This document shows positions 1 to 64,000 of a DNA stretch of 64,000 nt, piece after piece. How positions within the stretch are numbered: the first letter of the stretch is position 1; each line of letters opens with the position of its first letter. The translations under genes and the position numbers were made by a program. Source of the DNA: Thermophilibacter provencensis (lineage in GTDB: Bacteria; Actinomycetota; Coriobacteriia; Coriobacteriales; Atopobiaceae); the NCBI RefSeq assembly GCF_030372065.1, contig NZ_JAUDEA010000001.1:248001-312000 (forward strand), in the 5' to 3' direction. The notes below the pieces were generated by a model that saw nothing but the letters and a program-made list of their open reading frames with translations, had not been told where the DNA came from and made no database searches.

Positions 1-914
1 ACCCTGCCACGCTGCGGGCGCAGCACCCCGGCGAGCACGGAGAGCAGCGTGGACTTGCCGCAGCCGTTTGACCCCACGAGCGCGCGCACCTCTCCCCCGG
101 AAAGCTCCAGGCCCAGGCCGCGCAGCACCCAGCGGGCGTCACGGTCGTAGCGCAGCCAGACGTCGCGCATCCCCGCACCTCCCCCGCCGGTGCTGACAAA
201 GGTGACAGGCACCTTTGTCAGCATCTCGGGCGCGCGCGGCGGGTCAACGGGCCGCACCGAGCCGTCTGCCAGCTCAAAGGCGCAGGTGGCGTAGTCCGCC
301 ATCGTCTCCGGGGTGTGCGTGGCCACCACAACGGTGATGTTGAGCTCGCGGTTTGCCCGGAAGAGCAGCGCGAGGAAGTTCTTCTCGGCAAGAGGGTCGA
401 GCATGCTCGTGGGCTCGTCGAGCAGGAGCAGGCGCGGGCGCATGACGAGCGCGGACGCTAGTGCAAGAATCTGGCGCTGGCCGCCGGAGAGCTCGGCCGT
501 CCGCGCGCGAAACCACGGCTCAATGCCCAGGAAGTTGCACGTCTCTGCCACGCGCCGGCGCATCTCGGGCTCCGGAACGCCCAGGTTTTCCAGGCCAAAC
601 GCCATCTCGTGCCAAACGGTGTCGCACACCACCTGCGCATCCGGGTTCTGGAAGACGTAGCCCACGGCGTGCGCAGATGCCTGCGGGTCAAACGCCCGAA
701 CGTCCTCGCCAAAGACACGCACGCCGCCCTCCAGGGCACCCGCGGGAGAGATCTCCGGCTTGGCAAGGCGCAACAGAGTCGACTTTCCCGATCCCGTGGC
801 GCCGGCGAACAGGGCAAACGCACCCTCCGGAACCACAAGGGACACCTCACGCAAAACCGGTGCGTCGGCTCCGGCATACGCAAAGCTCACGCGATCAAGC
901 TCGAGCGCGCTCAT
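1..914 (-). CDS. ECF transporter ATPase, two fused ATP-binding domains (partial)
   Basis: ATPase that would power an energy-coupling-factor importer at the membrane. Residues 1-225 form a complete ABC domain: Walker A GATGSGKST at 38-46, signature LSGGQ at 142-146, Walker B LLLLDEP near 163. A second domain starts near residue 245 (Walker A GSNGCGKST near 280) and is cut by the window edge, so this is the fused EcfA-EcfA' (YkoD-like) form. ATG at 914 overlaps the EcfT stop by 4 nt (ATGA), which indicates translational coupling. About residues 231-241 of the interdomain linker are encoded by a 33-nt palindrome (191-223). The substrate cannot be told, because no S component is visible beside it. 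Confidence 0.93.
   Translation of the reverse strand, partial: MSALELDRVSFAYAGADAPVLREVSLVVPEGAFALFAGATGSGKSTLLRLAKPEISPAGALEGGVRVFGEDVRAFDPQASAHAVGYVFQNPDAQVVCDTVWHEMAFGLENLGVPEPEMRRRVAETCNFLGIEPWFRARTAELSGGQRQILALASALVMRPRLLLLDEPTSMLDPLAEKNFLALLFRANRELNITVVVATHTPETMADYATCAFELADGSVRPVDPPRAPEMLTKVPVTFVSTGGGGAGMRDVWLRYDRDARWVLRGLGLELSGGEVRALVGSNGCGKSTLLSVLAGVLRPQRGR
191..223. repeat. 33-bp palindrome (TGACA class) inside ATPase gene
   Basis: Perfect 14-bp arms (TGCTGACAAAGGTG and its complement) flank a 5-nt loop ACAGG. The total is 33 nt, or 11 codons, in frame in the linker between the two ATPase domains. It belongs to the palindrome family seen at gene ends elsewhere in the window. Confidence 0.85.
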
Positions 915-1795
915 CGGCATCCCCCCTCGTGGCAGATGGTGACAAAAGTGCCTGTCACCATTGTCATCACCGGCAGGGCGGCGAGAAGGGCAAAGGGCAG
1001 GTAGAGCCACCAGGGGGCAAGGCCCCTCATCGTGGGATAGAAGCGCCAGCTCGAGCAGGCCGCCCACGCGCACGTCGCGCATAGGACGAGCAGCGCGGCG
1101 ATGCCCGCGAGTGCCGCCGTGTCGCACCCGCGGAGGCGCTCCGGCCGATACTGGGTCCGCGGCACGCCGGACTCCCAGCCACGGGCGCGCATGGCGTCCG
1201 CGCGTTCGACGGAGTCCTCGAGCGACCACGTGAGCAGCATCGTTGACGTGCGCACGAGCTCGTCGCGCAGGCGGGGGCGCGGACCCGCCGCCGTACAGGC
1301 GGCAAGCGTCGAACGCGCCGTTCGGGCGCGACCGAGCAGCTGCGGCACGAGCTGAAGGGCCATGCTCGTCACCAGCGGCAACGCCCGCGCGCGCCCACCC
1401 GCAAGGGCGAGCAGCCGGTCCTGCGCGAGCACCGCCGCGGCACCCTCAAACCACAGCACCACCGCCACCATGAGCGCGCCCATCGTGGCACCATAGGCAA
1501 GGCTCTCCAGGTAGACGCTACGCGTCCCCAGCTTAAAGAGGAGCGTGGAACCAGACGCCGAGAAGAGCGGGTTGAGCAGGCACACGAGCGCGAGCAGCGG
1601 CAGCTGCCAGACGAGGCCGCGCGCCGTGGCGGCAGCGCCCCGCACCGCGAGGGAGAAGGCCAGCGCGCCCGCGAGCGAGATGCCCACGAAGACCGGGTGC
1701 ACCGCCAGCATCGAGAGCGCGACCACCCCCGCAAAGAGCGTCGCGGGGACGGCCGCGTGACAGGTGCCAAAGGGTATGAAACGCGCGGGCGCCAC
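911..1795 (-). CDS. ECF transporter transmembrane component EcfT (CbiQ-like)
   Basis: Membrane coupling protein that links the ECF ATPases to a substrate-binding S component. The 294-aa product has about five hydrophobic segments (near residues 16-35, 35-55, 62-80, 105-125 and 230-250, plus a C-terminal one). The cytoplasmic coupling region contains EDSVERADAMRARGW near residue 190, the Ala-Arg-Gly type signature by which EcfT grips the ATPases. It lies between the lipoprotein gene (15 nt upstream) and the ATPase gene (4-nt overlap). The last residues run into a palindrome of the TGACA class (936-961), so the C-terminus may have been altered by that element. Confidence 0.88.
   Translation of the reverse strand: MAPARFIPFGTCHAAVPATLFAGVVALSMLAVHPVFVGISLAGALAFSLAVRGAAATARGLVWQLPLLALVCLLNPLFSASGSTLLFKLGTRSVYLESLAYGATMGALMVAVVLWFEGAAAVLAQDRLLALAGGRARALPLVTSMALQLVPQLLGRARTARSTLAACTAAGPRPRLRDELVRTSTMLLTWSLEDSVERADAMRARGWESGVPRTQYRPERLRGCDTAALAGIAALLVLCATCAWAACSSWRFYPTMRGLAPWWLYLPFALLAALPVMTMVTGTFVTICHEGGCR
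936..961. repeat. Palindrome (TGACA class) at the 3' end of the EcfT gene
   Basis: The 9-bp arms ATGGTGACA and TGTCACCAT flank an 8-nt loop, followed by TTGTCAT. It resembles the other TGACA-type hairpins and encodes part of the EcfT tail. Confidence 0.6.
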
Positions 1796-1809
1796 GTTCT
1801 TCTCGCCGG

Positions 1810-2262
1810 CTACTCGGTAAACTCGGTCACGTAGATCCAGGTCACAACGTCGCCGTCGGCAAGCTGGTACTCGGAGCAGCCGACCTCGGCCATCTCGTCG
1901 TTGACCTCGAACATCCAGCCGCTCATGTCGCCAAAGTCACCGGCGGCAAGGCCGTTGATGCCGGCAACGTACATGCCGTAGTCGGAGTCGGACGCGTTGA
2001 CGTCATCGGCCGCGGCGACGAGCGCGTCGTAGGCCGTGGCGCCCTCGACGAGCTCCACATTGTGGGTCGTGAGCTCGCCCTCGCCTGCCGTCGCGTCAAT
2101 CTCAACGGTGACGGCGATCTGGGGCTCGTCCTGCGTCGCGGTGCCCTGATCGGCCGCCGGGGCGCCGCCGCACGCGGCAACCGCCAGCGCCAGCGCGCAC
2201 GCGGCAAAGCCCCCCGCGATCCGCGCAAGGAGGGTCCTTCTCGACAGGTTCTCATGGGACAT
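1810..2262 (-). CDS. DUF4430-type lipoprotein of the ECF operon
   Basis: Predicted exported lipoprotein of 150 aa. The N-terminus has Arg-Arg, a hydrophobic stretch and lipobox AVAAC with Cys31. The rest resembles the DUF4430 (transcobalamin C-terminal-like) fold, with the closing pattern GWMFEVND...GDVVTWIYV. Such proteins sit beside ECF or cobalamin uptake genes in Firmicutes and Coriobacteriia and probably present ligand outside the cell; the ligand here is unknown. I chose ATG 2262 because the signal peptide starts there; an ORF extending to 2547 has no coding character upstream. It is first in an operon with EcfT and the ATPase. Confidence 0.82.
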   Translation of the reverse strand: MSHENLSRRTLLARIAGGFAACALALAVAACGGAPAADQGTATQDEPQIAVTVEIDATAGEGELTTHNVELVEGATAYDALVAAADDVNASDSDYGMYVAGINGLAAGDFGDMSGWMFEVNDEMAEVGCSEYQLADGDVVTWIYVTEFTE

Positions 2263-2530
2263 ATAATGCCTCGCTCTCTCCCAGGGTCCTGGGCGTCGGG
2301 AGGGCAAGGCAGGACAGGCAACCCGCTCGGTTGCCACCCTTGACACAGCCGTGTGCTGATCCGGAGTCAAACCGGAATCCTTTTTTCTACTAGGCGTAGC
2401 AGCTCTTCGAACCGTGCCCTCTATTCGTATGGAGCCACAGTGTAGCATGCCGCCCAAGATTCGGCGAAGCCTTGCGTCCCCGCTCGGTGCGGCGCGGCCG
2501 GCCCGCAAGCCGCACGAGCGAGAGGGCTCG

Positions 2531-3562
2531 CTAATCCTCCCGGCCAAACGCCTCCCAGAGAAGGGTCACGACGCCGCAGATCATGCCGCCCACCGGCCAG
2601 GCAACCCAGAACCACATGGCAGAGGTGCCCTCCGGGGTCCAGGAGTCCATGTCGGGTGCCGAGAGCACGGGCGCAAAGAGCAGCGCAAGGCCCACGATGG
2701 TAGCAAAGATCATGATGACGCCGCACACCGCCCCGAGCTTCTTGCCGTGCCTCTTCTGGGCGAGAAGGGCCTCGCGCCGGGCCTCGTCGAGCTCTGCGGA
2801 CACGATGTCCTCCACCTCGAGGTCCTCGGCAACGGACTTGTTGTACTCCTCGACGTTGACGCGACCGAGCAGCATGCCACCGCGCACGATCCACCACACG
2901 CCCAGGGCGATGAACAGCATGAGAAGGAAGAGCGCCCAGTTCTCCGCGGTCTTCTCGAGCATGAGCAGGCAGCCAATGCCCGCGAAGATGAGCGCGAGGC
3001 CAGCGATGAGCGCCGCCGAGAACTGCTTGCGCGCTGCGGCGCGGTCCTCGTCGGTGTAGAAGTCCTCCACGTAGGGGTGCGCCTTCTGAAACGCGGTGTG
3101 CTCCATGCCCGCGGGAACGAGCAGCGCGAGACCCGCGAGGATGCCCACGAGCACGATGATCACGAAGAGGCCGTCGCGCCCGTTCCAGGATGCCAGCTCG
3201 ACGGCGCCCTCAAGGAGCAGGCCGAGCGCGATGCCCAGGAGGATGAGGGCCACACCGGTGGGCACCTTGAGCGCCATCATGCGCTGGTGCTCGTCATAGC
3301 CACAGACGTCGGTGGGCGGGCCGGCGGGGATGGCGGCGGCCGTCGCGGGCACGGCGCGGCCGGTGAGGTCGCCGCACACGAGCTCGTCGAGCGTGCAGTC
3401 GAAGATCTCGCACATCTTGAGAAGCTTGTCCATCTCTGGCTGGCTCTTCATCGCCTCCCACTTCGTGACGCTCTGTCGGGAGACGCCGAGCAGCATGGCC
3501 AGCTGCTCCTGGGTCATGTTGCGCTCTGCGCGCAGGTGCTGGAGGTTGTCTCGAAAGCTCAT
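2531..3562 (-). CDS. XRE-family helix-turn-helix regulator with membrane domain
   Basis: Product of 343 aa. Residues 1-65 form an XRE/Cro helix-turn-helix (MTQEQLAMLLGVSRQSVTKWE...) close to the N-terminus of many Firmicute membrane-anchored regulators. It is followed by about six hydrophobic segments arranged as three pairs (residues about 100-150, 190-235 and 295-340). It probably binds DNA from the membrane; signal and target are unknown. ATG 3562 has the Shine-Dalgarno AGAAGGGCAG. An ORF extending 20 codons further lacks one. A smaller relative is at 14562-15191. Confidence 0.85.
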   Translation of the reverse strand: MSFRDNLQHLRAERNMTQEQLAMLLGVSRQSVTKWEAMKSQPEMDKLLKMCEIFDCTLDELVCGDLTGRAVPATAAAIPAGPPTDVCGYDEHQRMMALKVPTGVALILLGIALGLLLEGAVELASWNGRDGLFVIIVLVGILAGLALLVPAGMEHTAFQKAHPYVEDFYTDEDRAAARKQFSAALIAGLALIFAGIGCLLMLEKTAENWALFLLMLFIALGVWWIVRGGMLLGRVNVEEYNKSVAEDLEVEDIVSAELDEARREALLAQKRHGKKLGAVCGVIMIFATIVGLALLFAPVLSAPDMDSWTPEGTSAMWFWVAWPVGGMICGVVTLLWEAFGRED

Positions 3563-3759
3563 GGTCTGCCCTTCTTCGGGGTGTGCGCTGTCTTCCGGCA
3601 CCCTTAGTCTACGGGCGCGCACGGCGCAATACTACCAACCGGCGGTGCGCAATTTGGTCGATCTCGCGGCAACCAGAAGGCGCCTACCGGTTGCGCTCCG
3701 CAGGTAAAAGAGCCTATCTGCCCCATGACCTTCTCGGCCACGCATGCTTCTCGCTCCCA

Positions 3760-3792
3760 AATGATACGAGGGGACTGTCCCTTTGTATCATT
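3760..3792. repeat. 33-bp palindrome (GGGAC-GTCCC class)
   Basis: Arms AATGATACGAGGGGAC and its near complement flank a single T, with two mismatches. It is nearly the same sequence as the palindrome at 14370-14402. It lies between the XRE gene and the end of the ATPase gene and may also act as a terminator. Confidence 0.8.
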
Positions 3793-3800
3793 ACATCACG

Positions 3801-5123
3801 CTAGTCCAACTGAAGCGTCCAGCGCCATGCGTCCTGTACCTGAATACGGGCATCCTCAGGCTCGGGCACGTCTCGCGCAGACATGACCAGCAGTGTTCCC
3901 TCGGAAAGCCCCGTCTCGTCAAGAGCGGCGCTCAGAGCCCGGACCTCGCGCGTAAACGTGGTCGTCTCCTCGGCATGCGCGGACACCTGATACAGCTCCG
4001 ACACCGACCGCTCCTCGACGTCTCCCACGGCAAAGTCGACCTCAAAGCCCTCTTTTGTGCGATAGAACCCGATGCCGGTCCTCCGGTCTCCCAGACAGCG
4101 TCTTCTAAGCTCCAGGTAGACGGCGTCTTCAAGCCGCTGCCCCTCGTCAGCAGAGGAGGCCGGGCCAAAGGCAAACTGCAACCCCGGGTCAATCGCGTAG
4201 AGCTTCCTCTTTCCTCGGACGGCCTCGGTGAGGTCCGCGCCAAATCGGGATACGAGAAAGAACAGATAGGCATCTTCGCAGTGCTCAGGCAGCGAGAAGG
4301 CATCGGCCTTTGACAGCGGAATCTGAGCACTGTGGAGGTCGTTATAGGTTTTGCGAACGGAGAACTCTCGCCCTGAGAGGCGAAGAGCCCTCTGGACGAA
4401 CTTTCTTGTTCCCAGCATGGGAAGCCCGTGCCGCTCGGCAAGGTCGCGAGCCGCGATGGCCCAGACGATGTCCTGAAGGGCCGTTATGCGTGTAGCGGCG
4501 TCCGCATCCTGAACCTCGGGAAAGCCACCAATTCGCAGATACTGTTCGAAGAGGAGCGAAAGCTCGCGCGCCTCGTCGGGCGAGACAATTCCCTTGGGCT
4601 CGCGCGCCCGAAAGCGCAAGAACTCCCTAAGCGAGAAGGGCTGCAACTCGGCGGAGATTCCCCTCCCCCTGAACTCGGTCGCCACGTCCTCCGAAAGCAT
4701 CTTTGCCGATGAGCCACTCACGCATATCTCAAAGCGTGGGTCCTGCGTGAGGCGCCTCAGGGGCCTGCCCCACCCCTCGACGTTTTGCACCTCGTCAAAG
4801 AACAGATAGAGCTTTTCTGGCAGTGCAGTCCCAAGCACGCGAAGGAACTCCTCGACCACGTCACCTATCACGTTGTCGGAAACGCCGTCGAGACGGTCGT
4901 CCTCGAAGTCAACGAAGAGCATGTGATCGCGAGGAACACCCTCCAGGACGAGTTCCCCCATGCGCTGGAACATCCTAAATGTCTTCCCGCTGCGACGAAC
5001 GCCCTTGATGACCGAGGCGCGCTCGGCAAGGTGCGGGATGGCAACGTCACGCGGGACCACGGGGGGAATCGGCCTCGTTAGACCCTCGGCTACTGCTTCA
5101 CGTATGACTTCACGCCGCGCCAT
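3801..5123 (-). CDS. AAA ATPase with DUF4143 C-terminal domain
   Basis: Cytoplasmic ATPase of 440 aa of the common AAA/DUF4143 type. Walker A KGVRRSGKT lies near residues 40-48, Walker B LYLFFDEVQ near 105, and a sensor-like CVSGSSAKML near 135. The C-terminal half carries the DUF4143 nuclease-like region (YAIDPGL..., then DFAVGD). Members are abundant and of unknown role; some are thought to be mobile or defence-related. It stands alone, with palindromes at both sides of the neighbourhood. A second, more distant copy is at 21857-23026. Confidence 0.88.
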   Translation of the reverse strand: MARREVIREAVAEGLTRPIPPVVPRDVAIPHLAERASVIKGVRRSGKTFRMFQRMGELVLEGVPRDHMLFVDFEDDRLDGVSDNVIGDVVEEFLRVLGTALPEKLYLFFDEVQNVEGWGRPLRRLTQDPRFEICVSGSSAKMLSEDVATEFRGRGISAELQPFSLREFLRFRAREPKGIVSPDEARELSLLFEQYLRIGGFPEVQDADAATRITALQDIVWAIAARDLAERHGLPMLGTRKFVQRALRLSGREFSVRKTYNDLHSAQIPLSKADAFSLPEHCEDAYLFFLVSRFGADLTEAVRGKRKLYAIDPGLQFAFGPASSADEGQRLEDAVYLELRRRCLGDRRTGIGFYRTKEGFEVDFAVGDVEERSVSELYQVSAHAEETTTFTREVRALSAALDETGLSEGTLLVMSARDVPEPEDARIQVQDAWRWTLQLD

Positions 5124-5265
5124 GGCATCCCCTACCCTTGCCAGCCCTTTGATGCTAGTATAGCAATCTATCCCGATTTCAGGACAGATTTATTAAATAG
5201 TGACCTGAGTTTAGGACACATATCACTCTTGGTAAAGAAGCTCCTACTTCGGTGCCGGCACGATC

Positions 5266-5757
5266 TCACACCTTGCGGCGCACGGGCACCCAGATCTCGC
5301 TGTAGGCGGTGCCGTCGTCGCGAACGTCGCTGAACGAGAACATGCGGAAGCCGTCAAGCTCGTAGGGCGCCTCGGCGAGCCACTCGGCATAGATGCGGGC
5401 AGTCGTCTGCTGCATGGTCTCCGGATGGGGTCCGTCATTGGGAAAGACCGCCCAGGTGAGCGCCGGCACCTCAACGAGCGCGAGGCCCTCCCCCGCCGAG
5501 CGCGCTATGGTGGGCACGCCGATGAGGTGTGTAAGCTCGCCCGCTTCCTCCTGGAAGTTGGTGTCCGAGTTCCAAGAGGCGTTCACCACGCGACGCGGCT
5601 CCGTGTCCATCAGGCGGTGCATCTCGGCGCGCTGCGCCTCCGTGATGCTGCGCGCAAGCTCCGCGATCGCAGGGTTCTCACCCTCGAACTGCATCGGCAC
5701 GCGCGCCGCGACACCAGCAAGGCGAAACTCTCCCTTCTCGACGATTCGATACTCCAT
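5266..5757 (-). CDS. GyrI-like / AraC effector-binding domain protein
   Basis: Product of 163 aa with the GyrI-like small-molecule-binding fold. It starts MEYRIVEKGEFRLAGV, has the middle motif LALVEVPALTWAVFPNDGP, and ends with a conserved YSEIWVPV strand. Free-standing members bind hydrophobic compounds or hydrolyse some cyclopropanoid toxins; no DNA-binding domain is attached here. Shine-Dalgarno AAGGAAAGG precedes ATG 5757. It is monocistronic, with a palindrome just upstream (5773-5802). Confidence 0.85.
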   Translation of the reverse strand: MEYRIVEKGEFRLAGVAARVPMQFEGENPAIAELARSITEAQRAEMHRLMDTEPRRVVNASWNSDTNFQEEAGELTHLIGVPTIARSAGEGLALVEVPALTWAVFPNDGPHPETMQQTTARIYAEWLAEAPYELDGFRMFSFSDVRDDGTAYSEIWVPVRRKV

Positions 5758-5772
5758 GAGATGGCCTTTCCT

Positions 5773-5802
5773 TGAATGAAAAGGGACAGTCCCTATTCAT
5801 CA
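5773..5802. repeat. Imperfect palindrome (GGGAC-GTCCC class)
   Basis: The centre GGGACAGTCCC is flanked by TGAATGAAAA and an imperfect complement. It lies in the gap between two divergent genes, which argues against a pure terminator role. Confidence 0.65.
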
Positions 5803-5871
5803 TCAGAGAGGAGATTACTTTTTTTTCTCCTGGGTAGACTAATAGCATCAACGCGACCCAGGAGGTGCCCC

Positions 5872-6258
5872 ATGGAGAAGAGACGCCTCATCAAGCCCGC
5901 CATCATCTACGGTGTGGTCTGGCTTGCCTGCCTTGTCCTGTACTGGGGGTCCCTCGCAACGGGCGAGCTCGGGGGCGGCGGCATCATGGGCTACGTGATT
6001 CTGGCGCTCTACATTGCCCTGCCCATCGCCGGAATCGTCTCGGCGTTTCTCATTGGCCGCGTAGCCGACCTCGGATGGTGGCGCCTTGCCGCGCTGATTG
6101 CGATCGCCGTCCTCTACGTGCTCCACACCGTGGCGACGTTCAGCCTCTCCAACGTCCTTGGCCTCACCAACATCGCGGCAGCCGACCTGGCCGTCTTCAT
6201 GTACGGCCTCATCCCCGCCGCGATCGGCCTCGCCGTCGGCTGCGCCACCGCAAAATGA
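5872..6258 (+). CDS. Small integral membrane protein of unknown function
   Basis: Hydrophobic protein of 128 aa with four predicted membrane segments (about residues 8-28, 38-62, 70-92 and 100-125). I recognise no family. ATG 5872 is preceded by the strong Shine-Dalgarno AGGAGGTG; the in-frame ATG at 5776 would read through the palindrome and is unlikely. It is monocistronic, and a long palindrome begins directly after the stop. Confidence 0.75.
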   Translation: MEKRRLIKPAIIYGVVWLACLVLYWGSLATGELGGGGIMGYVILALYIALPIAGIVSAFLIGRVADLGWWRLAALIAIAVLYVLHTVATFSLSNVLGLTNIAAADLAVFMYGLIPAAIGLAVGCATAK

Positions 6259-6264
6259 TCCAAA

Positions 6265-6357
6265 GGGGGCGGGCTGCTGACAAAGGTGACAGGGTAGATT
6301 GTCACCATGAACCATGGTGACAATCTACCCTGTCACCTTTGTCAGCAGCCCGGCCCC
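6265..6357. repeat. Long palindrome (TGACA class) between membrane gene and prfC
   Basis: Arms of about 45 bp with one interior mismatch flank the loop AAC (6310-6312). The inner arm, starting TGACAAAGGTGACAGGG, is the same sequence as the inner arm at 40653-40684; the outer part GGGCTGC is specific to this locus yet still complementary. It separates two convergent genes and could terminate both. Confidence 0.9.
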
Positions 6358-6364
6358 ATTGCAG

Positions 6365-7978
6365 CTAGAACGTGACGTTGCCAAACTCGGAGAGATGCAG
6401 GTCGGGGTTGTGCTCCTCGGCCCAGTTGAGGTTCCACGGGCTCGTAAAGAGGAGCAGCTTGCCGCCGCGCATGTCCTCCACGCGCAGGGTCTCGCGCGTG
6501 AGGTTGAGGCTGCGCATGTCGACCTCGCCGTCCTTCTCGTCAATCCAGCGGATGAGGTTGTACGGCAGCGGCGAGCGGTACACCTCAACGTGGTACTCGC
6601 TCTTGAGGCGCTGCTCGAGCACCTCAAACTGCAGCGTGCCCACCACACCCACGATGACGCGCTCCATGCCGGCGCCGTACTCGCGGAAGATCTGGATGGC
6701 GCCCTCCTGGGCGAGCTCCTCCATGCCCTTCACGAACTGCTTGCGCTTGAGGGTGTCCACCTGCTCGATGCGCGCGAAGTGCTCCGGCGCAAAGGTGGGG
6801 ATGCCCGCAAACTGCACGCGACGGCCCACCTTGCAGAGCGTGTCGCCGATCGAGAAGATCCCGGGATCGAAGAGGCCCACGATGTCGCCGGCGCACGCCT
6901 CGTCCACCGTGGCGCGGTCGTCCGCCATCATCGCCGTGCCCGTGGCCAGCTTGATCTTGCGGTCACCCTGCACGTGGAAGGCGTCCATGCCACGCACGAA
7001 CTTGCCCGAGCAGATGCGCAGGAAGGCAATGCGGTCGCGGTGGTTCTTGTCCATGTTGGCCTGGATCTTGAAGACAAAGCCCGAGAAGTCCGGGTCCGTT
7101 GCCTCCACGGGGTCGCCCGTGAGGGAGTCCGTGTGCGGGCCGGGCGCCGGCGAAAGACGCAGAAAGTCGCGCAGGAACGGCTCCACGCCGAAGTTGGTGA
7201 GCGCCGAGCCAAAGAAGACCGGCGTGAGCTTGCCCGTGCGCACGGCCTCGAGGTCAAACTCGTGGTCCGCACCGTCAAGGAGCTCGATGTCGTCCATGAG
7301 GGTGCGGTGGTTCTCCTCGCCAATGAGCTCGTCGAGCGCGGCGTCGCCGAGCTCCGCCTCCACCTCGGCCACGCGCTTGGTGGCGTTGGCACGACCGTCG
7401 CCCTCAAAGGCGAGCACGTGGCGGCTCGCGCGGTCAAAGACGCCGCGGAACGTACGCCCGTTGCCGATGGGCCAGTTCATCGGGTACGTCCCGATGCCCA
7501 GGACGTTCTCGATCTCCTCCATGAGCTCAAAGGGGTCGCGCGTCTCGTGGTCGAGCTTGTTCACAAAGGTGAAGATGGGGATGCCGCGCAGCGCGCACAC
7601 CTTGAAGAGCTTGACGGTCTGGGCCTCCACGCCCTTGGCGCCGTCAATCACCATGACGGCGGAGTCGGCGGCCATGAGCGTGCGGTAGGTGTCCTCGGAG
7701 AAGTCCTGGTGGCCGGGGGTGTCCAGGATGTTCACACAGTGGCCCTCGTAGGTGAACTGCAGCACGGAGGACGTGACGGAGATGCCGCGCGCCTTCTCGA
7801 TGTCCATCCAGTCGGAGACCGCGTGCTTGGCACTGGCCTTGCCCTTGACCGAGCCCGCGCTCTGGATGGTGCCGGTGTAGAGCAGCAGCTTCTCCGTGAG
7901 CGTGGTCTTGCCCGCGTCCGGGTGCGAGATGATGGCAAAGGTGCGGCGAGAAGAGATCTCCTCCTCAAGGCTTGGCAT
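6365..7978 (-). CDS. prfC: Peptide chain release factor 3
   Basis: Translational GTPase RF3 (537 aa), which releases RF1/RF2 from the ribosome after peptide release. The G domain shows G1 SHPDAGKTT (residues 19-27), the region around GISVTSSV (G2), G3 DTPGH near 85 and G4 NKLD near 139. Domain 2 and the C-terminal RF3 domain follow, and the length is usual for the family. Shine-Dalgarno GGAGGAAA lies upstream of ATG 7978. It is convergent with the gene before it. Confidence 0.97.
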   Translation of the reverse strand: MPSLEEEISSRRTFAIISHPDAGKTTLTEKLLLYTGTIQSAGSVKGKASAKHAVSDWMDIEKARGISVTSSVLQFTYEGHCVNILDTPGHQDFSEDTYRTLMAADSAVMVIDGAKGVEAQTVKLFKVCALRGIPIFTFVNKLDHETRDPFELMEEIENVLGIGTYPMNWPIGNGRTFRGVFDRASRHVLAFEGDGRANATKRVAEVEAELGDAALDELIGEENHRTLMDDIELLDGADHEFDLEAVRTGKLTPVFFGSALTNFGVEPFLRDFLRLSPAPGPHTDSLTGDPVEATDPDFSGFVFKIQANMDKNHRDRIAFLRICSGKFVRGMDAFHVQGDRKIKLATGTAMMADDRATVDEACAGDIVGLFDPGIFSIGDTLCKVGRRVQFAGIPTFAPEHFARIEQVDTLKRKQFVKGMEELAQEGAIQIFREYGAGMERVIVGVVGTLQFEVLEQRLKSEYHVEVYRSPLPYNLIRWIDEKDGEVDMRSLNLTRETLRVEDMRGGKLLLFTSPWNLNWAEEHNPDLHLSEFGNVTF

Positions 7979-8321
7979 GCGTTTCCTCCGTTGCAGACGT
8001 TTGAGCCCAGCTATTGTAGCGGATGCGCACGTGGTAGCTAGCCCACTGCCTTGCCCAAAAGCGCGCAGTCAACGAAGTTCGACGCAGTAACTAGAGGGAC
8101 TTCTGCCTTCTAGACCGACTTCTGAATAGTTTTCTACGCGGCATATCCCAAAGGGGCTCCATGAGACGAATCTCAACTGGGGCTTCTTTCGCCAACGAGC
8201 CACGCAGAGCTTTCTCGCTCCAGAAATCTATTCAGAAGTCGGTTTTGAAGGCAGGTCATTCCAAAATCAGTCGCAAACCCAGCTCACGGCACGACGCTGA
8301 GCCAATTCGGCGTTCAATGCG
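7979..8321. other. Gene-free interval holding an inverted repeat
   Basis: I see no convincing gene in this 343-bp stretch. It contains the imperfect 33-bp inverted repeat at 8104-8135 and 8222-8254. The base composition is less GC-rich than the neighbours. Confidence 0.5.
8104..8254. repeat. MITE-like inverted repeat pair
   Basis: Two arms of about 33 nt share CTGCCTTC, then ACCGACTTCTGAATAG and TTTCT, with four mismatches. They face each other across 86 nt that encode nothing I recognise. Size and symmetry resemble a small non-autonomous element or the remnant of an insertion sequence; no target duplication was identified. Confidence 0.6.
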
Positions 8322-8966
8322 TTGCAGTGCATATACGCAGATCAGCAACCATGTAAGGGACATTTGACAGCACGACATGGCTCTGTGGGGCCCGGTGTCG
8401 CCCACCGCGGCGTCATCTACGTCGCCTACACCGAGGGCTACTACCAGCGTCAGTGCGCCCTTGCCGACGAGGCGCCCGCCGACGAGGCGTCCCTCGCCAA
8501 GTACATGGAGCGCGACGTCTTCATGCTGCCTGCAAACGCGACCGTCCGCGAGGCCCTCGCGTACTTCGCAGAGAGGAAGATCAGCGGAGCGCCCATCGTC
8601 TCCCCCGAGGGCGCCGTCGTGGGCTACCTGAGCGACGGGGACGTCATGCGCTACCTGAGGGCCGTGGGGCACAACGTGCCGGCGGTCGGGGCGCCCGCAC
8701 TCCTGTTGGACTGCCTCCGCGAGAGCGGCTCGAAGTTCGAGGCGAGGCTGACGTCAATCATGGACCAGCTGGCCCTCGACGTGGGGTCCGACCACCCCGT
8801 CACCATCCCGGTCAGCACCTCGTTCGAGGACATCTGCCGGCTCCTTAGCGAGTCGGGCGTGAAGAAGATCCCCGTGGTCTCCGACGGCCAGGTGGTGGGA
8901 ATCGCCTCCCGCTCGGCGATCACGACCTACCTCGTGCGGCGCTTCCTCGACCAAGCCGGAATGTGA
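8322..8966 (+). CDS. CBS-domain-pair protein
   Basis: Product of up to 214 aa. Two CBS domains are recognisable: residues about 60-115 (YMERDVFMLPANATVREALAYF...GYLSDGDVMRYL) and 150-210 (ITIPVS-like start, VPVVSDGQVVGIASRSAI). A CBS pair binds adenosyl ligands and normally acts as a regulatory module. The first 45 residues have no matching family and begin just after a 26-nt motif also seen at 14426-14451, so the N-terminus may be truncated or fused to element sequence. The start is uncertain; ATG 8377 is out of frame. Confidence 0.7.
   Translation: MQCIYADQQPCKGHLTARHGSVGPGVAHRGVIYVAYTEGYYQRQCALADEAPADEASLAKYMERDVFMLPANATVREALAYFAERKISGAPIVSPEGAVVGYLSDGDVMRYLRAVGHNVPAVGAPALLLDCLRESGSKFEARLTSIMDQLALDVGSDHPVTIPVSTSFEDICRLLSESGVKKIPVVSDGQVVGIASRSAITTYLVRRFLDQAGM
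8350..8375. repeat. 26-nt motif shared with 14426-14451 (possible IS end)
   Basis: CCATGTAAGG and ACATTTGACAGCAC occur here and at 14426-14451 with one difference. Reversed, it begins TGTCAAATGT, as insertion-sequence terminal repeats often begin with TG. Confidence 0.5.
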
Positions 8967-8986
8967 TGCCGAACCCGTAGGACGGG

Positions 8987-9065
8987 GGCGTGTGACAGAG
9001 GGGACGGAGGCTTTTGTCACACGCCTCCGGTGTGACAAAAGCCTCCGTCCCCTCTGTCACACGCC
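8987..9065. repeat. Long perfect palindrome after the CBS gene
   Basis: Two perfect 36-bp arms (starting GGCGTGTGACAGAGGGGACG) flank a 7-nt loop. It belongs to the TGACA class but carries a GGGGACGGAGG core. It separates the convergent CBS and ThiT-like genes. Confidence 0.9.
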
Positions 9066-9078
9066 TGCCGCTCGCGAG

Positions 9079-9834
9079 TCAGAACGAGCGGAGGGTGGGG
9101 TCGCCCTTCTCGGTGGTGGCAACAAAGCGCAGGTAGAGTATGGCGTCAAGCATGGGCGGCAGCAACAGGAGCAGCTCGGTGAGCACCGCCTCGATGAGGA
9201 GGTAGCTCATGTCGTACGCGACGCACGCGAGGAGGTTGGGAAGCAGGCCCTCGGCCTCGGGCGGGTAGAAGAGCAGCGCCGAGACGACGTAGCACACCCC
9301 CATCGCGAGCACGCCGACGAGGTAGCCCACACGAAGGACGAGCACGTCGCCCCTAACGTCATCGTCTTCCTCGCCCTCGTCACGGGCGCCGCTTCCACGC
9401 CCCGCCCCGCGCCCGCAACCGCACTCGCGGCCGCGCCTCGGCCCGAACCCGCGCAGGAGCAGGCCTCCCACCGCCACGGCCCCGCACGCGACCGGGTACT
9501 CGAGCACGATGGCGCCCGGCGAGAAGTTCACCCACTCGCCCACGCCGAAGATGACCGCAAGTCGGGTGAACCCGAAGACCGCGCCGGCCACGCAGCCATG
9601 GCGCGGGCCGTAGAAGTACGTGACGAGCCACAGCGGCAGCAGGCTCAGGAACGTGACCGAGCCGCCCTGCGGAAGCGTCACGAACCGAAACGCCGAGAGC
9701 AGCGCGGACAGGGCGAGAAGCGCGACGGTCCAGAACGCGCGGTTCGCCCAGAGCCAGTCGCCCGGCTCACGCCGATAGACGCGGCGGCCGTCGCCCCGCG
9801 CGCCCCCTTTGGACCCTCGCCCTCCCATGCGCAC
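9079..9834 (-). CDS. ThiT-like ECF S component with charged insertion
   Basis: Membrane protein of 251 aa resembling the thiamine-binding S component ThiT. The signature LPQGGSVTFLSLLPLWLVTYFYGPRHG lies near residues 54-80, and EYPVAC near 110 matches the usual D/EYPLAF. Unlike ThiT (about 190 aa) it has a soluble Arg/Gly/Asp/Glu-rich insertion at about residues 130-160. It would need the shared ECF energizing module. It starts 4 nt after the stop of the GNAT-membrane gene, so they form an operon. No TPP riboswitch is seen. Confidence 0.68.
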   Translation of the reverse strand: MRMGGRGSKGGARGDGRRVYRREPGDWLWANRAFWTVALLALSALLSAFRFVTLPQGGSVTFLSLLPLWLVTYFYGPRHGCVAGAVFGFTRLAVIFGVGEWVNFSPGAIVLEYPVACGAVAVGGLLLRGFGPRRGRECGCGRGAGRGSGARDEGEEDDDVRGDVLVLRVGYLVGVLAMGVCYVVSALLFYPPEAEGLLPNLLACVAYDMSYLLIEAVLTELLLLLPPMLDAILYLRFVATTEKGDPTLRSF

Positions 9835-9837
9835 CCC

Positions 9838-11700
9838 CTAGATCCGGCTTCTCTGCTGGTGCCGGCGACGCCGCTGGTTGATGACAACCACGAGCACGTA
9901 AATGGCAACCCCGCCGAACAGGCCGCAGTACGTGGTGGTCTCCGCGTATGTGGCCTCGATCCCGAGCCCCTCGTACACGTCCCGGAGGAGGTCGGCGAAG
10001 AAGGGCTGCAGCTGGATGATCGCGAGGATGACGGCGGCCACGTTGATGACCATGCCCGTGCGCCCCTCGACGATGGCGCTCTTCACCGAGACGAGGTGCT
10101 CGAGGTACTCCTGGTGCTCGGTGTAGACGTCATGCAGCTCCTGGTTGAGAAACGCCTCGCGCAGGCAGGTGGCCTCGATCTGGGACGAGAGGTACTTGAA
10201 GTTCTGCGTCTCCCAGAAGCGCACCGTCCTGCCGTACTCCCGGTCGATCGCGAGCTTGGCCTTCGGCGAGATGTCGTGGTTCGCCTCGAGGACCCTCGTC
10301 ACGCGCGTGTTGACCTTCTCGAGCGCGGTGTTCTGAAAAAGGACGAGCACCACGATGAAGAGGTAGTTCGCGAAGTCGCTCACGCGGTCCATGGGGAGGT
10401 CGCGGAAGCTTTTCGCCACGTAGACGACGGCCCTGCTCGAGAGGTAGAGCTCGTAGTCGTCGAACTGCGCGCGGTTGTCGAGGCTCATCGCGCGGACCTC
10501 GGTGCTGTCGATGCGGTACTCGCGCCCGTAGTTGTCGTACGTCTCGGCGGCGAGCATGTCCTGCAGCTCGCGGTCGTTGTCCGGGCGCTCCGAGAGGAAC
10601 AGCGCGCACTTCGCGCGCCCGCAGCGGTGCAGTCCGAACGTCTCGAGCAGGTAGTCGTAGAGGGAGACGAAGCGGTCGGGGCCCTCCGGGCTGCGTATCT
10701 TGAGGTAGTCGTAGGAGACCTGGTCCTCCATCTGCGTGATGGAGAAGGGATACGCCGAAAGGAGCACGGCGAGCACGAACATGTGCGTCCGGCGGTGGCA
10801 GACGAGGACGGCGTGCCCGCGCGCGGTGCCCATGACGATCTCCTCGCCGGCATCGCGCGCCGGGTAGTCGTCGGTGGTGTGGAGGAAGTCGAAGCTCCCG
10901 AGGTGGGCGAGCTCGAGGTCGCGCACCACCTCGTTGCTGCACTCGTAGGAGAGGTACTCGACGAGCTCCGAGATGACGTGCTCGGCGAGCGCGCGGTCGT
11001 CGGCGGTGGCGGGCTCGGCGGGGACGCCTCTGGCACGGTCCTCGAGCAGGTTGTCGACGCGCAGGTTCGCCTCGTGCTCGGCGAGCGGGAGCAGCAGCCA
11101 GAGGTCGCTGCGGTAGGTCGCGAAGTGGGCCCTTCCCGCGAGCAGGCGGTCGAGCCGCGGGCCGTCGCAGACGAAGACCGTGTTGCCGTCCTCCAGGTGA
11201 CGGAGCTCGTGGAACAGGAGGCTGCGCAGGACCTTCGTGCCGTCGCCCGAGACGGCGGTGGCGACGACGCTCGTGACGGGCAGGCCCTCGTCGCGCAGGC
11301 GCCGCAGGTAGCCGACGAAGCCGTCGGTGAGCAGCCGGATGACCTCCCCGTCCTGATAGACGGGGTGGACGGCGATGGAGAGCACGAAGAGGTGGTTCTC
11401 GTCGGTACGGTACTGCGCGACCTCGTCGGGGGCGATGTCGTCGTCACGGATGACGGGGCTGCGCGAGACGTTGTCCTGGTGGAGGCCCAGCTCGCAGGGG
11501 AAGAAGTTGACGTAGCCGGCGAGACGCCCGCTCTCGTCGTCGACGACGAACACGAACGAGCGGCGGTTCCGCTCGTAGCGGGCGACCGTGTTGGCGGGGT
11601 CGCCCCAGTAGGCGGGCTCGTAGCAGGCGTGGTCCACGGCCACGAGGCGGTCGAGGAAGGGGACGTCGACGTCCTCCCCATAGAGCACGGTATACGTCAT
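9838..11700 (-). CDS. GNAT-like acetyltransferase domain fused to helical membrane domain
   Basis: Protein of 620 aa, not a family I recognise as a whole. Residues 1-190 look like a GNAT fold (DHACYEPAYW..., LAGYVNFFP, then HLFVLSIAVHPVYQDGEVIRLLTDGF, the usual strand and acetyl-CoA loop). Residues 230-450 are unassigned. The rest is long helices, then two membrane segments near 560-580 and 595-612 separated by a short loop and ending in a basic tail, an arrangement like CorA-type proteins. It is co-transcribed with the ThiT-like gene. Function is unknown; membrane-tethered acyl transfer is an inference. Confidence 0.65.
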   Translation of the reverse strand: MTYTVLYGEDVDVPFLDRLVAVDHACYEPAYWGDPANTVARYERNRRSFVFVVDDESGRLAGYVNFFPCELGLHQDNVSRSPVIRDDDIAPDEVAQYRTDENHLFVLSIAVHPVYQDGEVIRLLTDGFVGYLRRLRDEGLPVTSVVATAVSGDGTKVLRSLLFHELRHLEDGNTVFVCDGPRLDRLLAGRAHFATYRSDLWLLLPLAEHEANLRVDNLLEDRARGVPAEPATADDRALAEHVISELVEYLSYECSNEVVRDLELAHLGSFDFLHTTDDYPARDAGEEIVMGTARGHAVLVCHRRTHMFVLAVLLSAYPFSITQMEDQVSYDYLKIRSPEGPDRFVSLYDYLLETFGLHRCGRAKCALFLSERPDNDRELQDMLAAETYDNYGREYRIDSTEVRAMSLDNRAQFDDYELYLSSRAVVYVAKSFRDLPMDRVSDFANYLFIVVLVLFQNTALEKVNTRVTRVLEANHDISPKAKLAIDREYGRTVRFWETQNFKYLSSQIEATCLREAFLNQELHDVYTEHQEYLEHLVSVKSAIVEGRTGMVINVAAVILAIIQLQPFFADLLRDVYEGLGIEATYAETTTYCGLFGGVAIYVLVVVINQRRRRHQQRSRI

Positions 11701-12189
11701 GGCACCCCCCCGGTCGGCCGCGCGGCAACGAGGACATTATAGGTGCCCGGCGGCGCGCCAGCCTCGCTCGCCGCAAGCGCCCTGCCTAAAGGGCCCCTTT
11801 GCCTTGCCCAGTGGTCAGCCGAACGGGCCCCTGGGACGCGAGGCGTCAGACAGAGCCGCGTGTGTCAGATAACGGCTCCATTGTGTGGCAGGAGGGATTT
11901 AGCGCCCCTTTCACGCAACTAAAGCCGCAGGATTCGGTCACGCGTACGGGGTCCCTCCCCAATTCACCCTCCCAGACGCACACAACGGAGGCCTCATCTG
12001 CCACAGAGGGCTCTCGAATCTGCCCCACGGGAGACTCGGCTCGATTGCCTCCCGAGCGGAAGCCTATGGCGCCCTCGGGCAATCCCGAGAAGGGCCGAGG
12101 AGGCCTCGGAGTCGTCCTCCGAGACGTCGGTCGTCGCCCCGTCGCACGCGTACCCCCTCATAGGCACGGGCAGGCCCCGATGTGACACA
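11701..12189. other. Gene-free interval upstream of the GNAT-membrane gene
   Basis: About 490 bp without a convincing gene. Short ORFs on both strands (up to 128 codons) have no family resemblance and unusual composition. It must hold the promoter of the 11700 gene. I identified no riboswitch or known RNA. Confidence 0.4.
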
Positions 12190-12228
12190 GGGACACAGGT
12201 GGGACAAACTCCTCCGTCCCTGTGTCCC
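12190..12228. repeat. Degenerate hairpin (GGGACA class)
   Basis: Arms GGGACACAGG and CCCTGTGTCCC flank an 18-nt loop. It sits just downstream of the stop of the glycosyltransferase fragment (12233) and is a degenerate member of the palindrome family. Confidence 0.6.
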
Positions 12229-12232
12229 AGGG

Positions 12233-12586
12233 TCAGAGCTTCTTGCGGGTGACGGTCTCCCAGTGCATCGGGGCGCCCCGGCGCACGAGGCTCGCGCGCA
12301 TGCGGGTCACGTCGAGGACGAAGCGCAGCACGGTGATCTCGAAGACCGAGAGGAGCACGGCCCGGGCCACGTCGGCCGCGGAGAGCGTGAGGTCGCGCGT
12401 CTGGGCACGGGAGATGAACGCGGTGAGCGACATGGTCGCGCCGAACAGGGCGTAGATGAGGAAGAACATGACCATGAACGGCACGTTGATGAAGCCGAAC
12501 GCCAGGGCGAGCGCCATCGTGGCGAGCCCGAAGAGCTCGATGAAGGGCGAGAGAAGCTCGTAGACGAGGAAGTACGTGTAGGAGAC
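12233..12586 (-). pseudogene. C-terminal fragment of a family 2 glycosyltransferase
   Basis: About 117 codons of membrane-embedded C-terminus survive: YTYFLVYELLSPFIELFG, two further hydrophobic helices, an amphipathic stretch and the basic end HWETVTRKKL. This resembles the C-terminal part of processive GT2 synthases (PgaC/IcaA type). The catalytic half (DxD, QxxRW) is missing: the reading frame enters the end of the IS481 element at 12587, and the missing part is not on the other side. The fragment is not expected to work. Confidence 0.65.
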
Positions 12587-13566
12587 TGTTGTGTGCCAAT
12601 AGGTTGTTTACGCCGACGATGCGCGTCAGGGGCGGCAGGCCCCCCGCACGCGCTGTGCGGACGGCTCCAATTGTAGTGCTCGAGGTAGGCCGGGAGGGCG
12701 TCCGCCCTCTCGGCCTCGCCGTCCCACGCCCGCCCGTACTGCCACTCCTGCGCGAGCGCCTGGTTCATGCGCTCGACCTTGCCGTTCTGCCACGGGCTGT
12801 ACGGCCTGGTGTATATGTGGCGTACGCCCTCGGCGGCGAGCAGGGCGTTGAGCTCGCGGCTGCGGTACCCCGGCCCGTTGTCCGTCATGACCCGCTCGAC
12901 CGCGACCCCGAGGCCGGCGAAGAAGGCAAGGCACCGTGCCATGAACGCCGAGCAGGTGCCCCTGCGCTCGTCGGGGAGGAGCTCGGCGTAGGCCACACGG
13001 GAGAAGTCGTCGACCGCGACGTGCAGGCAGGCCACGCGCCGCCCGCCGGAGCCCCTGCCGTGGTCGAGCTCCGAGGCGCCGCGCGCCCTCCACCCGCCGC
13101 CGTCGGGGATGCGGGCGACCTTCTTCACGTCCACGTGGAGGAGCTCGCCGGGCCTCTCGCGCTCGTAGCGCACGGGCGTGACGGGCCCGCGGCGACGGGC
13201 CTCGCCCGTGACGCGGTCGACGTCGGCGAGCCTCGGAAGCCCCCTCCTCGCGACGATCCGCGCGCACGTCCCCGCCGGCACGCCCGTCACGGCGGCGAGC
13301 GCGAGCGGGGGGAGGAGCATGGACGAGCGCGCCTCGCAGACCGCCTCCTCGACCTCGGGAGGGGTGGACCTGGCGAGCCTGCGCGGCCTGCTCGGCCGGT
13401 CGGACAGCGGCTCGCCGCGCCGCGCGCGGGAGAGCCACTTGCTCGCGGTCTGCCTGCTCACGCCCATCTGGCGGGCGACGGCGGACACGCGCTCGCCCCC
13501 GGCGACCCGGGAGGCGAGCAGCTCCCGCCCCCTGGGCGTGAGCCTTGCGTTAGGATGCTGTGACAT
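12307..13566 (-). CDS. IS481-family transposase with slipped 3' end
   Basis: DDE transposase of an IS481-type element. It has an N-terminal helix-turn-helix (GERVSAVARQMGVSRQTASKWL, residues 25-50) and an integrase core with Asp in LHVDVKK near 150, Asp in VMTDNGPGY near 230 and Glu in NGKVERMNQ near 265, then HYNWSRPHSACGG. After codon 307 a run of six G (12640-12645) puts the frame out of register: the alternative frame gives the usual ending LPPLTRIVGVNNLLAHNS at the element end. As written, the ORF reads on into flanking DNA until 12307. ATG 13566 is preferred over 13599. Confidence 0.85.
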   Translation of the reverse strand: MSQHPNARLTPRGRELLASRVAGGERVSAVARQMGVSRQTASKWLSRARRGEPLSDRPSRPRRLARSTPPEVEEAVCEARSSMLLPPLALAAVTGVPAGTCARIVARRGLPRLADVDRVTGEARRRGPVTPVRYERERPGELLHVDVKKVARIPDGGGWRARGASELDHGRGSGGRRVACLHVAVDDFSRVAYAELLPDERRGTCSAFMARCLAFFAGLGVAVERVMTDNGPGYRSRELNALLAAEGVRHIYTRPYSPWQNGKVERMNQALAQEWQYGRAWDGEAERADALPAYLEHYNWSRPHSACGGPAAPDAHRRRKQPIGTQQSPTRTSSSTSFSRPSSSSSGSPRWRSPWRSASSTCRSWSCSSSSTPCSARPCRSPRSSPVPRRATSRSPRPTWPGPCSSRSSRSPCCASSST

Positions 13567-13667
13567 GGGAGGGCTCCCCTCGGCTGCAGATCTAGGCAAT
13601 CCACAGCATGCGGGAGCCCTCCCTGTTTGTCACCCTCGGGGCGTAAACAACGTCTTGGCACTGAACA
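12587..13667. mobile_element. IS481-family insertion sequence, 1081 bp
   Basis: It is bounded by related ends: TGTTGTGTGCCAATAGG with TTGTTTACGCC at the left, and, inverted, TGTTCAGTGCCAAGACG with TTGTTTACGCC at the right. The single transposase ORF lies on the minus strand. Flanks are GGAGAC on the left and GCTAGT on the right, so no target duplication is left, which points to loss of adjacent DNA after insertion. Confidence 0.88.
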
Positions 13668-13668
13668 G

Positions 13669-14040
13669 CTAGTCCCCCACCTTACCCAGCAGCGAGACGA
13701 GCCTCTTGTCAAACGTCACGACGTCGCGGCCCAGCTCCTAGCGCTCCGCGGCCAGCACGCAATCGACGAAGTCGAACGAGCCGCCGCTGTAGAGCCCGAG
13801 CGCCGACGCGGCCACATTCTTGCGTCGGCACGTGACCTTGTCAAGCAGGATGCCGAGGCTCTCCGCAATGCGTGACCTCGGCACGTGGTAGACGCCCGCG
13901 AGCACGTATGCACACTCCGCGAGCACCTCCACGGTGACCTCAGCACCCCGTGCTATCGCCTCGGCGGCAACCTCTGCCTGCTCCTGGTTGTCCTCTAGCA
14001 GGTAGCGCAGCACGGCGTTGGCATCAAGCAGGGCTTCCAT
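13669..14040 (-). pseudogene. PIN-domain toxin (VapC-like) with internal stop codon
   Basis: PIN ribonuclease toxin of the downstream Phd-type antitoxin gene. From ATG 14040 the frame reads LLDANAVLRYLL (first Asp), EVLAECAYVL (Glu) and FDFVDCVLAA (third acidic residue), then meets TAG at 13738-13740. Beyond that stop the same frame continues ELGRDVVTFDKRLVSLLG and ends at 13669, and TFDK is the expected last active-site segment. A nonsense mutation has therefore probably removed the final 23 residues and the fourth acidic residue. The start overlaps the antitoxin end by 17 nt. The IS481 element begins 2 nt beyond the end. Confidence 0.75.
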
Positions 14041-14308
14041 ATTTCGCCTCCATCGCCCGGGCAAAGGCGCCCTCCTCGAAGCCAATTAGCCCCTCGTCCG
14101 CGTACTCGGCGAGAAGACCGCGCGCCCGACGCCCCACGCCCTCCGCGCGCGGCAGGGGCACGACGAGCGCCGCCGGCCGGCCGTAGCGCTCGAGAATCGC
14201 AGCCTCACCGTTCTTCTCGGCACGCTCGACGATGCTACTGAGATGGGCCTTTGCCTCCGCGATGCCCATGCGTGCAGCGCCCTCAAGGTCGATGGTCAAC
14301 GTTGTCAT
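14024..14308 (-). CDS. Phd/YefM-family antitoxin
   Basis: Antitoxin of 94 aa. The N-terminal Phd/YefM DNA-binding and dimerising domain is clear: MGIAEAKAHLSSIVERAEKNGEAAILERYGRPAALVVPL at about residues 14-52. The C-terminal toxin-binding tail is acidic and helical. ATG 14308 has Shine-Dalgarno GGAGGCG; the ORF extends far upstream without coding character. It is followed by the PIN toxin gene with a 17-nt overlap. A palindromic operator lies in its promoter, consistent with autoregulation. Confidence 0.85.
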   Translation of the reverse strand: MTTLTIDLEGAARMGIAEAKAHLSSIVERAEKNGEAAILERYGRPAALVVPLPRAEGVGRRARGLLAEYADEGLIGFEEGAFARAMEAKYGSPA

Positions 14309-14332
14309 TGGGCTCGCCTCCTTCGTTGCGAC

Positions 14333-14361
14333 AAGTATAACCAACATGTTGGTCACAACCA
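14333..14361 (-). promoter_or_regulatory. Promoter and operator of the Phd/PIN operon
   Basis: On the minus strand a TTGGTTG-like -35 is followed after 16 nt by TATACT as -10. The spacer holds the perfect 14-bp palindrome ACCAACATGTTGGT (14340-14353). A palindrome between -35 and -10 is the expected place for a Phd-type repressor. Confidence 0.6.
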
Positions 14362-14369
14362 AACGCGGC

Positions 14370-14402
14370 GATGATACGAAGGGACTGTCCCTTCGTATCA
14401 TC
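14370..14402. repeat. 33-bp perfect palindrome (GGGAC-GTCCC class)
   Basis: Arms GATGATACGAAGGGAC and its exact complement flank a single T (14386). It lies upstream of the antitoxin promoter, so it is not a terminator of that operon. Confidence 0.88.
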
Positions 14403-14425
14403 GTTTCGCATATCGCCAGCTCACG

Positions 14426-14451
14426 GGCCATGTAAGGAACATTTGACAGCA
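14426..14451. repeat. 26-nt motif shared with 8350-8375
   Basis: Second copy of CCATGTAAGG + ACATTTGACAGCAC. It may be the end of a lost insertion sequence. Confidence 0.5.
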
Positions 14452-14561
14452 CCGGGAGGCCTTGCGATGCGCCGTGTCTGCCACCTTTGATGGTACGCTC
14501 TCCCCCACGGTGGCACGTTCTTCTCGACAAGGGTCGAGCCAAGACGCGGAAGGGAGGCGGC

Positions 14562-15191
14562 ATGGAGCTGGGAAGCCACATCAAGACGCGGCGCGCGGAA
14601 CTCGGCATCTCCCAGGACGAGCTGGCGGGACGCATCTACGTGAGTCGCCAGACGATCTCTTCCTGGGAGAACGACAAGACCTACCCCGACGTCCAGAGCC
14701 TGCTGCTCCTCTCGCAGGTCTTTGGCACGACCATCGACGAGCTCGTGAGAGGAGACGTGGACGCCATGAAGGAGACGGTCGAGAAGGACGTGCGGCTGGT
14801 CAAGCGCCTGAGCTGCGTGATGCTGGGGTTCGTTGTGCTGATGATCCTGGCCATGGTCTGGTGGACGTATCAGGCGAGCGTTGCGGACCTTCCGCTTGAG
14901 CAGACGCTGCCCACAGTTGTGCTGGCAGTCGTGCTCTGGGGAATCGCGGCGTTTGCCTCGGTGTGGGTCGACCGCATCAAGCGTGAACATGACCTCGTCA
15001 CCTACCAGGAGGTTCTCGCCTTCTGGAGCGGCAAGCCCGTGGACCGCGACACCGAGCGCAGCCGGCGCGAACGCCTCATTCCCCGCTGGATGAAGGTCGT
15101 GCGCGTAACAGGCCTCGCGCTCATCGGCGCGGCGGTGGGCTACTTCTTTGGCTGCGGCGTGACCTGGCTCATGGAGACGCTACTCGGGTAA
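14562..15191 (+). CDS. XRE-family regulator with short membrane domain
   Basis: Product of 209 aa with an XRE helix-turn-helix at residues 1-62 (TRRAELGISQDELAGRIYVSRQTISSWENDKTYPD). Three membrane segments follow near 85-105, 118-140 and 180-205. It is a shorter relative of the 2531-3562 protein. ATG 14562 is chosen because of GGGAGG nine nt upstream. It is monocistronic, and a palindrome starts at its stop and lies between it and the convergent AraC gene. Confidence 0.86.
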   Translation: MELGSHIKTRRAELGISQDELAGRIYVSRQTISSWENDKTYPDVQSLLLLSQVFGTTIDELVRGDVDAMKETVEKDVRLVKRLSCVMLGFVVLMILAMVWWTYQASVADLPLEQTLPTVVLAVVLWGIAAFASVWVDRIKREHDLVTYQEVLAFWSGKPVDRDTERSRRERLIPRWMKVVRVTGLALIGAAVGYFFGCGVTWLMETLLG

Positions 15192-15192
15192 G

Positions 15193-15225
15193 TGATTCAA
15201 AAGGGGTCTGTCCCCTTTTGAATCA
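15193..15225. repeat. 33-bp palindrome (TGATTCAAAAGGGG class) at convergent gene ends
   Basis: Arms TGATTCAAAAGGGG and its complement have one mismatch near the centre. It supplies the last codons and stop of the AraC gene (IQKGTDPF), and is nearly the sequence found inside the U32 peptidase gene at 33316-33348. Confidence 0.87.
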
Positions 15226-16198
15226 TCCATGCGCGTGGGGACAGGCCCGTGAAGTCGGAAAAGGCGTGACAGAAGGCCGAGGGGCTTGGATAGCCGAGAA
15301 GGACGGCAATCTCGGAGACGGTACAACCCCCGTCCTCGAGGAGACGGCACGCGCGCTCCATCCTCAGCCGGCGCGCATATGCGCCCACGCTCTGCCCCGT
15401 CTCGCGCCTGAACGCGTCGCAGAGCCGTGACCGGCTCACGTAGAGCCTGCGTGCGAGCGCGTCGACGGAAGGTGGCGCTCCGCCCTCCTCGACGGCAGCC
15501 GACAGGAGTCTCCTCGCATGGCTCACCAGCGCGCCCTCATCTTGTTCGGCACCTCTCCCGTCCTCCGCCAGAGACGCCATGAGGGAGGTGACGGTCGAGA
15601 GAAGCCCGAGCGAGCCGCCGGGGCCGAGCGGCGGGCTCGCGGGTATGTTGCCGAGCGCATAACGAATCGCCCCCTTGGCCTCGGGACCCCAGGAGCCGTC
15701 AAACGCCGAGAAGAGCCCGCTGAACTCCCCCGGATAGCTACGGTCCAGCTCGTCGAAGAAGTCGGGCAGACAGATGACTGAGCGAGAGCGGTAGACGTGG
15801 CCGGCGAGCAGGCGACTTGAGAGCGAGCGGGGGCCGCGCTCGACGAACGTGGCCACTTCGTCATGCGGACGGCGCGCGCCGCCCCCAGCGCCGACGAACC
15901 TGATCGGAAGTCCGCAGTCCCGCGAGCACGAAACCGCATCGTCCCCCATCGTGCAGGCGCAGGCATACGGCCCGAGCGACCCCTCGAAGAGCGGCATGTC
16001 CTCAAGCGAAGTGACGTCGTGACAGAGCACGAGGCAGTACGGCATAGGCGCACAAAGCCACATCGAGCCTGTCGCCACGGAGCCGCGCGTCTCGCCCACC
16101 CAGATGCCGCCCCGACGCTCGAGGCGCACGCCAAGCTGCTCGACCTGCGGCTCGAAGAGCGCAACGAGCTCGCGGGGAATGTCTCCCATGCCCGTCAT
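15197..16198 (-). CDS. AraC-family transcriptional regulator
   Basis: Regulator of 333 aa. The C-terminal two helix-turn-helix AraC domain is clear at about residues 235-325 (VDALARRLYVSRSRLCDAFRRETGQSVGAYARRLRMERACRLL...EIAVLLGYPSPSAFCHAFSDFTG). The N-terminal 220 residues contain several Cys and look like the sensor half of YbtA-like regulators. It is divergent from two ABC genes of siderophore type, with a shared operator-like site between them, so it probably controls them in response to iron or a siderophore. The final eight residues come from a palindrome. Confidence 0.88.
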   Translation of the reverse strand: MTGMGDIPRELVALFEPQVEQLGVRLERRGGIWVGETRGSVATGSMWLCAPMPYCLVLCHDVTSLEDMPLFEGSLGPYACACTMGDDAVSCSRDCGLPIRFVGAGGGARRPHDEVATFVERGPRSLSSRLLAGHVYRSRSVICLPDFFDELDRSYPGEFSGLFSAFDGSWGPEAKGAIRYALGNIPASPPLGPGGSLGLLSTVTSLMASLAEDGRGAEQDEGALVSHARRLLSAAVEEGGAPPSVDALARRLYVSRSRLCDAFRRETGQSVGAYARRLRMERACRLLEDGGCTVSEIAVLLGYPSPSAFCHAFSDFTGLSPRAWMIQKGTDPF

Positions 16199-16240
16199 CT
16201 TGAGGGTTCGTCCATCTCCCTTGAGGAATCGTCCAAGGTT

Positions 16241-16257
16241 AGTTAACCGTAGCTAAC
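16241..16257 (-). promoter_or_regulatory. Operator-like site between araC-type gene and ABC genes
   Basis: On the minus strand it reads GTTAGCTACGGTTAACT. It matches 15 of 17 bases at 19934-19950 and is related to 29597-29615. It lies in the divergent control region and is a candidate binding site of the AraC regulator. Confidence 0.55.
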
Positions 16258-16323
16258 AAGTAACGAATCCCATGATACGGTGCGGCGGAATGCCAATCAA
16301 GACACGAGGGCAAGGAGGCTTCG

Positions 16324-18159
16324 ATGTCTGACTCTCAAGCAACCAAGGCGAGCGACGCCCGCGGCAAGGGCGCCGTGAGCCGTCTGCTCGCCTTTGCCGG
16401 TCCGCGCAAGACGCTCACGTACCTGGGCTGCGCGCTCTCGGCCGTCTCTATGCTCGTAAGCTTTGGCCCGTACGTCTGCATCTGGCTCGTGGCGCGCGAC
16501 CTCATCGCCGTGGCCCCCGACTGGGGTGCGGCAACCGGAATCGCCGCGTACGGCTGGTGGGCGTTCGGCCTTGCGGCCGCGAGCATCCTCATCTACTTCG
16601 CCGGCCTCATGTGCACGCACCTCGCGGCCTTCCGCTGTGCGTCCATCATGCGCAAGCGCACCACGGACCACCTCATGCACGCGAGCCTCGGCTATTTCGA
16701 CACGCACGCGAGCGGCGCGCTTCGCCGCGTCGTGGACGGCTGCGCCGCCGAGACCGAGGGGCTTCTCGCCCATAAGCTCCCTGACACCGCAGGCAGCATT
16801 GCCATGATCGTCGGCATGCTCGTGCTGTTCTTCGTCTTTGACTGGCGACTCGGCCTCGCGTGCCTTGTCGCGGTGATCATCTCGCTCGGCTGCATGTTCT
16901 ACATGATGGGCGGGCGCGGCATGGACTTCATGACGCGCTACATGGAGTCGCTCGTCAAGATGAACAAGACCGGCACCGAGTACGTGCGCGGCATCCCTGT
17001 GGTCAAGGTGTTCCAGCAGACGGTCTACAGCTTCCGCGCGTTCCATGACGCCATCGAGGAGTTCACACGGCTCGCGCAGGACTACGCCGTCAAGTGGTGC
17101 CAGACGCCGCAGTCGCTCTCGCTCACCATCATCAACGGAGTCGCGATCTTCCTCGTGCCGGCAGCGATCCTCGTCGCGCCCGGAGAGGGGGACTTCGCGC
17201 GCTTCCTCGCCAACTTCGCGTTCTACGCGATCTTCTCGGCCGTGATCCCCACCGCCATGACGCGCGTGATGTTCATGTCCGAGGCGTTCCAGTCCGCTGC
17301 GGACGCGGTCTCGCGCGTCGAGGAGGTGCTCGCCGCCCCCGTGATCTCCGCTCCCGCCACGCCGCGCGCGCCCGCGGGCAACGCCATCCGCTTCGAGGAC
17401 GTGACCTTTACCTACGAGGGCGCGGACGCGCCGGCGCTCGACCACGTGAGCTTTGAGGTGCCAGCCGGTGCGACGGTGGCGCTCGTTGGCCCCTCCGGCG
17501 GAGGCAAGACCACGGCGGCGAGCCTCGTGCCGCGCTTCTGGGACGTGGACGCCGGACGCGTGACGCTCGGCGGCGTGGACGTGCGCGCGATGGACCCGCA
17601 CGACCTCATGGACCGCGTTGCCTTTGTCTTCCAGGCCAATCGGCCCTTCCGCCAGACGATCCTGGAGAATGTGCGCGCCGCGCGCCCCGAGGCCACCCGC
17701 GAGGAGGCGCTCGCCGCGCTCGAGGCCGCGCAGTGCGCGGACATCCTGGAGAAGCTCCCCCAGGGTGCCGACACGCTCGTGGGTACGGGCGGGACCCACC
17801 TCTCCGGCGGCGAGGTGCAGCGCCTCATGATCGCCCGCGCCATCTTGAAGGATGCCCCGGTGGTGGTGCTCGACGAGGCGACGGCCTTTGCCGACCCCGA
17901 GAACGAGGTCAAGATCCAGGCGGCCTTCAAGCGCCTCGCCCGCGGGCGCGACGGAGAGCCGCGCACCGTCCTCATGATCGCGCACCGCCTCTCCACGGTG
18001 AGAAACGCCGACAAGATCGTGGTGCTTGACTCTGGTCGCGTAGTCGAGCAGGGCACGCACGACGAGCTGCTGGCAGCGGGCGGCCTCTACGCCCGCATGT
18101 GGGCCGACTACGAGAAGTCCGTGAGCTGGCGCATCACGAGCGCCCAGGAGGTGGAGTAG
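16324..18159 (+). CDS. ABC transporter, fused permease/ATPase, siderophore-type (first of pair)
   Basis: Half-transporter of 611 aa with an exporter fold: six membrane segments in residues 20-310, then an ATP-binding domain with Walker A GPSGGGKT near 390, signature LSGGE near 497 and Walker B VVVLDEATAFADPENE near 517. AHKLPDTAG and YVRGIPVVKVFQQTVYSF are typical of the paired family related to IrtA/YbtP, several of which import iron-siderophores despite the exporter fold. Shine-Dalgarno AAGGAGG precedes the start. Its stop abuts the ATG of the partner gene, so the two probably form a heterodimer. Confidence 0.9.
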   Translation: MSDSQATKASDARGKGAVSRLLAFAGPRKTLTYLGCALSAVSMLVSFGPYVCIWLVARDLIAVAPDWGAATGIAAYGWWAFGLAAASILIYFAGLMCTHLAAFRCASIMRKRTTDHLMHASLGYFDTHASGALRRVVDGCAAETEGLLAHKLPDTAGSIAMIVGMLVLFFVFDWRLGLACLVAVIISLGCMFYMMGGRGMDFMTRYMESLVKMNKTGTEYVRGIPVVKVFQQTVYSFRAFHDAIEEFTRLAQDYAVKWCQTPQSLSLTIINGVAIFLVPAAILVAPGEGDFARFLANFAFYAIFSAVIPTAMTRVMFMSEAFQSAADAVSRVEEVLAAPVISAPATPRAPAGNAIRFEDVTFTYEGADAPALDHVSFEVPAGATVALVGPSGGGKTTAASLVPRFWDVDAGRVTLGGVDVRAMDPHDLMDRVAFVFQANRPFRQTILENVRAARPEATREEALAALEAAQCADILEKLPQGADTLVGTGGTHLSGGEVQRLMIARAILKDAPVVVLDEATAFADPENEVKIQAAFKRLARGRDGEPRTVLMIAHRLSTVRNADKIVVLDSGRVVEQGTHDELLAAGGLYARMWADYEKSVSWRITSAQEVE

Positions 18160-19893
18160 ATGAGCATTCAGGAGAAGTACGCCCTCACCGACGAGGGCAT
18201 GCGCAACGTCAAGCTCGGCGCCGTGTGGACGGCCGCCTCGAACCTTGTGGTCTTTGGCGGCGTGGGCGCTCTCTACCTGGTCATGAGCGAGCTCGTGGCG
18301 CATCTCACCGAGGGCGCGCCGCTGCCGAACCTCCTCCCGTACGCAGCGGGCCTCGCCGCCTTTGCCGTCGCGCTCTTCGTGGCGGAGTACTGGGCCTACT
18401 ACTACCAGTACGGCGTCATCTACAAGGAGAGCGGCAGGCAGCGCATTGGCCTCGCCGAGCGCCTGCGCAAGCTGCCCCTGGGCTTCTTCGGCCGCCGCGA
18501 CCTCGCCGACCTCACCGAGACCCTCATGACCGACGTCAAGACCACCGAGCACGCCTACAGCCATGTGCTGCCCGAGCTCTACGGCGCCTACATCACGCTC
18601 GCCGTGGCGACAATCTGCCTGTTCTCCTTTGACTGGCGACTCGCGCTCGCGTCGCTCTGGAGCTGCCCGGTGGGACTTGCCATCCTCTTCGGCGCGCGGC
18701 GCGCCCTCCAGCCCATGATGGAGGCCACGCGCATGCGCGGCCTTGCTACCTCGGAGGACATCCAGGAGGCGCTCGAGTGCGTGCGCGAGGTGCGCGCGAC
18801 AAACCAAGAGGAACGCTATCTCGAGCACATCCACGATGACGTCGACGCCGCGGAGCGCCAGGCCGCCCGCTCGGAGATCGCCTGCGGCATCGCCGTCAAC
18901 AGCGCCCAGATCGTGCTGCGCCTGGGCCTTGCCACCACGGTGCTCGTGGGCGCGGCGCTCATCTTGGAGGGATCGTGCACGTTCATGACGCTCTTCGCCT
19001 TCCTTGTGGTGGTGAGCCGCATCTACGCGCCCTTCGACCAGTGCCTCATGCTCATCGCCGAGCTCTTCTCGGCCAAGACCGCCGCGGCACGCATGAAGAG
19101 CTTCTACGAGGAGCCCCTCGCGCAGGGAGGCGAGAAGTACGAGCCGGCAGGCCACGACGTTGCCTTCGAGGACGTGTCCTTCTCCTACGATCGTGGCGAG
19201 AAGGTCCTGGACGGCGTGACGTTCACGGCGCGCGAGGGTGAGGTCACGGCGCTCGTGGGGCCGTCCGGCTCCGGTAAGTCCACCTGCGCCCGTCTGGCTG
19301 CGCGCCTCTGGGACGCCGACGCGGGACGCGTCACCGTGGGTGGGGTGGACGTGGCGACCGTGGACCCCGAGGTCCTTCTCGCCGACTTCTCCGTCGTATT
19401 CCAGGACGTGCTGCTCTTCGACGACACGGTGATGGGCAACATCCGCCTAGGCAGGCGCGGCGCCACCGACGAGGAGGTGCTCGCCGCGGCGCGCGCGGCC
19501 AACTGCGACGAGTTTGTGAGCCGCCTGCCTGAGGGCTACGACACGATGATCGGCGAGAACGGCGCGCGCCTCTCCGGCGGCGAGCGCCAGCGCATCTCCA
19601 TCGCCCGCGCCCTGCTCAAGGACGCGCCAGTCGTACTCCTGGACGAGGCAACGGCGAGCCTGGACGTGGAGAACGAGACGCAGGTCCAGGAGGCGCTCTC
19701 GCGCCTGCTCGCCGGCAAGACCGTCATCGTGATCGCCCACCGCATGCGCACCGTCATGAGCGCGGACAAGATCGTGGTGCTCGAGGACGGCCGCGTGGCC
19801 GAGCAGGGCTCTCCGGAAGAGCTGCTCGCCGCGGGCGGCCTCTTCGCCCGCATGGTCCGCCTGCAGACCCAGAGCGCAGACTGGACTATGTGA
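18160..19893 (+). CDS. ABC transporter, fused permease/ATPase, siderophore-type (second of pair)
   Basis: Partner half-transporter of 577 aa. Six membrane segments lie in residues 20-310. Walker A GPSGSGKST is near 367, LSGGE near 473 and VVLLDEATASLDVENE near 492. The loop GFFGRRDLADLTETLMTDVKTTEHAYSHVLPELYG is typical of the IrtB/YbtQ side. It begins directly after the stop of the first gene (TAGATG). Its TGA stop is the first triplet of a degenerate palindrome (19891-19923). Confidence 0.9.
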   Translation: MSIQEKYALTDEGMRNVKLGAVWTAASNLVVFGGVGALYLVMSELVAHLTEGAPLPNLLPYAAGLAAFAVALFVAEYWAYYYQYGVIYKESGRQRIGLAERLRKLPLGFFGRRDLADLTETLMTDVKTTEHAYSHVLPELYGAYITLAVATICLFSFDWRLALASLWSCPVGLAILFGARRALQPMMEATRMRGLATSEDIQEALECVREVRATNQEERYLEHIHDDVDAAERQAARSEIACGIAVNSAQIVLRLGLATTVLVGAALILEGSCTFMTLFAFLVVVSRIYAPFDQCLMLIAELFSAKTAAARMKSFYEEPLAQGGEKYEPAGHDVAFEDVSFSYDRGEKVLDGVTFTAREGEVTALVGPSGSGKSTCARLAARLWDADAGRVTVGGVDVATVDPEVLLADFSVVFQDVLLFDDTVMGNIRLGRRGATDEEVLAAARAANCDEFVSRLPEGYDTMIGENGARLSGGERQRISIARALLKDAPVVLLDEATASLDVENETQVQEALSRLLAGKTVIVIAHRMRTVMSADKIVVLEDGRVAEQGSPEELLAAGGLFARMVRLQTQSADWTM

Positions 19894-19923
19894 TCCAAAA
19901 AGGCGCTGTCCCGTTTTGGATCA
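19891..19923. repeat. 33-bp palindrome overlapping the ABC stop codon
   Basis: Outer arms TGATCCAAAA and TTTTGGATCA surround a degenerate centre. It lies between the ABC pair and the DUF3793 gene, and its TGA is the ABC stop. Confidence 0.78.
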
Positions 19924-19933
19924 TAGACAACAT

Positions 19934-19980
19934 GTTAGCTATGGTTTACTCTATGCTCAACAGAGTTAGGTTAAGCTAAC
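19934..19980 (+). promoter_or_regulatory. Operator-like region upstream of DUF3793/flavodoxin
   Basis: It contains GTTAGCTATGGTTTACT (19934-19950), which matches the site in front of the AraC gene, and the near-palindrome GTTAGGTTAAGCTAAC (19965-19980) immediately before the Shine-Dalgarno. It suggests common control with the ABC pair. Confidence 0.5.
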
Positions 19981-19992
19981 TATTGGAGGCGT

Positions 19993-20661
19993 ATGGGCCA
20001 GGGGATGGACATCTGCCTTGCCGTTGACGCCGGCAGCGCCTCGCCTCAGGAGCATCTTGAGGCGAGGTTCGTGCGCTGCCTCGTCTGCCAGGCAGGCATC
20101 GTGCTCGCAGGACGCAAGCCGGCCGCAGTCTTTGGCTTCCGGATGCCGCCCGACGATGCCGCTCACCCTACGTCCATACGCCGCCTCCGCGTAAAGACCC
20201 TCATAGGGACCTACGCGTGGCACCTTCGGCGCTTCGGCGTGCGCGTTTCCCTGCTGGGGTGGCGAGAAGGGCGAGCAATGCTGCTCGTCTGGCGTCCGCG
20301 CCACATCCGACGTCTTCTCTCCGACGCGGGGGCGCACGAGTTTCTCGCCAAGAACCACCTCCCCTCTCGAAGCGGGGCGCTCATGGGAGAGCTCAGGCGT
20401 CGCCTGCGCGCCTACTACAACGACAGGACCCCCTTTCCCCATGAGATCGGCTTTGTCCTCGGCTACCCCATCGAGGACGTCGACGGCTTCATGTCGGACA
20501 GGGGCCAGGGAGCACGGGCGTGCGGGCGCTGGAAGGTCTACGGGAACGTGGGCGAGGCGCTGCGGCGCTTCAAGGAGCTCGAGCGCGAGGAGCTCAGGAT
20601 CAAGAGGCTCTACTCCGAGGGAACGCCCCTACGGGGGCTTCTTCGGATGGCAACGGCATAA
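19993..20661 (+). CDS. DUF3793 family protein
   Basis: Product of 222 aa matching the DUF3793 pattern: LARCLV-like start (FVRCLVCQAGIVLAGRKPA), a basic middle, HEIGFVLGYPIEDVDGFM near 150-170, then GRWKVYGNVGEALRRFKELE. The biochemical role is unknown. In clostridia and Coriobacteriia the family travels with flavodoxin and iron-uptake genes, as here. Shine-Dalgarno GGAGG precedes ATG 19993. The flavodoxin gene follows after 36 nt. Confidence 0.85.
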   Translation: MGQGMDICLAVDAGSASPQEHLEARFVRCLVCQAGIVLAGRKPAAVFGFRMPPDDAAHPTSIRRLRVKTLIGTYAWHLRRFGVRVSLLGWREGRAMLLVWRPRHIRRLLSDAGAHEFLAKNHLPSRSGALMGELRRRLRAYYNDRTPFPHEIGFVLGYPIEDVDGFMSDRGQGARACGRWKVYGNVGEALRRFKELEREELRIKRLYSEGTPLRGLLRMATA

Positions 20662-20697
20662 AGGGGCGGCAGGGTCCGCACGAAGAAGGGAGAACCC

Positions 20698-21126
20698 ATG
20701 AGCAAGAGCGTCGCGATCGTGTACTGGACGGGGACGGGCAACACCGAGGAGATGGCCCACGCGCTCGAGTCGGGCGTCGTCGCGGCGGGGGCCGAGGCCC
20801 GCGTCGTGCCCGTCGCGGACTTCTCGGCAGAGGATGTGTCCATCTATGACGCGCTTGCCTTTGGCTGCCCCGCCATGGGCGCCGAGGAGCTGGAGTCTGA
20901 CGAGTTCGAGCCCGTCTGGGAGGCATGCCGCGACGCGCTGGGCGACAAGCCCGTGGCGCTGTTCGGCAGCTACGGCTGGGGCACCGGCGAGTGGATGGAA
21001 ACCTGGCAGGCAGACGCGGAAGGGACTGGCGTGAACGTAGTCAGCACCGTGATCGCCAACGAGGCCCCCGACGACGATGCCGTCGCCGAGCTCGAGGCGG
21101 CCGCAAGGAGCCTCGTCGAGGCGTAA
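20698..21126 (+). CDS. Flavodoxin
   Basis: FMN electron carrier of 142 aa. The phosphate-binding loop WTGTGNTEEMA lies at residues 10-20, and the flavin loops FGCPAMGAEELE (near 60) and FGSYGWGTGEWM (near 90) are intact. Flavodoxins replace ferredoxin when iron is short, which fits the neighbouring siderophore-type transporters and AraC regulator. Shine-Dalgarno AAGGGAG precedes ATG 20698. It is co-oriented with DUF3793. Confidence 0.94.
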   Translation: MSKSVAIVYWTGTGNTEEMAHALESGVVAAGAEARVVPVADFSAEDVSIYDALAFGCPAMGAEELESDEFEPVWEACRDALGDKPVALFGSYGWGTGEWMETWQADAEGTGVNVVSTVIANEAPDDDAVAELEAAARSLVEA

Positions 21127-21198
21127 TGGCTCAAGCCGAGGCCCCGGAGCCGAGCGGACTCCGGGGTCATCTGACGCCCGCGATGGATGGGAGGCGCC

Positions 21199-21831
21199 AT
21201 GCCGTTGACGCCCGTACTTCTCGCCCTGGGACTCCTGGGCTCGATTCTCATGTTTGCCGGGGACATGCTACTCTACTTCACGCCCGGCGCCTACGACATG
21301 GACGGCACGCTCAGGCCGTATATGCGCATCATGCGCGACGTGCCCGCCGGTCGCGTGCGGCTTGGAGGTGCGCTCGGGCCGGTCTCCGCGTTCTTCTATG
21401 TGCTCGGATTTGCGGGGCTTACGCTCACGGCGCGCGGCGAGATGGACTGGCTCGTCTGGCTGGCCGCGGCGCTGCTCGCCCTTGCCCTCATCTGCGGCGG
21501 CGCCTATCACGCCCAGTACGTCTATCTCTCCGTCATCGCCAAGGCAGGGCAAGAAGAACTGTACGACGAGGTCGCGGACAACATCATGTTTGTCATGCGG
21601 TTTGCCACCGTACCCATGTACCTGGGCTTTGTTGTGCTCGGCGTTGCCATAGTGCTGGGGCAGACGGTCTTTCCCGCGTGGTTTGTCGTCCTCACGCCGC
21701 TGGTCACGAGCTTTCTCGGCCTTGCGTGGATGCGCGTGCCGCAGCCGGCGCGCTGCGTCCTCTTTGGCGGGTGGAGCAACCTCGTCTTCACGATCATGTT
21801 CGCCGCGATGCTCGCGTTCGTGGTCGTCTGA
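21199..21831 (+). CDS. Integral membrane protein (DUF6796-like)
   Basis: Hydrophobic protein of 210 aa with six or more membrane segments. The N-terminal segment has GDMLLYFTPGAYDMDGTLRPYMRIMRDVPAGRVRLGGALGPV, a pattern I associate with the DUF6796 family of unknown function. ATG 21199 follows GGGAGGC; the ATG at 21187 lacks spacing for one. It lies 72 nt after flavodoxin and may be in the same transcript. Confidence 0.75.
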   Translation: MPLTPVLLALGLLGSILMFAGDMLLYFTPGAYDMDGTLRPYMRIMRDVPAGRVRLGGALGPVSAFFYVLGFAGLTLTARGEMDWLVWLAAALLALALICGGAYHAQYVYLSVIAKAGQEELYDEVADNIMFVMRFATVPMYLGFVVLGVAIVLGQTVFPAWFVVLTPLVTSFLGLAWMRVPQPARCVLFGGWSNLVFTIMFAAMLAFVVV

Positions 21832-21856
21832 TGACAAGTGGACGACGTCATCCATG

Positions 21857-23026
21857 CTACGAAAGCAGCCGCTCCATCTCCGTCCACGAAACGAGCTCCC
21901 CCATCCGCGTGGAGAGACACTCCGCACCACCATATACCACGGCCTGCCGCTTGGCATCGAGCTCCAGGCGCTCGCCGGCAATGCGGTTGAGCGTCTCGAA
22001 GTAGCGGCTGCGATATGTCGCGGAGGACTTGCACTCCACCGCTCGAGCGACATCTCTCCCCCGCTCAATGAGAAGGTCTATCTCCTGCTTGTGGTCGTCT
22101 CGCCAGAACGAGAGGCGCGGCGTCCTTTTGCGCGCATACAGGCGCTTCGATACTTCGGCAACGACCGCGCACTCGAAGAGCCGACCCGTTGCCTCATCCT
22201 CATACAGGTCGTCGGCGGATTCGAGCCCTATGAGATGCGCTGCCAGCCCAGTATCATGGAAATAGAGCTTAGGTGACTTCACGAGTCGCTTCGTGCGGTT
22301 TGAATAATACGGGCGCAGCAGAAACACGATGTGGCTCGCCTGGAGAATGGAGAGCCATTCGCGGGCCGTGGTGGGTGAGATGCCGCAGTCGGCAGCCAGC
22401 GAACTCACGTTAAGCAGCTCCCCGCACCGCAGCGCGCAGAGCTGCAGGAAGCTTTGGAAGCCGGCAAGGTTTCTCACGCCCAGCTCGGCACGGACATCGC
22501 GCTCGAGATACGTCTGCACGTAATCGGGAAAGAAGTCTCGCGGGTCGCGGACGGCATCGTACAGGCGCGGGTACCCGCCCCTGAACAACCACTCTTGTAG
22601 TGTCGACGGCAATTTGCCCGATGCGGCAAGCTCGAACTGAGAAAGCGGGAGGAGGGTGAACAGCGCGACCCTGCCCGCAAGCGACTGGCTGACAGATTTC
22701 ATGAGCAGGAAGTTCTGAGAGCCCGTGATGACAAACTGCCCGAGCTGTTCCGACTCGTCGACGACTCCCTGCAGATACGAGAAGAGCTCCGGAACACGCT
22801 GCGCCTCGTCAAAGATGACGTGCGACCCATGACGTCTGAGAAAGGTCACCGGATCATCCTCGAACGAACTCCGGACATCAGGATTCTCGAAGGATAGGTA
22901 CTCATAATCGGGGAAGGAGCTCTTGGCAAGGGTGCTCTTACCGCTCTGCCTGGGACCGGTAATCGACACGATGGGATACTGCTCGGCGAGCTCGAGCAGC
23001 TTTGCCGTCATCTCACGCTCGATCAT
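21857..23026 (-). CDS. AAA ATPase with DUF4143 C-terminal domain (second copy)
   Basis: ATPase of 389 aa. Walker A GPRQSGKST is at residues 24-32, Walker B HVIFDEAQRVPE near 70 and sensor FVITGSQNFLLM near 100. The DUF4143 region includes DTGLAAHLIGL and the PD-(D/E)XK-like KQEIDLLIERGRDVARAVECKSS near 320-340. It resembles the widely distributed, often mobile ATPases of unknown role. It shares little sequence with the copy at 3801-5123. It is monocistronic. Confidence 0.88.
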   Translation of the reverse strand: MIEREMTAKLLELAEQYPIVSITGPRQSGKSTLAKSSFPDYEYLSFENPDVRSSFEDDPVTFLRRHGSHVIFDEAQRVPELFSYLQGVVDESEQLGQFVITGSQNFLLMKSVSQSLAGRVALFTLLPLSQFELAASGKLPSTLQEWLFRGGYPRLYDAVRDPRDFFPDYVQTYLERDVRAELGVRNLAGFQSFLQLCALRCGELLNVSSLAADCGISPTTAREWLSILQASHIVFLLRPYYSNRTKRLVKSPKLYFHDTGLAAHLIGLESADDLYEDEATGRLFECAVVAEVSKRLYARKRTPRLSFWRDDHKQEIDLLIERGRDVARAVECKSSATYRSRYFETLNRIAGERLELDAKRQAVVYGGAECLSTRMGELVSWTEMERLLS

Positions 23027-23029
23027 GTT

Positions 23030-23320
23030 GACCGCTTTCCTGGGGCGTTTACTTTATACTGGTCGATTATCGCATATTCTACTAGTCAATCACCGCAAGT
23101 TCCAGTAGCCCATTGGCGCAATTCGATGAATCTGCCCTAGCTGCCGCAACACGAATGGTGGAGATTCAGGGCGAGAAGTCGGTGGGCGTCTATGCGCGAG
23201 CGGTCCATGGCGGCTTCCTTCTTCACGAGCAGCTACAGGACGACGCGGGTGAAGTCAGAAGCCATATGGCGCACGCGGTATAACAGCACTGTCTTGCGCT
23301 TCCCGTCCGCCCGATTGGCC
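23030..23320. other. Interval without a confident gene
   Basis: A plus-strand frame of 56 codons from TTG 23113 to TAA 23281-23283 has plausible composition (MVEIQGEKSVGVYARAVHGG in its middle) but no recognised family. It may be a gene remnant. Nothing else was identified. Confidence 0.25.
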
Positions 23321-23322
23321 CG

Positions 23323-23745
23323 CTAGTGTCCCCGACGCTTCCGCTTCGCCTTCTCCTGCCTCTGCTCGAAGCGTCGGCTCCTCTCCTCTTCTCTGCGCTC
23401 CTTGTCGCGGGCAGCCGACTCCTGCGCCAGGGCCTCGCGCCGCTCGGCGAGCGCGACCTGGGCCTTCGTCGAGGGTCCGCGATTCTTCAGCTCGCGGTCG
23501 GCCTGGCGTGCACGGCGCTTCGGGTTTCTCGCCATCGCCCGCTCCTCGCAGGCGACGGCGGGGCCGAGGGGTAGCCTCGCCCACTCCCTGAGCACGAAGT
23601 CGAGGACCTCCTCGTTCGAGGGCTCGGCGCCGAACACGACGCGGCACGAGCTCAGGGCACCGTCCTCGACGCGCTCCACGATCCCCACCCAGAACTGGCC
23701 GTCGAAGCACACGGTAAGGGTGGAGGACACGGTTGTCTTCCGCAT
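23323..23745 (-). CDS. yjdF: YjdF family protein
   Basis: Product of 140 aa. The N-terminal strand pattern TLTVCFDGQFWVGIVERVEDGALSSCRVVFGAEPSNEEVLDFVL is the YjdF (DUF2992) signature. The C-terminal half is a highly basic, Lys/Arg/Glu-rich coiled coil. The function is unproven; in Bacillus the gene is controlled by a riboswitch that senses azaaromatic compounds, suggesting a role in handling toxic flat molecules. ATG 23745 has the strong Shine-Dalgarno AAAGGAGG. A structured leader is upstream. Confidence 0.88.
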   Translation of the reverse strand: MRKTTVSSTLTVCFDGQFWVGIVERVEDGALSSCRVVFGAEPSNEEVLDFVLREWARLPLGPAVACEERAMARNPKRRARQADRELKNRGPSTKAQVALAERREALAQESAARDKERREEERSRRFEQRQEKAKRKRRGH

Positions 23746-23860
23746 GGCGAATTCCTCCTTTATGTGAGAGCCACGCGGAGAAGGGACAACCAAGGAGGAA
23801 GGTTACTGACGGGCGGCGCCCGCACCCCGACTACCCGACGGGGTCGTGTTTTCATCTCCG
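23746..23860 (-). promoter_or_regulatory. Structured leader of yjdF, putative yjdF-motif riboswitch
   Basis: On the minus strand there are two GC-rich hairpins (ACCCCG...CGGGGT and GCGGGC...GCCCGT), then CCTCCTT (23792-23798), which is complementary to the AAGGAGG ribosome site (23754-23760). This allows masking of the start. A yjdF-type aptamer is expected in front of this gene family; I inferred the identity from context, not from a covariance match. Confidence 0.55.
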
Positions 23861-23881
23861 ATGCGCCGATCATATCGCTCC

Positions 23882-24523
23882 TCAGGCACCCTTGCGCACG
23901 ACGGCGACGCAGGCGGTCTGGCCCACGCGGCACCAGGACACGTCGCTGAACCAGGTACCGAGGATGCGGCGCATCTCGGCCTCGGAGTAGATGCGGACGT
24001 CGCCCTCCTTCGAGTGGGGCATCCACGCGTTCATGACCGCGCGGGCGGGCGCCGGCTGCCACGCGTCGCCGATGATAAAGGTGCCGCCGGGCGCGAGCAC
24101 GCGCCACGCCTGGAATGCCGCGCGCTCAGGGTCCGGGTAGTGGTGGAAGGAGTCGTTGCACCACGCGGCGTCGAACGAGCCGTCGCGGAAGGGCAGGCGC
24201 TCGGCGTCGCAGAGCAGGACGTCGGCCCGCTCTCCCAGGCGCGCGCGGGCCGCCTCGGCCATCCTCGGCGACAGGTCCACGCAGCTGAGGCGCGCGCCCG
24301 GGACCCCCTCGAGCACCAGCGCGGCGAGGGCGCCCGTGCCGCAGCCCAGGTCGAGCAGGCGCGGGGCGGGCCTCCCGGCCGCGGCGCGCCTCACCTCCGC
24401 GAGCACGTGCGGGTAGAGCCGGCGCGCGTGATCGCCTTGCATGCTCTCGTCGTAGGTCGGCGCCTGAGCGTCGAAGGCCGCGCGGGAGCGCGAGCGCAGC
24501 AGCTCGGCGTTCTTCTCGTCCAT
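23882..24523 (-). CDS. Class I SAM-dependent methyltransferase
   Basis: Product of 213 aa of the Methyltransf_11 type. Motif I LLDLGCGTGALAALVL lies near residues 55-70, the post-I acid VDLSPRM near 78, motif II/III DAERLPFRDGSFDAAWCNDSFHHY near 105-125, then VLAPGGTFIIGD. The methyl acceptor is unknown. ATG 24523 has AGAAAGG upstream; a TTG start at 24553 lies in the operator. The TetR gene lies 76 nt upstream in the same direction. Its operator-like site matches the one before tetR, so both may be controlled by that repressor. Confidence 0.88.
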   Translation of the reverse strand: MDEKNAELLRSRSRAAFDAQAPTYDESMQGDHARRLYPHVLAEVRRAAAGRPAPRLLDLGCGTGALAALVLEGVPGARLSCVDLSPRMAEAARARLGERADVLLCDAERLPFRDGSFDAAWCNDSFHHYPDPERAAFQAWRVLAPGGTFIIGDAWQPAPARAVMNAWMPHSKEGDVRIYSEAEMRRILGTWFSDVSWCRVGQTACVAVVRKGA

Positions 24524-24538
24524 CTTGCATCCTTTCTG

Positions 24539-24553
24539 TTGAGCATTGTTCAA
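24539..24553. promoter_or_regulatory. TetR-type operator upstream of methyltransferase
   Basis: TTGAGCATTGTTCAA is a 15-bp near-palindrome. It differs in two positions from the site at 25226-25240 upstream of the TetR gene. Confidence 0.6.
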
Positions 24554-24598
24554 TACGGTCGGCCGAAAAGTGCCCCGGCCACGGCCGGGGCAGGATCC

Positions 24599-25189
24599 CT
24601 AGTCTGCGGCGCCCCCCGAGCGGAACTCGACGAGCAGGGCGCGGAGGTAGCGGCGGGCAGCGGCGGTCGCGGCGCCGTCAGGCATGCCCGGGCCCGAGAC
24701 GAGGCCGACCGCGCCGTAGGTCATGATCGCGGCGAGCTCGTCGGCGTCGGTCGCCAGCTCGCCGCGCGCGGCGGCATCCGCCTCGAGTGCGGCGCGCAGG
24801 TGGGGCCGCACCGCCTCGCACATGGCGAGCGAGAGCCTGTCGTGCAGGGCGCCGTGGCCCTCGGCGTGGAAGTACGCCTCGTGCGGGAAGGACACGTGGC
24901 CCGCCGCGAGGGAGACGGCGCGGTCGAGCCTCTCGTCCAGCGAGGGGCCCTCCTCGTCCAGGATGGCGTTAATCCCCTCGGCGCAGCGGCGGGCGTAGTC
25001 CCCGATGGCCTCGGCGAACATCCTCTCCTTGGAGTCGAAGTAGTGGTAGGCGAGCCCCGGCGCCACGCCCGCGGCGCGCGCGACGGCGCGCACGGACACG
25101 TTGTCGTAGCCCTCCTCGGCGAAGAGCCTCATGGCGCAGGCAAGAAGCTCGCGCCGGCGCTCCCCGGGGTCCATCACGGTTCTGGTCAC
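24599..25189 (-). CDS. TetR-family transcriptional regulator
   Basis: Repressor of 196 aa. The N-terminal helix-turn-helix ACAMRLFAEEGYDNVSVRAVARAAGVAPGLAYHYFDSKERMFAEAI lies at residues 15-60, and the C-terminal ligand-binding domain carries a His-rich segment (HVSFPHEAYFHAEGHGALHD). GTG 25189 is chosen because GAGGAGG precedes it; the upstream GTG at 25243 lies in the operator. Two TTGA-CATTG-TCAA sites flank the gene. It probably represses itself and the methyltransferase. Confidence 0.86.
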   Translation of the reverse strand: MTRTVMDPGERRRELLACAMRLFAEEGYDNVSVRAVARAAGVAPGLAYHYFDSKERMFAEAIGDYARRCAEGINAILDEEGPSLDERLDRAVSLAAGHVSFPHEAYFHAEGHGALHDRLSLAMCEAVRPHLRAALEADAAARGELATDADELAAIMTYGAVGLVSGPGMPDGAATAAARRYLRALLVEFRSGGAAD

Positions 25190-25225
25190 GGCGGCCACCT
25201 CCTCGTGACGGATGGTACACCTCGG

Positions 25226-25240
25226 TTGAACATTGGTCAA
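25226..25240. promoter_or_regulatory. TetR-type operator upstream of tetR
   Basis: TTGAACATTGGTCAA is a 15-bp near-palindrome, 37 nt before the GTG start of the repressor gene. Confidence 0.6.
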
Positions 25241-25377
25241 CACTGAGGCGCGCGGCGGGCGCCCGTGGGGGCTGTCTTTTGGGCGGCCCGCCCGGGGAGG
25301 AGCCGCGCGGGCGTTCTTCTCGTCCTACTTTGATGCGCAACGCCTTGCATCTGCCGTGGCAGTGCTCGGGCGCTTGC

Positions 25378-26115
25378 TTATGGGCGACCCTCGAGCGCCT
25401 CGAGGTAGACCTCGGGATGCCACAAGCTCGCCTCGCCGTGCCGCCAGCCAGGGCGCTCGACAAGCGTGCTGCCCGGCAAGGCCTTAGCCAAGGCGCGCGC
25501 CGAGCGCACCATGACGCGGGGCTCCCTCCCGCCGACGAGGATGGTGGCCCGCGCCCCGCAGCCCGCGAGCTCGGGCTTCAGCCGGTAGGAGCTGTTCGCC
25601 CGCATGAAGGCGATCATGTCCCGCTTTGATATGGCGCAGCTGTCGCGGTAGTAGGGCTCGTAGAGCTCCTCGGGGAGGTGGAGGCTCGCGAACTGCGCCC
25701 GCGAGAACCAGGGGCGCCGCACGAGCGGGTAGCTCAGGGCGACGGCGGGCGCGGCGAGGGCGCGGGCGGCGCGCATGGGGAGCACGAGCGAGCTCTCGAT
25801 GACGGCGCGCTCCGCGATCCGCGGCCGCTGCGCGAGGGCCTCGAGGGCGACCTGCGCCCCGAGGGAGACGCCGCCGAGCGCGTCGACGTGCCCGCCGAGC
25901 TCGCGGTCGATGAGTGCGACGAGCTCGGAGGCGTTTTCCTCGATCGAGGTGAACGGGCGGTCCGAGCCGGCGTGCCCGTCGAGCACGGGGAGCACGACGC
26001 GGTACCCGTTGGCGGCGAGCAGGTCGGCGACTGCCCGGTAGTTCCACCACGAGAGGCCGCCCCCGTGCAGGAGCACCGCCGTCCGCGCGCCCGTGCCGAG
26101 CGTGTGAGTGACCAT
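25378..26115 (-). CDS. Alpha/beta hydrolase
   Basis: Hydrolase of 245 aa. The oxyanion region LLHGGGLSWWNY is near residue 15, the nucleophile elbow GGVSLGAQ near 82 (Ser84), and the catalytic His probably in WRHGEASLW near 228. The acid is probably the Asp or Glu after ILVGGREP. It is cytoplasmic and the substrate is unknown. ATG 26115 follows AAAGGATT. It is monocistronic. Confidence 0.85.
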   Translation of the reverse strand: MVTHTLGTGARTAVLLHGGGLSWWNYRAVADLLAANGYRVVLPVLDGHAGSDRPFTSIEENASELVALIDRELGGHVDALGGVSLGAQVALEALAQRPRIAERAVIESSLVLPMRAARALAAPAVALSYPLVRRPWFSRAQFASLHLPEELYEPYYRDSCAISKRDMIAFMRANSSYRLKPELAGCGARATILVGGREPRVMVRSARALAKALPGSTLVERPGWRHGEASLWHPEVYLEALEGRP

Positions 26116-26527
26116 CTGAATCCTTTCGACGGTGACGTGGCCCGGGCGGCGCCGTTGGAGGCGGGCGCGTGCTTAGGCCGGCGCATGGTCGCGCGGTTCT
26201 TCTCGTCCCGTGCGCCCCATTATACGGGCGGCATGCGGGAGTTTTCCACGTCGGGGCCTCCGGGCGTTCTTCTCGGCATGAGACGCTTTGGAACACGGGG
26301 CAATGCTTCGCGCGGAGCGCCGGTAGGTTATCGACAAGTTCTCGTTGGAATGTGCAAAACCGCTGGTGGCGGTGCGTGCGCGGTCGTTCTTCTCGTCCGC
26401 CGCGAAGGAGGCGCCGCGACCGTCGGCCAGGCCACGTGCGCCTCGGAAATCCGCAGGTAGAGGCCACGTAAAGAACTCTTGACGCGCTTTTCTCGTCCCA
26501 CAAGGCCCGGCGTACCCGGCCGCCGGC
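26116..26527. other. Gene-free interval with repeated TTCTCG motif
   Basis: A 412-bp stretch without a convincing gene. It holds GGTTCTTCTCGTC, CGTTCTTCTCGGC, CGTTCTTCTCGTC and a fourth TTTTCTCGTC, all on the plus strand, near 26199, 26264, 26385 and 26488. This density is far above what coding needs would explain. Confidence 0.5.
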
Positions 26528-26647
26528 ATGGACGAGGCGGCCCTCGCGGCGGCGCTCGCCAAGCTCGCCACCGAGTTCAAGGCAAGCGGCGGCACCCGGC
26601 ACGCATTTCTTGCGGCCGCAGAGCGCGCCGCACAGAACCTGGACTAG
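26528..26647 (+). CDS. Small ORF, possible 3' remnant of a regulator gene
   Basis: A 39-codon Ala-rich frame (ALAAALAKLATEFKASGG...) ends nine nt before the ATG of the next membrane gene, whose ribosome site overlaps its end. DUF1648-type genes are often preceded by a GntR-like regulator gene, and this could be the tail of one. No start signal was seen, so it may not be expressed. Confidence 0.3.
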   Translation: MDEAALAAALAKLATEFKASGGTRHAFLAAAERAAQNLD

Positions 26648-26656
26648 GGAGCGCAC

Positions 26657-26905
26657 ATGTCGCCTGACCTCATAGCACTCATCACCAACGCGTCGATGGC
26701 GCTCATCACCTTCCTCTCCGGCTACCTCATCGCCGCGACGCCCTGGCTCACCCGCGGGCGCGAGGCCTTCGCGGTGAGCGTGCCGGAAACGGCGCAGGCA
26801 GACCCCCGCATCCGGCGCATGCGGCGGATCTTCCTCGCCAGCGTCCTCGCCATCTCGGCCGCATCCGCCGTCGCCACCCTGGCGCTCTCCTCCACGTGCC
26901 CGTGA
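26657..26905 (+). CDS. N-terminal part of a DUF1648-type membrane protein
   Basis: An 82-aa product with a first membrane segment, then TPWLTRGREAFAVSVPETAQADPRIRRMRRIF and a second hydrophobic segment. This is the usual N-terminus of DUF1648 membrane proteins of about 350 residues. Here the frame ends at 26905 and the rest follows in another frame from GTG 26896. Shine-Dalgarno AGGGAG precedes ATG 26657. The middle portion normally found between the two parts seems absent. Confidence 0.6.
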   Translation: MSPDLIALITNASMALITFLSGYLIAATPWLTRGREAFAVSVPETAQADPRIRRMRRIFLASVLAISAASAVATLALSSTCP

Positions 26906-27570
26906 TCCTGGCGACGCTCGCCCTCGCGCTCGCGCTCTACCCGCGGATGCCCGACCCCGTTCCCGTGCACTTCGACGCCGCGGGCTCGGTCGACAACTGG
27001 ATGGACAAGGGCTGGCAGGTCGTCGCCATGCCGCTCGCCGTCCAGGCGTTCATGGCGCTGTGCCTCACCACGTCGCACTGGCAAATCCTGAGGAGCCGCC
27101 GGCCGGCCTCGCCCGAGCACCCCGTCGCCTCCGCCATCGCCTACGGCGCGTTCGCCCGCGCCCAGAGCGCGGCGCTGCTCGTCACGGGCCTGGTGATCAC
27201 CATGTCGATTGCGATCATGCCACTCGCCTTCGCCGGCGTGGTCAGCTCGGACCAGTCCCTCGTGGCGCTCATCGTGATCATCATCGGCGCGATCCTGCCC
27301 AACCTCGCCGTCTCGCTCGTCTACGGACAGGCAGGGTCGCGCCTCCTGCGGCGCATGACGGCGTCGAGCGCGCTCGACTACGATGACGACGAGCGGTGGC
27401 ACCTCGGCGTCTTCTACGTGAACCGCGAGGACCCCTCCGTCGTGGTGCCCCGCCGCTTCGGCGTGGGCTGGGCGATGAACTGGGGCAACCCCAGGTCGTG
27501 GGGGCTCGTCGCGCTGCTCGTCGCGGCGGTCGCGGCCTTCGTCGCGGTGGTCGAGGTCCTGCTCAGGTAG
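26896..27570 (+). CDS. DUF1648/DUF5808 membrane protein (C-terminal part)
   Basis: Product of 224 aa starting at GTG 26896 and overlapping the previous gene by 10 nt. LYPRMPDPVPVHFDAAGSVDNWMDKG is the DUF1648 signature of SdpI-like immunity and signalling membrane proteins. Four membrane segments follow, and the C-terminal DDERWHLGVFYVNREDPSVVVPRRFGVGWAMNWGNPRSW is DUF5808. No ribosome site precedes the GTG, so it depends on coupling or is the 3' part of a broken gene. Confidence 0.7.
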   Translation: MPVILATLALALALYPRMPDPVPVHFDAAGSVDNWMDKGWQVVAMPLAVQAFMALCLTTSHWQILRSRRPASPEHPVASAIAYGAFARAQSAALLVTGLVITMSIAIMPLAFAGVVSSDQSLVALIVIIIGAILPNLAVSLVYGQAGSRLLRRMTASSALDYDDDERWHLGVFYVNREDPSVVVPRRFGVGWAMNWGNPRSWGLVALLVAAVAAFVAVVEVLLR

Positions 27571-27652
27571 GGCCGGCGGCCAGCTCGTCCGCGCAGGAGA
27601 CCTGACCCCCAGGCGCCCGCCGCCCCAGCGCCCCAGCCCATCGGAAAGCGTA

Positions 27653-27683
27653 GCGCCCCGTGGATTTGTTCCTCGCGGGGCGC
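27653..27683 (+). terminator. Weak terminator-like hairpin
   Basis: GCGCCCCG pairs with CGGGGCGC across a 15-nt loop and is followed by a short ATTTT. It lies 80 nt after the DUF1648/5808 gene. Confidence 0.4.
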
Positions 27684-27825
27684 CGCCATTTTGGTAGGCC
27701 GGACAGACGATGTCTGATTCCGCTCAAGGCAGTTCATCGCTTGGCCCGGGAGAGGGTGGCGGCGGGGGGATCCGCCCGTGGGACTGTTCGTTTGGGCGGC
27801 CCACCCGCCATTCGGCCCGCCGGCC

Positions 27826-29568
27826 TCAGCGGCCTCCCGTGCTGCCGACGCTCCAGCCAAGGCTCTCGGCCTGGATGCGAACGAGGCGGGCGTAAAGGCC
27901 GCCCGCGGCCACGAGCTCGTCGTGGCGCCCGCGCTCCACCACGCGACCGTCGTCGAGCACAAAGATCTTGTCGGCGTCCACCACGTTGGCGAGGCGGTGC
28001 GAGATGAGAAGTATCGTCGCGCGACCGGAAAGCCCGCGCACGGCGGCCATGATGGCGTCCTCACTCTCCGCGTCCACGTTGGAGGTCGCCTCGTCAAAGA
28101 CGTAGACCGGCGTGGCGTGCAGCAGCGCGCGGGCGATGGCGAGGCGCTGCCGCTGGCCGCCGGAGAGGTTGGAGCCGCGCTCGGCGAGCATGGTGTCCAG
28201 CCCGGCCTCGCCGCGCAGGAAGGCGGCCAGGCGCGTGGCCTCGAGCGCGGCCCAGAGCTCGTCGTCGCCCGCGCCCGACGCCGCGACCAGCAGGTTCTCC
28301 CGCACCGTACCCTTGAAGAGGTAGCTCTCGTGGCCCACGTATGTCACGTGGGCGAGCAGGTCGGCCGCGTCGAGCACGCCCACCTCCACGCCGCCCACCG
28401 TAAGCGAACCTTGATACCCGCGCAGCCGCCCCAGTAGGAGCGCCGCGAGCGTGGACTTACCGCAGCCGGACTCGCCCACCACGGCCACGAAGCCACCGGC
28501 CGTCACGTCGAGGCTCACGCCGGAGAGCACCTCGCGCTCACCATCGTAGGAGAAACGCAGGTCATGCGCACATACGTCACGACGCCCCGGAAACGCAACG
28601 CCGCCCGCCGGCGGCTCCGGCAGGCCCAGCAGCCGGAAGATCTTCTCGCTCGCCGCCATGCCATTCATGGCCACGTGGAAGAACGACCCCAGCTGGCGCA
28701 TGGGGATGAAGTAGTCCGCCGCCAGCAGGATGATGGCGAGGCATCCTCCCAGGTCAACGGCACCGGCGGCCATCTGCGTGAGCGCCACCGCCACACCGGC
28801 GGCCGCCCCGCCGTACGCCACGAGGTCCATGATCGTGATGGAGTTGAGCTGCATCGTGAGCACGCGCATCGTGATGCGCCGGAACTTCTCGGCCTGCTCG
28901 TTCATCTCGGCCTGCTTGAACTCGTCGGACTGGTAGACCTTGAGGGTGGTGAGGCCCTGGAGGTTCTCCAGGAACGTGTCGCCGAGCTCGGTGTACTGGC
29001 CCCAGTAGCGGCCGAGCAGCCGCTTTGCCCAGGTCTGGACCGCGGCGATGGCCACCGGGATGAGCGGCACGCACACCAGCAGCACCACGGCCGCCGGCAC
29101 GTTCACGGTTGCGAGCACCCCAAAGAGCGTGAGTGGGGCGAGAAGCGCGTAGAAGAACTGCGGCAGGTACGCGCCGAAGTAGGTCTCCAGCTGGTCGCAC
29201 CCCTCCACGGCCACCTGCACGACCTCTGAGGTACGCACGCCCTCGCGATAGCTCGGGCCCAGGCGCAGGAGCTTCCCGTAGATGCGGTGGCGCAGCGTGC
29301 TTTTTACCTCACGGCTGGCAAGAAACCCCATGCGCGCGGAGCCCATGGCGGCGACGGAGCGCACGGCGGCGGTCACTGCCACGACGATGGCAAGGGACAC
29401 GAGGTCCTTCTCGCCCGCCGCGCCGGCCCAGAGCAGGCCAAGCGTCCTGGAGACAACGAGGGTCATGCCGATGCTTGCCACAAGCGAGACCCACTGACAC
29501 GCCACGCTCGCACCCACGTACCTCATGCTTTGCGGCACCGTTCCAATGAGCCGCCTGTCGATCATCAT
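27826..29568 (-). CDS. ABC transporter, fused permease/ATPase (CydD-like)
   Basis: Half-transporter of 580 aa. Six membrane segments lie in residues 15-300, with LETYFGAYLPQFFYALLAPLTLF typical of the CydD side of cysteine/glutathione exporters. The ATP-binding domain has Walker A GESGCGKST near 368, LSGGQ near 470 and Walker B VYVFDEATSNVDAESE near 490. No CydC-like partner is adjacent, so it may act as a homodimer or pair with a distant gene. MMIDRR at 29568 follows GAGAGGGAAG. A site related to those of the AraC cluster lies 29 nt upstream. Confidence 0.85.
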   Translation of the reverse strand: MMIDRRLIGTVPQSMRYVGASVACQWVSLVASIGMTLVVSRTLGLLWAGAAGEKDLVSLAIVVAVTAAVRSVAAMGSARMGFLASREVKSTLRHRIYGKLLRLGPSYREGVRTSEVVQVAVEGCDQLETYFGAYLPQFFYALLAPLTLFGVLATVNVPAAVVLLVCVPLIPVAIAAVQTWAKRLLGRYWGQYTELGDTFLENLQGLTTLKVYQSDEFKQAEMNEQAEKFRRITMRVLTMQLNSITIMDLVAYGGAAAGVAVALTQMAAGAVDLGGCLAIILLAADYFIPMRQLGSFFHVAMNGMAASEKIFRLLGLPEPPAGGVAFPGRRDVCAHDLRFSYDGEREVLSGVSLDVTAGGFVAVVGESGCGKSTLAALLLGRLRGYQGSLTVGGVEVGVLDAADLLAHVTYVGHESYLFKGTVRENLLVAASGAGDDELWAALEATRLAAFLRGEAGLDTMLAERGSNLSGGQRQRLAIARALLHATPVYVFDEATSNVDAESEDAIMAAVRGLSGRATILLISHRLANVVDADKIFVLDDGRVVERGRHDELVAAGGLYARLVRIQAESLGWSVGSTGGR

Positions 29569-29596
29569 CCGCTTCCCTCTCGATTGCCGGAAATCT

Positions 29597-29615
29597 GTTA
29601 ACCAGAGTAAACTAT
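29597..29615 (-). promoter_or_regulatory. Operator-like site upstream of CydD-like gene
   Basis: On the minus strand ATAGTTTACTCTGGTTAAC resembles ATGGTTTACTCTATGCTCAAC near 19941. It suggests control by the same AraC-type regulator. Confidence 0.4.
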
Positions 29616-29684
29616 CGTACCGCAATTGTTAACCTGTCATAACTTTTCGCATCCCTTTGCGCCGGCGAGAGGAACGGGCGACTT

Positions 29685-29714
29685 GCGGACGGTTCTTCTC
29701 GGCAAACCGCCCGC
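29685..29714. repeat. Hairpin with CTTCTCGGCA loop
   Basis: GCGGACGGTT and AACCGCCCGC (one mismatch) enclose CTTCTCGGCA. It has the same architecture as hairpins at 35042-35075 and 38883-38913. Confidence 0.55.
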
Positions 29715-29742
29715 GTGACAGTCAGCTCTGACGCCAGTATCA
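29715..29742. repeat. 28-bp repeat shared with 45779-45806
   Basis: GTGACAGTCAGCTCTGACG and CCAGTATCA; 26 of 28 bases match the copy at 45779-45806. In both places a TTCTCGGCA motif lies just upstream. Confidence 0.7.
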
Positions 29743-29808
29743 TGTATGGCGGGCGCACCGTGAGGGTATGATGGACGTATTGCAGCCGCCTCCCATAAAG
29801 GAGTCCAC

Positions 29809-31017
29809 ATGAACGAGGGTACCGTCCCCGCCGAGAGCAAAAGGATTTCAATAATCCTCAAGGTGTACGGCGTCTACTGTCTCATCACGGCTGCGGCGGT
29901 GCTTGCGCTGGTGGCGCTCGTCGCGATTCCGCTCGCGCAGTATGGCGTGGCGCTCTTCCGCGAGAGCCACGACGTCACGCTCACAATGACGCTCACCATC
30001 ATCCAGATCGTGACGTCAGTCATAGCCGCCGTCGGCTACGTCGCCTTTGGCGTGCTTGTGCTCAAGAACCGCCGCCGACACGTGGCGCAGATTGCGTACG
30101 CCCTGCTCGGCGTAGGTGTCGTCAACCTCATCCTTGAGATCATGCTCAACGGCTTTGGCGACAACCTCATCTACGACGGCGTGCGGCTCGTGGTCCTTCT
30201 CATTATCTCCGCCACCATCGACCCCACGCTCATCACGGAGCGCCAGCTCCAGCGCAAGCTGCGCGACATGGAGACCGAGGAGGCCGCCGAGGCCGGCACG
30301 CTCGGGCGCGCCAAGGGCGATCGCGGCTTCATTGAGCTCGACTTCTTCAACCTGTTCTGGGTCTTTGTGGTCTGTTGCGTACTTGGTCTTATCATCGAGA
30401 CCGTCTATCACATGGTCGTCGTTGACCCGGGCGTCTACCAGGACCGCGCTGGCATGCTCTACGGGCCCTTCTCGCCCATTTACGGTTTTGGCGCCGTGCT
30501 CATGACGGTTGCGCTCAACCGCTTCTATCGCGCCAACCCTGTTGTGATCTTCCTGGTCTCCGCCGTCATCGGCGGGCTCTTTGAGGCGGCGGTCTCCTGG
30601 TTCATGCAGGTGGGCTTTGGCGCCGTGGCCTGGGACTACTCGGGCTCCACGATCTTTGGGCTCTTCCCGGACCCCATCGCCATCCTCTTTGGCGGACGCA
30701 CCTCGACGCTCTTCATGTGCATGTGGGGCGCGCTCGGCTTTGTGTGGATCAAGTTCTGCCTGCCGTGGCTCTTGAAGCTCATCAACCTCATCCCCTGGCA
30801 GGCGCGCTACTCGTTCACCACGCTCTGCGCCATCCTCATGCTGGTGAACGGCGTCATGACGCTGCAGTCCCTCGAGTGCTGGTACCAGCGCGAGAGCGGC
30901 CTTCCACCCACCTCGCCGGTCGAGGAGTTCTACGCCGAGCACTATGACGACGCCTATATGCAGCACCGCTTCCAGTCCATGACGATCACGCCCGAGGACT
31001 CCGCCCGCGCGGCGTAA
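29809..31017 (+). CDS. Putative ABC transporter permease, CmpB family
   Basis: Membrane protein of 402 aa with about nine hydrophobic segments. The middle carries LIIETVYHMVVVDPGVYQDRAGMLYGPFSPIYGFGAVLM near 195-235, the conserved block of the ABC_trans_CmpB (PF06541) family, whose actual role is unproven. The first 130 residues form an extra four-segment domain, and residues about 145-170 a charged cytoplasmic linker. Shine-Dalgarno AAGGAG precedes ATG 29809. It is monocistronic. Confidence 0.82.
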   Translation: MNEGTVPAESKRISIILKVYGVYCLITAAAVLALVALVAIPLAQYGVALFRESHDVTLTMTLTIIQIVTSVIAAVGYVAFGVLVLKNRRRHVAQIAYALLGVGVVNLILEIMLNGFGDNLIYDGVRLVVLLIISATIDPTLITERQLQRKLRDMETEEAAEAGTLGRAKGDRGFIELDFFNLFWVFVVCCVLGLIIETVYHMVVVDPGVYQDRAGMLYGPFSPIYGFGAVLMTVALNRFYRANPVVIFLVSAVIGGLFEAAVSWFMQVGFGAVAWDYSGSTIFGLFPDPIAILFGGRTSTLFMCMWGALGFVWIKFCLPWLLKLINLIPWQARYSFTTLCAILMLVNGVMTLQSLECWYQRESGLPPTSPVEEFYAEHYDDAYMQHRFQSMTITPEDSARAA

Positions 31018-31332
31018 GGCGGTAGCGCGCCGGGCTAAACGCCGCACTACGCGCACAAAAAAGGAAGTTTTGGGTTTCTCGCCAACGCGCGCTGCGAGAA
31101 TGGCCGCTCCGAGGTCCTTCTCGTCGATAGTGGGCAACAAGTTTTATTTAAGTACTTGATAATGCCGAGAAAAGCGGCGAGAAGGACCTCATTTGGCCCT
31201 TTTAAGGGGAAACTGGGCAAAAGGTTTGATGACAAGACCGGAGGTGCATCAAACCTTTTGCCCAAAACTTCCCGTTGGGCTCAGGCGGCTACCTGCGCGA
31301 GGGCCAAAACAAGGCCAGGATTCACCACAGTA
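31018..31332. other. Gene-free interval rich in inverted repeats
   Basis: No gene seen in 315 bp. Nested inverted pairs are present: GGAAGTTTTGGG (about 31070) with CCCAAAACTTCC (31261-31272), GAGGTCCTTCTCG (31111-31123) with its complement (31178-31190), and the hairpin at 31215-31263. It separates convergent genes. Confidence 0.55.
31215..31263. terminator. Bidirectional terminator-like hairpin
   Basis: Perfect 17-bp arms GGGCAAAAGGTTTGATG and complement flank a 15-nt loop. It lies between the convergent CmpB-family gene and lgt. No long T-run follows on either strand. Confidence 0.6.
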
Positions 31333-32157
31333 TCAGCCGTCCACGTAACCCGTCTGCGGTCGCGCCAGTCGATGCGCGCCCACCAAGACGACCACGCCCA
31401 AAATCACGAGCGGCAGGCTCAGGAGCTGGCCCATCGTGATGGGGCCGAAGAGGTAGCCGAGCTGGGCGTCCGGCACGCGGACAAACTCGACGAGGAAGCG
31501 GAACACGCCGTAGAGCGCGAGGAACGTGCCCATGAAGGTGCCCTGCGGGCGCGGCGGCACGCGGCGCGACATCACGTACAGCACCGCAAAGATCACGAGC
31601 CCCTCGAGCACGGCCTCGTAGAGCTGGGAGGGGTGACGGTACACGCCGCCGCCCGTCTCGAACATCACGCCCCAGGGAAGGTCGGTCTCCTTGCCCCAGA
31701 GCTCGCCGTTCACAAAGTTGGCGCAGCGGCCAAAGAAGAGGCCGAGCGGCGCGCCAATGACGCCGAGGTCGCAGATCGTGGGAATGGAGATGCCGTAGTG
31801 CCGGCACACCAGGCTGCCGCCAATGACGGCGCCCACGAGGCCGCCGTGGAAGCTCATGCCGCCCTCCCAGGTGGCAAAGATCTCGAGCGGGCTCGAGAGG
31901 GAGAGCCCCGCGCCCCAGATGTAGAAGATCACGTAGAACAGGCGCGCGCCGATGATGATGCCAAAGACCACGCCAATCACGATGGAGAAGACGTCGTCAA
32001 CGGAAAGTCCCAGCTTCCAGCGCCTCTGCGTGCGCCACATCACAATGCCGGCGCAGATGAAGCCCAGCAGGTACGCAATGCCGTACCAGCGCACCGTGAG
32101 CGGGCCCAGCGAGAAGGCCACCGGGTCGAGCATGTGGTAGAGGTCGTCGAGAAACAC
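31333..32157 (-). CDS. lgt: Phosphatidylglycerol--prolipoprotein diacylglyceryl transferase
   Basis: Membrane enzyme of 274 aa that attaches diacylglycerol to the lipobox Cys of prolipoproteins. Seven membrane segments are predicted. Conserved regions are RWYGIAYLLGF near 23, WEGGMSFHGGLVGA near 98, the signature GRCANFVNGELWGKETDLPWGVMF near 143-166 with its essential Arg, and HPSQLYEA near 175. The start is GTG 32157, close behind GGAGAAG. The NifU-like gene lies 30 nt upstream. Confidence 0.95.
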   Translation of the reverse strand: MFLDDLYHMLDPVAFSLGPLTVRWYGIAYLLGFICAGIVMWRTQRRWKLGLSVDDVFSIVIGVVFGIIIGARLFYVIFYIWGAGLSLSSPLEIFATWEGGMSFHGGLVGAVIGGSLVCRHYGISIPTICDLGVIGAPLGLFFGRCANFVNGELWGKETDLPWGVMFETGGGVYRHPSQLYEAVLEGLVIFAVLYVMSRRVPPRPQGTFMGTFLALYGVFRFLVEFVRVPDAQLGYLFGPITMGQLLSLPLVILGVVVLVGAHRLARPQTGYVDG

Positions 32158-32187
32158 GTTCTTCTCCGCCCGTCCTTCTCGCCCGCG

Positions 32188-32424
32188 CTAGAACGCGGCG
32201 GGCTGGACGCGCGTCACGCCGGGGACGTGCTCCATGAGGATGCGCTCGATGCCCTCGGACATGTCCAGGCTGGAGAGGGGGCAGCCGGCGCAGGCGCCCT
32301 GCATCTCCAGGGTGACCACGCCGTCATCGGTCACGTCAATGAGGGCCACGTCGCCGCCGTCGGCCTGGAGGCTCTGACGGATGACGTCGAGGGTTGCGTC
32401 GAGAAGTGCGCGGTCAACGGCCAT
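32188..32424 (-). CDS. NifU C-terminal domain (Nfu-type) iron-sulfur protein
   Basis: Small 78-aa scaffold or carrier for Fe-S clusters. It matches the NifU C-terminal domain: VIRQSLQADGGDVALIDVTDDGVVTLEMQGACAGCPLSSLDMSEGIERIL, with the cluster-binding CxxC in ACAGC near residue 45. Shine-Dalgarno AAAGGAA precedes ATG 32424. It lies between U32 peptidase and lgt, all on the minus strand. The length is normal for free-standing Nfu proteins. Confidence 0.92.
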   Translation of the reverse strand: MAVDRALLDATLDVIRQSLQADGGDVALIDVTDDGVVTLEMQGACAGCPLSSLDMSEGIERILMEHVPGVTRVQPAAF

Positions 32425-32489
32425 GTGAGTTCCTTTCTCGATGCCCGCGCGGCACGACCGTCGGGCAGTTTGGTTTTCCGTGGAACATG

Positions 32490-35015
32490 TTACCCAATGC
32501 CGGCAAAAAGATGCCCGGAAGTGTGTCCGCTCAGGCGCTGCGCGGGACGACGCCCCTCGCGCGCGGCCTCCACGGCGCGCACCACGCGCTCGACGGCGGG
32601 GCCGACCTCGGGCGCGTCCATGAGCTGGGCGTCCACCATGAGGCGCGTGACGCCAGCGGCGAGAAGCTCCGCGACCTGTGGTGTGGCGTCGAGTGGGCTT
32701 GCCGAGAAGATCCTCGAGCGCCCGTTCACGTCCGTGCGCACGGGCAGCTCGCGGCCGTCGATGTCGCGCAGGGAGAGGTGCTGGCGGCGCAGCTCGCAGC
32801 GGCGGCAGTCGTGGACGCAACGGCCGAGCGCCTGCAGCACGCAGTGCTCGCTCGTCATCACGCGCTCGCGGCCCAGGACCGAGAGGCCCACGGGCACCGA
32901 GGCCGCGCGGGCGAGCGCGCAGACCTCCTCGAGCGTGAGCTCGGGCGAGAGCCAAAAGCCCGCCGCGCCCGCGGACTCCAGCGCGGCGAGCGCGCTCGTG
33001 TTGTGAACGGGGATGCAGGAGCGCACCTCCGGCGCCGCGCCGCGCTCTGCGGCGAGCGCCAGCTCGGAGACGTTGCCAACGGCAACGGGATCGCCCGGGG
33101 CAACAAAGCGGTCCAGGCGGGCGTGGTCGACCTCGCGGCAGATCTCGTCAAGCCAGGGGACGACGCCCTCGGGCCAGGAGCCCTCGGCAAGGTCGTCCGC
33201 CAGCGCGTAGACGCGCGACGCCCCCGCCGCGCGCGCCGCCTCGGCGCACTCCGGCGTCGTCACCAGCGCGCACACGCACGGCTCCCCAACCGTGGACGCG
33301 GGCGCGGCAGCAAAATGATTCAAAAGGGGACTGTCCCCTTTTGAATCACGGGCGGCATAGGGGGCCAGAAGGACCTCTTCCAGACGGGCGCACGCCTCGG
33401 CACGCACCTTGTGCACTGCCGAGAAGCCCATGCCGCAGCCAGGGTCCAGCTCAACCGAGAAGCTCACGGGCTCAAAGGGACTCTGCCCCATGCGGCCCAC
33501 GTGCTCGACGAGGTCCTTCTCGTCGACCGGGCGCGTGCGGGCCGCCTCCACGACAAAGCCCTCGGCCCGCGCCGAGGCCGCTCCGTCGGCGCACTCGAGC
33601 TCTACGCTAAACGGCTCGCCCAGGCGCGCCGTCACCCGCACGTGCACGGGACGGCGGCGCACCACGTCCTTGTCGGCCACGCGCGCGGCGTCGTCGAGCG
33701 CGCGCTGCGAGCGAATGACGCGCACGACCGAGCCCGCCGGCATCGGGCGCGCGGCGCGGCACGTGATCTTCTCCCCTGCCGCGGCGTCCTCCGGGGCGGG
33801 CGCCGTGAGGAACTGCGTCGGGTCGTCAATCGGGCGAATCTCAAGCAGGTCGCCCGCGCCAACCGGAGCGGAGAGGCGCACCTCAACGTCCGCGCGCGTG
33901 TGCCGGCGCAGGCGCTCGCGACCGCCCGAGCCGCCCCCGCGACGCACAACGGCGTCCTCGAGCACGCGTGCCCCCACGACCTCGCCCACGACCTCGCCGC
34001 GGTTGTTGGAGCGCTCGTAGCTCATCATCTTGTTGCCCGAGCGCCCCCAGAGGTAGTCGTCCGTGAAGTCGCGGTTGAAGGCACGCTTGAGCCTGCGGTG
34101 GAGCGCCGCCGACGAGCCCTCGTCCTTCTCGCCCGCCGCCAGCGCGTCGAGCGCGTCGCGATACGCCCCCACCACGGAGAACACGTAGTCGGGTGCCTTC
34201 ATGCGCCCCTCCACCTTGAGCGACCCCACGCCGGCGTCGCGCATGTCCGCGAGGTGGTCCACGGTGCAGTAGTCCTTGGGGCAGAGCAGGCGCGTGCCGC
34301 CCACCCCGCGGTTCTTCTCGGGCAGCCCCTGCGTGGCCACGCCCGGGATCTCGAGCACCCGCCCGTCCTCGTCAACCAGGTCGTAGGGCAGGCGGCACGG
34401 CTGCGCGCAGAGCCCGCGGTTGGCGGACCGTCCGCCGGCAAGCGAGCTCATGAGGCACACGCCCGAGTAGCAGAAGCAGAGCGCGCCGTGCCCAAAGCAC
34501 TCCAGCTCAACGCCCTCCTCCGCGATGCGCGAGATCTCGGTCAGCGAGAGCTCGCGCGAGAGGGTCACGCGGTCCACCCCCCACACGTCGCGGCACCATG
34601 CCACGCCGCGCGCGTCGTGCACGTTGGCCTGGGTGGAGACGTGCGTCTCGATCTGGGGCCAGCGTCGGCGGACCTCCGCCATGAGGCCCCAGTCCTGGAT
34701 GATGAAGGCGTCAGCGCCCAGCCCCCACGCGCGGCGCACGAGCTCCAGCACGCGCGGCATCTCCTCGGTTGAGATGGCCACGTTCACGGTCACGTACACG
34801 CGCGTACCCGCCAGGTGGGCGCGACGGCACGCCGCGGAAAACGACTCGTCGTCAAAGTTCTTGGCCCCACGACGGGCATTGAAGTCGTTTCCTAGGCCGC
34901 AGTAGATGGCGTCCGCCCCGGCCGCGAGCGCGGCGTTGAACGGCTCCGGTCCGCCGGCGGGCGCCAGCAGCTCCGGCACGCCGTGGGCCTCAAGGAAGGT
35001 GGTCCGTCGGGGCAT
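32490..35015 (-). CDS. U32 family peptidase (collagenase-like, DUF3656-containing)
   Basis: Protein of 841 aa of the U32 family, whose best-known members (RlhA, TrhP) help hydroxylate RNA rather than cleave protein. The N-terminal barrel starts ELLAPAGGPEPFNAALAAGADAIYCGLGNDFNARRGAKNF. The conserved ECFGHGALCFCYSGVCLMSS with clustered Cys lies near 175-195, then GLCAQPCRLPY and KVEGRMK. The long C-terminal part is DUF3656-like. Eleven residues (SKGDSPLLNHF) near 560 are encoded by an in-frame 33-nt palindrome (33316-33348). The reaction here is not known. Confidence 0.9.
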   Translation of the reverse strand: MPRRTTFLEAHGVPELLAPAGGPEPFNAALAAGADAIYCGLGNDFNARRGAKNFDDESFSAACRRAHLAGTRVYVTVNVAISTEEMPRVLELVRRAWGLGADAFIIQDWGLMAEVRRRWPQIETHVSTQANVHDARGVAWCRDVWGVDRVTLSRELSLTEISRIAEEGVELECFGHGALCFCYSGVCLMSSLAGGRSANRGLCAQPCRLPYDLVDEDGRVLEIPGVATQGLPEKNRGVGGTRLLCPKDYCTVDHLADMRDAGVGSLKVEGRMKAPDYVFSVVGAYRDALDALAAGEKDEGSSAALHRRLKRAFNRDFTDDYLWGRSGNKMMSYERSNNRGEVVGEVVGARVLEDAVVRRGGGSGGRERLRRHTRADVEVRLSAPVGAGDLLEIRPIDDPTQFLTAPAPEDAAAGEKITCRAARPMPAGSVVRVIRSQRALDDAARVADKDVVRRRPVHVRVTARLGEPFSVELECADGAASARAEGFVVEAARTRPVDEKDLVEHVGRMGQSPFEPVSFSVELDPGCGMGFSAVHKVRAEACARLEEVLLAPYAARDSKGDSPLLNHFAAAPASTVGEPCVCALVTTPECAEAARAAGASRVYALADDLAEGSWPEGVVPWLDEICREVDHARLDRFVAPGDPVAVGNVSELALAAERGAAPEVRSCIPVHNTSALAALESAGAAGFWLSPELTLEEVCALARAASVPVGLSVLGRERVMTSEHCVLQALGRCVHDCRRCELRRQHLSLRDIDGRELPVRTDVNGRSRIFSASPLDATPQVAELLAAGVTRLMVDAQLMDAPEVGPAVERVVRAVEAAREGRRPAQRLSGHTSGHLFAGIG
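33316..33348. repeat. 33-bp perfect palindrome inside the U32 peptidase gene
   Basis: TGATTCAAAAGGGGAC, a single T, then its exact complement. It is 11 codons in frame and nearly the same sequence as 15193-15225. Confidence 0.92.
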
Positions 35016-35041
35016 GAGCTCACTTCTTTCTTACGGGTGGC

Positions 35042-35075
35042 ATGCGGACGGTTCTTCTCGCCAAAGCGTCCGCAT
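35042..35075. repeat. Hairpin with GTTCTTCTCGCC loop
   Basis: ATGCGGACG and CGTCCGCAT enclose GTTCTTCTCGCCAAAG. It lies 27 nt upstream of the U32 start. Confidence 0.65.
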
Positions 35076-35096
35076 CTTGCCCATAACCAAGGTAAC

Positions 35097-35157
35097 GAGA
35101 AAAACGGGCGGCTTCCGGACGATCCGCATACCCAAACCGTCCGAAAGCCGCCCGTTG
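35097..35157 (-). terminator. Rho-independent terminator of tyrS
   Basis: An 18-bp stem (AACGGGCGGCTT and onward, one mismatch) with an 18-nt loop is followed on the minus strand by TTTTT. It begins 11 nt after the tyrS stop. Confidence 0.85.
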
Positions 35158-35167
35158 AGAAGACAAC

Positions 35168-36400
35168 CTACACCAGGCGCGCCCAGCGCTTCTTGCCGGA
35201 CTGGACCGTGGTGCCTGCCGAGAGGAGCGCGGGGTCGACGTTGTAGCACTTGGGCGCAACGGGCTCGCCGTTGATCTTGACGCCGCCGCCGTCCACGAGG
35301 CGACGGGCCTCGCCGGCGGACTTGGCGATGCCCACCTCAACGAGGAGCTTGCCCAAGTAGACCTTGCCCTCGTCGTTGACCTCGGCCACGCTCACGGGGA
35401 ACTCCGGCATCTCCGCGGGGGCCTCCGCGCGCTTGAACTGCGCGTCAAAGGCAGCGCTCGCCGCGGCGCCGGCACCCTCGCCGTGGTAGAGGTCCACGAT
35501 GTTGGCCGCCAGCTCGCGCTTGAGCGCGTACGGGTCGGCGGAGCCGTCCGCGAAGGCGGCGTCGATGGCGTCGAGCTTGTCCATGTCCGCGGTGGAGCAC
35601 AGGCGCCAGTAGAGCGGCACCAGCTCGTCCGTGATGGACATGACCTTGCCGTACATGTCGGCCGGCTCGTCAGTGAGGCCGACGTAGTTGCCGTAGCTCT
35701 TGGACATCTTCTTGTGGCCGTCGGTGCCCACCAGAAGCGGCATCGTGAGGGCCACCTGCGGCTCCATGCCCATGGCGCGCATGAGGTCGCGGCCGGCAAG
35801 GAGGTTGAAGATCTGGTCGTTGCCACCCATCTCCAGGTCCGCCTTCACCACAACGGAGTCGTAGGCCTGCAGCACCGGGTAGATGAACTCGTGAAGGGCA
35901 ATGGACTTGCCCTCGGTGTAGCGGTTGTGGAAGTCCTCGCGCTCGAGGATGCGGGCCACGTTGAACTGGCTCATGAGCTTCAGCATCTCGGCGAGGTTCA
36001 GGCCCTTCAGCCAGTCGCCGTTGTGGACGATCTGGGTCTTCTCGGGGTCGAGCACCTTCATGGCCTGCTCGACGTAGGTCTTGGCGTTGGCCTCCACCTG
36101 CTCCTCGGTAAGGGGCGGGCGGGTGGAGTCGCGGCCGGACGGGTCGCCGATGAGCGCGGTGCCGTTGCCGATGATGAGCGTCACGTTGTGGCCCAGGTCC
36201 TGGAACTGGCGCATCTTGCGCAGCGGGACGGCGTGGCCGAGGTGAAGGTCGGGACTCGTGGGGTCAACGCCCAGCTTGATGTTGAGCGGGGTGCCCTTCT
36301 CGAGCTTCTTCTTGAGCTCCTCGAGCGGCACGATCTGCATCGTGCCGGACGTGATGACCTTGAGCTGTTCGTCAACTGGAAGCAACGATCTCTCCTCCAT
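35168..36400 (-). CDS. tyrS: Tyrosyl-tRNA synthetase
   Basis: Class I synthetase of 410 aa that charges tRNA-Tyr. The HIGH-type motif HLGHAVPL lies near residue 53, KMSKS near 231, and a C-terminal S4 RNA-binding domain (LLVEVGIAKSAGEARRLVDGGGVKINGE) near 345-380. The ATG at 36400 has no ribosome site. TTG at 36385 follows GGAGGAG and would give the usual N-terminus LPVDEQLKV, so the true start may be five codons later. No T-box was seen upstream. A terminator follows. Confidence 0.96.
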   Translation of the reverse strand: MEERSLLPVDEQLKVITSGTMQIVPLEELKKKLEKGTPLNIKLGVDPTSPDLHLGHAVPLRKMRQFQDLGHNVTLIIGNGTALIGDPSGRDSTRPPLTEEQVEANAKTYVEQAMKVLDPEKTQIVHNGDWLKGLNLAEMLKLMSQFNVARILEREDFHNRYTEGKSIALHEFIYPVLQAYDSVVVKADLEMGGNDQIFNLLAGRDLMRAMGMEPQVALTMPLLVGTDGHKKMSKSYGNYVGLTDEPADMYGKVMSITDELVPLYWRLCSTADMDKLDAIDAAFADGSADPYALKRELAANIVDLYHGEGAGAAASAAFDAQFKRAEAPAEMPEFPVSVAEVNDEGKVYLGKLLVEVGIAKSAGEARRLVDGGGVKINGEPVAPKCYNVDPALLSAGTTVQSGKKRWARLV

Positions 36401-36582
36401 TGCATTCTCGTATTTCCTGCAATCAATTAGGATAGCAGGTTATCCGTGCCGCTGGGCGCACCGCAGCGTTTCAGCTTTTTCACCGTCTCAACACGTCGTA
36501 GCGCCGCGGCGAGAAGGGCGGGCGCGCAGCACCTATAATGTTGCTCGACTGTGGACGGATGCTCCCTGAACAGGAGGAGTAC

Positions 36583-38856
36583 ATGGGGATCAGGACCCGC
36601 AGGGCTCGCGCGCACTCTAAGACCCACTTCGTGGGCTTTGGCATCGCGGGCGTGTTCGGCTTCATAGCGCTTCTTATCGTGACGCTCGCGCTCTCGCTGG
36701 GCGCCGTCGTCACGTCGTGGCTCCAGGACCTGCCGGACTACACCTCCGCCGACGCCTTCCTCGTTGCGGAGCCCACACGCGTCTATGATGCGGACGGCAA
36801 TGAGATCGTGGCCTACTACCTGCAGAACCGCCGCTCGGTTGACCTCGACCAGATCTCTGACTACGTGAAGAAGGGCACCGTCGACACCGAGGACACGCGC
36901 TTCTACTCCCACAACGGCATCGACATCGAGGGCATCATGCGCGCCGTGGTGGTCCAGCTCACGGGCGGGTCCGAGGGCGGCTCCACCATCACCCAGCAGC
37001 TCGTGAGAAACACGGTCCTCTCGGACGAGCAGTTTGAGAGCTCGCTGCGCCGCAAGGTGCGCGAGGCCTACATCGCCATCCAGATGGAGAAGACGTACAA
37101 CAAGGACCAGATCCTCAACATGTACCTCAACACCATCTTCTACGGCAACGGCGCCTACGGCATCGAGGCGGCCGCCATCACCTACTTCAACAAGAGCGCC
37201 TCGGACCTCAACCTGAACGAGGCCGCCACGCTCATCGGCATCCCCAACTCCCCCACCGCCTACGACCCCTTTGCCAACTACGAGAGCTGCAAGTGGCGCC
37301 GCAACATCGTCCTGGAGCGCATGCTCTCGGCCGGCACCATCACGCAGGAGGAGTACGACGCCACCGTGGCGGAGGAGATCCCGCTCAACCCCGGCAAGCT
37401 CACGGACTCCACGAGCGACTACCCGTACTTCACGGACTACGTGCGCGACCTGCTGCTCCAGGACTTCTCCACGGACACCGTCCAGCAGGGTGGCCTCAAG
37501 GTCTACACCACCCTCGATCCCGACAAGCAGAAGGCCGCCGAGGAGGCCTGCCTCGAGCGCGTCGAGAGCTTCGGCAACGACGACGTGCGCAGCGCCCTCG
37601 TCTCGGTTGACAACTCCAACGGCCACATCGTGGCCATGGTCGGCGGCCAGTACTACGGCAACGGCGAGGGCGAGAGCATGTACAACCTCGCCACCGCCCG
37701 CCGCTCCCCCGGCTCCTCGTTCAAGATGTTCACGCTCGTGGCCGCCATGCTCGAGGGCATGAGCCCCACCGTCAGGCTCAACTGCAACTCCCCGATGCAG
37801 ATCACGCCCAGCTACCTGCTGAGAAACAACAACAACAACCAGTACGGCATCCTAACGCTCGCGCAGGCCACGGCGCTCTCCTCCAACACCGGCTACGCGC
37901 AGGTGGGCATGACCATCGGCCTGGACAAGGTCGCCGAGACGGCGCACCTCATGGGCATCGACTCCGAGATCAGCGAGACCAACCCCTCCATGATCATCGG
38001 CACGAGCGAGGTCACCGTACTCGAGATGGCCGAGGCCTACTCCACGCTGGCAAACGCGGGCGTGCACCGCAACGCCATCGCCATCACCAAGATCGAGGAC
38101 CGCAACGGCAACATCGTCTACGAGCACGAGGACGACTCCGAGCAGGTCATCGACGAGGCCGTTGCCTGCGACGCCATCGAGGTCCTCGAGGGCGTCACCA
38201 AGTCCGGCCAGACCGGCTGGTACGTCGCGAGCCACTTCTACCAGAACCAGCCCACGGCAGGTAAGACCGGTACCTCCAACTACGCCGACAACTTCTGGTT
38301 CTGCGGCTTCACACCACAGCTCACCACCGCGGTGTGGGTGGGCGACCCGAGCAAGACCGGCGAGACCATCTACATCAACGGCGCCCTGGGCACCACGCAG
38401 AACACCTCGCAGCCCATCTGGTGCGACTACATGAACGAGGTGCTCGACGGCGTAGAGCGCGAGGAGTTCCCCACCTCGGACCACGAGGCAACCTACAAGC
38501 CCAACAGCACGTGGACGTTCAGCGGCACGGACGACAGCCTCAACGGGAACTACACCTACCAGCAGCCGACCTACCAGCAGCCAGTCCAGCAGGCCCCCAC
38601 GCAGGAGGAGCCCGAGACCCCGGAGCAGACCGAGCCGACCACGCCCGCTGAGCCCACGACGCCGACGGAGCCCACCACCCCCACGACGCCCGAGACTCCC
38701 TCCGAGCCGACCGCGCCGACGGAGCCCACGACTCCGGAGCCCGAGACGCCCGCCGAGCCCAGCACGCCGACGGAGCCGACGACTCCCACCGAGCCCACCA
38801 CGCCGACGGAGCCCACCACCCCGAGCACCGACGGGACGACGACCACCACGCCGTAG
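36583..38856 (+). CDS. Class A penicillin-binding protein (transglycosylase/transpeptidase)
   Basis: Bifunctional peptidoglycan synthase of 757 aa. It has an N-terminal membrane anchor (residues 20-45) and a GT51 domain with EDTRFYSHNGIDIEGIMRA near 105 and GGSTITQQLVRN near 140. The transpeptidase domain has SPGSSFKM (catalytic Ser of SxxK) near 380, SSN near 430 and KTGTSN near 563. The last 80 residues are Pro/Thr/Glu repeats (TPTEPTTPTEPTT), a wall-spanning tail. ATG 36583 follows AGGAGG. It is divergent from tyrS. Confidence 0.95.
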   Translation: MGIRTRRARAHSKTHFVGFGIAGVFGFIALLIVTLALSLGAVVTSWLQDLPDYTSADAFLVAEPTRVYDADGNEIVAYYLQNRRSVDLDQISDYVKKGTVDTEDTRFYSHNGIDIEGIMRAVVVQLTGGSEGGSTITQQLVRNTVLSDEQFESSLRRKVREAYIAIQMEKTYNKDQILNMYLNTIFYGNGAYGIEAAAITYFNKSASDLNLNEAATLIGIPNSPTAYDPFANYESCKWRRNIVLERMLSAGTITQEEYDATVAEEIPLNPGKLTDSTSDYPYFTDYVRDLLLQDFSTDTVQQGGLKVYTTLDPDKQKAAEEACLERVESFGNDDVRSALVSVDNSNGHIVAMVGGQYYGNGEGESMYNLATARRSPGSSFKMFTLVAAMLEGMSPTVRLNCNSPMQITPSYLLRNNNNNQYGILTLAQATALSSNTGYAQVGMTIGLDKVAETAHLMGIDSEISETNPSMIIGTSEVTVLEMAEAYSTLANAGVHRNAIAITKIEDRNGNIVYEHEDDSEQVIDEAVACDAIEVLEGVTKSGQTGWYVASHFYQNQPTAGKTGTSNYADNFWFCGFTPQLTTAVWVGDPSKTGETIYINGALGTTQNTSQPIWCDYMNEVLDGVEREEFPTSDHEATYKPNSTWTFSGTDDSLNGNYTYQQPTYQQPVQQAPTQEEPETPEQTEPTTPAEPTTPTEPTTPTTPETPSEPTAPTEPTTPEPETPAEPSTPTEPTTPTEPTTPTEPTTPSTDGTTTTTP

Positions 38857-38877
38857 GGCTCGCCTCACGTTACGGCA

Positions 38878-38924
38878 ACGGAGCCGGACGCAGTTCTTCT
38901 CGCTGCGTCCGGCCCCGTTTTTTT
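38878..38924 (+). terminator. Terminator with TTCTTCTCG loop
   Basis: GCCGGACGCAG pairs with CTGCGTCCGGC around the loop TTCTTCTCG, and GTTTTTTT follows. It ends the PBP transcript and also faces the convergent argR gene. Confidence 0.9.
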
Positions 38925-38956
38925 ACTCACTGTCAGCGCGACGCGCGCGGGCTCTC

Positions 38957-39391
38957 CTAGCGCGTGTCCGCGAGCTTCTCGATGAGGTCCTGAAGTGTGA
39001 CGGCACCCTCGGCGGACTCCGCGATGACGAGGACGGTGTCGTTTCCCGCCACGGAGCCCAGCGCGTGGGCCAGGTCCGCGTCGTCGATGGCGGCGGCAAC
39101 GCCCGAGGCGGTCCCGGGCTGGCACTTCACGACGACGAGGTTCTCGGCGCGCGCCGCGCTCAACACAAACTCGGAGAGCATGCGCTGCAGGTGAAGGTCC
39201 TCGGCGAGCACGTAGACGCCCTCGGAGAGCTTGCGCAGGCCCATGTCGGCCACATCACGGGAGACTGTTGCCTGCGTGCAGGAGAACCCCAGGGCGCGCA
39301 GCTCGTCCACGAGGGCGCGCTGGGTCCTGATGGACTTCTCCCTCACGATCTCGCGGATGGCGTCCTGACGGTTGCTCCTCCGCCTCATCAA
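38957..39391 (-). CDS. argR: Arginine repressor
   Basis: Hexameric arginine-sensing repressor of 144 aa. The N-terminal winged helix has RQDAIREIVREKSIRTQRALVDELRALGFSCTQATVSRD at residues 8-46. The C-terminal oligomerisation and arginine-binding part contains AAAIDDADLAHALGSVAGNDTVLVI, with the expected GT/DD region. Shine-Dalgarno GGAGG precedes the start. No arg biosynthetic gene is in the window. A TATAAT box is 42 nt upstream. Confidence 0.94.
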   Translation of the reverse strand: MMRRRSNRQDAIREIVREKSIRTQRALVDELRALGFSCTQATVSRDVADMGLRKLSEGVYVLAEDLHLQRMLSEFVLSAARAENLVVVKCQPGTASGVAAAIDDADLAHALGSVAGNDTVLVIAESAEGAVTLQDLIEKLADTR

Positions 39392-39432
39392 ACAGCCTCC
39401 AGTTGATAGATTTCCACGAATACCACTCCCCG

Positions 39433-39438
39433 ATTATA
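39433..39438 (-). promoter_or_regulatory. Candidate -10 of argR
   Basis: A consensus TATAAT on the minus strand 42 nt before the start codon. No convincing -35 is seen. Confidence 0.4.
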
Positions 39439-39520
39439 CTCAGGCATGAGTAAGAAGATGATGTCCCTAGGGATTATCATTCGATAGATAGCACGTTTGC
39501 GCACGTCTCACGGAGGCATC

Positions 39521-40630
39521 ATGTCATACGGCGATAGGGGCGACAGGCCTCGCATGGACTCGGGACGATCCGTCGACCTGTCCCGTCGCAGCTCGCGCGG
39601 ATCGCGTCCGCGCACCACGCTTGGCGGCTCGTATCACGGCCCGCGGGGCACGTCCTCGCGTGGCAGCGGCCTCAAGCCCCCCTCGCGCGGCGGCGCCGGC
39701 TACCCGCTGCGGGAGCGCAGCATCAACTTCCAGAGCGGCCGGGCGAGAAGAACGCTCGGCAACCGCCGCCTGCTCATCCTCGGCGCGCTGGCCGTGGTTC
39801 TTGTCATCCTGCTCGTGGTGGGCATCTCCAGCTGCATGCGCGCCTGCTCCGCCGACCAGCAGGCCTCCGACGCCAACCCCGTTGACGCCCGCGTTGCCGC
39901 CGGCGTGAGCGAGGAACTGACGGGCGAGTTCTCCGCCGCGCTCAACAGGGGCGAGAAGCTCGCCAGCATTGCGGCAAACGCAGACAAGTACGCCGACGAG
40001 GGCCTTCTCGAGCTTGCCCTGAGCCAGCCCGAGGCCATCGACTTTGTTGCCGCCTACCCTGACGCCGAGAAGACCGCCCAGCCCTACGAGGACTCCGTCA
40101 CCGAGGGCACCGTCCCCGAGCTCTACTGCTGGGATTCCCGCTGGGGCGCCGTTGACTTTGTCGGCCGCCCGCTCGCCATCACGGGGTCCGGCCCGACGGC
40201 CCTCTCGATGGCCTACATGGGTCTCACGGGCAGCGCGGACAAGACCCCTGCCGATATGGCCCAGCTGGTGAGCGAGGCCGAGCAGACCGACGAGGTCTCC
40301 GGCATGTCCGGCGAGTTCCTCGAGAACGGCCTCGCCGACCTTGGCCTGTCCTGCTCGACTTACACCTCCAACGCCGATAACCTGAGCCAGGTGCTCGACG
40401 CGGGCACCTACGTGCTCATCGAGACGAGCGCGGGCTCGCTCACGGATGCCGCCCACTGGGTGATCGTGGTCTCCGAGAACGAGGACGGCTCCCTTGTGGT
40501 CTACGACCCCACCTCCCCCGAGGTGAGCGCGCGCCCCTGGGACCCCGCGACCCTTGCCTCCTCGACAACCACGCTCTACGCCCTCAGCGCCGCTGACGCG
40601 GGTACCGAGGCAGACACCGCCGCCGAGTAA
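39521..40630 (+). CDS. Membrane-anchored C39-like peptidase homologue, Cys replaced by Ser
   Basis: Product of 369 aa. Residues 1-90 are basic, Ser/Gly/Arg-rich and cytoplasmic. One membrane segment (LLILGALAVVLVILLVVGISSC) follows near 88-110, and the extracellular part has a papain-like C39_2 domain: LYCWDSRWGAVDFVGRPLAITGSGPTALSMAYMGLTG near 205-240, and AAHWVIVVSENEDGSLVVYDP near 310-335 with the His. The usual catalytic Cys of GCGPTAL is Ser here. ATG 39521 follows CGGAGG. It may be a binding rather than a cleaving domain. Confidence 0.82.
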   Translation: MSYGDRGDRPRMDSGRSVDLSRRSSRGSRPRTTLGGSYHGPRGTSSRGSGLKPPSRGGAGYPLRERSINFQSGRARRTLGNRRLLILGALAVVLVILLVVGISSCMRACSADQQASDANPVDARVAAGVSEELTGEFSAALNRGEKLASIAANADKYADEGLLELALSQPEAIDFVAAYPDAEKTAQPYEDSVTEGTVPELYCWDSRWGAVDFVGRPLAITGSGPTALSMAYMGLTGSADKTPADMAQLVSEAEQTDEVSGMSGEFLENGLADLGLSCSTYTSNADNLSQVLDAGTYVLIETSAGSLTDAAHWVIVVSENEDGSLVVYDPTSPEVSARPWDPATLASSTTTLYALSAADAGTEADTAAE

Positions 40631-40632
40631 CT

Positions 40633-40741
40633 TGACAAGGGCGACGGGGTTATGACAAAGGTGACAGGGTAGATTGTCACCATGGGTTTCATGGTGACAA
40701 TCTACCCTGTCACCTTTGTCATAACCCCGTCGCCCTTGTCA
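40633..40741. repeat. Long palindrome with perfect 51-bp arms
   Basis: Arms 40633-40683 and 40691-40741 are exact complements around a 7-nt loop. The inner 32 nt equal those at 6278-6309; the outer TGACAAGGGCGACGGGGTTA is specific to this site. It starts 2 nt after the peptidase-like gene. Confidence 0.95.
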
Positions 40742-40763
40742 CAGACCGCCGATTAACAGACGA

Positions 40764-40831
40764 AGGCCCCGTCGACTTCCTAAGCAGGATCTTCCGCGAA
40801 GCGCAGTCCTGCGTGGAAGTCGACGGGGCCT
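40764..40831 (-). terminator. Terminator-like hairpin of phosphoglucomutase
   Basis: AGGCCCCGTCGACTTCC pairs perfectly with its complement, with a second inner stem (GCAGGA/TCCTGC). It lies 21 nt after the phosphoglucomutase stop. No T-run follows, so it could be a stabilising or Rho-assisted structure. Confidence 0.65.
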
Positions 40832-40851
40832 CCCCTACGTCTGAGAGCGTG

Positions 40852-42585
40852 CTACGACAGGATCTCCTTGGACGCGGCCTCGAGCTTGGCGCGCACGGCC
40901 TCGGACTCCTCGCGTGTGGCGCCCTTTGAGAAGAGGTATGCCTTGACCTTGGGCTCGGTGCCGGACGGACGGAAGATGACCTTGTTGTCGTCCTCAAGAC
41001 GGAACTCGATGACGTTGGCCGGCGGCAGCACCTGCGCGGCCTCCTTCTGCAGGCCAGAGACGCGCGGCATCTCGGGGCCGGTGGCGTAGTCGGTCATGCC
41101 GAGGACCTTGTAGCCGGCGATCTCGGTCGGCGGGTTCTTGCGCAGGCCGTCCATGATGCCGGCCATCTTGTCGGCGCCCGCGGCACCCGGGAAGGACGCG
41201 TTGACGGTGCCGTTGAGATAGTAGCCGTACTTCTGGTAGAGGGCGTCCATGGCCTCGTAGAGGTCCATGCCCTTCTCGGCGTAGTAGGAGGCCATCTCAA
41301 CGCAGAGCATCGTGGCGACGATGGCGTCCTTGTCGCGGGCGTGCGTGCCCACGAGGTAGCCGTAGGACTCCTCGAAGCCCATGAGGAAGCGGTCCTCCTC
41401 GCCCTCGTCCTTGAGCTGGTCGATCTGGTCGCCGATGTACTTGAAGCCGGTGAGGACGCGCCTCATCTCAAAGCCCCAGTCGCGGGCGAGCGCGTCGGGC
41501 ATGGAGGACGAGACAATCGTGGACACGGCAACCTTGGAGGCAACGTCCTCGCCGCGGTCCTTGGCCATCGTGGCGAGCCAGTCCATGAGCAGGACGCCCA
41601 TCTCGTTGCCCGAGAGCAGGACGTAGTCGCCGCCGTGCGGGATGGCGGTGCCCATGCGGTCGGCATCCGGGTCGGTGGCCACAACGAGGTTGGGCTTGAC
41701 CTCCTCGGCGAGCTTGAGCGCCAGGTCGAGCGCCTCGCGGAACTCGGGGTTGGGATAGGTGCAGGTGGGGAAGTTGCCGTCCGGCTCGGACTGCTCGGGC
41801 ACCACGGAGACCTTCTCGACGCCGATCTCCTTGAGGATGCGGGTCACGAGCTCCATGCCCGTGCCGTTGAGCGGGGTGTAGACCACGGAGTAGTCGTCAG
41901 AGGCCTTGAAGCCGGGGACGGAGACCTTCTTGATGTTCTCGATGAAGGAGTCCAGGACCTCCTCGGGCGTCCACTCGATGAGGCCCTTCTCGAGGCCCTC
42001 GTCAAAGTCCATGATCTTGACGTTGAACGGGTCCGCCTTGGCGATGTTGGCGGAGATCTCCGCGGCCGCCTCGTCCGTGATCTGGCCGCCGTTGTCGTTG
42101 TAGACCTTGTAGCCGTTGTAGGGCGCCGGGTTGTGGGAGGCCGTGAGCACGATGCCGGCGGAGGTGCCGAGGTGGCGCACCGCAAAGGACAGCGTGGGGA
42201 CGGGCTCGATGCGCGGGTACACGTAGACGTGGATGCCGTTGGCGGCGAGCACGCCGGCCGCAACCTTCTGGAAGTCCTCGCCCTTGTTGCGCGAGTCGCG
42301 CGCGAGGGCAAGCGTGGGGTTCTCGTAGTGCGCGTTCAGGTAGTCCGCGACGCCTTGCGTGGCCTGCGCGACCACGTAGACGTTCATGCGGTTGGTGCCC
42401 ACGCCGAGCGTGCCGCGAAGGCCCGCGGTGCCAAAGGCGAGGTCGCGATAGAAGGCGTCAAAGAGCTTGTCCTCGTTGCCATCCTTGGTGAGCTCGGCGA
42501 GCTCGGCTGCAAGGTCGGCGTCCTTGACGTTGTCCTGCCAGGTCTTGACCGTAGCTTCAATGCGTGCGTCCACAGTGTCCCCCAT
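40852..42585 (-). CDS. Phosphoglucomutase / phospho-sugar mutase
   Basis: Alpha-D-phosphohexomutase of 577 aa that interconverts glucose 1- and 6-phosphate (or a similar pair). Active-site Ser lies in GIVLTASHNPAPYNGYK near residue 145, metal-binding VVATDPDADRMG near 310, sugar-binding GFEESYGYLVGT near 405 and the phosphate loop FRPSGTEPKVKAY near 545. Length and domain order match the PgcA type. It is monocistronic, with a hairpin after it and a non-coding 190 bp upstream. Confidence 0.95.
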   Translation of the reverse strand: MGDTVDARIEATVKTWQDNVKDADLAAELAELTKDGNEDKLFDAFYRDLAFGTAGLRGTLGVGTNRMNVYVVAQATQGVADYLNAHYENPTLALARDSRNKGEDFQKVAAGVLAANGIHVYVYPRIEPVPTLSFAVRHLGTSAGIVLTASHNPAPYNGYKVYNDNGGQITDEAAAEISANIAKADPFNVKIMDFDEGLEKGLIEWTPEEVLDSFIENIKKVSVPGFKASDDYSVVYTPLNGTGMELVTRILKEIGVEKVSVVPEQSEPDGNFPTCTYPNPEFREALDLALKLAEEVKPNLVVATDPDADRMGTAIPHGGDYVLLSGNEMGVLLMDWLATMAKDRGEDVASKVAVSTIVSSSMPDALARDWGFEMRRVLTGFKYIGDQIDQLKDEGEEDRFLMGFEESYGYLVGTHARDKDAIVATMLCVEMASYYAEKGMDLYEAMDALYQKYGYYLNGTVNASFPGAAGADKMAGIMDGLRKNPPTEIAGYKVLGMTDYATGPEMPRVSGLQKEAAQVLPPANVIEFRLEDDNKVIFRPSGTEPKVKAYLFSKGATREESEAVRAKLEAASKEILS

Positions 42586-42775
42586 TTACTCGGGGCGCGG
42601 CAGATCCGCGCCCAATCCACACGTATAGAGAGATTCTACTCGCGCGGTGCGGGGCACCGGCCCGTCTCTACGCGGGCGGGCGGCGAGGGGCGGCAGACGG
42701 AGGGATGCGCTCGGCGGGCGCGAGGCTCTTCTCGCCACGTTCACAGGACGCGCGCGGCGAGGAGGACCGGCGACG

Positions 42776-43162
42776 CTAATGGGCCTCGAGCCAGCGCTTG
42801 CGCGAGAAGAAGTTCCAGAGCATCACCACGGCCGTGGCACCCACCTTCACCAGAACGTAGTGGAAGCCAAGAACCGTTGCCCCAACCCACATGAGCAGCT
42901 CGTTTATCGCCAGGCCCACAACGGAGAGCGCCACAAAGAGGGTCAGCTCCGCCCCGCGGCCCAGATCCTCGCGCCGCGTGAAGACAAAGCGCATCGAGGC
43001 CGCGTAGTTAAAGATCACCGAGACCGTGAAGGAGACGGCCGCGGAGAGCACCGGGTCGAGGTGGGCGAGCTCCGTGAGGGCGATGAGCAGGCCAAAGTCG
43101 ATGACCGCCGCCAGGGCGCCCACGACCCCGAACTTGGCAAACTGGGCGAGCAGGCCCCTCAT
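42776..43162 (-). CDS. GtrA family membrane protein
   Basis: Small protein of 128 aa with four membrane segments and the GtrA signature FAKFGVVGALAAVIDFGLLIAL...FNYAASMRFVFTRRE. GtrA-like proteins are thought to help flip or hold polyprenyl-linked sugars for surface polysaccharide. Its ATG overlaps the rlmKL stop by 4 nt (ATGA), so it is translated from that transcript. There is no functional link to rRNA methylation that I know. Confidence 0.92.
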   Translation of the reverse strand: MRGLLAQFAKFGVVGALAAVIDFGLLIALTELAHLDPVLSAAVSFTVSVIFNYAASMRFVFTRREDLGRGAELTLFVALSVVGLAINELLMWVGATVLGFHYVLVKVGATAVVMLWNFFSRKRWLEAH

Positions 43163-45393
43163 CGCGGGCCGTCCTTAACCGCGACGCGCTCCACGAGGTA
43201 GGCGTGGTGAATCTTCCGGTTGCGCGAGAAATCCTCGGGGATGGTCTCGTCCGTGATGTCCGTGAGGCGCACGCCGGCGCGCTCGAGCTTCTCCACGTCC
43301 GGCCTGAAGGTGCGCAGGTTGCACGAGAAGATCGCGCACCCGCCGCGCACGAGCAGGCGGGAGACGCCGATGATGAGCTCGGCATGGTCGCGCTGCACGT
43401 CAAAGGACGTCTTGCGCATACGGGCCGAGTTGGAGAACGTGGGCACGTCACAGAAGATGAGGTCCCAGCGGTTCTTGGTGTGGCGCTGCTCGGAGACCCA
43501 GGTAAGGACGTCCGCCTGCACAAACTCGTGCTCGCGGCCAGAAAAGCCGTTGCGGGCCATGTTGCGGCGCGCCCAGTCCAGACTCGGGCGCGAGAGGTCC
43601 ACCGTGGTGGTGTGGCGCGCCCCGCCGTCGGCGGCGTAGCAGGTGGCGGTACCCGTGTACGCAAAGAGGTTGAGGAAGCGCTTGGACCCCTTGGTCCGCT
43701 TCATCATCTCGCGGATGCGGGCGCGGGTCTCACGGTGGTCGAGGAAGATCCCGCAGTCATGGCGGGCGTCAAAGTTGACCTCAAAGGTGAGGCCGCCCTC
43801 GTCCACCAGGTGCGATCCCGCCGGCAGCTCCACGCGCCCCGGCTGGCGAGAAGCGCGGGCGTCACGCCGGCCGCGCTCGGACGTGCGGCCCTCGTCGGCA
43901 TACTGCGAGCCTCCGCGCGAGCGGGTGCGCACGCGCACGCTCACGTCCCCGGGCGCCACGTCGAGGACGCGCGGGGCGATGGCCAGCACGTCGAGCAGGC
44001 GGCGACGCGCGAGCTCGGGGTCAACGCCGCGCGGCGCGGCGTACTCGGAGATCTGCAGCCAGCGGCCAGGCGTCTCCGATCCCTCAAAGAGCTCGATGGC
44101 AACGGCATAGTCCGGCAGGTCGGCGTCGTAGACGCGGTAACAGGTCACGTCCTCCCGGCGCGCCCACTTGGCGCGGAGCTTGGCAACCTTGGCGAGGCGG
44201 CGGGCAAACTGGTCGGACGGCCCCACGAGCACGGGAACGCGCTCGCCGCCGGGGAGCTCGACCATCTCCCGGGTGGCGGTCTCCGAGGGCCGATAGGTGC
44301 GGATGCTCGCCGCGTCGCGCCCAACGATGACCTCAAGCGTCTCCGTTGGCTCGCAGCCAAGCGCCGCGTCCGGCGCGGCGTCGCGGGAGAGCGCGACGAG
44401 GGGCACGCCGGCATGGGCGGCGAGCCGCGAGAGCGCCGCGGCCTCGGTCGCGAGCGCGTCCGGGCCAATCCACGAGAGGTCGGCGACCACCAGCGTCGGC
44501 GCGACGGCAAACGCCTGCCCGGAGGAGAGCTCAAGCGAGATGCCCGCGGCGCGCAGGGCCTGCCGGCAGGCGGAGACGGCGCCGGGACGCTCGTCGAGAA
44601 CGGCCAGCGAGCAGGGGTTCTTCTCGCCGGACTCGGCCCGCGCGTCCGCCTCGTCCAGAAGCGCCTGCCAAGCCGCCGCGTCATGGCCGGCCCAGCCCTC
44701 AAAGCCCCAGCGGGCACGGAGCAGGCCCGGGGCGCGGTCGAGCGCCAGCTGCGCGGCCTCCACGAGCACGCTTCCCTGTCCCGCCCACAGGGCGAGAAGC
44801 GAGGGCGGCTCGTTGCCCGCCGAGCGCAGCCAGCCACCCGCCGCGAGCAGGGCTGCTGCGTAGTCCGGACGCAGCGACGCCACGCGCGCGTCCGTGCGAG
44901 AATCGTAGCCGCGGCGGAAGAGCGGCTCTCCCGCGAGGTCTATCGAGACCGTGGCACGGGCGCCGGAGAGACGCGCGGAGATGGTGAGGTCGGGACGCAC
45001 GGTGTCAACGATCGGACGGGCGCCGCGGGCGGAGGCCACGCGGTCAACCACAGCGTCCTTGGCGCGCAGGGCCACAAACTGCGTGTTTCTGAGCTGGGCG
45101 TTCGTGCCGTGGGCGTCAATCGCAAAGGTTGCGCCGGGCGCGAGGCGGCGCTCCCACGCTATGCCGGAAACGCCCGCGTAGAGCGCATCGGAGTCGTGGG
45201 CGTCAACGCGCGCGAGCACGAGCAGCACACGCGAGGCAAGGCGCGACCACAGGCACGCCCGGTACGCATCCGCCAGCTCGCCCCCAAAGGACACCTGCCC
45301 GGAAAGCGGCCTCACCTGCGGCACGTGGAGCCTCGTCAGCTCGTCTGCCAGCAGTCGCTCAAACCCCTTGGGGCACGTTGCCACAAACTCCAT
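43159..45393 (-). CDS. rlmKL: RlmKL-type 23S rRNA methyltransferase with degenerate first domain
   Basis: Product of 744 aa with the layout of bifunctional RlmL-RlmK. Residues 1-150 are a ferredoxin-like/THUMP region. The first methyltransferase domain (about 160-370) has LLALWAGQGSVLVEAA where CGSGT is usual and VVADLSWIGP where (N/D)PPY is usual, so it may be inactive for m2G2445. The C-terminal RlmK half is well preserved: FLNLFAYTGTATCYAA near 580 and IFCDVPTFSNSARM near 650, consistent with m7G2069. GtrA overlaps its stop. Repeat array A lies directly upstream. Confidence 0.9.
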   Translation of the reverse strand: MEFVATCPKGFERLLADELTRLHVPQVRPLSGQVSFGGELADAYRACLWSRLASRVLLVLARVDAHDSDALYAGVSGIAWERRLAPGATFAIDAHGTNAQLRNTQFVALRAKDAVVDRVASARGARPIVDTVRPDLTISARLSGARATVSIDLAGEPLFRRGYDSRTDARVASLRPDYAAALLAAGGWLRSAGNEPPSLLALWAGQGSVLVEAAQLALDRAPGLLRARWGFEGWAGHDAAAWQALLDEADARAESGEKNPCSLAVLDERPGAVSACRQALRAAGISLELSSGQAFAVAPTLVVADLSWIGPDALATEAAALSRLAAHAGVPLVALSRDAAPDAALGCEPTETLEVIVGRDAASIRTYRPSETATREMVELPGGERVPVLVGPSDQFARRLAKVAKLRAKWARREDVTCYRVYDADLPDYAVAIELFEGSETPGRWLQISEYAAPRGVDPELARRRLLDVLAIAPRVLDVAPGDVSVRVRTRSRGGSQYADEGRTSERGRRDARASRQPGRVELPAGSHLVDEGGLTFEVNFDARHDCGIFLDHRETRARIREMMKRTKGSKRFLNLFAYTGTATCYAADGGARHTTTVDLSRPSLDWARRNMARNGFSGREHEFVQADVLTWVSEQRHTKNRWDLIFCDVPTFSNSARMRKTSFDVQRDHAELIIGVSRLLVRGGCAIFSCNLRTFRPDVEKLERAGVRLTDITDETIPEDFSRNRKIHHAYLVERVAVKDGPR

Positions 45394-45491
45394 CGGGTCA
45401 CCTCTCGCCCGTCACATATCTTGTCCCGAGCATTCTCCCACGAACAGGCCCGCTCCACAGGTATCCCATCGCCCACGCCTCTTGCCGGGCG

Positions 45492-45775
45492 CCGAGAAAA
45501 CCCCGCCTCTGTACCAGATTCGGGAAATGGCGCCGAGAAAGCCTCGCCTCTGTACCACACCCGCGAGACACATGCCGAGAAAACCTGGAGGCTGTACCAC
45601 CCAGTGCGATTCTCGCCGAGAAAACCTGGAGGCTGTACCACGCCCCCAGGCTGCCCGCCGACAAAACCAGCCCTCTGTACCACGCTGGCATCTCTACTGA
45701 GAATACCCGTGGTACAGAGGACGACTTTTATCGGCACCTCATCCAGAATCTGGTACAGAGGCGAGGTTTTCTCGG
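45492..45775. repeat. Array A: seven 26-bp units, five forward and two inverted
   Basis: Unit: CCGAGAAAACC, six or so variable bases, CTGTACCAC. Forward units start at 45492, 45533, 45575, 45616 and 45658; inverted units start at 45709 and 45751. Start-to-start distances are 41, 42, 41, 42, 51 and 42. Spacers of 15-16 nt (25 at the orientation switch) are unrelated to one another. It lies in the 550-bp gene-free gap upstream of rlmKL and beyond the S10 peptidase stop. No cas genes are near. Confidence 0.92.
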
Positions 45776-45778
45776 CAG

Positions 45779-45806
45779 GTGACACTCAGCTCTGACGCCA
45801 GTGTCA
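45779..45806. repeat. 28-bp repeat shared with 29715-29742
   Basis: GTGACACTCAGCTCTGACG and CCAGTGTCA. The ends GTGACACT/AGTGTCAC can pair as a hairpin. It starts 3 nt after the last unit of array A. Confidence 0.7.
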
Positions 45807-45847
45807 CACTCTGCCCGCACTACGGTCAGAAGCCGCCGGCGACGGGG

Positions 45848-45928
45848 CGGCGAGAAGGTCCGCCGCGAGTTCTGCAGCCGCGCGCCTTTTGCGCGGCGAA
45901 GCTGTCTGAGCGCCGGACCTTCTCGCCG
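45848..45928. repeat. Inverted repeat of the CGAGAAGGTCC motif
   Basis: Perfect 15-bp arms CGGCGAGAAGGTCCG and complement enclose an inner GC-rich hairpin. It lies 18 nt downstream of the S10 peptidase stop and may serve as its terminator. Confidence 0.75.
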
Positions 45929-45945
45929 GACCCGGCCCACACGCC

Positions 45946-47463
45946 CTAACGCTTCTCGTAGAACTCGTGGATATCGCACCCCATGGCCTCGAGCGTGGGC
46001 TCGTCGACGTAGGCCATGTGGCCGCAGCCGTAGCGATACCAGCTCACGCGCGCCTTGAGCTCCGGCGAGAGGAACTGGCGGCTCATGTCGTGCACGACGT
46101 TCCACCACGTGGTGGCCGCGTCGTAGCGACCGCCCAGGATCGCGAGCTTGCACGTGGGGTTGCGGCGCAGCGCCACCGCAACGTCGAGCGAGACGTTGGG
46201 CGCGGAGACCTCTCCTAGGCCGGGCTCCTCGTGACCCCAGTTCCACCCGGCGTTGACCTTGTCGTAGTTGTTGGAGAGATAGCGCGCCGGTCCCTGGTAG
46301 CCCAGCTCGTCGGCGCAGAAGCGCCTGAACGCCCGCACCCACGCGCCCTCGAGGGCATCGTCGGCCGCGTCCTCGCCCGCAACCCACATGTCGTAGCCCT
46401 GCATCGGCGAGGGGGCGTCCGAGCAGAAGCGCGTGTCCAGGCGGCCGCACACGCGGCCCTCGCCCATCAGCAGGTGCGTGCGGAAGTCGAGCAGGTCAAT
46501 GCGCAGGTGGTGAGCCAGGATGTGCTCGGCGGAAAGCCCGATGAACGTGGACATCCGCTCGGCGACGGCACGCTCGCGCTCCTCACCCAGGCGGTCGCCC
46601 CGCAGGAGCGCGGGCGCAAGCTCGCCCTCGGCAAACTCAACGGCGCGGTCGAACCACTCGTCCTCGCCCATGCCCGCTCCCGCCTTGCCAAAGAACTGCG
46701 CCGTGGCGGCGTAAGTGGGCATCATGCCCAGGTAGTAGAGGTCATCGCCCGGGCAGAGCAGCTGCGGGATGTTGAAGACCGCAGAGAGCATGACCACGCC
46801 CGTGAGCTGCACGCCCCTCTCGCCCAGAAGGCGCATGAGCACGGAGTTGCGCACCGTGCCGTAGGACTCGCCGTAGAGGTAGAGCGGGCTGGACCAGCGC
46901 CCGTTCTCCGTGAGCCACGCGCAGATGGCGCGCGCAAAGGCGTCGGCGTCCCCGTCCGTGCAGAAGACCTTCTTGGGGTCGGCATCCTCGGCGAGCACGG
47001 ACCAGCCGGTGCCCAGGGCGTCGAGAAACACCACGTCAGAGTCAACGAGCAGCGTGTGGGGGTTGTCCACCACCGGCGCATCCGCGCGCACGTGGCGCGT
47101 GCCGTCCGTGCTCACGCGCTTGGGGCCAATGCCTCCAAAGTTGATGGGCACCGAGCTCGAGCCCGGGCCGCCGTTGTACGCAAAGGTCACCGGGCGGGCG
47201 CGATTGGGGGCACCCTCCCCGTCAACCACCACGTACGAGAGCGAGAACATCCGGCCGATGAGAGCGCCCGCGTCGTCGCGCACCTCAAGATGCGCGGCAC
47301 GCGCCTCGTACTCGAGGACCTTCTCGCCGTCGGTCCAGGTGAGTCGCGCCGAGGCTGCCTCCGGGACCGCGCTTGCGCGCTCGGCCGGAACGATTGCGTA
47401 GCCCTTCGTCTGCGCCTGGGCAGCGCCGCCCTTCTCGGCCGCCGTCTTCTCTTCCTCTGCCAC
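45946..47463 (-). CDS. S10 family serine carboxypeptidase
   Basis: Product of 505 aa. It has the S10 pattern: FAYNGGPGSSSVPINFGGIGPKR near 95, the catalytic Ser in LYGESYGTVRN near 195, Asp in LAILGGRYDAATTWWNVVHD near 445 and His in YGCGHMAYVDEP near 480. No signal peptide is seen, so it is probably cytoplasmic and trims peptides. GTG 47463 is preferred, with AAGGAGG seven nt upstream; an ATG ten codons earlier has none. It is divergent from kup. Confidence 0.92.
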   Translation of the reverse strand: MAEEEKTAAEKGGAAQAQTKGYAIVPAERASAVPEAASARLTWTDGEKVLEYEARAAHLEVRDDAGALIGRMFSLSYVVVDGEGAPNRARPVTFAYNGGPGSSSVPINFGGIGPKRVSTDGTRHVRADAPVVDNPHTLLVDSDVVFLDALGTGWSVLAEDADPKKVFCTDGDADAFARAICAWLTENGRWSSPLYLYGESYGTVRNSVLMRLLGERGVQLTGVVMLSAVFNIPQLLCPGDDLYYLGMMPTYAATAQFFGKAGAGMGEDEWFDRAVEFAEGELAPALLRGDRLGEERERAVAERMSTFIGLSAEHILAHHLRIDLLDFRTHLLMGEGRVCGRLDTRFCSDAPSPMQGYDMWVAGEDAADDALEGAWVRAFRRFCADELGYQGPARYLSNNYDKVNAGWNWGHEEPGLGEVSAPNVSLDVAVALRRNPTCKLAILGGRYDAATTWWNVVHDMSRQFLSPELKARVSWYRYGCGHMAYVDEPTLEAMGCDIHEFYEKR

Positions 47464-47536
47464 TAGTGCCCTCCTTTCCGATGCCTTACTCATATGCCCA
47501 TTCTATTGGTTGTCAAAAGTGATAGGCTGAGCTATC

Positions 47537-47555
47537 GGGCCTTCGGCCCCTTTTT
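47537..47555 (+). promoter_or_regulatory. Hairpin plus T-run in the kup leader
   Basis: GGGCC and GGCCC flank TTC and are followed by CTTTTT, 26 nt before the kup start. This has the form of an intrinsic terminator, so attenuation of kup is possible; no aptamer was recognised upstream. Confidence 0.45.
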
Positions 47556-47580
47556 CTATAGGTTTCGAGTTTGGAGCATC

Positions 47581-49839
47581 ATGGCAGCGAAGACCGACTC
47601 GCCGGCAAAGACCCCTCGCAAGGTCAAGAACGCCGGCATACCTCTCTCCGCGGGAATGATCCTCGTCACCCTGGGCGTCGTGTACGGAGACATCGGCACG
47701 AGCCCCATGTACACCCTCAAGGCAATCATCTCCGGCAACGGAGGTCTTCCCACCATGTCCCAGGACGTGGTGCTCGGCGCCCTCTCCCTCATCATCTGGA
47801 CGCTCACCCTCATCACCACGGTCAAGTACGTGCTCGTGGCCATGAAGGCGGACAACCACAACGAGGGCGGCATCTTTGCCCTCTACAGCCTGGTCAAGCG
47901 CTGCGGGCGCTGGCTCATCATCCCCGCCATGATCGGCGGCGCGGCGCTTCTCGCCGACGGCATCCTCACGCCGGCCGTGACCGTCACCACAGCCATCGAG
48001 GGCCTGCGCACCGTCGACTTCATCTACGGCGTGATCGGTGACAACCAGAGCATCGTGGTGGCCATCGTCATCGCCATCCTCTGCGTGCTCTTCTTCCTGC
48101 AGAAGGCGGGCACCTCCACGATCGGCAAGCTCTTTGGCCCCGTGATGACGGCGTGGTTCCTCTTCCTGGCCGCCGCCGGCCTCATGAACATCGGCCTCGA
48201 CCTCAACGTCTTCCGCGCCCTCAACCCCGTGCGCGGCATCACGTTCCTCTTTAACGGCAACCTCAACGCCGCCGGCCTCATGGTCCTGGGCAACGTGTTC
48301 CTCTGCACCACCGGCGCCGAGGCCCTCTACTCGGACATGGGCCACGTGGGCAAGCCCAACATCTACGCCACCTGGCCGTTCGTGAAGGTCTGCCTCATCC
48401 TCAACTACCTTGGCCAGGGCGCCTGGATCATCGCCAACCAGGGCAACGTCGACCTCGCCGCCGTGAGCGACCTCAACCCCTTCTTCCAGATGCTTCCCGA
48501 GCAGATCCGCGCCTTCGCCGTCCTGCTCTCCACCTTTGCCGCGATCATCGCCTCCCAGGCGCTCATCACCGGCTCCTTCTCCATCGTCTCCGAGGCGGTG
48601 CGCCTGGACCTCATGCCCCACATGCGCATCAACTACCCCTCCGAGACCAAGGGCCAGATCTACATCCCCATGGTCAACAACGTCATGTGGATCGCCTGCA
48701 TCTGCGTGGTCCTGCTCTTCCAGACCTCCGCGCACATGGAGGCCGCCTACGGCCTGGCCATCACGGTCACCATGCTCATGACCACGATCCTGCTCACGGT
48801 CTACCTCTCCCGCATCCACCACAGGACGGGGCTCGCGGTGCCGTTTGCCATCTTCTTTGGCGCCATCGAGTTCATGTTCTTCTTCTCGAGCCTCACGAAG
48901 TTCTTCCACGGCGGCTACGTCACCGTGGTCATCAGCTTCCTTATCTTCGTGGTGATGTACGTGTGGCGCCGCGGCACGGCCGTCGAGCGCACCCAGACGG
49001 TCTACCTCCCCGTCGACAAGTACCTCGACCAGCTCTTTGACCTCTCCCATGACGACGACTACCCGCTGCTCGCGGACAATCTCGTCTTCCTCACCAACGA
49101 TTCCTCGTTCGACAAGCTCGACCGCGACATCCTCTACTCGATCCTGGACAAGCGCCCCAAGCGCGCCCGCGCCTACTACTTCCTCAACGTCCAGGTCACC
49201 GACGAGCCCTACACCCACGAGTTCATCGTCAACAACTTTGACACGGACTTCCTCTTCAAGGTGCAGCTGCGCCTGGGCTTCAAGGTCAACCAGCGCATCA
49301 ACACCTACCTCTACCAGGTGGTCGACGACCTCATCGAGAAGAACCAGCTCGCGCCGCAGAACCACAAGTACTCGATCTACCGCGAGCGCAGCGCCGTGGG
49401 CGACTTCCGCTTCTGCCTCATCCGAAAGCTGCTCTCCCCCGAGACGGACATCTCGGGCTTTGACCAGCGCGTCATTGAGCTCAAGTACCTCATCCGCAGC
49501 ATCTGCGGCTCGCCTGCCCGCTGGTACGGCCTTGAGAACTCGAGCGTGATCTTCGAGTACGTGCCGCTCTTCTCCAAGAAGAAGCGCCAGCACAAGCTCA
49601 CGCGCCGCCCGCTCAGCGACGTGGCCCCGCAGCTCGCGGCCAAGCCCGCCCAACCCCAGGGCTCGGACGAGGACGACGAGGACATCTTCTCCGTCCAGAT
49701 GAAGGGCGAGCGCGACGCCCAGGCCGAGGAGGCCATGCGCGGCCTCGTGGGCGGCGACACCGCCTCGTTCCGCCCGCTCGTCATCAACGACGAGGAGGAG
49801 GACGAGGGCTCCGAGGTCACCCAGGAGGACGAGGAGTAA
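47581..49839 (+). CDS. kup: Potassium uptake permease Kup/Trk-type
   Basis: K+ transporter of 752 aa. About 12 membrane segments fill residues 20-450; the first carries the signature LVTLGVVYGDIGTSPMYTLKAI. A cytoplasmic domain follows, ending in an acidic tail rich in Asp/Glu from residue 700. ATG 47581 has TTTGGAG upstream; the ATG at 47494 would read through the leader hairpin. A 58-bp palindrome that includes the terminator begins 1 nt after the stop. Confidence 0.95.
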   Translation: MAAKTDSPAKTPRKVKNAGIPLSAGMILVTLGVVYGDIGTSPMYTLKAIISGNGGLPTMSQDVVLGALSLIIWTLTLITTVKYVLVAMKADNHNEGGIFALYSLVKRCGRWLIIPAMIGGAALLADGILTPAVTVTTAIEGLRTVDFIYGVIGDNQSIVVAIVIAILCVLFFLQKAGTSTIGKLFGPVMTAWFLFLAAAGLMNIGLDLNVFRALNPVRGITFLFNGNLNAAGLMVLGNVFLCTTGAEALYSDMGHVGKPNIYATWPFVKVCLILNYLGQGAWIIANQGNVDLAAVSDLNPFFQMLPEQIRAFAVLLSTFAAIIASQALITGSFSIVSEAVRLDLMPHMRINYPSETKGQIYIPMVNNVMWIACICVVLLFQTSAHMEAAYGLAITVTMLMTTILLTVYLSRIHHRTGLAVPFAIFFGAIEFMFFFSSLTKFFHGGYVTVVISFLIFVVMYVWRRGTAVERTQTVYLPVDKYLDQLFDLSHDDDYPLLADNLVFLTNDSSFDKLDRDILYSILDKRPKRARAYYFLNVQVTDEPYTHEFIVNNFDTDFLFKVQLRLGFKVNQRINTYLYQVVDDLIEKNQLAPQNHKYSIYRERSAVGDFRFCLIRKLLSPETDISGFDQRVIELKYLIRSICGSPARWYGLENSSVIFEYVPLFSKKKRQHKLTRRPLSDVAPQLAAKPAQPQGSDEDDEDIFSVQMKGERDAQAEEAMRGLVGGDTASFRPLVINDEEEDEGSEVTQEDEE

Positions 49840-49960
49840 AACCTGACAAAGGGTGACAAGGGGGACAGGGTTAACTGTCATGAAGGGGCCGCCCGGCGTA
49901 ATGCCGGGCGGCCCCTTCATGACAGTTAACCCTGTCCCCCTTGTCACCCTTTGTCAGGTT
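49840..49960. repeat. Palindrome with perfect 58-bp arms, enclosing the kup terminator
   Basis: Arms 49840-49897 and 49903-49960 are exact complements around GTAAT. The inner GAAGGGGCCGCCCGGC looks like an ordinary terminator stem, and the outer layers are TGACA, AGGGGGACAGGGTTAA and TGACAAAGGG blocks of the palindrome family. A further half-copy follows at 49961-49995. Confidence 0.95.
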
Positions 49961-49993
49961 TCCTGACGGTTTACCCTGTCACCTTTGTCATCA

Positions 49994-51445
49994 CTAGCGC
50001 TCGTCGATGGGCACGTACTCGCCGCTGTGGGGCATCACGGAGTTGTAGGCGGGGCGGATGATGCGGCCGGCGCCGTAGAGCTCCTCCATGCGGTGCGCGG
50101 TCCAGCCGGCCAGGCGCGCCATGGCAAAGATCGGCGTGAAGAGGTCCTGCGGGATGCCGAGCATCGAGTAGACGAAGCCGGTGTACATGTCGATGTTGGT
50201 GCTGATGGGCTTGGTGATGCCGCGCACGTCGCGCATGACCTGGGGTCCGAGCCGCTCGATGCTGGCGATGAGGTCGAGCTTCTCGACCTGGCCCTTCTGC
50301 TCGGCGAGCTTGCGCGCGTACTCGCGGATGATCTCCGCGCGCGGGTCGGTCTTGGTATAGACGGCATGGCCCAGGCCGTAGAGCAGGCCCGCCTTGTCAA
50401 AGGCCTCCTTGCGCAGGATCTTGGCGAGGTAGTCCGCCACCTCGTCTTCGTTGTCCCAGTTGCGAACGTGCGCGGCAACGTCCTCGATCATGTCGCCGGC
50501 CTTGAAGTTGGCGCCGCCGTGCTTGGGGCCCTTGAGCGAGCCGATGGCCGCCGCGTAGGCGGAGTAGGCGTCGGTCCCGGAGGACGAGAGCACGCGCGTG
50601 GTGAAGGTAGAGTTGTTGCCGCCACCGTGCTCGGCGTGGAGGATGAGCATGACATCAAGGAGCATGGCCTCCTCGTGCGTGAAGCCCTCGTCGCTCTTGA
50701 GGACGTCGAGCACCGTCTCGGCCATCGTGTAGCCCTCGCGGACGGGCGGCACCATGAGCTTGGTGTCGTTCTGCTCGGCCACGTGGGCGGCGTGCGCCAC
50801 GGCGGCCGTGCGCGGCCAGCGGCCGAGAAGGGAGAGCGCCACGTCAATCTCGTGCGTGGGCGAGGTGTCGTCCGGCGTGGGGTCAAACGCGTAGAGAAGA
50901 AGCGTCGCGCGCTGCAGCACGTTCATGATGGAGTGGCTGTAGGTGGCGCGCGGGAAGATGCTCAGGTAGCCCTCGGGGAGCTGCTTGCGGGCGTCAATGC
51001 GGGCGCGGAAGTCGTCGAGCTCCTCATGCGTGGGGAGCTTGCCGGCAATGAGCAGGTACGCGACCTCCTCGTAGCCAAAGCGGTCCTCGGCCTGCGCCGC
51101 GGAGATGAGCTGGTCCACGCCATAGCCTCGATAGATCAGCTGGCCGTCGTCCGGCTCGATGCCGTGCTCGGTCTTGTTGTAGCCGTGCACGTTGGAGATG
51201 GTCGTGAGTCCGACGAGCACACCGGACCCGTCCGCGTTGCGCAGGCCGCGCTTGACGTCGTACTTTGCGTAGAGCTCGCTCGGAACCACATCGACGTCCT
51301 CGTAGCCATGGTAGAGGCCGTCCGAGGCGGGCGGCAGGCCGAGGCCTACCGACGGCATGGGATAGGCGTCCGCAATGTGATCGAAGGCTGGCGTCTCATG
51401 GGGCGTGAGGATGGGCCACCCCCCGCCCTTGGGCATGCGAATCAT
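49994..51445 (-). CDS. gltA: Citrate synthase
   Basis: Citrate (or 2-methylcitrate) synthase of 483 aa that condenses oxaloacetate with acetyl-CoA. Active-site blocks are LILHAEHGGGNNSTF near 265 (His), GSLKGPKHGGANFKAGDM near 305 (His) and GLGHAVYTKTDPRAEI near 355 (Asp). The N-terminal extension of about 60 residues is typical of the long type in Coriobacteriia and clostridia. GAGGAGGT precedes ATG 51445. It is monocistronic and convergent with kup. Confidence 0.94.
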   Translation of the reverse strand: MIRMPKGGGWPILTPHETPAFDHIADAYPMPSVGLGLPPASDGLYHGYEDVDVVPSELYAKYDVKRGLRNADGSGVLVGLTTISNVHGYNKTEHGIEPDDGQLIYRGYGVDQLISAAQAEDRFGYEEVAYLLIAGKLPTHEELDDFRARIDARKQLPEGYLSIFPRATYSHSIMNVLQRATLLLYAFDPTPDDTSPTHEIDVALSLLGRWPRTAAVAHAAHVAEQNDTKLMVPPVREGYTMAETVLDVLKSDEGFTHEEAMLLDVMLILHAEHGGGNNSTFTTRVLSSSGTDAYSAYAAAIGSLKGPKHGGANFKAGDMIEDVAAHVRNWDNEDEVADYLAKILRKEAFDKAGLLYGLGHAVYTKTDPRAEIIREYARKLAEQKGQVEKLDLIASIERLGPQVMRDVRGITKPISTNIDMYTGFVYSMLGIPQDLFTPIFAMARLAGWTAHRMEELYGAGRIIRPAYNSVMPHSGEYVPIDER

Positions 51446-51510
51446 AGGCTACCTCCTCGGCGGTGGGCATCGCGTCCCGCCGCGCTCCTAGACCGCCGAC
51501 CCCGTTGGGC

Positions 51511-51816
51511 CTAGAGGCGGTACATGTACCTGAAAACCTCCTCGCGCTGCATCATGATCTGCACGCCGAGGCTCTCGGAGAGGGCGTCGAGCTGCTCCTT
51601 GAGCTCGGAGAAGCTCGCAGAGCCCAAGTCGACGAGCATGGTCATCGTGAAGATGCCCTGCAGGATGGTCTGAGAGATGTCCAGGATGTTGGCCTGACGC
51701 TCCGAGAGGGCACCCGCCACCGAGGCAACGATACCGGGACGGTCGCTTCCCAGCACGGTGATGATGGCGCGGCTCTCGGGGGCGCTCTCGTTCGTCTCAA
51801 GCTCGTCTGCGGCCAT
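51511..51816 (-). CDS. ACT domain protein (UPF0237)
   Basis: Small 101-aa protein consisting of an ACT ligand-binding fold: AIITVLGSDRPGIVASVAGALSERQANILDISQTILQGIFTMTMLVDL at residues about 17-65. The family is typically next to a DUF711 gene, which is absent here. It probably binds an amino acid. ATG 51816 follows AAGGAGGA; the ORF extending to 51852 has a weaker start. Confidence 0.9.
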   Translation of the reverse strand: MAADELETNESAPESRAIITVLGSDRPGIVASVAGALSERQANILDISQTILQGIFTMTMLVDLGSASFSELKEQLDALSESLGVQIMMQREEVFRYMYRL

Positions 51817-51933
51817 GGCTCCTCCTTGCGGTAGGCACGTGTCGGTGACCATCCATTCTAAAGGAGCGCGCGGTGCGGCGCAGAACGCACATGAGACTGT
51901 GCCAAACCGGAAACGCGCGGAGGGCGGCGCGGG

Positions 51934-52431
51934 CTAGTTCTCCGCCGCCTCCCCCATGCGCTCCTTGAAGAGCATGGCCACGTCATCGGGCGTGCACCCC
52001 AGGGCCACGGCAAGCTCTGAGAGCGAGCGCTCGCGCGCCTCCTTGAGGATGCGCTCGTAGGCCACGGGCGGCTTCTTGTTGCGGGAGGAGAGGTCCGCCA
52101 TGCGCGCGCGGAAGGTCTTCACGATGCGCACCGAGTCACGGCAGGTCCCCTCGCGCATCTTGGCCTTGTAGTGCTCCTCTTCGAGGGAGTTGTTGCGCGC
52201 CTGGTACTTCTCGACCTCAATGGAGGGGTACTCGTTGATGATCCGCTCGGCCTCGGCACGAGAGAGCACGGGGCGCAGGCGCGCCTCGTTGGCAACGGGG
52301 AAGCTGATGTGCACGGGATGACGCTTCCCCACGGGCAGAAGCCGGTAGACCGCCTGGGCGCCCTCGGTCACATCCTCCACGCGGCAGACTCCCTGACCGG
52401 GATGGACGAGGTACTCCCCAATGGCATACAT
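51934..52431 (-). CDS. CarD/CdnL family transcriptional regulator
   Basis: RNA polymerase-binding regulator of 165 aa. The N-terminal RNAP-interaction domain starts MYAIGEYLVHPGQGVCRVEDV and the C-terminal part is all helical. CarD proteins stabilise the open complex, notably at rRNA promoters in actinobacteria. AAAGGAG precedes ATG 52431, with a TATACT box 25 nt upstream. It is monocistronic. Confidence 0.93.
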   Translation of the reverse strand: MYAIGEYLVHPGQGVCRVEDVTEGAQAVYRLLPVGKRHPVHISFPVANEARLRPVLSRAEAERIINEYPSIEVEKYQARNNSLEEEHYKAKMREGTCRDSVRIVKTFRARMADLSSRNKKPPVAYERILKEARERSLSELAVALGCTPDDVAMLFKERMGEAAEN

Positions 52432-52455
52432 AGGCCACTCCTTTCACGTTTGTCC

Positions 52456-52461
52456 AGTATA
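52456..52461 (-). promoter_or_regulatory. Candidate -10 of the carD-type gene
   Basis: TATACT on the minus strand; no convincing -35. Confidence 0.4.
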
Positions 52462-52580
52462 TCACGCAAAAGGGTTTTTTCCTGCCGTTTACGGATAGAG
52501 TATTGAATTCTTACACATGTACCAGTATTTTATTACGTTTACCTTCAGGAAGCAGGACGGCGAGAAGGACCTCAAGGCGC

Positions 52581-53249
52581 CTAGTCCACGATGGTGACGC
52601 TCGTGATGACCGGCTGGTCCTCCTCGGCAACGTAGCCGCTCTGCTCGTCCGCAACGGGCACCTGCTCGCAGATGGCGTCGACGACCTCCATGCCGGAGGT
52701 CACCGTGCCAAAGGCGGCGTACTGCCCGTCGAGCGAGGAGTTGGTCTCCTGCATGATGAAGAACTGCGAGCTCGCGGAGTCGTAGTCGCTCGCGCGCGCC
52801 ATGGAGATGGTCCCGCGCACATGGGGGATGTTGTTGTCCACGCCGTTATCGGCAAACTCGCCCTTTATGGACTCGTCGGAGCCGCCCGTACCGTCGCCCG
52901 CCGGGTCACCGCCCTGGATCATGAAGCCGGGCACCACGCGGTGGAACGTGAGGCCGTCATAGAAGCCGCTCTCCGCGAGGTGGCAGAAGTTTGAGACCGT
53001 GATGGGCGCCACGTTGGCGTTGAGCGTGACCTCGATGGACCCGTAGCCCTCCACCTCGATGACGGCGTGGTGCGTCCCGGTTGCGTACGGGTCGTCCGGG
53101 TCCGCCTCTGCGGAGACGTCGCCGGTGGCGGGGGCGGGCTCGTCCTTCTCGCCCGTAGAGCAGCCGCCGCAAAGCGCTACGACGCACACCGCCACAACGA
53201 GGGCGAGCATGCCGAGAAGAACGGAGCGGGTCAGGCCTAGACGCTTCAT
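52581..53249 (-). CDS. Cyclophilin-type peptidyl-prolyl isomerase, lipoprotein
   Basis: Exported folding catalyst of 222 aa. The signal peptide ends in lipobox ALCGGC (Cys near residue 29), then an acidic linker, then a cyclophilin domain: ITVSNFCHLAESGFYDGLTFHRVVPGFMIQGGDPAGDGTGG near 80-120, with the catalytic Arg in FHRV, and SASSQFFIM near 160. It anchors to the outer face of the membrane. ATG 53249 overlaps the brnQ stop by 4 nt (ATGA). Confidence 0.93.
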   Translation of the reverse strand: MKRLGLTRSVLLGMLALVVAVCVVALCGGCSTGEKDEPAPATGDVSAEADPDDPYATGTHHAVIEVEGYGSIEVTLNANVAPITVSNFCHLAESGFYDGLTFHRVVPGFMIQGGDPAGDGTGGSDESIKGEFADNGVDNNIPHVRGTISMARASDYDSASSQFFIMQETNSSLDGQYAAFGTVTSGMEVVDAICEQVPVADEQSGYVAEEDQPVITSVTIVD

Positions 53250-54631
53250 GAGATGGGTCCTTTCTGGTTGCGAGGGCGTCCGGGGCCGCAGAGCCCGGAG
53301 ACGATGACGGTCAGCGCGGCGGTGAGAAGGGCGGGCAGCACCCACCCGAGGCCAACGTCTGAGAGCGGGAGCAGGTCGAGCGGCAGCGCGAGGCTGGGCG
53401 CGAGGGCGTCGCGCAGGCCCGTCACGGCACTCACGACCACCGTGACGAGCACCGTGAGCGGCCAGGCGGCAGGGGCGCGGCCAAAGACCCGACGCAGCAT
53501 CCCCATGAGCACCAGCACGATGGCCGGCGGGTACAGGATGCCCAGAAGCGTTGCCGAGAAGGACAGGATGGCGTCCAGCCCGAGGTTTGAGACGGCGCAG
53601 GAGAACGCCGCAAACGCAATGGCGCAGGCGCGGTAGGACACGCGCGGGAGCTCCCCGGCAAAGTAGGTGCCGCAGCAGCTGATGAGGCCAATGCACACGT
53701 TGAGGCAGGCAAGCAGGAAGATGGCCGCCACCACGACGGTCCCCACCAGGCCAAAGTGCGAGGTCGCCGAGGCCGTGATCACGGCGGCGCCGTTTGTTGC
53801 GCCGGCGAGCTGGGCGCTCAGCTCAAAGCCCACCGCGGCCAGGCCGCCGTAGACCGCCATCATGAGTACGCCCGCGATGACGCCCGCGCGGCAGACCTCC
53901 CGCATGACGCCACCGGACTCCGTGACGCCCAGGGAGCGGATGTTCTCCGCGATGACGATGCCAAAGGTAAGCGATGCGAGCAGGTCCATGGTCTGGTAGC
54001 CCGTGAGGAAGCCCTGGACCGCCGGGGAGCCGTCATAGGGCGAGACGGGCGCGACGTCCGGCAGAGAGTCAACGCCGAGAAGCGACGCGAGCGCGGCGCC
54101 CACGACGGCCACGATGAGCAGGATGAGCGCCGGGCCGGTAAAGCGGCCGAGCAGCCTGGTAAGGCGCCCCGGGTGCATGGCGAGCACGTAGGCCAGCGCA
54201 AAGAACGCCACCGAGAAGACGAGGCGCGCGACCTCCGGCGAGACGGCGTCCCCCAGAAGGGGCGAGAGCATCTCAAAGGCCGTCGAGGCCGTGCGCGGAA
54301 TGGCGAGGCACGGGCCGATGGCCAGGTAGACAAGGGCAACAAAGAAGCGCGAGAAGAGCGGGTGGACGCGTGCGGCAAGCTCGCGCAGCGTGCCCGAGAG
54401 CGCAACGGCGACGATGCCCAGGACGGGCAGGCCAACGCCCGTCACGAAGAAGCCGACGAGGGCGGGGAGCACCTCTCGACCCGCCTGGACGCCGAGCAGC
54501 GGCGGCAAGATCAGGTTTCCCGCGCCAAAGAACATCGAGAACAGCGTGATGCCCACGAAGAGCGTCTGGCGCGGTGCGAGGCCGCCGCGCGAGGCAGCGG
54601 CCCCGGACCCGTCGTGCTTCTCGGTCTCCAC
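53246..54631 (-). CDS. brnQ: Branched-chain amino acid transport protein (LIVCS)
   Basis: Sodium-coupled importer of Leu, Ile and Val, 461 aa, with about 12 membrane segments. The N-terminal LFVGITLFSMFFGAGNLILPPLLGVQAG near 25-50 is the BrnQ signature. The start is GTG 54631 with GGGAGG upstream, only 14 nt after the end of the tannase-like gene. The cyclophilin gene overlaps its stop. The three form one operon on the minus strand. Confidence 0.94.
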   Translation of the reverse strand: METEKHDGSGAAASRGGLAPRQTLFVGITLFSMFFGAGNLILPPLLGVQAGREVLPALVGFFVTGVGLPVLGIVAVALSGTLRELAARVHPLFSRFFVALVYLAIGPCLAIPRTASTAFEMLSPLLGDAVSPEVARLVFSVAFFALAYVLAMHPGRLTRLLGRFTGPALILLIVAVVGAALASLLGVDSLPDVAPVSPYDGSPAVQGFLTGYQTMDLLASLTFGIVIAENIRSLGVTESGGVMREVCRAGVIAGVLMMAVYGGLAAVGFELSAQLAGATNGAAVITASATSHFGLVGTVVVAAIFLLACLNVCIGLISCCGTYFAGELPRVSYRACAIAFAAFSCAVSNLGLDAILSFSATLLGILYPPAIVLVLMGMLRRVFGRAPAAWPLTVLVTVVVSAVTGLRDALAPSLALPLDLLPLSDVGLGWVLPALLTAALTVIVSGLCGPGRPRNQKGPIS

Positions 54632-54645
54632 CTAGCGGCGCCTCC

Positions 54646-56631
54646 CTACTCGGTGCAGCAGGACGTGACCCAGCGGATGAGGTTTGCCGTGGGCGTTCCC
54701 GAGCGCTCTGCGAGGACGTGGCCCTGGCCCCAGACGGGCGTGTGGGAGACGTCTGCCACGCCGTCATACTTGCGCAGCGCGAAGACGATGTTGGAGGCCG
54801 TGGCGAGCGGGGCCTCGGAGTCAAAGAGGCCCTCGTTGATGCGCCAGTGGGGGGCAACGCTCGCCTGGCCGTAGCCCTCGTAGTGGCCGCTCAGCCAGAA
54901 GAGCGGGTTCATCATGGAGACGCGGGCCTCCATGCTCGTCTCAAGGGAGTCCACCTTCTCGAGGTCGGTCTCCCAGGCGGTCTCGTACTCGGGGTCCCAG
55001 TCCTCGCACTCGGCGTAGGCGTCCATGTTCTTCTCGACGATCTCTGCCGCCATGGCGTCGAAGTGCAGCGTGGACTCCTCGCCAATGCCAAAGAGCTGGT
55101 TGCTCTTGGAGCTGCGGTCAGGCAGGTCAAAGGGCGAGGCCGCAAGCGTTGCGGGGCGCATGTGCAGGGCAAAGTCGCGCAGGCTGGAGACGGAGACGCT
55201 CGAGGAGCCATGGCTGTAGTTGATCCACCAGCTGTCCGCGTTGAGCGCGGCAAAGTAGCTCTGGGCGGAATCGTAGATGGTCGACTGAACCTGGGCCACG
55301 CCGACGGGCATCATGACCTGGGAGGTTGTCTCCACGGTCTCGGCACCCGCCTCGCCCTCGGCCTCCTCCGAGTTGATGACCTCGGTGTCGCCGGGGACCT
55401 CCCCCGCCTCGCCCTCGCCGGTGCCGTCCGCCGGCACGCTTCCGGAGGTCGTCGGGGCGGTCGTGGCATCGGCGGCGCGGGTGGCGGCGAGGTTGGGGTC
55501 GCCCGGGAAGGTCGGCTCCTCGAGCCGCTGCGGCGTGTAGGTGTAGGGGAAGGTGGTGTTCTGGACAAAGTAGGTTGCCGCCTCGTCGAGAACGCCGATG
55601 AGCGCGGAGGCGTAGGAGCCCATCGAGAAGACCCCCGCCTCAGTCTCGTCGAGCGTGAGCTGCGTGTCGTCGTCGGCGCGCAGGTCCATCTCGTTGACCC
55701 AGGCGCCATAGGACGCGGCAAGCTCCTGCGAGAGCATGCGAGTCCATGTTCCCTCGGCGCGCGTGGCGTCGTCGGCGTATTGGCCCTGGCACCACTCATA
55801 AGCGGCGTCGGCGGTGTCAAAGGAGGTCACGGGGCACCACGAGGCGCTGCCCGAGATAGCGTCGGAGACCATCTTGCCCTCGGAGTCGTGCGTGACGGCA
55901 CCGATGGACGCGAGGTAGGGCTCGTAGAGGGCGGCGTCGCCGGACGCGCCGAGCACCGCGCTCACGCCGCCGCCGGCGCCAAAGCCAAAGACAAAGACGC
56001 GGCTCGCGTCGCACGGGAGGCAGCCCGCGTTGTAGCGCAGGTAGCGGATGGCGGCCTTGAGGTCCACCACGGGCCAGGGGGAGCCGCCCGGGAAGAGCTC
56101 GCCCGTCCCGGACGAGGTGTCATAGCCCGCGGAGCGACCGCGGAAGCCCGCGTAGACGTAGATGCAGCCCGCCTCCATGTACGGGGCGAGGCCCTCGTAG
56201 TCGTAGGCGGTGGGGCTTGCCTGCGCCGCGAGGGTACCGGTGTTGATGGGCATGAGGATCGGCGCGGTCGCGGGGGTGAAGTTGCCCACCACGGCCTTCT
56301 CGTTGACGGCGCAGGAGAAGGTTGAGCCGTTCTCCTCCGCGGTGAAGTAGGCGCCCGGGACAAAGATCGCGAGCGACTCGTACGTCTCCGTGGCGGGGGA
56401 CTTGCAGTACGTCAGCCCCAGCTGATAGTAGATGTCGTTCTCCTCGTCATAGCGCCAGGCAGAGGCGTCAAGGGCCAGGCCCTCAAACTCGGAGAGGTCA
56501 ACGGAGGGCTCGGGGTCGGCGGGCTCTTCCGTCTGGGTTGGCGTGGATGGCCTCGAGGGCGTGCATCCGGCAAGTCCCACCATGGTGCCCGCGGAGGCCA
56601 ACGCGAGAAATTCTCTTCTTGTGCAGCCCAT
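54646..56631 (-). CDS. Tannase-like lipoprotein lacking the catalytic Ser
   Basis: Exported lipoprotein of 661 aa: RREFLALASAGTMVGLAGC is a Tat-like, lipobox-ending signal. The mature part resembles bacterial subtype B tannase (alpha/beta hydrolase): RYLRYNAGCLPCDASRVFVFGFGAGGGVSAVLGASGD near 205-235, and WWINYSHGSSSVSV and SHTPVWGQGHVLAE near the C-terminus. Where tannases have GxSAGG, this protein has GFGAGG. A Glu/Gly/Ala-rich low-complexity insertion lies at 390-440. ACAAGGAGG precedes ATG 56631. Activity is doubtful. Confidence 0.75.
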   Translation of the reverse strand: MGCTRREFLALASAGTMVGLAGCTPSRPSTPTQTEEPADPEPSVDLSEFEGLALDASAWRYDEENDIYYQLGLTYCKSPATETYESLAIFVPGAYFTAEENGSTFSCAVNEKAVVGNFTPATAPILMPINTGTLAAQASPTAYDYEGLAPYMEAGCIYVYAGFRGRSAGYDTSSGTGELFPGGSPWPVVDLKAAIRYLRYNAGCLPCDASRVFVFGFGAGGGVSAVLGASGDAALYEPYLASIGAVTHDSEGKMVSDAISGSASWCPVTSFDTADAAYEWCQGQYADDATRAEGTWTRMLSQELAASYGAWVNEMDLRADDDTQLTLDETEAGVFSMGSYASALIGVLDEAATYFVQNTTFPYTYTPQRLEEPTFPGDPNLAATRAADATTAPTTSGSVPADGTGEGEAGEVPGDTEVINSEEAEGEAGAETVETTSQVMMPVGVAQVQSTIYDSAQSYFAALNADSWWINYSHGSSSVSVSSLRDFALHMRPATLAASPFDLPDRSSKSNQLFGIGEESTLHFDAMAAEIVEKNMDAYAECEDWDPEYETAWETDLEKVDSLETSMEARVSMMNPLFWLSGHYEGYGQASVAPHWRINEGLFDSEAPLATASNIVFALRKYDGVADVSHTPVWGQGHVLAERSGTPTANLIRWVTSCCTE

Positions 56632-56749
56632 CGTCCCTCCTTGTGCGTGAGCGTTCAGCCGCGGGTATTATTGTACGCAACGAGAGGACCGCAAGGCCCC
56701 CGGGCGGGGGCATACCATCAATTGCCAATAGCGAGACGCCGGAGGAGCC

Positions 56750-57094
56750 ATGTTCACGTTCTGGCACAAAGAGTCCGAGTCCGTGCCCGAGGAGGAGCCC
56801 CAGCTCCCCGCCGACACCAAGCGCCTGCGCCTGCGCTTTGTGGGCGAGGTCCAGGGGGTGGGCTTCCGCTGGACCGCCTCGCTGGTGGCAAAGAACCTCG
56901 AGCTCACGGGATGGGTGAAAAACGAGCTGGACGGCTCGGTCACCGCAGAGATCCAGGGCAGCGAGTCGCATGTGGGCGCGTTCTTCTCGCAGATGCTCGA
57001 GCAGTACCGGCGTCACCCCATCCACTACGTGGTGTCCGAGCGCGAGGACATTGAGCCCCTGGTGGACGACAAGCGCTTTGAGGTGCGCTACTAG
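56750..57094 (+). CDS. Acylphosphatase
   Basis: Small 114-aa hydrolase of acyl phosphates. The core is LRFVGEVQGVGFRWTASLVAKNLELTGWVKNELDGSVTAEIQG at residues 27-70, with the catalytic Arg in GVGFR and Asn in VKNELDG. About 25 acidic residues precede the core. CGGAGGAGCC lies before ATG 56750. It is monocistronic, and repeat array B begins 26 nt after the stop. Confidence 0.93.
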   Translation: MFTFWHKESESVPEEEPQLPADTKRLRLRFVGEVQGVGFRWTASLVAKNLELTGWVKNELDGSVTAEIQGSESHVGAFFSQMLEQYRRHPIHYVVSEREDIEPLVDDKRFEVRY

Positions 57095-57119
57095 ACCGTA
57101 TACGGCTCTCGCCGACACA

Positions 57120-57465
57120 CCGAGAAAACCTGGGGGCTGTACCACATCTCCTCTGACATGGCGAGAAAACCCAGGGGCTGTACCACCAGTACGTGGGCGT
57201 GACGAGAAAACCTGGGGGCTGTACCACTTTCTTCTCGGCGCGCCGAGAAAAACCGCGGTCTGTACCAACGATGTGGGTGTCCACGCCTGTGGAAACGATT
57301 CCACTTCGTCTGAACCCGCTTCCTCGCGGTACAGAGGGCGGTTTTTCTACGACAGCGTGGTACAGATGTCGGAGTTTCTCGACATGAGCTCCACGCGCGT
57401 GGTACAGCTGCCCGGTTTTCTCGGCGCGTCTCTTTGATATTGGCACAGAGGCTGGGTTTTCTCAG
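57120..57465. repeat. Array B: eight 26-bp units, four forward and four inverted
   Basis: It has the same unit as array A. Forward units start at 57120, 57161, 57202 and 57243; inverted units at 57326, 57357, 57399 and 57440. Start-to-start distances are 41, 41, 41, 83, 31, 42 and 41. The central gap holds a palindrome GTGGAAACGATTCCAC (57289-57304). It fills the 450-bp gap between acylphosphatase and tRNA-Phe. Confidence 0.92.
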
Positions 57466-57544
57466 CAGGCGGCGCAGGCAGCCCACATGCGCCCGTCATA
57501 GCAAAGCAGGCCGGAGACACATGGCCTCCGACCTGCGAAAGTTC

Positions 57545-57620
57545 TGGTGGCGGGGAAGGGAGTCGAACCCCTGACACGGGGATTTTCAGTCCCCTGCTCT
57601 ACCAACTGAGCTACCCAGCC
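57545..57620 (-). tRNA. tRNA-Phe (anticodon GAA)
   Basis: A 76-nt cloverleaf on the minus strand with encoded CCA. D arm GCTC...GAGC, anticodon stem GGGGA/TCCCC with loop CTGAAAA (GAA), and T loop TTCGACT. The acceptor stem has a U4-C69 mismatch (GGCTGGG against CCCCGCC). Confidence 0.95.
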
Positions 57621-57693
57621 ATTTGGTGCAGGGATTACTATACCAAACTCCCCATGGGTGTCAAAGACTTTTTTGGCTTCTCGCCCGCAAGGC

Positions 57694-58027
57694 CTAGAGG
57701 GCGCCGAAACCGCCAACCCTTCTGACGGCAGTCGCATACACCTCGTCAGATGCCCGAACGCCAACTACAACGACGACCATCTTTTTTCGCCTCTCGCTTG
57801 AGGTAACGCACGATTCTGAGGCCCGATCCCCTGAGCTTGATCTTCAGCAAGCCCGTGAGGTCTCTGCCTCCCCGGTTGCCAAGGGGTTTTCCATACCCTC
57901 CCTCCGACTGTGGCAATGGGTTAACCGCAACTCTGTTTATCGCCTTTGCCACAAGGCGCCTCTGCGAAGGTTCCAGCTTTGCGAGATCGCGATTGGCTTG
58001 CGGGAGGTTAACAACTGTCCAGCTCAC
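57694..58027 (-). pseudogene. RelE/ParE-family toxin with frameshift
   Basis: Toxin partner of the 58024-58356 antitoxin. From ATG 58027 the frame gives LEPSQRRLVAKAINRV...GRDLTGLLKIKLRGSGLRIVRYLKREAKK, as expected, then shifts at a run of six A (57782-57787) and ends at 57746 with an odd tail. One base less in that run restores MVVVVVGVRASDEVYATAVRRV, the standard ParE ending, up to 57694. The gene is therefore probably inactive, or switched by slippage. ATGA overlap with the antitoxin. Confidence 0.78.
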
Positions 58028-58356
58028 TCCAGCTCCACTTCCACGCCTTCCAGTTCCTTATCGGTTACGCCAAGTTCGGACATGACATCCTCAAAGCGCC
58101 TGAGACTCGTGGTATCGCCGTCCCATTTTGCGAGGCGCTCCTTTGCCAGGGCAAGATCCGCGGCATCCTCGGCATCCTCGCGCAGGCGCTCGTACTCTCG
58201 CCACTCCTCGGGCGTGATCATGACGGCGGCGGGTACGCCACGTCTCATGATGACGACGGGGCTCCCCTCCCTCACCCGGTCGAGCGTTGCCGAGGCGGAC
58301 CTCTGAAGGTCGGACACGGGAACGAGGTTATCGAGCAAATCGGCCATTCCAGACAT
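58024..58356 (-). CDS. Phd/YefM-family antitoxin
   Basis: Antitoxin of 110 aa. The N-terminal YefM/Phd domain is LVPVSDLQRSASATLDRVREGSPVVIMRRGVPAAVMITPEEWREYERL at residues 11-58. The long acidic C-terminal helix would bind the toxin. AGGAGGATC precedes ATG 58356. The antitoxin is intact while its toxin is frameshifted. Confidence 0.88.
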   Translation of the reverse strand: MSGMADLLDNLVPVSDLQRSASATLDRVREGSPVVIMRRGVPAAVMITPEEWREYERLREDAEDAADLALAKERLAKWDGDTTSLRRFEDVMSELGVTDKELEGVEVELE

Positions 58357-58489
58357 ACGATCCTCCTGACTCCTTGATTGCCTTGCATCAGATTATATAT
58401 CTGAGTATATATGTAACTATGTGTTTGAATATGTAACTCATGCAAGAAGCCGGTGACGAGCCGTCTGGGGCAGGCCAAGAGGAGCGCGA

Positions 58490-59032
58490 TCAGTAGACAT
58501 CGATCGTGGGACCGGTCATGGTGAGGATGCAGCCGCACACGTCGATGGTGTCCCCGTACGAGACTATGACGCGCCCGCGCACCTCCCTTCCGTGATAGCG
58601 GGCGGGGTTGGTCGAGTCGAGGTCGCTGACCTCCATGCCATCGGGCGTCGGAACGATGCTGAGATGTCGCCCGGAGATGGCGGGCGAATGGAGGACTACG
58701 TCGTTTTCCGGCGCACGACCGATGGAGACGCCCTCGTCCGAGACAGCTATCCACACGTCAACGGAGGAGGTTCGCATCATCATGCCAACGCGCTCCGTAA
58801 GGGGCTCGCCGGCAGCCGCCGCAAGGTTAACCGTGTCTTCCGGACCGTCTTCCCCCACAAGCAGCGAGAGCGGGGCGCGCGGCGGGCGAGGAGCGTCCCG
58901 CGAGAAGTCGTAGAGACACCCGTAGCACACGTTCATGTCCGCATAGAGCTCCGCCCCGCACCTTGGGCAGACCTTCGTCTCAAAGCATCCGCTCGCTCGC
59001 ATTGCATTGGCTCTCTCCATCGTCTCTCCCAT
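58490..59032 (-). CDS. Zinc-ribbon and FHA domain protein
   Basis: Product of 180 aa. A zinc ribbon is formed by Cys22, Cys25, Cys36 and Cys39 (CPRC...CYGC). The C-terminal FHA phosphothreonine-binding domain has VSIGRAPENDVVLHSPAISGRHLSI near 100-125 and DLDSTNPARYHG near 140. It is the last gene of the Tad operon (4 nt after DUF192), which suggests a link to phospho-signalling in pilus assembly. Confidence 0.88.
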   Translation of the reverse strand: MGETMERANAMRASGCFETKVCPRCGAELYADMNVCYGCLYDFSRDAPRPPRAPLSLLVGEDGPEDTVNLAAAAGEPLTERVGMMMRTSSVDVWIAVSDEGVSIGRAPENDVVLHSPAISGRHLSIVPTPDGMEVSDLDSTNPARYHGREVRGRVIVSYGDTIDVCGCILTMTGPTIDVY

Positions 59033-59035
59033 CTT

Positions 59036-59395
59036 CTATGCCGCAAGGGCGTCGGCACTTATCGACACTATCCAGAGGTGCTCCCCCTCCTCCAGCCACG
59101 GGCCCTCCCGCGACGGGCGCTCCATCACGCAGCACGCGGCCGCGTGCGAGGCAAACGCGCGCGGGCAGAGCCCCCGTCTGACCTCGAGCACCTCCCCCAG
59201 CTCACCGACAAAGGCAACGTCAATCGGGTAGGCCATCCCAAAGGTATGAATCGAGGCACACCTCGTGAGCATGACCGGGGACGCATCGGGCGATGTGCCG
59301 AGAAGACCGCGGATCTTCTCGCGCCATGAGCCCAGAACCCTGAACTCGAGCACCGTCTCCGGTCGCTCGTCGGACGCGAGCCTAACCGTTGCCAT
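59036..59395 (-). CDS. DUF192 family protein
   Basis: Product of 119 aa with the DUF192 pattern REKIRGLLGTSP...CASIHTFGMAYPIDVAFVGELGEVLEVRRGLCP...HAAACCVME. The family has a beta-barrel fold and unknown role, and is often encoded in Tad operons of actinobacteria. ATG 59395 abuts the stop of the TadE-like gene; the ORF extends further upstream in a shadow frame. Confidence 0.85.
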   Translation of the reverse strand: MATVRLASDERPETVLEFRVLGSWREKIRGLLGTSPDASPVMLTRCASIHTFGMAYPIDVAFVGELGEVLEVRRGLCPRAFASHAAACCVMERPSREGPWLEEGEHLWIVSISADALAA

Positions 59396-59396
59396 C

Positions 59397-59876
59397 TCAG
59401 ACCACCACCCCGGGCCGATACCTGTCCACAATGAGGGAGCGCTCGTGCGTGAGGGCAAAGGGCGCCCCGTAGGTGATTCCGGGCATGCGGACGCTCAAGG
59501 GCCACGGATGGTAGGTGAGCGTGCAGACATAGCGTGTGAGCAGGGGTGATAGAGCGAATGTCTCTCCCTGGGAAGAGGAGCCCGCACCCTCGGCCCGCAC
59601 GTCCACCTCGCACGACCCGTAGTCCTCGAGCGCCTCCGAAAGGGCACGTCTGACCTGCTCGACCGCGCCCCGCTCGCTCTGCTCCCCGCTCGGAGCCACC
59701 CCGTGAGCCACCACACAGTCGAGGGCCGCCTGGTCAAAGGCGGCGCAGGCAACGACGTAGCGCATCAGGTTGAAGACGATGAGCGTCATCACGATGACAA
59801 CGGGCGTGACGACGGCAAGCTCCACCGTCATCTGGCCGCGCGTGCCCCAGCCCGCATCTGCAAAGAGTCTTATCAT
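59397..59876 (-). CDS. TadE/TadF-like minor pilin
   Basis: Product of 159 aa. Short N-terminus RGQMTVELAVVTPVVIVMTLIVFNLM: Glu at position +5 of the hydrophobic segment is the TadE/pseudopilin hallmark. An exported domain with two Cys follows. It overlaps the TadG-like gene by 4 nt. It would be processed by a prepilin peptidase, which is not in the window. Confidence 0.85.
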   Translation of the reverse strand: MIRLFADAGWGTRGQMTVELAVVTPVVIVMTLIVFNLMRYVVACAAFDQAALDCVVAHGVAPSGEQSERGAVEQVRRALSEALEDYGSCEVDVRAEGAGSSSQGETFALSPLLTRYVCTLTYHPWPLSVRMPGITYGAPFALTHERSLIVDRYRPGVVV

Positions 59877-61933
59877 GCCGCATCACCCAAGCCCGAGAGG
59901 TCAATCGTGAGGGGTATGGAGATGCTGGTGCCGGGAATCGTGAGCTCGGCAACGGTGAAGATTCCCCCGCCCGTTTGATCGGAGAGCATGACTCCCACCT
60001 CCCGCGCAAAGTCAAAGATCGTGGGCGCGTCCGGCAAACGCTCGACGAGCTCCCTCAGCTCGGTTTGGTTGAATCCGCTCTTGCCCAGCACATCCTGGGT
60101 GTTGGTGAGAACGGGCTTTCTAAGGCGCATGTCCACGGGCTCGATTCCCACCGCATGGAAGGCGTCCTTGAGGCGCTCCCTGAGCCACGACCCAACGGAT
60201 CCGCCGAGAACCCCGTCAAGACCGTCGAGAAACTCGGATCCCGCCTCCGCCACGCCCCCGTACGCCGAGCCATACCCCATGAGAAGGGAGCCCCAGAGGT
60301 CGAGCACCCCGTCGGCGGCACCCCCAAGTGCGGACCCGCTCGCGACAAGCGAGTCAAAGAAGCTGGAGAGCACGTTGTTCTCCTCCGTGGCCTCGTCCGG
60401 GGCAAGCACGGCGGCAGAGACGGCCGCACCCGCGGGAAGCTCAGCAGATGAGAGAAACGCCCTCGTGAGCTCTGTGGGAACGGTCTTGCCGTCCGAGCGC
60501 GCCACCACGGAGACGCATCCCCACGCCCCTGGCGGGCAGACGGTGGGGCGCGTCACGGAGAGCTGCTCGAGCGCTTGGGAGAAGGACTCCTCGCCCTGCT
60601 CGGCGAGCCCCCTCGCGCGCTCCTCGGCGGCCATGAGCTCCGAGCGGGCGCGGGCGTAGTCCCTCGACGCATCCACGATGAGCCTCCAGTGATACTCAAA
60701 TCCGTTGTTGATGGAGGTGGACGCCGCCGCAACGCGGCCGAGGTCACCCACGTCCATGTGGCACACCTCGCAGCTCCCGACCTCGCCCGACTCAAGCTGC
60801 CGCAGGGAGGCCATCCCGGCGGGCTCGCCCTGCGCGCCGGGACACTCCGTCGAGCAGTGCAGCGTCCTCGCCTGGTCCTCCGTTGTGCAGGGCCACGTCT
60901 GCCGCGTGTAGAGCTCCGTCGAGCGGGTCTCGTCCGTGTTTCTCGGCAGGGAGGGAAGGTCAACGCGCACCGACCCGTCGATCATCTCCACGTACGAGCC
61001 GTGCAGGACCTCATCGAGCGCGTACTCGTAGAAGGCGCGCCGACACGCGGAGTCGGTGAGCTCCTCGACGCCCTGCCCCTCGGGGCACTCCGCGGCGAGG
61101 CGGGCCGCGTAGTAGGCGCGCGCCCTCAGGAGCGGCGCCCCAAACGACCAGCTCTCCACCGAGGCATAGTGCGGGTTCTCCGTTGAGGGGAGAGATGCCA
61201 GCGTGTCCGCGCGCTCCCTCAGGCAGTACAGCGAGGAGCCACAGTCCGCCGTCCAGCCGCGCAGGAGCGCCTCGTCCGCGCGACGGGCAGCGTCCTCTGC
61301 GGCGGCCGACGCCTCCCGCATCTCCTCCGAGAGCTCGCTCATCCCACCATCGTCCACCTCGCGCTCGAGCGCCGAGAAGTCCGACTCCGAGGTGAGGGGG
61401 AAGGGAAGCGCGCACCCCATATACGAGATGCCCCCATTTGAGTTGGCCGCGGCGCAGGAGGCCGAGTTCGCCACCACGAGCAGGGGAAGCGTTGCCTCCA
61501 GGCGCTCGATGCCCTCGGCGGCGCTTCTCACAAAGGACCCGCGGGCATCGAGTATCCTGCCTCCCGCCGAGCACAGACGTGCGCCGGTTGCGGTGAGCCC
61601 GGGAACGCACGAGGTCACAATGCCCGCCCCAAGAACCACGACGCCCGCCAGCCCCAGGCTGAGCGAGCAGGCGTCCACCACCTGGACAACGGTCGAGAAC
61701 GCAGCCACCGCGTTCTCCCCCGCAAGGGCCGTGGCGTCCGCGACGCGCTGCACCTCCGAGGAGCGCGACGCCACCCATCCGGCTGCCGCCGCGGAGAACA
61801 CGAGCGAGAGGCTCAGCAGGAGCGCAACCGCAACGGCAACGGTCGTGAAGCCGTCCTCGCTGTCCCTAAAGAGCGAGAGGACCGGCGCGCCCTGCCGGCC
61901 TTGTCTACCCCCACATGCCGATCCACTCCTCAT
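59873..61933 (-). CDS. TadG-like pilus assembly protein
   Basis: Large 686-aa protein with one N-terminal membrane segment (FTTVAVAVALLLSLSLVFSAAAAGWV near 29-54), followed by VQRVADATALAGENAVAAF, the Tad secretion-associated pattern. The extracellular part is Cys-rich (more than 20 Cys), with helical Ala/Glu-rich stretches. GGAGGGAAG precedes ATG 61933, which overlaps the upstream gene by 29 nt. The role in pilus biogenesis is inferred from neighbours. Confidence 0.8.
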   Translation of the reverse strand: MRSGSACGGRQGRQGAPVLSLFRDSEDGFTTVAVAVALLLSLSLVFSAAAAGWVASRSSEVQRVADATALAGENAVAAFSTVVQVVDACSLSLGLAGVVVLGAGIVTSCVPGLTATGARLCSAGGRILDARGSFVRSAAEGIERLEATLPLLVVANSASCAAANSNGGISYMGCALPFPLTSESDFSALEREVDDGGMSELSEEMREASAAAEDAARRADEALLRGWTADCGSSLYCLRERADTLASLPSTENPHYASVESWSFGAPLLRARAYYAARLAAECPEGQGVEELTDSACRRAFYEYALDEVLHGSYVEMIDGSVRVDLPSLPRNTDETRSTELYTRQTWPCTTEDQARTLHCSTECPGAQGEPAGMASLRQLESGEVGSCEVCHMDVGDLGRVAAASTSINNGFEYHWRLIVDASRDYARARSELMAAEERARGLAEQGEESFSQALEQLSVTRPTVCPPGAWGCVSVVARSDGKTVPTELTRAFLSSAELPAGAAVSAAVLAPDEATEENNVLSSFFDSLVASGSALGGAADGVLDLWGSLLMGYGSAYGGVAEAGSEFLDGLDGVLGGSVGSWLRERLKDAFHAVGIEPVDMRLRKPVLTNTQDVLGKSGFNQTELRELVERLPDAPTIFDFAREVGVMLSDQTGGGIFTVAELTIPGTSISIPLTIDLSGLGDAA

Positions 61934-62348
61934 AGCTTCCCTCCAGCCACTCCGCGCTCAGGGCGCACGAGACCTCAACGCGCACCACGACCTCCCCGCC
62001 GTCCACCGTTCCGAGCGCGGCGACAAGGGCCCCAAAGAGGGGCAGCGGACGCACCCTCCCCTCGATGGAGACGCTCACCCTCCCCTCATCGCCGGGGCCT
62101 TCGCACGAAACCTCCCACGCCCGTGGGCCGCCCGCGTGAAAGATGGACACGTCCGGCACCGCGGCGAGACGCCGCAGGGCATAGGCGCGCAGCTCCTCCT
62201 CCGACCCTCGCGACGTTGTCGTAAGGCGCGCGAGCTCGCCTGCCGTGGCCGCCATGACCGATCGGGTGTAGAGCACGCAGGCAGGCTGGACGAGCAGGGC
62301 GATGAGGGCGAGCGCGACCGGGAGGAGAAGCGCCGCCTCCACGCTCAT
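61905..62348 (-). CDS. TadE-like minor pilin
   Basis: Product of 147 aa: MSVEAALLLPVALALIALLVQPACVLYTRSVM is a TadE-type segment with Glu4. The usual RGQ lead is encoded just upstream in the same frame, but no start codon is there, so the start is uncertain. The C-terminal domain is beta-rich. It lies between a pilin-like gene and the TadG-like gene. Confidence 0.78.
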   Translation of the reverse strand: MSVEAALLLPVALALIALLVQPACVLYTRSVMAATAGELARLTTTSRGSEEELRAYALRRLAAVPDVSIFHAGGPRAWEVSCEGPGDEGRVSVSIEGRVRPLPLFGALVAALGTVDGGEVVVRVEVSCALSAEWLEGSYEEWIGMWG

Positions 62349-62379
62349 CTGACCGCGCGTGCCTGCATGAGCGCGCGCC

Positions 62380-62619
62380 TCAGTACCCCAGAACGTCCTT
62401 GAGCAGGGGGACGATGCCGCCTCCCGCCCCATGGGAGGCGGCATCGGTTGCCAGCCTGACGAGACCCCCGTCGCGCACGCCGTGCCAGAGCAGCGCGAGC
62501 GCGACAATGGCCGCCAGAAACGCGCTGAGCACGAGCAGATACTCCGTAGTCGCCTGAGCATGGGACCCCCTTAACCAGCCCCAGCCAAAGCGGCCGCATC
62601 CTCGACGTCCATGCTCCAC
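62380..62619 (-). CDS. Small pilin-like protein
   Basis: About 79 aa: a basic lead, then AQATTEYLLVLSAFLAAIVALALLWHGV, a type IV/Flp pilin-like segment with Glu at the expected place, and a short exported end. GTG 62619 has GAGGTGG upstream and overlaps the previous gene by 49 nt; other starts are possible. Confidence 0.65.
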   Translation of the reverse strand: MEHGRRGCGRFGWGWLRGSHAQATTEYLLVLSAFLAAIVALALLWHGVRDGGLVRLATDAASHGAGGGIVPLLKDVLGY

Positions 62620-63002
62620 GAGACCACCTCGCTCCCCGCGCCCCCTGGGGACTCGCTCACCATCAGCACCTCCACGTATCCCTCCCCCTGCAGCACGCAC
62701 GCCCACACCTTTCCCGAGAGGTCCAGGTAGCCAGAGCGGACCACGACCGAGTCCGCGACGCCCGCGCGCTCCTCCAGAATGCGGCTCGCCTCGTCAACAA
62801 GCCCAAGCTCGCTCTCGTAGCGCTCCCTTCCCGGAGCCGCATCGTCCCCTGCCGCGGCCTCGCCCTCGCGTCCCTCGTTGGGCCCCTGGGCCACTTCAGA
62901 GCTCTCCTCGAGCCCGGAATCTCGCCCGCACGAGGAGGCGAGCAGGACTCCCGCCCCCACAAGCAACAAAAAGAGCGCTGCGGCGAGGACTGCCCTTCTC
63001 AC
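62571..63002 (-). CDS. Exported protein of the Tad operon
   Basis: Product of 143 aa with a signal sequence (AVLAAALFLLLVGAGVLLASSC; Cys near 25, a poor lipobox), an acidic linker and a small domain SVVVRSGYLDLSGKVWACVLQGEGYVEVLMV. I recognise no family. Its GTG start (63002) overlaps the flp stop as GTGA, so it belongs to the pilus operon. Confidence 0.7.
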   Translation of the reverse strand: MRRAVLAAALFLLLVGAGVLLASSCGRDSGLEESSEVAQGPNEGREGEAAAGDDAAPGRERYESELGLVDEASRILEERAGVADSVVVRSGYLDLSGKVWACVLQGEGYVEVLMVSESPGGAGSEVVSWSMDVEDAAALAGAG

Positions 63003-63094
63003 AGGGAGTTGATGCCATCCGAGATGGCCTGCCAGAGTTCGGCCACCCGCTCCCTAAAGGCAACGATCGCCAGGATTGCGATCACCACGAGTGG
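62999..63094 (-). pseudogene. 3' remnant of a Flp pilin gene
   Basis: The frame VVIAILAIVAFRERVAELWQAISDGINSL is the C-terminal half of a Flp major pilin. Directly upstream (63095-63097) the frame has a stop, and the TVEY/prepilin cleavage part is missing. The gene, and the tad operon with it, appears cut by the junction near 63095. Confidence 0.65.
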
Positions 63095-63251
63095 TCAAGA
63101 AAAGCAAAGGTCAGTAGACACGAAACATGGGGTATACTGCTCGCAGACGATGGCTCGGGGTCATTTATTTCATTGGCCGGACCCCGTAACAGTCAGCCGC
63201 CGCCCGAAAAACGTGCGGACGGACCCGCTAATTCAGTGCCCTATTCAGCCG

Positions 63252-63313
63252 CGGAAATCCCAACGAGCCACGCAGAAATGCGTGGGCCGCTGCACATGCA
63301 GCGGGGATTTCCG
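63252..63313. ncRNA. Three-way-junction structure upstream of a small ORF
   Basis: The outer stem CGGAAATCCC/GGGATTTCCG encloses two perfect hairpins: CCACGCA-GAAA-TGCGTGG (a GNRA loop) and CGCTGC-ACAT-GCAGCG. It ends 8 nt before ATG 63322 and covers part of a GAGG ribosome site. Either a regulatory leader or a DNA site is possible. Confidence 0.5.
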
Positions 63314-63321
63314 AGGTTTCC

Positions 63322-63624
63322 ATGTCCAAGTTCAATCCCGAGTTTGTTACCGTTCAGGAGGCCGTCAAGCGTGGCTACGGCTCGCGCGCCGCACTCATGA
63401 AATGGGTGAAGGCCAACGCCGTTCGCAACTACCTCGACGACGAGACGCGCCGCCGCATGGTCTGCGCCGAGGACTGCGAGGCTCGCGTCGATGCGCGCCG
63501 CCTCCGCGAGCCCGCGCCCATGACTGAGGATGAAATCCTCGACCGCCTCGCCAAGAGCATCGCGAGCAAGGCCCCGGCGCTCTCCGCCGAGGGCAGGGCG
63601 AAGCTCGCTGAGCTGCTTCGGTAG
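63322..63624 (+). CDS. Small protein with excisionase-like N-terminus
   Basis: Product of 100 aa: FVTVQEAVKRGYGSRAALMKWVKANAVRNYLDDETRRRMVCAEDCEARVDARRL resembles the winged-helix fold of excisionases and MerR-like proteins, but I cannot assign a family. The C-terminal half is helical. The start follows GAGG at a folded leader. The region is lower in GC than the rest of the window and lies beyond the tad junction, so it may belong to a mobile element. Confidence 0.6.
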   Translation: MSKFNPEFVTVQEAVKRGYGSRAALMKWVKANAVRNYLDDETRRRMVCAEDCEARVDARRLREPAPMTEDEILDRLAKSIASKAPALSAEGRAKLAELLR

Positions 63625-64000
63625 GTGATTCGTGATGCTGAACCCGCGCCGCAAAACTTTTTCTAAATCAAATTGCAATTGTCGCGCCGTGCATAATATG
63701 TGCGGTGAAAATGCATATAACGCGCGGGCGGCCCAGGGCTTGTCTTTGGGCCGCCCCGCGCAAATTCTCCCTGCTCAACCGGCCTGTTTTGTTTTCCTCT
63801 CGGCCTTTTTTCTCCGCGCCCGCGCCGCTGTTTCTCAGCGCATTTATGCATATTTTTTACGCGACAATATGTCTGACCTTGACTTTTGCAATGTTTCCGC
63901 AGGTAAACCGGCCTGTTTTTGGCGCGACAATATAATCTTATTGTCGCGCCGTTTTGCACGGCCTTTTACCTGCGCTTTTGCGACGTTTCCGCAGGTAAAC
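63625..64000. other. AT-richer gene-free end of the window with repeats
   Basis: No gene was seen. TTGTCGCGCC or its complement occurs four times (about 63676, 63851, 63921 and 63941), the last two as a perfect 12-bp hairpin (63921-63950). TTTCCGCAGGTAAAC occurs near 63891 and 63986, and TTTTACCTGCG inverted near 63964. It could be a control region or replication/transfer site of a mobile element. Confidence 0.5.

What the first reader, a model, noticed from the sequence alone, without database searches (positions are those of the whole stretch)
57120..57465. Array B: a second copy of the same system next to tRNA-Phe
Seen: four forward units, an 83-bp central gap with palindrome GTGGAAACGATTCCAC, and four inverted units. 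It has the same unit and polarity (forward copies first, inverted after) as array A 11.6 kb away. Recurrence at an unrelated locus shows this is a family of elements, not a local accident. The central palindrome could be a core site flanked by accessory sites, as in recombination or partition sites.
Basis: partly seen in the sequence, partly recalled or inferred. Interest (0 to 1): 0.85.

Follow-up and report, generated by a model that had tools for sequence, protein, structure and literature searches.

The report
Dispersed convergent binding-site arrays in Olsenella
Scattered between the genes of a gut bacterium related to Olsenella are dozens of small, precisely spaced clusters of one DNA signal, almost always pointing inwards from both sides, which look like landing pads for a still unknown protein.

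Summary
Array B is real: four forward and four inverted copies of a non-palindromic, two-block site (YGCCGAGAAAA-N8-CTGTACCR). It is one of at least 33 arrays (227 sites) in this genome. All 33 are intergenic by a simple gene caller; 32 of 33 run forward-then-inverted whatever the directions of flanking genes. Spacings are mostly 41/42 bp, otherwise mostly steps of about 10.4 bp, so the sites lie on one DNA face, pointing to a DNA-binding protein.

Many positions are shared with two other Olsenella species; in 13 shared arrays the motif is kept (83% identity) while spacers drift (58%). G025 and G004 carry a changed motif, G025 in seven three-site arrays. In the nearest relative found, G013, the array is lost or cut to at most two units at all seven own sites checkable on both sides; it keeps two arrays elsewhere.

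No target duplications or shared ends were found, but in G030 two arrays flank a 5.3-kb gene block at a site with one array here, so recombination at arrays is possible.

Best reading: a two-sided protein-bound boundary or organising element. Protein unidentified, function inferred.

The parts
57118..57267 (+). Array B forward arm: four units, 23-bp cores at 57122-57144, 57163-57185, 57204-57226, 57245-57267, each preceded by a YGCC-like extension
57268..57326 (.). Array B centre, 59 bp; no sequence shared with other array centres; holds the 6-bp inverted repeat GTGGAA/TTCCAC
57327..57467 (-). Array B inverted arm: four units, cores at 57327-57349 (2 mismatches), 57358-57380, 57400-57422, 57441-57463
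45490..45682 (+). Array A forward arm: five units, cores start at 45494, 45535, 45577, 45618, 45660
45710..45777 (-). Array A inverted arm: two units, cores start at 45710 and 45751; array present at the same site in G028
56750..57094 (+). Left neighbour of B, 114 aa, acylphosphatase-like by recalled signature (not run against a family library)
57545..57620 (-). Right neighbour of B, tRNA-Phe (GAA)

Best explanation
Each array is a cluster of binding sites for one unidentified sequence-specific protein (or complex) that reads a two-block, non-palindromic site of about 27 bp. Several copies bind on one face of the DNA in two arms that point at each other and form one symmetric nucleoprotein complex. 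Because the arrays sit only between genes, in every gene arrangement and almost always with the same outside-in polarity, the complex most likely works as a two-sided boundary or chromosome-organising element: a block or anchor that treats DNA-tracking traffic (RNA polymerase, a loop-extruding machine) alike from either flank. Shown: sites, phasing, polarity, intergenic placement, shared positions, motif conservation, a changed motif in a second clade, loss in G013. Inferred: that a protein binds, that it makes one complex per array, and the boundary role.
For: 32 of 33 arrays run forward-then-inverted; 139 of 161 same-arm distances are 41/42 bp and the other 22 concentrate at a 10.4-bp phase, R 0.83; innermost distances R 0.88. 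33 of 33 arrays are intergenic, flanking genes convergent 6, divergent 10, tandem 17. In 13 shared arrays motif columns are 83% identical against 58% in spacers. A changed motif with the same 31/41-bp spacing occurs in G025 and G004. Loss at 7 of 7 two-sided own sites in G013.
Against: No binding protein was found. No expression, ChIP or contact data exist here. The motif-versus-spacer contrast is biased because units were labelled by the motif. In G030 two arrays (73.5% identical) flank a 5.3-kb gene block where own has one array, and two G030 contigs carry arrays 89% identical, so arrays can be copied or take part in rearrangement. Array-free relatives manage without them, and B itself is absent from G028 and G030.
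Confidence: 0.4

Rival explanations
1. Non-autonomous mobile elements: two transposon ends, each with several transposase-binding sites (as in Tn7-like elements), nearly back to back, spread long ago and perhaps still able to bring gene blocks with them.
For: Several asymmetric sites per arm, opposite orientation in the two arms and helical spacing resemble Tn7-like ends, where 10-bp periodic activity was measured (PMC10201428, passages). Patchy distribution in the genus. G030 block of 5.3 kb between two arrays at a site with one array in own and G028. Near-complete removal in G013.
Against: No target duplication and no conserved sequence outside the outermost unit in 29 arrays. Spacers of own arrays are unrelated: the best own-own pairs among the 45 best rows are 64-70% identical. 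Positions are shared between species and motif columns look constrained. Unit number and spacing vary from array to array. No transposase was looked for.
Confidence: 0.22
2. Operator clusters of a global transcription regulator.
For: Multi-site, sequence-specific, intergenic; 10 of 33 lie between divergent genes. An inverted-forward site pair lies upstream of a UvrD/HelD-like helicase gene in own and G004.
Against: 6 of 33 lie between convergent genes and polarity does not follow gene direction. Neighbours are mainly unrelated housekeeping genes. Array positions can be empty in close relatives with the same genes.
Confidence: 0.15
3. Partition or centromere-like sites, as sopC of plasmid F.
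For: 41-42 bp period against twelve 43-bp repeats in sopC; multi-copy phased sites.
Against: sopC repeats hold a 16-bp inverted repeat bound by a ParB dimer (PMC9178275, passages), while these sites are not palindromic and form two opposed arms. Array loci match widely spread places on the G022 chromosome (20 stretches sampled). The HTH_ParB model gave one strong hit in own, the same as in array-free relatives.
Confidence: 0.08

Closest known systems
REP/BIME elements (RAYT-associated)
   Same: Dispersed, mostly extragenic, clustered, inverted copies, unrelated inter-unit DNA, species-specific
   Different: REPs are imperfect palindromes in alternating orientation (PMC2817692, passages); these units are not palindromic, run head-to-tail in each arm with one inversion per array, and are helically phased
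Ends of Tn7-like transposons (TnsB-binding sites)
   Same: Several asymmetric sites per end, ends mutually inverted, activity with 10-bp periodicity in spacing (PMC10201428, passages)
   Different: No cargo in the usual array, no target duplication, no fixed termini, positions shared between species
sopC centromere of plasmid F
   Same: Multi-copy sites with a period of about four helical turns
   Different: One locus, repeats each with a 16-bp inverted repeat; here dozens of chromosomal arrays of opposed asymmetric sites
Dispersed architectural sites of bacterial chromosomes (matS, Noc sites; recalled, no call)
   Same: Many copies round a chromosome, presumed architectural protein
   Different: Those are recalled as single short palindromes with regional bias; these are multi-site arrays with no regional bias seen in the sampled stretches

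Membership tests
REP/BIME | Unit is an imperfect palindrome | tested here: not met
   Consensus of 227 units is two unlike blocks, GCCGAGAAAA and CTGTACC
REP/BIME | Extragenic, dispersed, many copies | tested here: met
   33 of 33 arrays overlap no predicted gene; 211 sites
REP/BIME | Cognate RAYT transposase in the genome | not tested
   No search made
Tn7-like transposon ends or derived miniature elements | Target duplication and conserved termini | tested here: not met
   29 arrays, no excess over shuffles; nothing conserved outside the outermost YGCC
Tn7-like transposon ends or derived miniature elements | Several asymmetric sites per end, ends inverted, helical spacing | tested here: met
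   known case in PMC10201428
Tn7-like transposon ends or derived miniature elements | Cognate transposase tracks the sites | not tested
   No transposase family was searched
sopC-type centromere | Repeat holds an inverted repeat for a ParB dimer | tested here: not met
   Unit not palindromic; sopC description
sopC-type centromere | Next to parA/parB genes | tested here: not met
   The strong own ParB hit is at C30:73164, about 44 kb from the nearest listed array on that contig
Insulator or loop-anchor element | Bound in vivo and changes transcription or chromosome contacts across it | not testable with these tools
   Needs ChIP, RNA-seq, Hi-C or deletion strains

The most novel reading that the evidence does not exclude
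A bacterial counterpart of insulators or loop anchors: a clade-specific architectural protein binds convergent one-face arrays at several dozen boundaries between transcription units and makes each a two-way barrier to DNA-tracking machines. Protein and sites co-evolve (motif switch between clades), and when the system is lost the arrays are cleared from the genome, as in G013.
Probability: 0.28. Interest if true: 0.93.

Novelty: categorically new. Interest (0 to 1): 0.77.

Why it matters
I know of no bacterial chromosome described with dozens of multi-site, helically phased, inward-facing arrays between genes, and the searches showed none. If they act as boundaries, bacteria would have a sequence-defined insulator system. 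The series at hand (array-rich genomes, three-site variants, a nearly purged sister, array-free relatives) makes origin and function testable by comparison.

Tried and rejected
JetD-like gene beside an array as the binder: found in 22 of 27 genomes, most of them array-free, and not in array-rich G030. NA37 beside an array: 31 of 31 genomes. ParB-type binder: HTH_ParB gave one strong hit in eight of nine genomes and only a weak one in G030; the weak second hits in own and G030 lie in proteins that look like nucleases (recalled), not ParB. UvrD/HelD-like helicase: 30 of 31 genomes; G013 carries a swapped allele, but 4 of 67 compared genes, this one included, are below 85% identity between own and G013, so it is only a lead. 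The 67 are the 82 best hits less the 15 lowest, which are at most 54% identical and probably not orthologues.

RNA role: set aside because spacings follow the DNA helix; no RNA fold was computed. Viral contigs: 64 stretches with one match each, none forming an array. Plasmids and phages: no match to the 12-unit array L104. G027 arrays: its contig C105 matches a G030 contig at 95-99% over long stretches, so contamination is likely. G164 array: a 3.2-kb contig 76-83% identical to own L086 in a genome of another family, probably foreign. A 41-bp signal in G032 was a two-copy repeat at a gene start. Own genes lost in G013: 80 genes found, one weak case, uninformative.

Against my reading and kept: G030 duplicate-like arrays and the 5.3-kb block. 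I made no family search of that block.

Full report
OBSERVATION. The pattern GAGAAAACCNNGGGNCTGTACCA hits the window 11 times at up to 3 mismatches, all in A and B, against none in 100 shuffles. The 'palindrome' is a 6-bp inverted repeat with a 4-base loop; I saw it in no other array centre.

FAMILY IN THIS GENOME. The genome (2.23 Mb, 35 contigs) has 211 sites at up to 2 mismatches against 1 for the reversed pattern. I fetched stretches round listed hits (396,018 bases with the window, chosen because they had hits). They hold 33 arrays of two or more units with 227 units; 29 have four or more. There, 236 hits at up to 3 mismatches stand against a mean of 2.85 in 20 shuffles. One search listed only part of the 211 places, so more arrays may exist. 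The consensus is YGCCGAGAAAA-N-C-N6-CTGTACCR, with a G+C-rich variable middle.

GEOMETRY. 139 of 161 same-arm distances are 41 or 42 bp. The other 22 are 31 (7), 32 (6), 52 (2) and one each of 38, 40, 51, 53, 54, 62, 84; 38, 40 and 54 fit a 10.4-bp ladder least well. The innermost forward-to-inverted distance is 50 in 15 of 32 arrays; most others lie on steps of about 10 bp, while 47 and 104 fit less well. Some long inner distances contain units with an indel that the scan missed. Phase concentration at 10.4 bp is R 0.83 (n 22) and 0.88 (n 32); the script's p formula gave negative values, so no p is claimed. 32 of 33 arrays run forward-then-inverted; the exception is a two-unit pair, L094. Quantised spacing argues for a protein bound on one DNA face. 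The spacer next to the outermost unit often carries a weak second motif, STTTCNNGAAA (47 spacers of 18 bp).

PLACE. None of the 33 arrays overlaps a gene predicted by a simple caller written here; flanking genes are convergent at 6, divergent at 10, tandem at 17. Pfam scans of 58 flanking genes and a few nearby ones show mainly housekeeping functions. Own array loci match 9 of 20 sampled G022 stretches, from 0.13 to 2.36 Mb, with parB at 0.48 Mb, so no restriction to origin or terminus was seen; some of these matches are weak.

RELATIVES. At up to 1 mismatch, 6 of 31 genomes of the genus have any hit: G000 137, G030 170, G028 104, G013 8, G027 5, G022 1. G028 and G030 are records titled uncultured Olsenella sp. 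(inferred from matching contig lengths and positions). G027's arrays lie on a contig 95-99% identical to G030 over long stretches, so likely contamination. Flank comparison shows many shared positions (30 non-own loci tested). For 13 shared arrays, motif columns are 83% identical (1095/1315), spacers 58% (955/1653), the inner N8 56% (394/703), 300-bp flanks 81% (5359/6621). Labelling by motif favours the motif, but the gap is large. Unit numbers change in place: A is 5F+2R here and 3F+4R in G028. B has no counterpart in G028 or G030.

SECOND CLADE, CHANGED MOTIF. A two-unit profile matched nine of 31 genomes: G000 148, G030 181, G028 168, G013 12, G027 12, G025 7, G004 3, G017 1, G015 1 (first-look candidates scored up to a limit). 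G025 and G004 carry GAGAAAA...CGTGTACCGGT. G025 has seven three-site arrays, all with outer sites 80 bp apart: F39R41R (4), F49R31R (2), F31F49R (1); some sites have 3-4 mismatches. G004 has one such array (81 bp). Each also has an inverted-forward pair 84 bp apart, and G004 a lone site. One G025 array lies between genes read as rplL and rpoB (recalled). A scan of 395 genomes of the order found 24 with hits, 16 with a single one; the reversed control hits 16 genomes, so single hits are background.

LOSS IN G013. G013 is the closest relative found (97% and 95% amino-acid identity in two genes among 21 genomes). In 441,541 bases of it, 11 of 33 own arrays had a flanking match; 7 had both flanks on one contig (B, L096, L098, L100, L101 at 6286, L105 twice). 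All 7 are lost or cut to at most two units; at B about 1 kb of other DNA follows a degenerate unit. The four one-sided cases (A, L090, L093, L099) show remnants or nothing. Two arrays known from G030-type contigs are also gone, but one array is kept across the ends of contigs C27 and C19 and four forward units lie at the end of C202. Sharing of positions with G028/G030 means loss in G013 rather than gain elsewhere. Loss of a binding partner fits; recombination between units or assembly effects cannot be excluded.

AGAINST A PURELY STATIC ELEMENT. Own arrays are mutually unrelated outside the motif (best own-own pairs 64-70% in the 45 rows listed), and 29 arrays show no target duplication. But in G030 locus L041 two arrays (73.5% identical) flank a 5.3-kb block with a kinase-like, a LytTR-like and a glycosidase-like frame (names recalled), where own and G028 have one array; the block matches nothing else held. 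Two G030 contigs also carry arrays 89% identical plus a rearranged 711-bp stretch, which may be strain mixture (G030 contamination 7%) or duplication. Arrays may therefore be used in, or suffer, recombination.

BINDER. Not found. The G013 UvrD/HelD-like gene is a swapped allele: downstream DNA is 94% identical to own, but the protein groups with G019 (100/99) while JetD-like, acylphosphatase-like and NA37 trees put G013 with the window genome (100/98, 100/98, 91/86). As 4 of 67 genes, this one included, fall below 85%, this is a weak lead. An inverted-forward site pair lies upstream of this gene in own and G004, not in G025, G028, G030 or G013.

LITERATURE. Passages read in PMC10201428, PMC9178275, PMC2817692; otherwise listings only. 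No description of such arrays appeared, which cover open-licence papers only.

VERDICT. Protein-bound arrays are well supported by the sequence; the boundary function is a reasoned guess.

Noticed in passing
window 45849-45928: A long hairpin (GGCGAGAAGGTCCG...CGGACCTTCTCGCC) beside array A; similar copies appear several times next to the G028 array (L138), a separate repeat family.
   Followed up: no
L090 10714-11892: A lone JetD-like (JetD_C) gene 88 bp from an array, without the rest of a Wadjet system among the predicted genes of this locus; found in 22 of 27 genomes.
   Followed up: partly
L094 6198-6303 and L413 4109-4216: Inverted-forward site pair 83-84 bp apart with a conserved middle, upstream of a UvrD/HelD-like helicase gene in own and G004.
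   Followed up: partly
L442 (G013 C149): UvrD/HelD-like gene replaced by a G019-type allele in otherwise own-like DNA.
   Followed up: partly
L041 1871-7198: A 5.3-kb block with kinase-like, LytTR-like and glycosidase-like frames between two arrays in G030, at a site with one array in own and G028.
   Followed up: partly
L110, L111, L112, L136 (G013 contigs C19, C27, C202, C81): Several G013 contigs end inside or just before an array, which may mean that arrays vary between strains and break assembly.
   Followed up: no
G027 contig C105; G164 contig C133: Likely foreign contigs in public genomes: one 95-99% identical to G030, one 76-83% identical to own in a genome of another family.
   Followed up: yes
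window 58024-62348: Right of tRNA-Phe: a Phd/YefM-type antitoxin gene, an FHA protein and a TadE-like protein, perhaps part of a Tad-type locus.
   Followed up: no
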